The notes: a model not told the origin generated them from the sequence alone. Numbered from the stretch's first letter, positions 1 to 25,936 are shown. The stretch: DNA of 25,936 nucleotides from a virus (IMGVR_UViG_3300015371_000152:1-25936), one strand, 5' to 3'. A program made the numbers and translations.

Positions 1-1
1 A

Positions 2-508
2 AATTTTAATGATGAAGAAGTAACTGAAGATCACTTTTTTCATCTTTCCAAAGCTGAGTTAGTTGAGCTCGAAATGAGCCATCAGGATGGACTCTCTGAG
101 ACGTTGCAGAATATCATCGCAGCAGAAGATGGCAAAGCAATCATCGCTGAATTCAAGAAAATCATTCTAGGCGCATACGGCAAAAAGTCTCCGGATGGCA
201 GACGATTTATCAAAACACAGGAACTTCGAGAAGAATTTGAGTCGAGCGAGGCATATTCGACTCTATTTATGGAGCTAGTCACAGAAACTGACAAAGCAAT
301 CGAGTTCATTAATGGAATTGTGCCGCAAGGACTTGCTGATGATGCAGCCAAAGTGACTCAATTGAGACCAGCTGAGCCGCTAGAGCCGCTAGAGCAAAAA
401 CCAGAACCAAGAATGATCAGTAGAGCAGAAGTCGAAGCAATGTCGCGAGAAGATCTTGTAAAACTGGGGACTGATATTTCCGCGGGCCTAGTCAAGATCG
501 CAGAATAA
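2..508 (+). CDS. Hypothetical phage protein, N-terminus cut by window edge
   Basis: The reading frame is open from base 2 to a stop at 506-508, so the gene starts upstream of the window; an internal ATG at 74 is only a possible start and has no good ribosome site. At least 168 residues are visible. The protein is acidic and helical. Near its C-terminus it has a Pro/Glu-rich linker followed by a segment (SRAEVEAMSREDLVKLG) that loosely echoes the N-terminal SKAELVELE, hinting at a repeated short helical motif. I do not recognise the family. A promoter for the next gene overlaps its 3' end. Confidence 0.75.
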   Translation, partial: NFNDEEVTEDHFFHLSKAELVELEMSHQDGLSETLQNIIAAEDGKAIIAEFKKIILGAYGKKSPDGRRFIKTQELREEFESSEAYSTLFMELVTETDKAIEFINGIVPQGLADDAAKVTQLRPAEPLEPLEQKPEPRMISRAEVEAMSREDLVKLGTDISAGLVKIAE

Positions 509-528
509 ACATCCCGTATAATGAAACC
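497..528 (+). promoter_or_regulatory. Promoter of the 85-aa gene (WTCGCA-N14-TATAATGAAACC class)
   Basis: ATCGCA (497-502), 14 bases, then TATAAT (517-522) followed by GAAACC. The same bipartite pattern with identical spacing occurs at 11747-11778 and 12045-12076. There is no consensus TTGACA. An AAGGAG ribosome site and ATG (547) follow at once, so the predicted leader is under 20 bases. Confidence 0.7.
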
Positions 529-546
529 CCTACTAAGGAGACGATT

Positions 547-804
547 ATGTCAAACGAACTCATGATCGCCAGGTTGGCCGCACAGTTGGTCGCCGGGATG
601 GGTGTTTCGAAGATTCTAGGCAGTATTGTCCAGAACAACGTCATCATCGCGACGCCGCTCGAAGCAGTGGCCGTCAAAGCTGGTAGCCTTGTTCTTGGCT
701 CGATGCTGGTCGAGCAGTCTTCGAACCACATCACTCAGCAGATCGACACCGTGACCACTTGGTGGAAGAGTCGTAACGAAGACACCGAAGAAGTCACCAC
801 TTAG
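547..804 (+). CDS. Small hypothetical protein, possibly membrane-associated
   Basis: 85 residues. The first 60 are hydrophobic and Ala/Val/Gly-rich, with two moderately hydrophobic helical stretches (about residues 5-25 and 40-57), then a charged tail rich in Glu and Thr. I infer membrane association or an amphipathic helical bundle but recognise no family. The ATG is preceded by a strong AAGGAG. The gene stands alone, with its own promoter just upstream and a strong intrinsic terminator just downstream, so it is expected to be monocistronic. Confidence 0.8.
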   Translation: MSNELMIARLAAQLVAGMGVSKILGSIVQNNVIIATPLEAVAVKAGSLVLGSMLVEQSSNHITQQIDTVTTWWKSRNEDTEEVTT

Positions 805-811
805 TAAGCAA

Positions 812-845
812 AGCTAAGGTCCCCACAAGGACTTTAGCTTTTTTC
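812..845 (+). terminator. Rho-independent terminator
   Basis: An 11-bp stem with one G-T pair (812-822 with 829-839), loop CCACAA and a T-run. The GGACTTTAGCT right arm is nearly the same as in the terminator at 12014-12046, and GGACTTT recurs at 12226-12232. Confidence 0.92.
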
Positions 846-867
846 TTTGTCTAGGCTAAGGACATAC

Positions 868-1503
868 ATGAGTAGTTCTGAATTCCCGCCCAATAGCGCA
901 GTAAGTAAACAAGGTGCACCAGTCGACAAAAAAGTAGAGCGCGTTACTTCGGGCGAGCCTGTTCGGAGGAGAAAGTCTCTGCGTAAGCAGTTTTCGGAGA
1001 CATTTGTTGCTGGTGATGCTAGAAGTGCCGTCACTTACGTTGTTTTGGACGTATTGCTTCCGGCGGCAAAAGACATGATTGTCGAAGCAGGATCGCAAGG
1101 AATCGAGAAGTTGATCTTCGGAGATTCTTCTCGGCGAAGAGGTGCACGACCTCCGGTGTCAGGTCCTACAGGCTATGTCAGTTACAACCGTCTCTCCGGT
1201 CCAATGGGCGGAAGTAGAATTCCAGGGCCACAGAGAGCATTGAGTCGTGCTGCTCGTGGAAGGCATAATTTCGACGAGATTGTTCTGGAACAAAGAACCG
1301 AAGCCGAGGAAGTAATCGACCGACTATTCGACCTGGTGAGTCGCTATGACCAAGCAACAGTTGCTGATCTATACGAACTCGTTGGTCTCCAGTCCGCTCA
1401 TACCGACCATAAATGGGGTTGGGAAGACCTTCATGGGGCTGGGGTTACTCGAGTGCGCGGTGGTTATCTACTCGATCTACCGGAGCCAGAACCACTCGAC
1501 TAA
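868..1503 (+). CDS. Conserved actinophage-type protein of unknown function
   Basis: 211 residues from ATG 868. An in-frame TTG at 847 lies inside the terminator T-run and is rejected. The N-terminal 50 residues are basic with an RRRKSLRK patch. A hydrophobic, Ala/Val-rich stretch around residues 55-85 could be buried or membrane-associated, followed by an Arg/Gly/Pro-rich low-complexity linker. The C-terminal 75 residues are a compact domain (DLYELVGL, KWGWEDL, VRGGYLLDLP). From memory this is a common protein in actinobacteriophages, always hypothetical. It heads an apparent operon reaching 3974. No enzymatic motif is visible. Confidence 0.8.
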   Translation: MSSSEFPPNSAVSKQGAPVDKKVERVTSGEPVRRRKSLRKQFSETFVAGDARSAVTYVVLDVLLPAAKDMIVEAGSQGIEKLIFGDSSRRRGARPPVSGPTGYVSYNRLSGPMGGSRIPGPQRALSRAARGRHNFDEIVLEQRTEAEEVIDRLFDLVSRYDQATVADLYELVGLQSAHTDHKWGWEDLHGAGVTRVRGGYLLDLPEPEPLD

Positions 1504-1505
1504 CC

Positions 1506-1736
1506 ATGAGTAGAGCTGACGAGATCGATATTCAAGAATTTGCACGTCGTGTTGAACAAGTATGCGATTTTCTTCTTGATCGTATTCCTGAAAAAGATGG
1601 ATCTGCCGATATTCGAGTCATTCAAGATCTAAAAGAAGATGCAGCAGATCTTCAACATAGTACTAGAACAATCGGTCAAGGAACGCTTAGTGGTCTGAAA
1701 GACTATATGAGCGGAGCACCTCAAAAGGAGCAATAA
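1506..1736 (+). CDS. Small hypothetical protein
   Basis: 76 residues from ATG 1506, two bases after the upstream stop. Acidic and predicted helical, with a pattern suggesting a short helical bundle (EFARRVEQVCDFLLDRI). An earlier in-frame start at 1413 would overlap the upstream gene heavily and is rejected. The stop overlaps the next start (TAATG at 1734-1738), which indicates translational coupling. Function unknown. Confidence 0.75.
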   Translation: MSRADEIDIQEFARRVEQVCDFLLDRIPEKDGSADIRVIQDLKEDAADLQHSTRTIGQGTLSGLKDYMSGAPQKEQ

Positions 1737-2659
1737 TGAAGCTTGTCCCAGAGGCGATTAGCAGGACGGTCGCCCGTAACTCCCTACTCCTGCAGAAGAG
1801 CTCACCACAAGTGCTCTTTGGTGTGGGCGTTGTGGGCATGGTGGGAACTACGGTTCTTGCCTGTCGAGCCACGTTGAAAATGGATACGGTCCTGGATGAG
1901 GCGAAAGGCAAGCTCGAGACGGCCAAGACGCTTGAGCATCCGGATTATAGTGAAAAAGATCGTGGAAGGGATACGTCACTTATCTACTTCCAGACCAGCG
2001 TCAAGATTGTCAAGCTGTACGCCCCGGCAGTTATCGTGGGTGGTCTGTCGATCGCCGCTCTGACGAGCTCTCATCGGATTCTTACTAGGCGCAATGCAGC
2101 TCTGACTGTAGCTTACAGTGCCTTGGACAGAGGATTTAGAGAATATCGGGCTCGCGTAGTGGAGAAGTATGGTGAGGAAGAGGATCGGAATCTTCGCTAC
2201 GGTAGCAGACAGGTACAGATCGAAGATGAAAACGGTAAGAAGAAAATGGTTACTCGGGTTGATATTGACAATGACCCATCAATTTATGCTCGATTCTTTG
2301 ATTCATATTCTACTTCGTGGAGCAAGGAACCCGAGTATAACTTGATTTTCCTCAAGTGTCAACAGAATTACGCAAACGATCTTCTTAGGTCTCGTGGGCA
2401 TGTATTCTTGAACGAAGTCTACGACATGCTCGGAATTCCGAGGTCTAAGGCCGGAGCAGTAGTGGGTTGGTTGCTGTCACCGAATGGTGAGACTGACAAT
2501 TTCGTCAATTTCGGCGTCTTCGATGGTAGAGATGGTCCGGCTCGAGATTTCGTCAACGGTCTTGAGGGTGCAATTCTACTCGATTTCAATGTTGACGGCG
2601 TTATTTACGACAAGATTGACGGTCTAGGAGAGGAGTTGTCATGGCAGCTGGGGCACTAG
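1736..2659 (+). CDS. Predicted membrane protein of unknown function (DUF6353-like)
   Basis: 307 residues. Two hydrophobic segments, about residues 24-44 and 92-112, flank a charged loop; the remaining ~190 residues are a soluble C-terminal domain with acidic and aromatic-rich stretches. The layout (two N-terminal helices, then a domain with many Tyr and Phe) resembles the DUF6353 group of phage proteins; I give that from memory with moderate confidence. It overlaps the next gene by 19 bases, and that gene also encodes a membrane protein, so the two may form a membrane complex. No catalytic motif is seen. Confidence 0.8.
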   Translation: MKLVPEAISRTVARNSLLLQKSSPQVLFGVGVVGMVGTTVLACRATLKMDTVLDEAKGKLETAKTLEHPDYSEKDRGRDTSLIYFQTSVKIVKLYAPAVIVGGLSIAALTSSHRILTRRNAALTVAYSALDRGFREYRARVVEKYGEEEDRNLRYGSRQVQIEDENGKKKMVTRVDIDNDPSIYARFFDSYSTSWSKEPEYNLIFLKCQQNYANDLLRSRGHVFLNEVYDMLGIPRSKAGAVVGWLLSPNGETDNFVNFGVFDGRDGPARDFVNGLEGAILLDFNVDGVIYDKIDGLGEELSWQLGH

Positions 2660-3453
2660 TCGAGGAAGTGGCAGAAGAAGTTGCCACCAATCTTGAAGAG
2701 GTAGCAGCAGTCACTCGTCAAGTTAATGCCCGAGCTGTTGGATATTTCGGGATCGGGGTAGCAGTCGGATTTGGACTCGGCTTCTACTGGGGCTTTAGGT
2801 TCAACCGTGAGAAGATCCGAGCGGAAGTACTGAGAGAAGCCGAGGAGCAGATCGATCAGATTCGTGAGCTATATCAGCAGAAGACGCTGGCGGCCGAGAA
2901 TCAGGACAAGCCTTCGGTGGAAGAGATTGTCGAGCAGCGGGGATATTCCACCAGAGAGCCGGATATGGATGTGGAACCAGAGCGGGCGCTACGACCACCA
3001 GTTCCGATCATTGTCACACCGCCACCAGTTGTGGTCATTGAGGAGCCGGTGAGCGAGGAGCCGGACTGGATCTGGGCGCAGGAACTGGCTAAGCGAGACA
3101 AGGAACATCCGTACATCATCCACGAAGATGAGTGGACTGGTGGTGACATGTCCTATGAGCAGACGCAATATACTTATTGGGCGGGTGATGATGTTCTCAC
3201 GGATACAGACAACACTCCGATCTCTCATCCGAACCAAGTCGTCGGAAGCGAAAATCTTCGATTTGGTCACGGGGCAGGAGATCCCAACATCGTCTTCGTC
3301 CGCAACGACAAACTCCAGCTCGACATCGAAATCGACCGAGAGCCTGGAAGCTTCGAAGAAGAAGTCCTCGGTAAGACTCGTCCTGTAGAGGACGGGCTAG
3401 AGCATTCCTCGCAGAGCCGCCCTGCTCGGAGGAAGCCGAAACGTAATCCATAG
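2641..3453 (+). CDS. Single-pass membrane protein with long acidic/proline-rich tail
   Basis: 270 residues from ATG 2641, inside the end of the previous gene. An acidic N-terminal helix is followed by one Gly/Phe-rich membrane segment (about residues 33-51), then a charged coiled-coil-like stretch (52-85) and a proline/valine run (about 118-135). The C-terminal part is rich in Asp, Trp and Tyr and ends in a basic tail. Conserved in actinophages as a hypothetical protein, from memory. The pairing with the two-helix membrane protein upstream suggests a shared role at the cell membrane, but function is unknown. Confidence 0.78.
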   Translation: MAAGALVEEVAEEVATNLEEVAAVTRQVNARAVGYFGIGVAVGFGLGFYWGFRFNREKIRAEVLREAEEQIDQIRELYQQKTLAAENQDKPSVEEIVEQRGYSTREPDMDVEPERALRPPVPIIVTPPPVVVIEEPVSEEPDWIWAQELAKRDKEHPYIIHEDEWTGGDMSYEQTQYTYWAGDDVLTDTDNTPISHPNQVVGSENLRFGHGAGDPNIVFVRNDKLQLDIEIDREPGSFEEEVLGKTRPVEDGLEHSSQSRPARRKPKRNP

Positions 3454-3464
3454 AAACGACAGGG

Positions 3465-3974
3465 ATGACCAAAACGGATATTGCATATTATGAGTGGCTG
3501 ATCTCGCAAGTTGATACTCCAGGAGATCGATCTTACAGAGACTTGTTCGAACGTTTGCACAACTTCGAATTTGTCTGGTTCGTTCCAAATGACGATAATC
3601 GCGTCCAGGATGGCTTGGATCTACGCGCAGAATTTCTGAATGGGAATCGCCCTACTCTGCATCTCGAGGGGGCAACCATGTTGGAGATTCTGGTCAGTTT
3701 GAGCCGTAGAGTCGCATTTATCGGTGGTGGGAATGAACCTCAGTGGGCTTGGCGACTGCTCAAAAACCTAAAGCTGACGAAGATGTCAGATCCTTTGACG
3801 GAGGAGCAAGCCAAGCGAATCGACGATATTCTCGAAACTCTAGTCTATAGGACTTACGAGAGAAGTGGTCGAGGTGGGTTCTTCCCACTGAAAGATTCTC
3901 TGGAGGATCAAACAAAAGTTGAGCTCTGGTATCAGATGAACGCGTACGTCATCGAGAAAGACAAAAATCTCTAG
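3465..3974 (+). CDS. Conserved phage protein of unknown function
   Basis: 169 residues. Soluble and helical, with aromatic clusters near the N-terminus (residues 28-42) and a conserved-looking core at residues 70-100 (LEILVSLSRRVAFIGGG, PQWAWRLLKNL). Similar proteins sit next to replication genes in actinophages, in my recollection. No catalytic motif is seen. It lies 11 bases after the previous stop and 20 bases before the replisome fusion gene, so it is probably cotranscribed with it. Confidence 0.8.
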   Translation: MTKTDIAYYEWLISQVDTPGDRSYRDLFERLHNFEFVWFVPNDDNRVQDGLDLRAEFLNGNRPTLHLEGATMLEILVSLSRRVAFIGGGNEPQWAWRLLKNLKLTKMSDPLTEEQAKRIDDILETLVYRTYERSGRGGFFPLKDSLEDQTKVELWYQMNAYVIEKDKNL

Positions 3975-3994
3975 TAAGACTGGGGGTTTTGTGA

Positions 3995-6900
3995 ATGGAT
4001 TTTTATCAGATCCTAGTCAAGGAGACAAAAGATAAGAAGCTGGAGCTTTATCCAGACTTCATTGTCGGACGTTCCCGGGATCTGATGGTACAGGGCCGAA
4101 CCTTTTATGCAATTTGGGATGAAGAAAAAGGTCTTTGGTCTCGTGATGAGTACGACGTTCAACGATTAGTGGATGAACATCTACATGCCGAAGCTGCTAA
4201 GTTACGCGAAGAGACAGGACTGAACTATATTATCAAGTCCATGCACTCGTTTCATAGTCATTCATGGGCTACGTTCAGGAAATTCCTGCTCAACATCAGC
4301 GACAATATGCATCCTCTCGATTCAAAGGTCATGTTTTCTAACTCGGAAGTTAAGAAGACTGACTACGCGAGCAAGACACTACCATACGCGTTGGAGGGAG
4401 GTGATTACTCGGCCTGGGATGAACTAGTCGGAACGTTATATTCAGTAGAAGAGAGGGCAAAAATTGAATGGGCTATCGGATCCATCGTTGCTGGAGATTC
4501 AAAGAAAATTCAAAAATTCTTTGTTTTCTATGGCCCTGCTGGATCCGGTAAGTCCACGATTCTCAACGTCATTCACAAATTGTTTGAAGGATATACCACT
4601 ACTTTTGATGGTAAAGCCCTAGGCCGTTCGGATAGCAGTTTTGCAACAGAATCGTTCAAGAACAATCCGCTGGTAGCGATTCAACATGACGGTGATCTAT
4701 CCAGATTGGAAGACAATACTCGGCTGAATTCAATTGTCTCGCATGAGCAGATGACGATGAACGAGAAATACAAGCCGAGTTACACCTCCAGAGCTGACGC
4801 ACTCCTGTTCATGGGTACCAATCAGCCAGTGAAGATAACTGATGCAAAGTCAGGGATCATTCGCAGGTTGGTTGATATCCATCCTACCGGAGTGAAAATT
4901 CCAGTACGGCATTACAACACGCTCATAAGTCAGATTGATTTTGAGCTAGGTGCAATTGCTGTTCATTGTCAGCAAGTATATTTGGAGATGGGTAAGCACG
5001 CTTATAACGATTATCGTCCCTTGGAAATGATGTTGCAAACGGACATCTTTTTCAACTATATCGAAGCGTATTACGATGTCTTCAAATCTCAAGATCACAC
5101 GACGTTGAAGCAAGCTTACGCTTTGTACAAGGAATATTGCGCAGAAACCGGAATCGATCGTCCATTACCTCAGTATAAAATTCGTGAAGAGTTGCGTAAT
5201 TACTTCGACGACTTCAAAGATCGAGGTGAAATTAATGAAGAACGGGTTCGCAGCCTCTATACGGGCTTCAATGCGGCGAAATTCAAAGCGCCGAAAGAGA
5301 CAGAAGAAGATCTACCTGCTTTCTCGCTGGTTATGGATGAGCATGAAAGTCTACTTGATACTTTCCTCCAGGACCAACCAGCGCAGTTGGCGAACAAAGA
5401 GGAAGCGCCGTCGTTAAAGTGGGTCAACGTCAAGACTACTCTTTCAGATATTGATACCAGCAAGCTTCACTATGTGAGAGTACCTTTAAATCACATCGTG
5501 ATTGACTTCGATCTGAAAGAAGTAAATGGGCAAACGAGCCTTGAACGCAATCTTGAGGCTGCGAGTACTTGGCCAGCGACATATGCTGAGCTGAGTAAGT
5601 CTGGTGAAGGTGTACATCTGCATTATGAGTATGGGGGAGATCCTACCGAGCTGGCTTCAGTATATTCTGAAGGCATTGAGATCAAGGTTTACTCTGGTGA
5701 TGCTTCGCTACGTCGACGAGTTTCTCTTTGTAACTCAGTTCCGGTTAGCATAATCACTAGCGGCCTTCCGCTCAAGCAGAAGAAGGAGAAGATGCTTAAG
5801 GCTAAAACTATTTCAACAGAAAAGGGTCTTAGGGATCTAATCGAGCGGAATCTGCGTAAGGAAGTTCATCCAGGGACAAAACCTTCGATCGACTTCATAG
5901 CTCATATTCTCGAAGAGGCATATGAGGATGGGCTGAAGTACGATGTCACAGACATGCGACCTCGTATTTTAGCTTTTGCTAACAACAGTACCAATCAAGC
6001 ATCAATCTGTTTGAAAATTGTCCAGACGATGAAGTTTCAATCCGAGCCTGAGGTTAGTTCGGACGCACAAGTAGAAGTAGCCGATGATCGAATGGCTATA
6101 TTTGACGTCGAGGTTTATCCAAATCTGTTCGTCATTTGCTGGAAATTTCGAGGAGACGATGCAGTTGTTCGGATGATCAACCCGAGTAGAGAAGAAGTTG
6201 AGAACTTAACAAAATTGAAGTTGGTCGGCTTTTACAACCGTCGTTTCGACAATCATATTCTGTATGGTGCTGTTCTTGGTTACAGCATTGCACAGTTGTA
6301 TGACTTGACTCGAAAGATTGTCATCGATAACAATCGGAATGCATTCTTTGCTCAGGCCTACAATCTCTCCTATGCTGATATTTGGGAAATCAGTTCAGTT
6401 AAACAAGGCTTGAAGAAATTTGAAATTGACCTGGGCATCCACCATATGGAACTAGACCTTCCGTTGGATCAGCCGGTAGACGAGAAGGACTGGCCTCGAG
6501 TGGTGGAGTATTGTGTCAACGATGTTCGAGCAACGGAAGCGGTGCTAGAAGATCGTTGGGAAGACTTTGTTGCTCGTCAAATCCTTGCTGAGCTGAGTGG
6601 ATTGACTATTAACGATACGACGCAACGACACACTGCGAAGATCATATTTGGTGATGATAAGAATCCACAACAATATTTTGTCTATACAGACCTAAGTGAG
6701 GAATTCAATGGCTATACGTTTGACGCGGGTCGAAGTTCTTATCGGGGAGAAGATCCAGGAGAAGGTGGTTACGTATACGCTGAACCCGGGATATACTCCC
6801 GTGTTGCTCTTCTTGATGTGGCTTCGATGCACCCAACCACGATCGAACTCCTCAACGTCTTCGGAAAGTACACAGAAAAGTTCTCGGCCCTCAAGGAAGC

Positions 6901-7753
6901 CCGCGTCGCCATAAAGCGGGGTGCGTTCGACAAAGCACGGAAGATGCTGAATGGTCGTTTGAAGCCTTATCTAGAGAATGAGGATAGGGCGGACAAATTG
7001 GCATACGCGCTCAAGATTGTAATCAACATTGTCTATGGCTTAACCTCGGCTAAATTCGATAATCCCTTCCGAGACAAGCGGAACAAAGACAATATCGTCG
7101 CTAAGCGCGGTGCTCTTTACATGATCGACCTCAAGAACGCCTTGCAAGAAGCAGGGTACAAAGTGGCACACATCAAGACCGACTCGGTCAAGATTCCAAA
7201 TGCCACAGGAAAAGCTATTGCCTTCGTAATTAGGCATGGTAAACAATACGGTTACGACTTCGAACACGAGATCACCTATGACAAACTTTGCTTGGTTAAC
7301 GATGCTGTTTATATTGCACGAAAAGATAGTACCTGGACTGCTGTCGGTTCTCAATTTCAGCATCCTTATGTATATAAAACTCTCTTCTCAGGCGAAGAAC
7401 TTACTTTCGACGATTTCTGTGAGAGTAAGAACGTAGTTCAGGGAGCGATGTATCTAGACAGAGAGGAACGTGAAAAAGGTGAAGAGCTTGATCATCGCAG
7501 GATGCGGTTTCTTGGCAGGACTGGCCGGTTCGTACCTGTACAAGTCGGCGGGGGCACCCTCTATCGCGTCAAAGAAGACAAGTACTACGCAGTAGCCGGG
7601 ACCAAGGGCTACCGTTGGATTGACGCGGAGATAGCGCAGACTATCCCCGACTTGAAAATCGACATGGCATATTTCGAAAAGCTAAAAGCTGACGCCATCA
7701 AAACTATCGAAGCATTCGGTTCTTTTGAGGAGTTTGTAAATGGAAGTTCTTAA
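3995..7753 (+). CDS. Fused SF3 helicase / AEP-like primase / family B DNA polymerase
   Basis: 1252 residues. The helicase part has Walker A GPAGSGKST (180-188), a Walker B-like AIQHDGDL (228-235), sensor-1 FMGTN (272-276) and arginine pair IIRR (288-291), as in D5/SF3 helicases. A middle segment has VIDFD (502-506), SGEGVHLHY (536-544) and IEIKVY (561-566), matching the three AEP primase motifs. The C-terminal half is a family B polymerase: exonuclease motifs FDVE (703-706), YNRRFD (747-752) and YCVND (839-843); motif A DVASMHP (941-947), motif B KIVINIVYG (1007-1015), motif C KTDS (1061-1064). It would unwind, prime, copy and proofread phage DNA. Odd points: the usual DTDS is KTDS, and helicase precedes primase. 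Exonuclease and polymerase assignments are firm; the primase rests on motifs. Confidence 0.93.
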   Translation: MDFYQILVKETKDKKLELYPDFIVGRSRDLMVQGRTFYAIWDEEKGLWSRDEYDVQRLVDEHLHAEAAKLREETGLNYIIKSMHSFHSHSWATFRKFLLNISDNMHPLDSKVMFSNSEVKKTDYASKTLPYALEGGDYSAWDELVGTLYSVEERAKIEWAIGSIVAGDSKKIQKFFVFYGPAGSGKSTILNVIHKLFEGYTTTFDGKALGRSDSSFATESFKNNPLVAIQHDGDLSRLEDNTRLNSIVSHEQMTMNEKYKPSYTSRADALLFMGTNQPVKITDAKSGIIRRLVDIHPTGVKIPVRHYNTLISQIDFELGAIAVHCQQVYLEMGKHAYNDYRPLEMMLQTDIFFNYIEAYYDVFKSQDHTTLKQAYALYKEYCAETGIDRPLPQYKIREELRNYFDDFKDRGEINEERVRSLYTGFNAAKFKAPKETEEDLPAFSLVMDEHESLLDTFLQDQPAQLANKEEAPSLKWVNVKTTLSDIDTSKLHYVRVPLNHIVIDFDLKEVNGQTSLERNLEAASTWPATYAELSKSGEGVHLHYEYGGDPTELASVYSEGIEIKVYSGDASLRRRVSLCNSVPVSIITSGLPLKQKKEKMLKAKTISTEKGLRDLIERNLRKEVHPGTKPSIDFIAHILEEAYEDGLKYDVTDMRPRILAFANNSTNQASICLKIVQTMKFQSEPEVSSDAQVEVADDRMAIFDVEVYPNLFVICWKFRGDDAVVRMINPSREEVENLTKLKLVGFYNRRFDNHILYGAVLGYSIAQLYDLTRKIVIDNNRNAFFAQAYNLSYADIWEISSVKQGLKKFEIDLGIHHMELDLPLDQPVDEKDWPRVVEYCVNDVRATEAVLEDRWEDFVARQILAELSGLTINDTTQRHTAKIIFGDDKNPQQYFVYTDLSEEFNGYTFDAGRSSYRGEDPGEGGYVYAEPGIYSRVALLDVASMHPTTIELLNVFGKYTEKFSALKEARVAIKRGAFDKARKMLNGRLKPYLENEDRADKLAYALKIVINIVYGLTSAKFDNPFRDKRNKDNIVAKRGALYMIDLKNALQEAGYKVAHIKTDSVKIPNATGKAIAFVIRHGKQYGYDFEHEITYDKLCLVNDAVYIARKDSTWTAVGSQFQHPYVYKTLFSGEELTFDDFCESKNVVQGAMYLDREEREKGEELDHRRMRFLGRTGRFVPVQVGGGTLYRVKEDKYYAVAGTKGYRWIDAEIAQTIPDLKIDMAYFEKLKADAIKTIEAFGSFEEFVNGSS

Positions 7754-7913
7754 TAAGCTCGAAACTGCCGCGACATTAGCAGCTGTTCGTGCTGTTATAT
7801 CGAGCGCTCCTTATGATTTATCCAAAGATAATGCTCTTAAAACTGCTGAGCAAAAACTTGACAATAATTTGGAAAAGTTTAATCAGGAGGAGATCGATGC
7901 CAGCACAAGATAA
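7740..7913 (+). CDS. Small hypothetical protein
   Basis: 57 residues from ATG 7740, starting inside the last codons of the polymerase gene and ending inside the start of the next gene. Composition is Ala/Lys/Glu-rich and predicted helical, starting MEVLNKLETAA. A ribosome site (GAGGAG, 7727-7732) precedes the ATG. The tight overlap on both sides supports it as a real coupled gene. Function unknown. Confidence 0.65.
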   Translation: MEVLNKLETAATLAAVRAVISSAPYDLSKDNALKTAEQKLDNNLEKFNQEEIDASTR

Positions 7914-8364
7914 CACCGTGTTGATGGAAGGTGTTCGGATTATCTTCCGTAATTTCGCTGGCAAGGAAGGCCAGTACAATCGCGAAGGTGACCGAAATTT
8001 CGCAGTTCTGCTTGACGAGAAAGTGGCCAAGGCCATGGACGAAGATGGCTGGAACGTCAAGATGCTCAGGCCTCGTACGGAAGAGGAGGGCGAGGAGCCG
8101 CAGGCATATTTGCCCATCTCGGTCAATTTTAAGGGCCGCCCTCCGAGAATCGTGATGATCACCTCAAGAGGTCGTACTCATCTCGACGAAGATACGGTCG
8201 AGTCTTTGGACTGGGCCGATATTATTAATGTCGATTTGATCGTGCGTCCGTACGAGTGGGTGGTCAACGATAAGTCGGGAATCAAAGCATATCTCCAAGC
8301 ACTCTATGTGACAATCGAGGAAGATCCGCTGGAGATTAAGTACGGCGAGCTCGAGCAGCAGTGA
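7897..8364 (+). CDS. Probable single-stranded DNA-binding-type protein
   Basis: 155 residues from ATG 7897, preceded by CAGGAGGAGATCG. A longer in-frame extension upstream overlaps the 57-aa gene and lacks a ribosome site. The protein is beta-rich and acidic with no enzymatic motif (GVRIIFRNFAGKEG near the N-terminus, IVRPYEW and KAYLQALYVTIEED near the C-terminus). Such proteins beside phage polymerases are usually OB-fold single-strand DNA-binding proteins, and similar actinophage proteins carry that label from memory. The function is inferred from context and general character. Confidence 0.75.
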   Translation: MPAQDNTVLMEGVRIIFRNFAGKEGQYNREGDRNFAVLLDEKVAKAMDEDGWNVKMLRPRTEEEGEEPQAYLPISVNFKGRPPRIVMITSRGRTHLDEDTVESLDWADIINVDLIVRPYEWVVNDKSGIKAYLQALYVTIEEDPLEIKYGELEQQ

Positions 8365-8462
8365 TCGCCGTTATCGTAACGATTATTGTTACATTCATTG
8401 TTGTTTTGATCAGCATTGCTTTCGGATATTTTCTTGGCGTCACACGAACTAGAAACGAATAG
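8361..8462 (+). CDS. 33-residue single-pass membrane peptide
   Basis: GTG start at 8361 overlaps the previous stop (GTGATC). The product is almost entirely one hydrophobic helix (residues 2-25, Ile/Val-rich) followed by a short basic tail TRTRNE. Overlap with the upstream stop and close spacing to the next gene support translation. Probably a small inner-membrane phage peptide; function unknown. Confidence 0.55.
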   Translation: MIAVIVTIIVTFIVVLISIAFGYFLGVTRTRNE

Positions 8463-8468
8463 GGAGCT

Positions 8469-8789
8469 ATGGAGACTACTAGTATTACGACAAAGTATGT
8501 CCGCAAGCCTTTATTCGTGGATGCTGTCCAAGTTACTGAGCAAAATTTCGCTGACATCGCCCGGTGGTGCTTTGGGGAAGTTGGCAATATCGATGAGTCG
8601 CCAGTCGACAGATCTGCGGATGTACAGCCGACGAAACAGTATATCCATGTCCGGGTGCATAACCCAAAGAACCCGCGGCAGACGAAAGCGTTTGTGGGGG
8701 ATTGGATTCTCTACACCGAACGAGGCTACAAAGTCTATACGACCAAAGCCTTTCAGGCTAACTTCGACCTCGTAGAGGAGCAGAATTAA
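8469..8789 (+). CDS. PGDYG-like small phage protein
   Basis: 106 residues. The pattern of an N-terminal YVRKPLFVDAVQVTE strand-helix unit and a C-terminal GDWILYTERGYKVYTTKAF is typical of a widespread small phage family with a G-D-W/Y core (PGDYG-like). Its biochemical role is unknown. It sits six bases after the membrane peptide and its stop is one base past the next start (TAATG), so it belongs to the same operon. Confidence 0.75.
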   Translation: METTSITTKYVRKPLFVDAVQVTEQNFADIARWCFGEVGNIDESPVDRSADVQPTKQYIHVRVHNPKNPRQTKAFVGDWILYTERGYKVYTTKAFQANFDLVEEQN

Positions 8790-9022
8790 TGGGGAAGACT
8801 GAAGTATACCGTGTCGTCTACAACGACGGCAAGAACCATAACGCACTCGTGTTCCAGGAGCCGACTCAGGGTCTCTCGTTCCAGAAGGGTGAGATGATCA
8901 TGTTCGGAGACGAGGGACAGTCATCCTTCGCTGCTGTCAACGATGAGGGTGATATTCCGCATCGCGAGCCGAGTGGAGATCCGAATGAGAGTCTCGGCGT
9001 CACCTGGCATTTCGCTAAGTAA
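8789..9022 (+). CDS. Small hypothetical protein
   Basis: 77 residues. Beta-rich, with VYRVVYNDGKNHNALVFQE at the N-terminus followed by an acidic C-terminal half. No known motif. It starts at the previous gene's stop codon and ends 19 bases before the next gene. Confidence 0.7.
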   Translation: MGKTEVYRVVYNDGKNHNALVFQEPTQGLSFQKGEMIMFGDEGQSSFAAVNDEGDIPHREPSGDPNESLGVTWHFAK

Positions 9023-9041
9023 TCTCGTATAGGGGGTGATT

Positions 9042-9203
9042 ATGGAGGAGACAGAGGAGCGGACGGAAGGGAACTCGATCTCTGATATCCGTCGCTTCTT
9101 TGCTGAGGGTGCGCGGCCGCTCGAGCAGAACGAGTTTGTTCAGTTCTGGCAGCACCTCAGTGATGAGGACAAGGAAGAGTTCAAGCACGCCAAGCTCAGT
9201 TAA
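9042..9203 (+). CDS. 53-residue acidic helical protein
   Basis: ATG 9042 is preceded by AGGGGGTGAT, a strong ribosome site. The product begins MEETEERTEG and carries a compact helical segment (DIRRFFAEGARPLEQNEFVQ) with a basic/acidic C-terminus. The same MEET opening is used by the gene at 9354. Unknown function. A structured RNA candidate follows directly. Confidence 0.65.
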   Translation: MEETEERTEGNSISDIRRFFAEGARPLEQNEFVQFWQHLSDEDKEEFKHAKLS

Positions 9204-9210
9204 AAGTCAG

Positions 9211-9327
9211 CTCACGGAGTGGGACGAGTCACGGAAACCTGTGCTAGTGGGGGCTCGTTAGGCAAACGTGAGGGGGTATGGTAGGTCGTCGTTGAGCCAC
9301 TAGAACGCACTCGGCTACGCGATACCC
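9211..9327 (+). ncRNA. Candidate structured RNA with two hairpin domains and a 7-bp pseudoknot
   Basis: Domain 1 nests three helices: CTCACG/CGTGAG (9211-9216 with 9267-9272), ACGAG/CTCGT (9224-9228 with 9254-9258) and CACGG/CTGTG closing an AAAC loop (9230-9243). Domain 2 has GGGTAT/ATACCC (9274-9279 with 9322-9327), GTAG/CTAC (9281-9284 with 9315-9318) and GAG/CTC (9294-9296 with 9310-9312). CTAGTGG (9244-9250), unpaired in domain 1, is complementary to CCACTAG (9297-9303) in the loop of domain 2, and all helices are mutually compatible. It fills the gap between two small genes. It may be a cis-regulatory leader of the 9354 gene or a free RNA. The fold was judged by eye. Confidence 0.55.
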
Positions 9328-9353
9328 AAAATTTCTCCGGGGGAGGTGATTGC

Positions 9354-9530
9354 ATGGAGGAGACGACTCGGACCGAGGAGACAACCACAGTCGAGACGGA
9401 GACAGAGGAACTGCGAGATCCGGCTGAGGAAAGAGAAGTGGATTCACCCGCGGAGACGACTGTCGAAACAACGACGACGGTCGAAGAGACAACTGAGACT
9501 GAGCCTGAGACACAGACAGGCGACGAGTAA
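9354..9530 (+). CDS. 58-residue Glu/Thr-rich low-complexity protein
   Basis: ATG 9354 follows a near-perfect ribosome site (GGGGGAGGTGAT). The product is composed largely of Glu and Thr (repeated EETT, TVET, ETTTT patterns) with few hydrophobic residues, so it is expected to be disordered and strongly acidic. A DNA-mimic or other decoy role is imaginable but unsupported. It is flanked on both sides by structured RNA candidates. Overlapping ORFs in other frames here are artefacts of the repetitive composition. Confidence 0.6.
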   Translation: MEETTRTEETTTVETETEELRDPAEEREVDSPAETTVETTTTVEETTETEPETQTGDE

Positions 9531-9533
9531 AGT

Positions 9534-9603
9534 TTGGAAGAGGCAGTTAATTGGGGTGGTGCAAGACCGCCAGCTATGTACGCGTAGCAAAAACCTCTTC
9601 CAA
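9534..9603 (+). ncRNA. Candidate structured RNA: three-way junction with UACG tetraloop
   Basis: A perfect 10-bp closing helix (TTGGAAGAGG 9534-9543 with CCTCTTCCAA 9594-9603) encloses two hairpins separated by one A. One is GGTGGT/ACCGCC (9555-9560 with 9566-9571, loop GCAAG). The other is GCTATG/CGTAGC (9573-9578 with 9583-9588) capped by TACG, a UNCG-type stable tetraloop in RNA. Junction strands are CAGTTAATTGG and AAAAA. ATTGG in the junction can also pair with CCAAT at 9600-9604, allowing an alternative fold. No known riboswitch is recognised. Confidence 0.6.
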
Positions 9604-9611
9604 TAAGACTG

Positions 9612-9644
9612 GGATCCAGAGCCATTGCGTGGTGCTGCTGATCC
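9612..9644 (+). ncRNA. Imperfect hairpin in the same intergenic RNA
   Basis: GGATC/GATCC (9612-9616 with 9640-9644) followed inward by CAG/CTG and CCA/TGG stacked helices around a TTGCG loop. It lies between the three-way junction and the next hairpin and may be part of one longer RNA. Confidence 0.4.
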
Positions 9645-9648
9645 TAGG

Positions 9649-9686
9649 GCCCGTGGAGAGTTGTTATGATTCTCGCGACGGGCTTT
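9649..9686 (+). terminator. Possible terminator or leader hairpin
   Basis: GCCCGT (9649-9654) pairs with ACGGGC (9678-9683), with further GAG/CTC pairing inside, then TTT. The T-run is short, so termination is doubtful; it could instead be a hairpin in the leader of the 9709 gene. Confidence 0.35.
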
Positions 9687-9708
9687 ATATTCTCTATAAG
9701 GAGCAATT

Positions 9709-9957
9709 ATGCCTGAGGTTGAAAATCAGCACACCGTCTCCTCGAAGTGGCGCGAAGCTGATGCCGTAGCCAAAGCCGAACGAGTTGTGGCAATCATGGC
9801 TTGGCTCGATCATACGACGGATCTAGTTGAGATGCTTAGTGATGATGAAGCACTCACTGGAGAGCTGCGTGGTGCGTCCGCTCGACTCAGGACAAAACGG
9901 AATGATATCTCTCGAGAGATCGATGCCTTGAGAGCAGACATGGCCGATCGTGCTTAG
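9709..9957 (+). CDS. Small hypothetical helical protein
   Basis: 82 residues, starting after ATAAGGAGCAATT, a strong ribosome site. Helical with a charged coiled-coil-like C-terminal 40 residues (RLRTKRNDISREIDALRADMADRA). Flanked by intergenic regions with strong predicted structure. No family recognised. Confidence 0.75.
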   Translation: MPEVENQHTVSSKWREADAVAKAERVVAIMAWLDHTTDLVEMLSDDEALTGELRGASARLRTKRNDISREIDALRADMADRA

Positions 9958-9959
9958 CT

Positions 9960-10065
9960 GGACCTGAGTGTGGATGGACCCCGCTATCCTGCGACTCTTG
10001 GTCTCGTTCCATCTCCGCCAGGGGGAGTGCCGCCCTTGGCCGCTTGGGCAGGCAGCTCAGGTTCC
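9960..10065 (+). ncRNA. Candidate structured RNA, three-way-junction-like
   Basis: GGACCTGAG (9960-9968) pairs with CTCAGGT-T-CC (10056-10065, one bulge). Inside are TGGA-type pairing (9972-9978 with 10008-10016, one bulge) and a strong GC hairpin TGCCGCCC (10028-10035) with GGGCAGGCA (10046-10054, one bulged A). CCCC (9979-9982) could also reach GGGG (10021-10024). It immediately precedes a TATAAT promoter; the 3' arms overlap the -35 region, so it could act in DNA or as the 3' end of the upstream transcript. Confidence 0.45.
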
Positions 10066-10072
10066 CTATAAT
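10044..10072 (+). promoter_or_regulatory. Sigma-A-like promoter
   Basis: TTGGGC (10044-10049), 17 bases, TATAAT (10067-10072). It drives the gene at 10090, whose ribosome site is a GGGGGG run. It is not of the WTCGCA class seen elsewhere in the window. Confidence 0.55.
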
Positions 10073-10089
10073 TCAATCTTGGGGGGTTA

Positions 10090-10503
10090 ATGAAACTTCT
10101 TGCATCACTAGCCGTGATTGTAGGTGCGCTGATCCTATTGTTATTGATTGTCAGTTCGGATGGAGATGCACATCCAAATGCCGTTGATCGTCCAATGAAA
10201 ATCGCCAGTGCCGCTGAGAATCCAAAGCCGCAAGTCTGGTGGGTAAGGAGACAGATCGAAGTTGCCACCATTCTTGGAAAAGATGGAGATGCACAAGGTA
10301 CCGACCCGTGGCCAAATTGCCCTGATCCGTACGATCATCAAGGCCACACCTGGCGGGACACACTTAAGTGTGAAAACCGGGCCTTCGCGGAAAGATTCGG
10401 TGTCTGGGATCCGCGAGCGTGGAAAGACAGTCCTGGTTATTTCCGTTGCGGCTTGCAATTCGAGCCGCGTTGGGAGCGTCGCTATGGGAAGTTGTGCCCA
10501 TGA
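10090..10503 (+). CDS. Secreted or membrane-anchored cysteine-containing protein
   Basis: 137 residues. An N-terminal signal or anchor helix (residues 3-22, Leu/Ile/Val-rich) is followed by a Trp- and Pro-rich exported domain with four cysteines (about residues 77, 94, 120 and 136) that could form two disulfides. There is no lipobox and no clear signal peptidase site, so it may stay anchored. The family is not recognised; a role at the cell surface is inferred only from topology. Its stop overlaps the next start (ATGA). Confidence 0.75.
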   Translation: MKLLASLAVIVGALILLLLIVSSDGDAHPNAVDRPMKIASAAENPKPQVWWVRRQIEVATILGKDGDAQGTDPWPNCPDPYDHQGHTWRDTLKCENRAFAERFGVWDPRAWKDSPGYFRCGLQFEPRWERRYGKLCP

Positions 10504-10694
10504 GTAACCAGCAGATCGAGAAACTTTTCAACGATCAAGCTCGAACTGATCTGCGTTTGCAACGAATTGAAAAGGCGATTGGGACAATGGCCACATGGCT
10601 TGTCCAGGCACAAACTGGATTCAATGCCAATGATGCCGCAGGAATTGAGAGAATTCTCCGCGGAGAAACTCTGGACGAAAAGAAGACAAATTAG
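10500..10694 (+). CDS. Small protein with WLVQAQTGF domain (paralogue of 11122 gene)
   Basis: 64 residues from ATG 10500 (ATGA overlap); a longer ORF upstream lies inside the previous gene and is rejected. The C-terminal half (RLQRIEKAIGTMATWLVQAQ then TGFN, GIERIL) closely matches residues about 92-125 of the gene at 11122. It looks like a short helical or coiled-coil oligomerisation module. Function unknown. Confidence 0.75.
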   Translation: MSNQQIEKLFNDQARTDLRLQRIEKAIGTMATWLVQAQTGFNANDAAGIERILRGETLDEKKTN

Positions 10695-10703
10695 GAGTTA
10701 ATT

Positions 10704-10919
10704 GTGGACGATCTAATCGCACATATTTATGAGTTGCGAAAAGAAGGTATCCCGCTTCATTATCGTCGCCGCAAAGAAGGTAAAAAGACCGTCTGGTATA
10801 TCCATTATGGTTACGCCCTAATTGCCTATCGAGCCAGTACAGCAGCTGCAACCCAAGCTGTCGAAATTGCTACTGATGTGCATCGAGTAATCCATAAGCG
10901 CTTGGCCAAAACCGCTTGA
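10704..10919 (+). CDS. Small hypothetical basic protein
   Basis: 71 residues from GTG 10704, preceded by TAGGAGTTAATT. The N-terminal half has a helix then a basic Tyr-rich beta segment (HYRRRKEGKKTVWYIHYG), which might contact nucleic acid; the C-terminal half is a basic helix. Family not recognised. Confidence 0.65.
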   Translation: MDDLIAHIYELRKEGIPLHYRRRKEGKKTVWYIHYGYALIAYRASTAAATQAVEIATDVHRVIHKRLAKTA

Positions 10920-10928
10920 GGAGATAAC

Positions 10929-11147
10929 GTGATCTTCGAGGGAATCACTCATACCGATCCAGATCTTTTCCGTTTCACAGTTCGTCTGCGAATGCATCAT
11001 CTTGTTGATAACTACACCCAGATCAACTGGGCCATGGTTGATGCTTTCAATAGGTTCGGTCAGTCAATGCAGAAAGTGGCAGAGTCCATGCGTAAACTTC
11101 TACCATATCTGGGGGAAGTAAATGGGAGAACTAATCTGGTCTTGTAA
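10929..11147 (+). CDS. Small hypothetical protein
   Basis: 72 residues from GTG 10929 after GAGGAGATAAC. Predicted all-helical with a His/Met-containing core (RLRMHHLVDNYTQINWAMVD). It ends 26 bases inside the next gene. Function unknown. Confidence 0.65.
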   Translation: MIFEGITHTDPDLFRFTVRLRMHHLVDNYTQINWAMVDAFNRFGQSMQKVAESMRKLLPYLGEVNGRTNLVL

Positions 11148-11559
11148 AATCGGAGCTGCTACGAAGATACCACCAGACTCCGATGCTCCAATGCGTGCCG
11201 CTGTAATTCATGCATATTATGAGTTGACTGGAGAGTATCCCGATTTCGTCTTCAGTGGTTGGGGTGATACGCTTACTGACAGTGAACAAGCAGCGTTAGA
11301 ACGTCACGCCGAGATAAGGGAGATGGCTATGGCCGAACCAAAGACTGAACTCGACCATCGTCTAGACCGGATGGAATTAGCTATTAGCACCATGGCTAGT
11401 TGGCTCGTCCAAGCTCAGACCGGATTCAATTCAAAAGATGCTCAAGGAATTGAGCGAATTCTCGCAGGAGGACATTTGGAAGGAGCAGAAGCTGATGAGC
11501 GCCTCAAAAGCCACGTCCATTATCCGGCTGCTGAGCGACAAGAGGAACCGGGATCCTAG
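11122..11559 (+). CDS. Two-part phage protein with WLVQAQTGF domain
   Basis: 145 residues from ATG 11122, preceded by GGGGGAAGTAA. The N-terminal 70 residues contain a motif common in small actinophage proteins (IHAYYELTGEYPDFVFSGWG, then LTDSE). The C-terminal part repeats the helical domain of the 64-aa protein at 10500 (TMASWLVQAQTGFNSKDAQG, then IERIL). Hence it is a fusion of a variable N-terminal domain to a shared C-terminal module. Function unknown. Confidence 0.75.
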   Translation: MGELIWSCKIGAATKIPPDSDAPMRAAVIHAYYELTGEYPDFVFSGWGDTLTDSEQAALERHAEIREMAMAEPKTELDHRLDRMELAISTMASWLVQAQTGFNSKDAQGIERILAGGHLEGAEADERLKSHVHYPAAERQEEPGS

Positions 11560-11575
11560 GTTTCTTGAGTATGTA

Positions 11576-11740
11576 ACCTCGAAGATAACACGAGGTGAAG
11601 TTTCTCCCAGATAAACAAGCCCCTTTATTGCGGCGAAGGGGTTCTGGGAGAAGACGGGAGTTGGCGCGCAGGTGAGAGTTACCGGAGGGGTTCTGGATTT
11701 GGGGACCAGACTAACCCGGCTCATTTGCGCTGCCTCTCCC
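11576..11740 (+). ncRNA. Candidate structured RNA region, three helices
   Basis: Hairpin ACCTCG/CGAGGT (11576-11596). Long hairpin TTCTCCCAG/CTGGGAGAA (11602-11610 with 11644-11652) with inner CCCCTT/AAGGGG (11620-11625 with 11636-11641). Then a long-range interrupted 13-bp helix, GGGAG, GGC and GCGCA (11656-11670) with TGCGC, GCC and CTCCC (11726-11740), enclosing TGAG/CTCA and a GGGTTCTGG/CCAG-AACCC hairpin (11688-11717). It ends just upstream of the promoter for the 11795 gene, so the RNA would be the 3' end of the upstream transcript or an independent RNA. Confidence 0.55.
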
Positions 11741-11746
11741 GGATTA

Positions 11747-11778
11747 TTCGCAAGCATTACATGCTGTATAATGAAACC
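11747..11778 (+). promoter_or_regulatory. Promoter of the 70-aa gene (WTCGCA-N14-TATAATGAAACC class)
   Basis: TTCGCA (11747-11752), 14 bases, TATAAT (11767-11772), GAAACC, then TATTTAAGGAG and ATG 11795. Almost base-identical downstream of the -10 to the promoter at 12045. Confidence 0.75.
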
Positions 11779-11794
11779 TATTTAAGGAGACATT

Positions 11795-12007
11795 ATGGAG
11801 CATCAAATCCTAACTGTTCCTGAAATGCTCATCGACGTCAAAGCTGACATTGATCAGTGCCAGGCTCTAATTGATCAGGCTCGGGTAGCATTCGCTAACG
11901 ACCCCCACTTTCAACTAACCCTGGACCGTAAACAAACTCAGCTCGACGAACGTCGTGAGCGTGTCAGGATCATGGATGATATTGCCAAGATTGTGTACCA
12001 CAAGTAA
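11795..12007 (+). CDS. Small coiled-coil-like hypothetical protein
   Basis: 70 residues. Two predicted charged helices (about residues 8-32 and 38-66, the latter rich in Arg, Glu and Asp) suggest a helical hairpin. It is preceded by its own promoter and followed by its own terminator, so monocistronic. Family not recognised. Confidence 0.8.
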   Translation: MEHQILTVPEMLIDVKADIDQCQALIDQARVAFANDPHFQLTLDRKQTQLDERRERVRIMDDIAKIVYHK

Positions 12008-12013
12008 CGTTTC

Positions 12014-12046
12014 AAAGCTGGAGTCCTACTTGGACTTTAGCTTTTT
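12014..12046 (+). terminator. Rho-independent terminator
   Basis: A 13-bp stem with two G-T pairs (12014-12026 with 12032-12044), loop TACTT and a T-run. Its T-run abuts the TTCGCA element of the next promoter, so the two units are fused back to back. Confidence 0.92.
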
Positions 12047-12076
12047 CGCAGGAAAAACACTCCTTATAATGAAACC
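12045..12076 (+). promoter_or_regulatory. Promoter of the 30-aa gene (WTCGCA-N14-TATAATGAAACC class)
   Basis: TTCGCA (12045-12050), 14 bases, TATAAT (12065-12070), GAAACC, then TATTTAAGGAG and ATG 12093. Starts right at the end of the preceding terminator. Confidence 0.75.
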
Positions 12077-12092
12077 TATTTAAGGAGTAATT

Positions 12093-12185
12093 ATGTTTAA
12101 ATTCATTGGCAACTTCATCGGCTGGATCCTCTTCGGATGGCTCTGGCTGACGATGATGTTGGTCCGTGCACTGAAAGCAAAGTAG
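12093..12185 (+). CDS. 30-residue membrane peptide
   Basis: The product is a single Trp/Leu/Ile-rich hydrophobic helix (residues 4-23) with a basic C-terminal tail (VRALKAK). It has a dedicated promoter, a strong AAGGAG ribosome site and a dedicated terminator, which makes translation likely despite its size. A membrane-acting phage peptide is a reasonable inference; the target is unknown. Confidence 0.7.
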   Translation: MFKFIGNFIGWILFGWLWLTMMLVRALKAK

Positions 12186-12207
12186 TACTCGCTAGAAATA
12201 GATTCAA

Positions 12208-12242
12208 AAAGAGAGTCCAGAACAAGGACTTTCTTTTTTTTT
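12208..12242 (+). terminator. Rho-independent terminator
   Basis: An 11-bp stem with one G-T pair (12208-12218 with 12226-12236), loop AGAACAA and nine or more Ts. Shares the AGTCC/GGACTTT core with the terminator at 12014 and GGACTTT with that at 812. Confidence 0.92.
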
Positions 12243-12257
12243 GAAAGGAATAAGTGA

Positions 12258-12485
12258 ATGAGTGTAGATATTCGCGATCCAGCCTGTGTTGAGAATTGGC
12301 CTGAATGTTGGTCGGGTGGATACGATCCTCGTTGTTGTCGCTTTCCTAAATCTTGTAGTTGTGAGAATCACGTGAGTGAAGAAACTACTATTTGCTCGAA
12401 CATGCATTGCTATAACCGAGCACCAGTCAGTGATGATCCAGCGAAGCCTCCCTTCTGTGAACCTTGTAAAGCGAGGAGTAAATAA
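12258..12485 (+). CDS. Cysteine-rich putative zinc-binding protein
   Basis: 75 residues, eleven of them cysteine, with two clusters: an N-terminal set around DPRCCRFPKSCSCENH and a C-terminal CSNMHC plus CEPC. The C-terminal pair fits a zinc ribbon. The CxxxHCYN string is also present in the 43-aa protein at 15629. It overlaps the next gene by one base (TAATG). Probable nucleic-acid or protein-binding small zinc protein; function unknown. Confidence 0.75.
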   Translation: MSVDIRDPACVENWPECWSGGYDPRCCRFPKSCSCENHVSEETTICSNMHCYNRAPVSDDPAKPPFCEPCKARSK

Positions 12486-12790
12486 TGGGTCGATTCGAAG
12501 TTCAGGGCATTGTCTCAGCAGTAACTGGTGAGCCCTTGGTTCAATTGCGTCAGCTTGACGACAACGATATCGAAGAGTTTCAGATCCAACTGCCTTTGAT
12601 CGAAGCTCGAGAAATAGCTCAGACTATTCAGGAAGCAACTTTCAATGCTGTCTATGATGCAGCTTTGATTGCCTGGGCTAAAGAACAAGGTGACGAAACA
12701 ATGGGGGTGATGTTGGTCAATAATGTCCGTCGTTACCGAGCTGATAAGTGGGGTTTGCCTGATCGACCAGAAGATTGGCGGCCAGAATGA
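12485..12790 (+). CDS. Small hypothetical protein
   Basis: 101 residues. A beta-rich N-terminus (FEVQGIVSAVTGEPLVQLRQ) resembles small phage proteins of unknown role, followed by a long helix (about residues 38-70) and a charged tail. Overlaps both neighbours (TAATG and ATGA), so translationally coupled. Confidence 0.75.
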   Translation: MGRFEVQGIVSAVTGEPLVQLRQLDDNDIEEFQIQLPLIEAREIAQTIQEATFNAVYDAALIAWAKEQGDETMGVMLVNNVRRYRADKWGLPDRPEDWRPE

Positions 12791-13275
12791 GCTCTTTCGA
12801 CTCACGTCCTGAGACTAAGAAGCACATCGAGCGTGTCCAATTTTTTATCCGCCGGGCCCAGAACAATCTTATCTGGCGCGCACTTAAGCACGACCAGAGT
12901 AAGCTTGTCTCACCGGAACTAGAAGCGTTTGATATTGCGACTCCGAAACTAGCCGGGCTTCAGTACGGCAGCGAGGAGTACAAGCAATCACTGCGTGATC
13001 TTGGTCCAGCTCTGCAGCATCACTTCGAACACAATGATCATCACCCCGAGCACTACGAGAATGGTGTTCAGGGAATGAGTTTGATGGCCTTGATCGAGAT
13101 GCTCTGTGATTGGCGAGCTGCCAGTGAACGGACAGTCCAGCGTACGGACGATCCGAAGTTGATGAAGTCATTCGAGTCGGGTCTGAAGCATAACAAGGAA
13201 CGATTCGGAATCTCGGACAGTCTCTACGAGATTCTGCTCAACACTGCCCGTGAGCTAGAGATGATCGAGTCATGA
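12787..13275 (+). CDS. DUF5662-like phage protein
   Basis: 162 residues from ATG 12787 (ATGA overlap); an earlier ATG at 12775 is less likely. The sequence has an HDQSKL motif near residue 35 and a histidine-rich HHFEHNDHHPEHYENG around residues 77-92, then a helical segment with CDWRAA. This pattern fits the DUF5662 phage family and looks like an HD-type metal-binding fold, suggesting but not proving phosphohydrolase activity. Family assignment from memory. Confidence 0.75.
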   Translation: MSSFDSRPETKKHIERVQFFIRRAQNNLIWRALKHDQSKLVSPELEAFDIATPKLAGLQYGSEEYKQSLRDLGPALQHHFEHNDHHPEHYENGVQGMSLMALIEMLCDWRAASERTVQRTDDPKLMKSFESGLKHNKERFGISDSLYEILLNTARELEMIES

Positions 13276-13451
13276 ACTTGCCTGCAATCATATCCGAGGA
13301 GTCAGAGCTTGCACAAAAGATAGCTGCCTCGGCAGGGATGGGTATTTCACGAATTCAGGTTCGACTCGATCCTGAGTACGTACTTGTCTTCGGTAGCCAT
13401 TCCGACTATGCAAAACTGGGCGAATGGGCCTGGGTCGGAAGGGAAGAGTGA
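13272..13451 (+). CDS. 59-residue hypothetical protein
   Basis: ATG 13272 overlaps the previous stop (ATGA) and its own stop overlaps the next start. N-terminal helix (ISEESELAQKIAASAGM), then two strands (RIQVRLDPEYVLVFGS) and a Trp-rich end. Coupled on both sides, so probably real; function unknown. Confidence 0.65.
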   Translation: MNLPAIISEESELAQKIAASAGMGISRIQVRLDPEYVLVFGSHSDYAKLGEWAWVGREE

Positions 13452-13600
13452 TGGCTGTCAAAGAAATGCTCGGCTTTGACGGCTTCCGGCCTGAAGATCG
13501 TTGGCTCTGGTTTGCTGTTCGACTAAGTCTTGTCTTATTCATGATCGGAGTTGAGGTTGTGATCATTGCTGCCTTTGCAAAGGTGATGCTAGCACTATGA
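13451..13600 (+). CDS. 49-residue single-pass membrane protein
   Basis: ATG 13451 overlaps the previous stop by one base. A short soluble start (MAVKEMLGFDGFRPEDRW) is followed by one long hydrophobic segment (about residues 19-48, Leu/Val/Ile/Phe-rich). Its end overlaps the next start (ATGA at 13597). Small membrane protein of unknown role. Confidence 0.65.
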   Translation: MAVKEMLGFDGFRPEDRWLWFAVRLSLVLFMIGVEVVIIAAFAKVMLAL

Positions 13601-13731
13601 ACCCACCCGCTAAGACTACAATTGTGGTTGATTGTGCTTGTAGGAGTAAGAAGTGTACGGCAAAAGTGCGGATCGACGAGCCTACATATCCTTACTGCTC
13701 AATCTGCTACAACAATAGTAACTGTAGGTGA
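13597..13731 (+). CDS. 44-residue putative zinc-ribbon protein
   Basis: ATG 13597 overlaps the previous stop. The product has CAC and KKC near the middle and CSIC close to the end plus a final Cys, a plausible four-cysteine zinc site (VDCACRSKKC, then YPYCSICYNNSNC). One of several tiny cysteine-rich proteins in this stretch. Unknown target. Confidence 0.6.
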   Translation: MNPPAKTTIVVDCACRSKKCTAKVRIDEPTYPYCSICYNNSNCR

Positions 13732-13735
13732 TGAG

Positions 13736-13900
13736 ATGAATAATGAAGAAGCTAATAGTCCGCTTGGACTGGCTGCTCGAGGGCTAGCTTTTGCTCTGAT
13801 TGAACAAGTTGCCGGTGTGGATTGGCATGATCGTGATGTGACAAAACTGCAAGTAGCCCTCTATTATTATGGGATGGCAATCGCGAAAGCGAGAAGATGA
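13736..13900 (+). CDS. 54-residue hypothetical protein
   Basis: ATG 13736 is chosen over an upstream in-frame start at 13622 that would overlap the zinc-ribbon gene almost entirely. Helical, Ala/Leu-rich ([19 protein letters not shown]) with a basic end. Its stop overlaps the helicase start (ATGA). Confidence 0.6.
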
Positions 13901-15135
13901 CAGCACTGAAACCACATCAATTCAAAGCGCTGACTGAGCTCAGTGACGGCAAGATTCTCTGGGGTGGAGTGGGTTCAGGTAAGTCGCGGGTTGCTGTGGC
14001 CTATTACGAACTCGAGCACCAGTGTAAGAACGTCTACGTGATCACGACCGCGAAGAAGCGAGACAGCAAAGACTGGGAGGGAGAATTTGCTCGGATTGCT
14101 GTTGGAAAGGAGTGGGACGCCACCATTCATGGTCTCCTTACTGTGGATAGCTGGAATAACATTTCTAAGTACGCTGCTGTGGAGCACGCTTTCTTTATTT
14201 TTGATGAGCAAAGACTCGTCGGGCACGGGAAATGGGTAAAAGCATTCCTAAAAATTGCCCGGGGGAACAATTGGATCCTACTTTCCGCAACTCCCGGCGA
14301 CACCTGGATGGACTATATTCCCGTTTTCGTCGCCAATGGCTTCTACAAGAACCGAACCGAGTTCATCCGCGAGCACGTCGTCTATACACCCTACGTAAAG
14401 TTCCCCAAAGTCGCTAGATATTTGGGTACGGGAAAACTGAACAAGCTGCGCAATCAGATCCTGATCCATATGCCCTATGAGATGCACACGGTCCGTCATT
14501 CACCAACAATCTACGTCGAGCACAACGAAGAGCTGCTGCAATCAGTACTGAAGAACCGCTGGCATATCTACCAGAACCGACCAATAAAAGATATTGCCGA
14601 GCTCTTTGGAGTGATGCGGAGAGTGGTGAATAGTGATCCCTCGCGAGTGAAAGCGATTGAAGAATTATTGGAGCAACACCCAAAGCTGGTCGTCTTCTAC
14701 AACTTCAATTACGAGCTCGAGGCACTGAGACGACTGGAAAAACTAGTACCAATGGCGGAATGGAACGGTTGGAAGCACGAAGAGATTCCGGAAGCGGATG
14801 CTTGGATTTACCTAGTTCAGTATGTAGCTGGTTCGGAAGGTTGGAACTGTGTCGAGACAAATGCAGTGGTCTTCAATTCACTGACATATTCGTACAAGAA
14901 CTGGGAGCAAGCGCATGGGCGAATTGACCGACTTAATACCCCTTTCGTGGATCTTTATTACTATACTCTGCGTTCTCGAAGCATAATTGATACAGCTATT
15001 TGGCGGAGTCTGAAGGCAAAGAAGAACTTCAACGCCTCCAAGTTTCCAATTGAGCAGTTGAAGGGAGAGCATAATGCCGATCTCAGTCGGTCCACACGAG
15101 TTCAAGCCAGTTCGGATCTGGGACGGATGGAGTGA
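13897..15135 (+). CDS. SF2 (SNF2-like) DNA helicase/translocase
   Basis: 412 residues. Walker A GVGSGKSR (24-31), motif II FDEQR (102-106, a DExx variant), motif III SATP (130-133), a C-terminal RecA-like lobe with GSEGWN (312-317) and motif [10 protein letters not shown] (338-345). This is a compact superfamily 2 helicase of the kind found in phage replication regions, where it may aid fork restart, recombination or origin opening. The N-terminal LKPHQFKAL is a Q-motif-like element. The last 25 residues are Arg/Ser-rich and look disordered. It is the largest gene between the polymerase and the tail fibres. Confidence 0.9.
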
Positions 15136-15241
15136 TAGCGGTCGCTGTAGTCATTGTTATCTACCCAAGCGAGCACATCCAGTCGAGAGTTGGGTAGAAG
15201 CGAGACCGATGCACGATAAATCGGAGCCAAAGGATGGCTAA
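15074..15241 (+). CDS. 55-residue hypothetical protein with CxxC
   Basis: ATG 15074 lies inside the end of the helicase gene, after AAGGGAGAGCATA. The product has CSHC in the middle with nearby His residues, a possible zinc site, and a charged C-terminal tail. The stop overlaps the next start region (15234). Function unknown. Confidence 0.6.
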
Positions 15242-15449
15242 GCTCGAGGAGCGAATTCTGCTCCATTCATTGATCGAGAATCCAGACTGGTGTCTCTTTT
15301 ACCATCGAGAACAAGTTAAACTACTGCTGCCTGCTCTGGCCAAGTCGCATATTTTGGTGACTGGAATCGAGCAGCAGCTACGGAAAGATTTAGCAGAATT
15401 GGAAGGTAGTCGGGATGGGGAAGCAAAAAGTCAGGTTAAAGAAGAATAA
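15234..15449 (+). CDS. Small helical hypothetical protein
   Basis: 71 residues from ATG 15234. Helical throughout ([20 protein letters not shown], then a charged C-terminal coiled-coil-like stretch). Its start lies inside the previous gene and its end inside the next, so it is coupled. Function unknown. Confidence 0.65.
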   Translation: MAKLEERILLHSLIENPDWCLFYHREQVKLLLPALAKSHILVTGIEQQLRKDLAELEGSRDGEAKSQVKEE

Positions 15450-15627
15450 GGACGGTACGGTATCGATATTTTTCGCCGCTTACAGCTTTAGTAAGGAACT
15501 AGATGTCGGCACATTGTCGCCAGAAGAAAAATTTAATGCGATTCGCTGGACAATCCTCAATCAAGGCTTTGTTTTTACGGAAAAAATCGAACGAGAAGTA
15601 CGGAAACTGATCAATTACCACCTTTAG
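15415..15627 (+). CDS. Small basic hypothetical protein
   Basis: 70 residues from ATG 15415. Basic N-terminus (MGKQKVRLKKNKDGTVSIFF) likely forming a beta hairpin, then two helices. A possible small nucleic-acid binder by charge only. It overlaps the previous gene by 35 bases. Confidence 0.65.
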   Translation: MGKQKVRLKKNKDGTVSIFFAAYSFSKELDVGTLSPEEKFNAIRWTILNQGFVFTEKIEREVRKLINYHL

Positions 15628-15628
15628 G

Positions 15629-15760
15629 ATGAGGCTGATAGTGAAGAAGAAAAAGAAAATTTTACTCTGTGCAGCGCCGCACTGCTATAACCTAGCTTGG
15701 CAAGGTCATAAGCACTGTTATTCTCATTTACAAGAGATAAAAAACAAGGAAAAAAGTTAG
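15629..15760 (+). CDS. 43-residue putative zinc-finger peptide
   Basis: ATG 15629 directly follows the previous stop; GTG 15641 is an alternative. A Lys run (residues 6-10) is followed by CAAPHC and HKHCYSH, a plausible C-C-H/C-H zinc site. It shares the CxxxHCYN string with the 75-aa protein at 12258. It is the last gene before the long non-coding region. Confidence 0.6.
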   Translation: MRLIVKKKKKILLCAAPHCYNLAWQGHKHCYSHLQEIKNKEKS

Positions 15761-15770
15761 CTTCCAGCTC

Positions 15771-15900
15771 TGCCCATTTTCTGCCCACTTTTGCCCACTT
15801 TTGAAAATGGAGTCAAAAAAGAGGCAAAAAAGGGTAAAAATGACGATTTGAGAATGGCTTAAACAAGCGGGGGTAAAAAGGGGCAAAAAAGGGTAAAAAA
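15771..15900 (+). repeat. Short direct repeats and helically phased A-tracts
   Basis: TGCCCA at 15771, 15782 and 15792 (spacing 11, 10). A-tracts beginning 15815, 15826, 15836 (spacing 11, 10) and 15875, 15885, 15895 (spacing 10, 10), with a 39-base offset between sets, close to whole helical turns. The G-rich spacers (GAGGC, GGGT, GGGGC) are similar. The inverse of the TGCCCATTTT repeat reappears as AAAATGGGCA at 15945-15954. Confidence 0.75.
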
Positions 15901-15906
15901 GGGTCT

Positions 15907-15995
15907 TTTCGAGTGTCGAAATGTTAACAAACAGTTATTGACCAAAAATGGGCAGGCACTTTTGGCTTAGTTAAGCCGAATTCAGCCAATTGGCT
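15907..15995. repeat. Cluster of inverted repeats and palindromes
   Basis: TTTCGA-GTG-TCGAAA (15907-15921), GGCTTA-GT-TAAGCC (15964-15977) and the perfect 12-bp palindrome AGCCAATTGGCT (15984-15995). These may be protein-binding sites of the origin or operators. Confidence 0.65.
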
Positions 15996-16042
15996 ACGCC
16001 CACATACATGGCCAAAGACTATTCCCACGCGCGAGACTTAAT

Positions 16043-16178
16043 AAGTAGTATATAATAGATACTATATACGTTTTATATAAAACTTTCTTTCTCAAGAAAT
16101 CTTGGCAAATTTTTATCTCTTTCAAGGGATAAACCTCTCACGAAGCATTTCCACAACCACCGCAAGGCGCCGCTTTGC
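16043..16178 (+). promoter_or_regulatory. AT-rich dyad with TATAAT and hairpin-forming leader
   Basis: TATAAT (16051-16056) sits within inverted repeats around 16045-16068 (TAGTAT...ATACTA and GTATAT...ATATAC). Downstream are CAAGA-AA-TCTTG, TTATC...GATAA, and a strong GCAAGGC/GCTTTGC hairpin (16162-16168 with 16172-16178). No clear -35 is seen. It may be the promoter and leader for the genes from 16208. Confidence 0.45.
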
Positions 16179-16207
16179 CCGAGGCCCCTAAAAAATTGGA
16201 GATTTTG

Positions 16208-16279
16208 ATGTATTGGATGGAAAATACTCGGTTTAGGCAGTTGCTTCATTTTGCGTTGATGTACGAGGATGACGAGTAA
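16208..16279 (+). CDS. 23-residue leader-type ORF
   Basis: ATG 16208 follows TTGGAGA; the product is MYWMENTRFRQLLHFALMYE plus DDE, and its stop overlaps the next start (TAATG). It may be a real small peptide or a coupling ORF that sets translation of the HNH-like gene. Confidence 0.4.
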   Translation: MYWMENTRFRQLLHFALMYEDDE

Positions 16280-16773
16280 TGGAAGAATGGGTTCCAATTC
16301 CACATTTTGATGGCTATAGCGTTAGTAGCTGGGGACGAATTCGTGCGGACAAATCTTCGAGAATCTTGTCCTTGAACCCAAACCAATTCGGTGTTATCCA
16401 GGTGGGAATGATGCGAGATGGAGAGCAAAGGCATAGATCGGTACCGCTGCTGGTCGCTAAAGCTTTTATCCCGGAGCCTGGAGGCGCGTTTGATACCCCG
16501 ATCAATCTAGATGGGGATCGTACTAACAATCGCGTAGAGAACCTCCTGTGGCGTCCTAGGTGGTTTGCTATCAAGTATAACCAGCAGTTCAAAATGACTC
16601 ACCCTCGTCGACTGAAGCGACCGATCGTGGATCTGAAAACGGGTGAGGTATATTCTGGCTCAGAAGAGTGTGCAAAGAAATTTGGTCTACTCGAGGATGA
16701 CTTGATCCTTTCGATCCTGAATAGAACTTATGTCTGGCCTACTTATCAAGAATTTGGACTCTACGAAAGCTAG
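16279..16773 (+). CDS. HNH-like endonuclease family protein, first histidine apparently missing
   Basis: 164 residues. The N-terminus (WVPIPHFDGYSVSSWGRIR) matches the NUMOD4 domain of phage HNH endonucleases. The centre has LLVAKAFIP and INLDGDRTNNRVENLLW, the HNH core, but where most family members have an N-H-x-D-G string this one reads N-L-D-G, so the usual catalytic histidine is absent or displaced. The C-terminus (TGEVYSGSEECAKKFGLLED) resembles a NUMOD1-type DNA-binding helix. It may be a homing-type nuclease that has lost cutting and keeps DNA binding, perhaps as a regulator. It lies just after the candidate origin. Confidence 0.75.
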   Translation: MEEWVPIPHFDGYSVSSWGRIRADKSSRILSLNPNQFGVIQVGMMRDGEQRHRSVPLLVAKAFIPEPGGAFDTPINLDGDRTNNRVENLLWRPRWFAIKYNQQFKMTHPRRLKRPIVDLKTGEVYSGSEECAKKFGLLEDDLILSILNRTYVWPTYQEFGLYES

Positions 16774-16784
16774 GAGGAACTACT

Positions 16785-17003
16785 ATGGGTGATATTGTTA
16801 AACCTTATCGAGATCCTGTTCCAGGTCGAGGATCAATTGAGTTGCGTCGGACCGCAGCAGGCGTATATTCTTGGGTGATTACCATTTGGACTGATGCAAT
16901 TGTCACCGATGCGCATCTAATTGGGATGGTAGACTCAGTAGAACGGGTAGATCAAGAGCTACACAAGCGTTATCCAGTAGCTGGAGCGGATCCTCAAGAA
17001 TAG
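16785..17003 (+). CDS. Small hypothetical protein
   Basis: 72 residues from ATG 16785 after TAGGAGGAACTACT. Beta-rich, with GSIELRRTAAGVYSWVITIW and then a helical C-terminus. Function unknown. It precedes the tail-fibre module, from which it is separated by about 100 bases with a possible promoter. Confidence 0.7.
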   Translation: MGDIVKPYRDPVPGRGSIELRRTAAGVYSWVITIWTDAIVTDAHLIGMVDSVERVDQELHKRYPVAGADPQE

Positions 17004-17030
17004 ATATTATGTAGCAACCAAATCGCGGCT

Positions 17031-17103
17031 TATAATAGAAGGGTAGTAAATGCCTCTTCCTTTTTTCACATTTATTCCATCGCAAGGGAGGTGAGGAGTA
17101 TAT
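17031..17103 (+). promoter_or_regulatory. Possible promoter and leader of the tail-fibre operon
   Basis: TATAAT at 17031-17036 with only a weak TTATGT-like -35 (17007-17012). A pyrimidine-rich leader and a strong AGGGAGGTGAGGAG ribosome site precede ATG 17104. Confidence 0.45.
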
Positions 17104-17478
17104 ATGGTCGCAACAATTAACGTTCAGCCACAGACTTTGAACCTGGCACTTTATGCTGGCGACGGTGTCTCGTTCAGAATTTTGTGTACTGATGCTGCTG
17201 GTGATCCTGTTGATGTTACAGGCGCTATTGAAGCACAGGTGCGACTAACTCGTCTTACAGATGATCCTCCCCTGGCTGAATTTGCGGCCAGTATGGTGGA
17301 TGCTTATCAAGGTATTGTTGTTCTTTCTTTGACTGGAGATCAAACGAAGGAACTTTCAGACTCCGTCGAAGATGGAAACTTTAAGGGAGTATGGGATCTA
17401 CAGTGGGTTCCGGCTTCGAGTGAACCACGCACTCTTTGCCAGGGTAGTGTGGAGTGTGTATCCGATGTTACTCGATGA
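17104..17478 (+). CDS. Putative tail/baseplate-associated beta-sandwich protein
   Basis: 124 residues. The fold pattern (beta strands with DGVSFRILCTDAAGDPVDVT near residue 20 and a second half with GIVVLSLTG and WDLQWVP) matches the Ig-like N-terminal domain of baseplate upper proteins (BppU-type) that appear at the head of fibre clusters. No enzymatic motif. It heads the fibre operon and overlaps the next gene. Assignment is by pattern and context. Confidence 0.65.
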   Translation: MVATINVQPQTLNLALYAGDGVSFRILCTDAAGDPVDVTGAIEAQVRLTRLTDDPPLAEFAASMVDAYQGIVVLSLTGDQTKELSDSVEDGNFKGVWDLQWVPASSEPRTLCQGSVECVSDVTR

Positions 17479-17986
17479 TCTAATTATTAAAATTGAGGTC
17501 GACGAAGTCGAACTCATGGTGGATATACCAGAAACAACAGTTGTTCTCGAGGCGGATCCGTTTGCTATCGTAGAGATTTCAAAAAGTTCGGGTCCTTATG
17601 GCCTGATTATTGAAGCTAATCAAATTGAGGTACAGATTGAGGATCAACCTGAATTTACTTTTGTGGCTGACTCAAGCCCTGATGTCATTGTTATAGCGGC
17701 AGGTAACATCGGTAATCCAGGTCCTCCTGGAGCTCCAGGTTCAGTAGGCCCCATTGGTCCCCAGGGTCCTGCTGGACCAGCCGGTCCTCCTGCGGCTAGT
17801 TATATTTTCATTCAAGGCCCACCCTCAGCTATATGGGTTGTAACTCATAATTTGAATAGACAGCCTTCGGTTACGGTGGTAGATACCGGAGATAGTGTCA
17901 TAATTCCTAGTGTTCATTATGACAGCGCTAATCAAGTAACTCTTACCTTTGGTTCCGCGACTTCTGGAAAGGCGTATCTTAACTAA
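17465..17986 (+). CDS. Tail-fibre protein with collagen-like repeat
   Basis: 173 residues from ATG 17465 (GTG 17447 is an alternative). A beta-rich N-terminal domain of about 80 residues is followed by about nine Gly-X-Y triplets (GPPGAPGSVGPIGPQGPAGP) and then a C-terminal domain containing VTHNLNRQPSVTVVD, a common fibre-tip domain in phages of Gram-positive bacteria. The collagen-like stretch would trimerise into a shaft. Overlaps both neighbours; its stop overlaps the next start (TAATG). Confidence 0.85.
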   Translation: MLLDDLIIKIEVDEVELMVDIPETTVVLEADPFAIVEISKSSGPYGLIIEANQIEVQIEDQPEFTFVADSSPDVIVIAAGNIGNPGPPGAPGSVGPIGPQGPAGPAGPPAASYIFIQGPPSAIWVVTHNLNRQPSVTVVDTGDSVIIPSVHYDSANQVTLTFGSATSGKAYLN

Positions 17987-19263
17987 TGCCTACTCTAGGT
18001 AACGCACTCGATTTTGCCAAGTATGAGGCGCGGAATATCAGAGGCCACCAGCTCGGTTCTGCGCCATCGTCTCCTGTTACAGGACAACTTTATTACAACA
18101 CTAGTGATAATACTCTCTATTGGTATGACGGTACTACCTGGCAATCAGCAAAGGGTGGATCAGGATCACCTACAGGTGCTGCTGGTGGAGACCTTTCAGG
18201 TACTTATCCTAATCCCCAAATTGCAGCTGGTGTAATCACTGATGCTGATGTGAATGCTGCAAACAAGGACGGTGCTGTTGGTACTCCCTCTTTGCGTACG
18301 CTTGGCTCGGGAGCAGCACAGGCTATGCCGGGGAATCGTACCTTAGATGCAATTAATTCACCGACAAGTTCGGTGAACATGAATAACCAGCGTCTTAACC
18401 TTGTTGGTAATCCAACACTTGGAACTGATGCTGCTAATAAAAGTTATGTTGATGCGCTTGCATCGGGGATTGATGCAAAAGAGTCGGTTAAGGCTGCGTC
18501 AACAGGTAACTGGGCCTCGTTTAGTGGCCTCGGCACAATGGATGGCGTTTCACTTTCTGATGGTGATCGTGTTTTGTTGAAGGATCAGACAGCTCCAGCT
18601 CAAAATGGTATTTATCAAGCTTGGGCAACTGGTTGGGTTCGTACTTCTGATGCGGACTCTTGGGCAGAATTGCCGGGTGCTCATGTATTTGTCGAGCAAG
18701 GAGCTACACAGGCTGATACTGGTTGGGTCTGTTCTTCAGATCAGGGTGGTACTTTAGGTACGACCGCAGTGAACTGGGTTCAGTTCTCAGCAGCTGGTCA
18801 GATTCAGGGTGGAGCAGGTCTGCTCAAGACGGGTAATGTACTTGATGTCGGCGCCGGTGCTGGTATTACTGTTAATGCAGACACGATTCAAGTCGCAAAT
18901 AACGGTATTACTAATGCGATGATTGCTGATGGAGCTATTGATCTTGCTTCAGCTGACGTCACTAATACACTGCCTCTTACTAAGGGTGGCACTGGTCAGA
19001 CCACTACCAAGACTGCTCGAGAAACTGGTCTGGCTGCAGCGGGTTATTACTCGTCAGCCACCCATGGTGCAGGTACGACAATTTCGATTACTGCTGCCAC
19101 GCATGGCCTGCGGGCTTCACGAGGTCTGATTGTCCAGGCACAGCTCGAGGCGGATGGTTCAGTTCTGATTCCGGATATTGTTGTTGCTGCTAACGGTGAT
19201 GTCACAGTTACCTTTGGCGTCTCTCAGGCTGCAAATACGATTCGGGTTACGGTGATTGGATAA
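17986..19263 (+). CDS. Long tail-fibre protein
   Basis: 425 residues. The N-terminus contains GQLYYNTSDNTLYWYDGTTW, a motif typical of fibre proteins. Further on are GDLSGTYPNPQIAAG, a DAANKSYVDA motif, LLKDQTAPAQNGIYQAW and LPLTKGGTGQTT, all hallmarks of repeated tail-fibre segments. Composition is rich in Gly, Ala, Thr and Asn and predicted beta-structured, forming an elongated trimeric shaft. It probably mediates host-surface contact. Confidence 0.9.
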   Translation: MPTLGNALDFAKYEARNIRGHQLGSAPSSPVTGQLYYNTSDNTLYWYDGTTWQSAKGGSGSPTGAAGGDLSGTYPNPQIAAGVITDADVNAANKDGAVGTPSLRTLGSGAAQAMPGNRTLDAINSPTSSVNMNNQRLNLVGNPTLGTDAANKSYVDALASGIDAKESVKAASTGNWASFSGLGTMDGVSLSDGDRVLLKDQTAPAQNGIYQAWATGWVRTSDADSWAELPGAHVFVEQGATQADTGWVCSSDQGGTLGTTAVNWVQFSAAGQIQGGAGLLKTGNVLDVGAGAGITVNADTIQVANNGITNAMIADGAIDLASADVTNTLPLTKGGTGQTTTKTARETGLAAAGYYSSATHGAGTTISITAATHGLRASRGLIVQAQLEADGSVLIPDIVVAANGDVTVTFGVSQAANTIRVTVIG

Positions 19264-19988
19264 TGCCAGAGATTGTTGGTAGACTAAGAACCCCTCGACT
19301 TCCTGGAGCGCCTGCCTCTCCTGTAGTCGGAGAGGTTTATTACGATACCACTACCAACATTCTTTATTGGTGGAATGGCACCGCTTGGTTTTCAGCAAAA
19401 GGTGGTGGCGGAGTAGATTATATTGGTACTTGGAGCGCTGCAGTCCCGTATAAAGCTGGTGATGTTGTTACTCATGGTGGTCGGGATTATTTAGCAGTTA
19501 ATCCTTCTACTGGACAAACACCTCCTGCGCCAGGTAGTGGTACAAGTAGTGGCGGCGGATCACCTTGGCAAACGGGTGATGAAAAAATTAGTGCTATTGC
19601 TGCTACACATGCAGATCCTCTTGGCGGTACTTGGTATCTTGCTGATGGTTCAGCAGTTCCTCCTGCCAATACTGCTTTGGTAGCTTTGCTTGGAGCAAAT
19701 TTCCCCGATGCTCGTGGTCGTAGTTTGGTTATGCTAGGTACACATGCTGATGTGAATGCTATTGGTAAAGTTGAGCAAGCAGCTCTTTCTGTAGGTAGTC
19801 GTAGAATGAAACATAGTCATACGAAAGCATTAACTGTACCATGGGGTAATGTTGGTGGTTCAGGACTTGCTACTCCAAATACAAATTATCAAGGGGATAT
19901 TAGTGTAAGTGGTACTATTGGTGTTGCTGGTGCGGGTATTGATGAACCAGCTTTCGTTGTCATTGGCAATCTCTTCTATCATTCGTAA
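19263..19988 (+). CDS. Tail collar/fibre-tip protein with putative carbohydrate-binding domain
   Basis: 241 residues. GEVYYDTTTNILYWWNGTAW near the N-terminus repeats the fibre motif of the previous gene. Residues about 50-80 have YIGTWSAAVPYKAGDVV and DYLAVNPSTGQTPP, resembling a small chitin/cellulose-binding (CBM5/12-like) module. The C-terminal 110 residues match a phage tail collar domain (LADGSAVP, FPDARGRSLVMLG, HSH, EPAFVVIGNLFYHS). This is a good candidate receptor-binding tip. Overlaps the previous stop. Confidence 0.87.
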   Translation: MPEIVGRLRTPRLPGAPASPVVGEVYYDTTTNILYWWNGTAWFSAKGGGGVDYIGTWSAAVPYKAGDVVTHGGRDYLAVNPSTGQTPPAPGSGTSSGGGSPWQTGDEKISAIAATHADPLGGTWYLADGSAVPPANTALVALLGANFPDARGRSLVMLGTHADVNAIGKVEQAALSVGSRRMKHSHTKALTVPWGNVGGSGLATPNTNYQGDISVSGTIGVAGAGIDEPAFVVIGNLFYHS

Positions 19989-19997
19989 AGGAGAGAT

Positions 19998-20783
19998 ATG
20001 AGTGAACCTTATTGGGAGCTCCTAGGTGGAGCAGGTTACCCGCCCACAGATACTGCACCAGATGAATCGGTATTGACTGTTGATTCTCCTGGTTCACCGC
20101 CAATTTGGAAAGCTGCACCAGGTGGAGGTGGAGTAGATTATATTGGTGATTGGGCCGTTGGTACTACTTATAAACGCGGAGATGTAGTTCGCTATAACGG
20201 TATTGACTATCTTGCTGTAAATCCTTCTACAGGGCAAGTGCCACCTACGGCTGTGCCAACAACACATGCAATGGTATGTCTTTTTGATCAGATTCTTGCC
20301 GCTAATGCAGCTAACTTTGATGTGATAGGTATTCCACAAATTTATGCACAGCTGCTGATTATGGCACAGATTCGAGGAACTGATGCTGCAGGGCAGATTT
20401 CAAACTGGTGGCGTTTCAATAATGATTCAGGAGCAAACTATTATTATGAGTATCTTACTGCTTTTGCAACTACTGTATCATCGGCAGAAGGATTAGCGCA
20501 AGCTCAAATCTTTGCTGGGAATGCTCCTTCAGCAGCAGCTCCGGCAGGGGCAGCTGCCATATTTGAAGCGAAAATTCCAAATTATGCTGGAACAACATTT
20601 CAAAAAGCTATCGAAACTGTTGTGGCAAATAGAAACGGCACTGTTTCGACTACTGTGCGTAAAGATCAATCAGGTGGGCATTGGGCAAGTACTGCGGCTA
20701 TTAATCGCCTTACTTTGTATCCAAATGCTGGTCTATATCTTGCTGGTTCCCGTTTGACCGTTTATGGATTGAGAGGTTTGTGA
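19998..20783 (+). CDS. Receptor-binding fibre protein, duplicated family
   Basis: 261 residues from ATG 19998, after AAAGGAGAGAT. It carries the same YIGDWAVGTTYKRGDVV / DYLAVNPSTGQ module as the previous gene, then a C-terminal beta-rich domain (WRFNNDSGANYYYEYLTAFA, IPNY, INRLTLYPNAG) that is shared with the next gene. The N-terminus MSEPYWELLG also matches the next gene's. It looks like a module-swapped receptor-binding protein. Confidence 0.82.
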   Translation: MSEPYWELLGGAGYPPTDTAPDESVLTVDSPGSPPIWKAAPGGGGVDYIGDWAVGTTYKRGDVVRYNGIDYLAVNPSTGQVPPTAVPTTHAMVCLFDQILAANAANFDVIGIPQIYAQLLIMAQIRGTDAAGQISNWWRFNNDSGANYYYEYLTAFATTVSSAEGLAQAQIFAGNAPSAAAPAGAAAIFEAKIPNYAGTTFQKAIETVVANRNGTVSTTVRKDQSGGHWASTAAINRLTLYPNAGLYLAGSRLTVYGLRGL

Positions 20784-21865
20784 TGAGCGAGCCATATTGG
20801 GAACCCCTTGCTGCTTCACTTGTATCTTCTGGATTAGTTAAACTTTATGATTTGATTCTACCTGCTGCTGCAGCAAATTTTGATATTACGTCTCTTACAC
20901 AAGAGTATGCACATCTGCGTTTGATAGCCCAGCTTAGAGGAGATAATGCTTCCTTAAATGTTGGTGCTTATTTACGTTTCAATAATGATTCAGGCGCAAA
21001 TTATAATGGGCAACGATTAGCTGCAGGAGCGGCAACAGTTACAGCAGCAGAAGCACTAGCTGGTACTGGTGCTCACATAGGATATTGTGCAGCTGGTAGT
21101 GCTGGTGCAGGAAGAGCAGCAATTTTTGGTGTCGATATTCCAAATTATTCTCAAGCGGTGTTTCACAAACAGCTCGTTTCGCTTAATAATCGAAACGACA
21201 GTGATACTACTGCACAAACTGATATTGAGCACTTTATCTCTAACTGGAAGAATACTGCGGCAATTAATCGAATTACTCTTTATCCTAATTCTGGAAATTT
21301 TGCTGTAGGTTCTCGTTGCACGCTTTATGGTCTTGATACACGATCCGTGGCTTCGCCAGCTTCAGCTCTTATTTCAGTTGTCACGTCACTTCCGGCAAGT
21401 CCTTACGATGGACAGGAAGTGATTCTTACTGATTCTCTTACAGCACCTACTTATTCTTGGCGATTGATTTATCTTGCTGCAATCACAGATGCATATAAAT
21501 GGCTTTGTATTGGTGGCGATGCGAAATCAGTTCGTGTGGAAACTGATTATCCGACTAATCCAGCATTGTCGCTTTCTGTTCCTCGTCCGGGTATTTATAA
21601 TTTGGATCATGGTGCAACTTGGTATCTCCTTGATACTACAAGTACTGTTTATTCTACGGATCTTGTAGTAGACGGCGCAGGTTCTTATGCATATTACCTT
21701 ACGCGTGGAACGGCCAATACGAGTGGATTTATGGGAGCGAGTGCTGGTCATCAGCCAGGAGTTGTTGTTGCTTCAACAATTCTGCAACGAACTGGAATTA
21801 ATACTGGTACGATTGGACGCATCGAGCGACGTTGGATTAAGGCAATGCCAGTGAGACTTTCATGA
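20783..21865 (+). CDS. Receptor-binding fibre protein, paralogue of previous gene
   Basis: 360 residues from ATG 20783 (GTG 20780 is the alternative). The start MSEPYWEPL and the domain with YLRFNNDSGANYNGQRLAAG, IPNYS and INRITLYPNSG match the previous protein without its CBM-like module. It then gains a further C-terminal region of about 160 residues, containing LPASPYDGQEVILTDS and WYLLDTT, a pattern often seen in fibre-tip domains. Tandem duplication followed by domain gain. Confidence 0.82.
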   Translation: MSEPYWEPLAASLVSSGLVKLYDLILPAAAANFDITSLTQEYAHLRLIAQLRGDNASLNVGAYLRFNNDSGANYNGQRLAAGAATVTAAEALAGTGAHIGYCAAGSAGAGRAAIFGVDIPNYSQAVFHKQLVSLNNRNDSDTTAQTDIEHFISNWKNTAAINRITLYPNSGNFAVGSRCTLYGLDTRSVASPASALISVVTSLPASPYDGQEVILTDSLTAPTYSWRLIYLAAITDAYKWLCIGGDAKSVRVETDYPTNPALSLSVPRPGIYNLDHGATWYLLDTTSTVYSTDLVVDGAGSYAYYLTRGTANTSGFMGASAGHQPGVVVASTILQRTGINTGTIGRIERRWIKAMPVRLS

Positions 21866-22179
21866 CCGAGAGTCAGTTCCAAGCGCGCTTGATTAGGAAG
21901 CTCGAGAAGATGTTTCCTGGTTGTATGATTATGAAAACTGATTCTGCTTATAGGCAAGGAATGCCAGATCTGATTATTCTCTGGGAAAAGTATTGGGCTT
22001 CGCTAGAAGTCAAAGCTGATGCATCATCAAGCTCACAGCCTAATCAAGGCTATTACATTCAGAAGTTGAATGACATGTCCTTTGCCGCTTATATCTACCC
22101 AGAAAACGAAATGGAGGTTTTGAGTGCGCTTCAACAAGCATTTAAACCTCCAAGGCGAACACGCGTTTCTAAGTCCTAG
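21862..22179 (+). CDS. VRR-NUC-like PD-(D/E)XK nuclease
   Basis: 105 residues from ATG 21862 (ATGA overlap). The nuclease core is visible: GMPDLIIL (33-40) giving the catalytic Asp, and LEVKAD (48-53) giving the E-x-K pair, followed by a helix with Gln. This matches VRR-NUC / Holliday-junction-resolvase-like nucleases of phages. Likely processes branched or single-stranded DNA during recombination or packaging. The last 10 residues are basic. Confidence 0.85.
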   Translation: MTESQFQARLIRKLEKMFPGCMIMKTDSAYRQGMPDLIILWEKYWASLEVKADASSSSQPNQGYYIQKLNDMSFAAYIYPENEMEVLSALQQAFKPPRRTRVSKS

Positions 22180-22681
22180 TCAGCATCATTGGATTCATTA
22201 CACACCCGATCGCTTACTCGAGCGTTGGACCGCCGCCCAGGCTGCCGCTTACGGCACGTTGCAACATGAGTATGCGCATCGAGAAATTGAAGCAGGTCGA
22301 CTCTCAGATCTTGTTGGTACTATAGGTCTCTATATCAATGATGCAATTCGATACAGGATGACCTGTGAACAAGTTCTCTACTACTCTGAGAATTGTTTTG
22401 GCACTGCTGATACGATTGCTTTCCGTTATAAAACGCTCCGCATCCATGATCTAAAAACTGGTGTTTGGCCAGCGCATGTTCATCAGCTCGAGATTTATGC
22501 AGCACTCTTTTGTCTTGAATATGATGTAGATCCGTTTGAGATTAAGATTGAGTTGCGCATTTATCAGAGCAATGAAGTTATCGTCTATGATGCTGATCCC
22601 GAGGATATTATCTTTATTATGGGAAAAATCCAAGAATTTGATAAACTAATTGCCCATAAGAAATTAGAGGAGGAATCTTGA
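22124..22681 (+). CDS. RecB/Cas4-like PD-(D/E)XK exonuclease
   Basis: 185 residues from GTG 22124, which has GGAGG 12 bases upstream and overlaps the previous gene by 56 bases. Motifs: GTLQHEYAHREIE (44-56, the conserved His), GTADTIAF (93-100, catalytic Asp), HDLKTG (108-113, D-x-K) and QLEIY (121-125, the Q-x3-Y motif), in the order of RecB/AddB/Cas4 nucleases. No four-cysteine iron-sulfur cluster is seen, so it is nearer phage RecB-like exonucleases than canonical Cas4. Probable role in DNA-end processing or recombination. No CRISPR array is nearby. Confidence 0.88.
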   Translation: MRFNKHLNLQGEHAFLSPSQHHWIHYTPDRLLERWTAAQAAAYGTLQHEYAHREIEAGRLSDLVGTIGLYINDAIRYRMTCEQVLYYSENCFGTADTIAFRYKTLRIHDLKTGVWPAHVHQLEIYAALFCLEYDVDPFEIKIELRIYQSNEVIVYDADPEDIIFIMGKIQEFDKLIAHKKLEEES

Positions 22682-25392
22682 TTCGCACTCAAGAACAACA
22701 TCTCGCTCACTACGGAATTCTCCGCAAATCTGGCCGATATCCTTGGGGTTCAGGTTCAACTCAAAACATCCGTAATAAACATTTTCTCAACGTAGTCAGT
22801 GATCTTAAGAAACAAGGTATGTCAGAAACTGAAATTGCCAACGGTTTTGGGATTACGACTACAGAACTACGCGCTAATAAATCGATTGCCCGTGATCAGC
22901 AACGTCGCTCGAAGCAGCTGCAGGCTCAGCGCTATAAAGATAAAGGTTGGTCAAATACTGAAATTGGTAGGCGCATGGGTATCGGGGAATCGTCGGTTCG
23001 AGCTTTGCTTGCTCCTGGCGCTAAAGATAATGCTGATGCTCTTCAGACCACGGCCAACTTGCTCAGAGATCACGTGACTGAGAAGAAGATGATTGATGTT
23101 GGTTCTGGGGTTGAATCTACCTTGGCGATTACGCAAACGCGTTTGAACAATTCTATAGCCGTGTTGAAAGAAGAAGGCTATAACGTTTATTCAATCAAGA
23201 TCCAGCAGATTGGTACCGGTAAGTACACGACGATGAAAGTTTTAGCTGAGCCTGGTATTACCTTACAAGATGTTCAGAGGAATCGAGCTCAGATCAGGCA
23301 GATTGATGAACGTTCAGAGGATTATGGTCGCAGTTTTAATGGAGGTATTCAGCCACCTATCTCGGTTAGTTCGAGACGTCTTGCGGTAAACTATAAAGAA
23401 GACGATGGAGATAAGGCTGACGGTTTGATCTATGTTCGTCCAGGAGCAAAGAATCTTTCTCTGGGAAACAATAAGTATGCCCAGGTTCGTATTGCGGTTG
23501 ATGGCACGCATTATTTGAAGGGTATGGCTGTTTACAAGGATAATCTTCCTGAGGGTAAAGATCTTGTTTTCAATACGAATAAAGGTCGACACGTTCCGCT
23601 AAAAAGTAATGATCCCAAAGTTGATACGATTCTGAAGAAGCAAACAGATGATCCAGAGTTTCCTTTTGGATCGGTTGTTTCTCAGATTCAAGGGCCGAAT
23701 GGTAAAGTTATTTCGGCGATGAACCTTGTCAATGATGAAGGTACTTGGGACAAATGGTCTCGAAATCTTTCTTCGCAGATGTTGTCAAAGCAGAGTCCTG
23801 AGTTAGCTCAACAACAACTAAATCTTACGCAGGAACGTCGTCGTAGAGAGTTTGATGAAATTAATTCTTTGATGAATCCGACTGTGCGTAAGGATCAGCT
23901 GCTCAAATTTGCTGACAAGACGGATGCTGCAGCAGTGCATCTCAAAGCAGCAAGTCTTCCACGGCAGGCAACAAAGGTGATTCTTCCGGTTAATTCAGTT
24001 AAGCCAGATCAGATTTATGCACCAAGTATGAGAGATGGGGAAAAGGTTGTCTTGATTCGTCATCCTCATGGAGGAACGTTTGAGATTCCTGAGTTGACGG
24101 TGAATAACCGAAATCGAGAAGCAAAAGCAATTCTAGGCCGTCAGGCTATGGATGCGGTTGGTATTCATCATACCGTTGCTCAACGTTTGTCCGGGGCAGA
24201 TTTCGATGGGGATACAGTTCTTGTTATTCCCAACAATAGGCAATCTGTAAAATGGACCCCCGCCCTTGAAGGATTGAAGGACTTTGATCCACAGGTCTAT
24301 AAGGTACCCGCAGATTCTCCTATCCCACGCATGACTTCTACACGCAAGGGATATGAGATGGGTAAAATTTCTAATCTGATTACCGATATGACTATTCAGG
24401 GGGCTAACAACGAACAGTTGGCTCGTGCACTTCGACATTCGATGGTAGTTATCGATGCAGAAAAACATCATCTTGATTACCGCCGGTCGGAGAAAGATAA
24501 TGGTATTGCTGCTCTGAAAGAAGAGTATCAGGGTGGAAAGAATCGAGGAGCTACTACTTTAATTAGTAGAGCTAAGGCCCCTAAGGTAATTAATGAAAGA
24601 GTAGAAAGACCTGCTCGAAGAGGCGGACCTATCGATCCAGTTACAGGTAAGAAGGTCTTTGAGGACACAGGAAGAATGATTCCTGAACGGAAGCGTGTAG
24701 TAGATCGTGCCTCGGGTAGAGTAACGTATGTAGATACAGGTAGAATGGTTCCAGCAAAGATGCGGGTAAAGCAGCTGGCCTTTGAGGGAGACGCAGAAAA
24801 GCTTTCATCGGGTACTAAGATGGAAGGGATTTATGCTCAGCATTCTAATGAGTTGAAGGCCATGGCTAATGCGGCAAGAAAAGAAGCACTTCCACTCAAA
24901 GGTATTCCTCGATCCCCCTCAGCGGCGAAGGTGCATGAAGCTGAGGTTAAATCATTGAATGCTAAGCTTAACGTGGCTAAAAAGAATGCCCCCCGTGAAA
25001 GACAAGCCCAGCTCCTAGCAAATGCCCAGGTCTCTTTGAGGCGCCAGGCTAATCCAAACATGGAGAAGGAAGAAGTAAAGAAGGTTAAACAACATGCGTT
25101 GAATGAGGCGCGGATAAGAACAGGTGCTGATAAAGACCGGATTACCTTTACTCAAGCAGAATGGAATGCTATTCAGGCAGGAGCTATTGCTCCTACTAAG
25201 TTGGATGAGATACTTCGGAATGCGGATGCCGAGTCAGTTAAGAAGATGGCTCTGCCCAAGGAAGCAACTAAGTTGACTAGCACTATGCTACGTAGGGCTC
25301 AGTCAATGGCGAACTCTGGCCATACCCAGGCTGAAATAGCAGATGCCCTAGGTATTGGGTTGACTACACTCAAGGTAGGACTCAATGAGTGA
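22678..25392 (+). CDS. Single-chain YonO-like RNA polymerase with N- and C-terminal HTH segments
   Basis: 904 residues from TTG 22678 (TTGA overlap, GAGGAGG upstream). GADFDGDT (506-513) is the metal-binding signature of the RNA polymerase beta-prime double-psi beta-barrel; before it come VVLIRHPHGGTFEIPELTV (457-475) and AVGIHHTVAQRLSGADFDGD (493-512), which align with the conserved beta-prime strands. An earlier segment (about 265-350, with YLKGMAVYKD and the basic NTNKGRH) plausibly forms the second, beta-like barrel. The N-terminus has HYGILRKSGRYPWGSG (11-26) and two helix-turn-helix-like repeats (46-66, 87-108); another is at 872-895. A tandem DTGRMIP/DTGRMVP repeat lies at 663-692. YonO is 905 residues long by memory. 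Probably transcribes phage genes. Polymerase activity is inferred. Confidence 0.82.
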   Translation: MIRTQEQHLAHYGILRKSGRYPWGSGSTQNIRNKHFLNVVSDLKKQGMSETEIANGFGITTTELRANKSIARDQQRRSKQLQAQRYKDKGWSNTEIGRRMGIGESSVRALLAPGAKDNADALQTTANLLRDHVTEKKMIDVGSGVESTLAITQTRLNNSIAVLKEEGYNVYSIKIQQIGTGKYTTMKVLAEPGITLQDVQRNRAQIRQIDERSEDYGRSFNGGIQPPISVSSRRLAVNYKEDDGDKADGLIYVRPGAKNLSLGNNKYAQVRIAVDGTHYLKGMAVYKDNLPEGKDLVFNTNKGRHVPLKSNDPKVDTILKKQTDDPEFPFGSVVSQIQGPNGKVISAMNLVNDEGTWDKWSRNLSSQMLSKQSPELAQQQLNLTQERRRREFDEINSLMNPTVRKDQLLKFADKTDAAAVHLKAASLPRQATKVILPVNSVKPDQIYAPSMRDGEKVVLIRHPHGGTFEIPELTVNNRNREAKAILGRQAMDAVGIHHTVAQRLSGADFDGDTVLVIPNNRQSVKWTPALEGLKDFDPQVYKVPADSPIPRMTSTRKGYEMGKISNLITDMTIQGANNEQLARALRHSMVVIDAEKHHLDYRRSEKDNGIAALKEEYQGGKNRGATTLISRAKAPKVINERVERPARRGGPIDPVTGKKVFEDTGRMIPERKRVVDRASGRVTYVDTGRMVPAKMRVKQLAFEGDAEKLSSGTKMEGIYAQHSNELKAMANAARKEALPLKGIPRSPSAAKVHEAEVKSLNAKLNVAKKNAPRERQAQLLANAQVSLRRQANPNMEKEEVKKVKQHALNEARIRTGADKDRITFTQAEWNAIQAGAIAPTKLDEILRNADAESVKKMALPKEATKLTSTMLRRAQSMANSGHTQAEIADALGIGLTTLKVGLNE

Positions 25393-25678
25393 GATCGTAG
25401 TTGATAGTGATGGACCTGAATACATGCTAACAACTGTTGACAATCCATTCGATCCTTTCACACAGTTCGATGAATGGTTAGCTTATGACATCATGATGGG
25501 TTACAATAGTACCGCCTTCCTAGCAAGGGTGGCTAATCTTTCACCTGAAATGTCTGAACCTGATCAGCAGTTAGCAATACAGTATGCAATTGAAGAAATT
25601 GTGGAAGAGAATGTGTCAGCAATGTGGAGAAAAGTATCAAGAGATGACATTAAGACTTTACCTATCTATAACACATAA
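25385..25678 (+). CDS. Small acidic protein linked to the RNA polymerase gene
   Basis: 97 residues from ATG 25385, overlapping the polymerase stop by 8 bases. It has NPFDPFTQFDEWLAYDIMMG (41 residues from the C-terminal helical half) and an acidic helical C-terminus. I recall similar small proteins accompanying homologues of the upstream gene in phages of Gram-positive bacteria, so it may be a partner, but this is from memory. Last gene in the window. Confidence 0.75.
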   Translation: MSEIVVDSDGPEYMLTTVDNPFDPFTQFDEWLAYDIMMGYNSTAFLARVANLSPEMSEPDQQLAIQYAIEEIVEENVSAMWRKVSRDDIKTLPIYNT

Positions 25679-25936
25679 CACTACTATGGGTATGTGGTCT
25701 GTGTAGATCGATTCAACAAAGTAATGTTAATGTATGAATACATTTGTTCAGTGAAAAGAATGTTAATAATTAATTAATGATAGTACTATCTACCCACATA
25801 CCCATGCGCACGATCAATAGTTAAAGATTTAAATTAAAAAATTTAAAATAAAAATAAAAAAAATAAAAATTAAAAAATTTTCGGAATAAAAAATCTAGGG
25901 GGGGAGGGGTCTCGCACAAACCACCCCCCTATGCAT
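25679..25936. other. AT-rich non-coding end region with inverted repeats
   Basis: No gene is seen in the last 258 bases. It contains a 12-bp inverted repeat ATGGGTATGTGG (25686-25697) with CCACATACCCAT (25794-25805), palindromes ATTAATTAAT (25769-25778) and GATAGTACTATC (25779-25790), a long A/T tract (about 25823-25890), and TAGGGGGG (25896-25903) facing CCCCCCTA (25924-25931). It may be a regulatory or origin region, or lie near a genome end. Confidence 0.55.
25686..25805. repeat. 12-bp inverted repeat enclosing two palindromes
   Basis: ATGGGTATGTGG and its exact reverse complement are 96 bases apart; between them sit two short perfect palindromes (25769-25778 and 25779-25790). Confidence 0.8.

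Follow-up and report, generated by a model that had tools for sequence, protein, structure and literature searches.

Single-chain, two-barrel RNA polymerases are already known from phages; described examples include YonO of Bacillus phage SPbeta, gp64 and gp96 of Thermus phage P23-45, and gp66 of the crAss-like phage phi14:2. YonO, whose mass is about 100 kDa and which carries a catalytic triad of Asp residues, has its known role in late genes, and gp64 was undetectable in virions (PMC10770324). P23-45 gp96 has been proposed to enter with the DNA and transcribe early genes (PMC10770324), and the PDB entry title of crAss gp66 describes a virion-packaged polymerase.

We analysed a viral stretch of 25,936 bases from IMG/VR (IMGVR_UViG_3300015371_000152:1-25936, hereafter 'the window'), in which a first-pass annotation, made from the sequence alone, had proposed a single-chain RNA polymerase of the YonO type carrying the motif GADFDGDT and three helix-turn-helix segments that might provide built-in promoter recognition.

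A conserved gene at the end of the replication half

The gene and its two conserved neighbours are as follows.

22678..25392, + strand: predicted single-chain two-barrel RNA polymerase, 904 aa, TTG start (ORF call, PHROG 4291, homologs, alignment, AlphaFold models)
22124..22681, + strand: Cas4/RecB-like exonuclease, conserved upstream neighbour (PHROG 3953; order same in relatives)
21862..22179, + strand: VRR-NUC-like endonuclease, conserved neighbour (PHROG 93 endonuclease; VRR-NUC name inferred)

The TTG start overlaps the stop codon of the Cas4-like gene. The protein is matched over its full length by an existing profile, PHROG 4291 (1186 bits, aa 4-903), and has homologs at 35-55% identity in 250 INPHARED phage records, 249 of which cover at least 80% of the query. 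Their hosts are chiefly Arthrobacter (95), Gordonia (55), Streptomyces (54), Lactococcus (13) and Curtobacterium (7), with Rhodococcus, Microbacterium and Faecalibacterium also represented, and further homologs are found in gut siphoviruses. The prevailing labels in these records are 'helix-turn-helix protein' or 'RNA-dependent RNA polymerase'. Given the full-length profile match, the 250 phage records and a DFDGD motif that is invariant in 47 aligned sequences, the reading frame is not a chance ORF; it is a real gene, ordinary for its phage group. The ORF and its GADFDGDT motif (aa 506-513), as first reported, therefore held.

Gene order is largely kept in named relatives, running from a PolB-primase fusion through a single-strand annealing protein, helicase, HNH, VRR-NUC, Cas4/RecB-like exonuclease, the polymerase and a small ORF to the genome end. 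The window has the same order, plus a fibre-like gene block ahead of VRR-NUC; it lacks the head and tail module that complete relatives have at the left. The first-pass placement of the gene outside an early replication cluster does not hold, since the gene forms the end of the replication and recombination half. The fibre-like block itself (17104-21865, between HNH and VRR-NUC) comprises collagen-like and fibre-like genes with repeated N-terminal modules; it is absent at this place in the named relatives examined, and may be an insert. Elsewhere in the window, a 122-nt direct repeat in the early region (10554-10675 and 11359-11480, 71% identical) resembles duplicated small genes, and Rfam and tRNA scans of the window gave no matches.

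The predicted fold is that of a two-barrel RNA polymerase

The features of the predicted catalytic core are listed here.

24199..24213, + strand: catalytic motif DFDGD, aa 508-512 (invariant in 47 aligned sequences)
23359..23757, + strand: predicted beta-like barrel DPBB-B, approximately aa 228-360, boundaries approximate (QDE-1 alignment over both barrels, 6vjs_I, invariant R271/H278/K281/G282)
23959..24240, + strand: predicted beta-prime-like barrel DPBB-A, approximately aa 428-521 (structure matches, including the p97 N-domain barrel over the same region)
24337..24468, + strand: two long helices 3' of the barrel, aa 554-597, candidate bridge-helix region (AlphaFold secondary structure; assignment inferred)

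In the same 47 sequences, R-x-PH (aa 461-464, upstream of DFDGD), R271, H278, K281 and G282 are also invariant, and the protein contains IHHTVAQRLSGADFDGDTVLVIP, which, judged by eye only, is like the bacterial beta-prime motif. AlphaFold produced a full-length model with a pLDDT of 79 and pTM of 0.69, and a model of the core (aa 224-745) with a pLDDT of 86.5 and pTM of 0.77. When the core was compared with solved structures using VIA-align, the highest scores were obtained for the polymerases RDR2 (Z 17.4; 4.0 Å over 351 residues) and QDE-1 (Z 16.7; 4.5 Å over 371 residues), followed by the Thermus phage proteins gp64 and gp62 (Z 13.1, 359-366 residues, spanning both barrels), with scores falling to about 9.5 for multisubunit chains. 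Foldseek likewise matched the core to QDE-1 (E 6e-10), gp64 (E 2e-9) and crAss gp66 (6vr4; E 1.3e-3), and it matched beta-type chains (E. coli and plastid) separately from beta-prime chains (Taq and Thermus); the subunit identities of these PDB chain letters are ones that we take to be correct (for example, 6vjs_I as E. coli RNA polymerase beta, which aligned to the predicted core at 4.8 Å over 152 columns).

The DxDGD-bearing barrel of the model matches beta-prime chains and p97 N-domain barrels, and a second, beta-like barrel is predicted upstream in the same chain, where the QDE-1, RDR2 and gp64 alignments extend over both barrels. Pfam RdRP (PF05183) gave weak matches in eight of ten family members scanned (best E 1e-4). 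Searches of the PDB by sequence (phmmer and profile) found no polymerase, only helix-turn-helix or chance matches. Because the model matches QDE-1 and RDR2, gp62 and gp64, and both beta and beta-prime chains, with weak support from Pfam RdRP, we consider it very likely that the protein is a single-chain two-barrel RNA polymerase, in which the metal site, DFDGD, would lie in DPBB-A and basic residues would come from DPBB-B. The central claim of the first-pass annotation, including the two double-psi barrels that it expected in a structure model, is thus upheld by the predicted structure; enzymatic activity remains an inference.

Comparison with described polymerases

QDE-1 and RDR2 give the highest structural scores (Z 15-17), over both barrels, but they are eukaryotic, carry other flanking domains and act in RNA interference. 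P23-45 gp64 and P74-26 gp62, the Thermus nvRNAPs, are single-chain phage enzymes in which both barrels superpose on our model (about 360 residues) and whose motif, GADYDGD, corresponds to GADFDGD in a weak motif alignment; they differ in length (about 600 aa) and in having no Pfam match, and hence no detected helix-turn-helix. The models predict that gp64 and the polymerase described here have the same fold; common membership of one family goes beyond the evidence. Gene 64 of P23-45 (5291-7141) carries the RefSeq label 'head protein', yet it has been published as the non-virion RNA polymerase gp64.

YonO is likewise a single-chain phage protein with the catalytic triad, and is without a Pfam match. 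Alignment by hhalign, which is underpowered against the single sequences of YonO, gp64 and gp96, gave only an unrelated 20-column match to YonO, and a tblastn search with YonO led to another set of phages. The label 'YonO-like' is thus unsupported by this underpowered comparison; the closest solved relatives are the RNA interference polymerases and the Thermus nvRNAPs. In several SPbeta relatives yonO is split in two by an insert, with a GIY-YIG nuclease gene beside it in one record, possibly reflecting an intron or intein. The crAss-like gp66 shares the two-barrel core (to which its Foldseek match is weak) and, if the packaging inferred below is right, would also share a place in the virion; it differs in its length of 2180 aa and its Bacteroidota phage origin.

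Helix-turn-helix segments flank the core

Three segments with helix-turn-helix character were identified.

22762..22869, + strand: first helix-turn-helix-like segment, aa 29-64, weak by sequence (model helices 29-45, 50-56 and 61-88; weak Pfam/PHROG matches)
22906..23010, + strand: second helix-turn-helix, aa 77-111, HTH_23 / sigma-70 region 4-like (HTH_23 E 1e-6)
25279..25386, + strand: C-terminal helix-turn-helix, aa 868-903, moderate, the second clear segment (sequence profiles and AlphaFold model)

The HTH_23 and sigma-70 region 4 models match all ten members scanned. The three segments first proposed are therefore of unequal standing, with aa 77-111 strong, aa 868-903 moderate, and aa 29-64 weak by sequence and helical in the model. 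Since such segments are present and a promoter-like element co-occurs with the polymerase gene (see below), the suggestion of built-in promoter recognition is plausible, with recognition itself inferred.

An N-terminal tag related to a peptide of head-module proteins

Preceding these segments is a short conserved peptide.

22702..22755, + strand: N-terminal tag LAHYGILRKSGRYPWGSG, aa 9-26, DUF7211-related, candidate virion-packaging signal (near-invariant in 47 sequences; pLDDT < 50; tag HMM)

The family form of the tag, LAHYGILRxSGRYPWGSG, is near-invariant across the 47 aligned sequences though it is modelled as disordered (pLDDT < 50), a pattern that would be expected of a linear peptide signal. 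A related peptide, [DE][DE]FLAHYGVKGMKWGVRR, is found in head-module proteins of ReqiPoco6, Secretariat, Mudcat, Rima, Scap1, P078 and 1706, and in the proteins scanned it corresponds to Pfam DUF7211 (PF23847), a 25-aa tag of head-module proteins. DUF7211 is placed N-terminally or between domains, beside a LigT-like 2H phosphoesterase, a GNAT acetyltransferase or a papain-fold domain. The tags of the polymerase and of the head proteins of the same phages have in common a [DE][DE]xLAHYG core and, across the two variants, only about ten residues ([DE]xxLAHYG); the polymerase tag then continues SGRYPWGSG and the head proteins KGMKWGVRR.

DUF7211-type matches in the named genomes fetched fall either within the head module, near TerL and portal, or on the polymerases themselves. 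DUF7211 was present in 22 of 23 contigs selected for the polymerase (the exception being a 34-kb record), compared with none of 22 control contigs and none of 14 control genomes; the control contigs were chosen by a phiC31-type portal protein and represent one phage lineage. With an HMM of the polymerase tag, many DUF7211 head-module proteins rank next after the polymerases, with the caveats that one unrelated short chance ORF scored above most DUF7211 proteins and that the best shuffled match had an E of 0.096. A query with the 25-aa tag retrieved 245 phage records, with genus counts near-equal to those of the 250 polymerase records, and may include the polymerase's own tag. The Pfam DUF7211 scan of the window protein gave no match at the curated cut-off, and the same model scored the polymerase N-terminus of one relative at E 2.5e-4 (17.6 bits, below the cut-off of 27).

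The deposited record of Lactococcus phage 1706 (EU081845) gives the label 'structural protein' both to orf7, which contains two tags, and to the polymerase, orf75. Inferred functions in that deposited annotation carry the wording 'putative', and we assume that the 'structural protein' labels reflect virion mass spectrometry. From the shared tag and the label of orf75, and without virion proteomics, we infer that the polymerase is likely to be a virion protein, as are the virion RNA polymerases of N4, phiKZ, crAss-like phages and P23-45 (gp96). The internal proteins of T4 likewise bear a short N-terminal capsid targeting sequence, of different sequence, which directs diverse cargo into the head.

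Some of the DUF7211-tagged head-module proteins themselves resemble packaged cargo (14111-15727 of one phage record; 5953-7653 and 9829-11382 of another), and the papain-fold domain among them is Gln_amidase-like. In other phages, enzymes of the 2H type are known to counteract CBASS.

A promoter-like element co-occurs with the polymerase

The window contains three exact copies of the element TCGCA-N7-CA-N2-C-N2-TATAATGAAACC (none in shuffles), together with one variant.

498..528, + strand: first copy of the promoter-like element, 5' of the ORF at 547 (pattern search)
11748..11778, + strand: second copy of the promoter-like element, 5' of the ORF at 11795 (pattern search)
12046..12076, + strand: third copy of the promoter-like element, immediately 3' of a terminator-like hairpin (pattern search)
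17031..17042, + strand: variant TATAATAGAAGG, 5' of the fibre / VRR-NUC / Cas4 / polymerase block (chance expectation 0.13, one mismatch allowed)

A ribosome-binding site and a start codon follow shortly after each exact copy, and terminator-like hairpins lie close by. Similar hairpins at 805-843, 12012-12046 and 12210-12240 (of the GGACTTTAGCTTTTT type) close short cassettes behind the elements. Written with fewer fixed positions, the element is TCGCA-N7-C-N6-TATAATGAAACC, with no -35. When left still less specified (TCGCA-N14-TATAATGAAACC) it occurs in 88 IMG/VR stretches, and a permuted control pattern in none; among 106 distinct instances one unspecified position is C in every one, the A before it is 90% conserved, and nothing is conserved in the sequence upstream, where no -35 signal is present. 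The element also conserves WWWACA in its spacer and GARACC downstream. A sigma-70 promoter reading, which we had considered, is weakened by the lack of -35 conservation.

The exact motif occurs in 33 contigs of at least 35 kb, and the polymerase is encoded in 28 of them. Named phages carry several plus-strand copies of the element, most of them 3' of the tail genes (TATAGTGAGACC being a variant); in those checked, elements follow the structural genes and none precede them. The exact actinophage element was not found in Lactococcus phages or in FP_oengus. Repeats of TTTTACA-N5-TATARTRRA are found in the Lactococcus phages 1706, P078 and CHPC971, and a relaxed pattern, WACA-N5-TATARTR, occurs in 2-12 copies in each of eight other polymerase phages, Lactococcus phages included, for a total (with the window) of 69 sites in nine phages, 68 of them on the plus strand. 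It is not found in the Faecalibacterium polymerase phage FP_oengus. Of six comparison phages that lack this polymerase (SPbeta, P23-45, phi14:2, Streptomyces phiC31, Lactococcus sk1 and Arthrobacter ArV2), five had no site and one, which is not among the last three, had a single site (chance level). The relaxed pattern was chosen partly after seeing the repeats of 1706 and P078; a contig test with controls came later, in which TACA-N5-TATARTGA was found in 14 of 23 polymerase contigs (39 sites, all on the polymerase strand) and in none of 22 controls, which all represent one phage lineage. This strict form is missing from the other nine polymerase contigs.

In 34 of 92 loci the polymerase tag is preceded by the variant TATAATAGAAGG, at a distance of 897-1511 nt and mostly of 900-990, and the polymerase operon may carry the same promoter type. 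On the basis of co-occurrence, and without transcript data, we infer that the element is likely to be a promoter used by the polymerase.

A proposed model and its alternatives

A packaged polymerase for early genes, as proposed for P23-45 gp96 and crAss gp66, is the simplest reading that joins these observations. In this model the polymerase would be made late in infection, drawn into the prohead by its DUF7211-like N-terminal tag, and delivered with the DNA at infection. The helix-turn-helix at aa 77-111 and the C-terminal one would recognise phage promoters in the non-structural half (TCGCA-N4-WWWACA-N5-TATARTGARACC in actinobacterial phages and TTTTACA-N5-TATARTRRA in Lactococcus phages), and early genes would thus be transcribed without the host enzyme. 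What is demonstrated is the predicted fold with its invariant catalytic motif, and the tag and promoter-like element with their co-occurrence; activity, packaging, injection, promoter recognition and specificity, and timing are inferred. We place the probability of the full model, a virion-packaged RNA polymerase with its own promoters for early genes, at roughly 0.6. Co-occurrence of polymerase, tag and element could also stem from shared ancestry alone.

The alternative that survives best is that the protein is a polymerase, and the elements are strong early promoters of the host RNA polymerase, unrelated to it. The element contains a perfect TATAAT box, perhaps readable by a host sigma factor, and the short cassettes with terminator-like hairpins are typical of early phage genes. 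Against this, -35 information is missing, the spacer C and WWWACA and the downstream GARACC are conserved, and the element is missing from unrelated phages of the same hosts while being common to hosts of two phyla. On balance we consider this explanation less likely than not.

A second alternative, which we regard as unlikely, is a two-barrel polymerase made after infection and not packaged, which would transcribe middle or late genes, much as YonO transcribes the late genes of SPbeta. YonO (PMC5467207) and Thermus gp64 (PMC10770324) are both made in the infected cell, and, with the promoter-like variant preceding the tag by about 900-990 nt at 34 of 92 loci, the gene may be expressed from the polymerase's own promoter type. 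However, the tag is common to head-module proteins, orf75 of 1706 is deposited as a structural protein, and the elements of the named phages checked follow structural genes rather than preceding them.

Finally, a fold retained by an inactive enzyme or for another job (for example, as a head protein that binds DNA, or as a polymerase that uses RNA templates), as annotations of 'RNA-dependent RNA polymerase' or 'helix-turn-helix protein' and nearest solved folds among RNA interference polymerases might suggest, is very unlikely, given that DFDGD and the candidate DPBB-B basic residues R271 and K281 are invariant in 47 sequences, that the carriers are dsDNA phages, and that YonO, whose core is of this kind, depends on DNA templates.

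Implications

In the open-access literature searched, which leaves out most subscription journals, neither the tag nor the element is described in any paper that we found. The polymerase is carried by phages of Gram-positive bacteria, where its usual label is only that of a DNA-binding protein. A bolder reading, which could as readily prove wrong as right, is that these proteins form a widespread and largely unrecognised polymerase class, packaged in siphovirus heads by a portable peptide tag common to other cargo (2H phosphoesterase, acetyltransferase and papain-fold domains), and initiating early transcription at a promoter of its own, one conserved across phages of Actinomycetota and of Bacillota.

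If the packaged-polymerase model is true, at least 250 sequenced phage records, many of them of easily grown phages, hold a virion RNA polymerase under the wrong annotation, along with a prediction of its promoter. That prediction would by itself permit mapping of early genes in the genomes of polymerase phages. The system would represent a new, small transcription system together with a peptide that possibly steers cargo into phage heads, and would give studies of the single-chain relatives of cellular RNA polymerase a tractable model.
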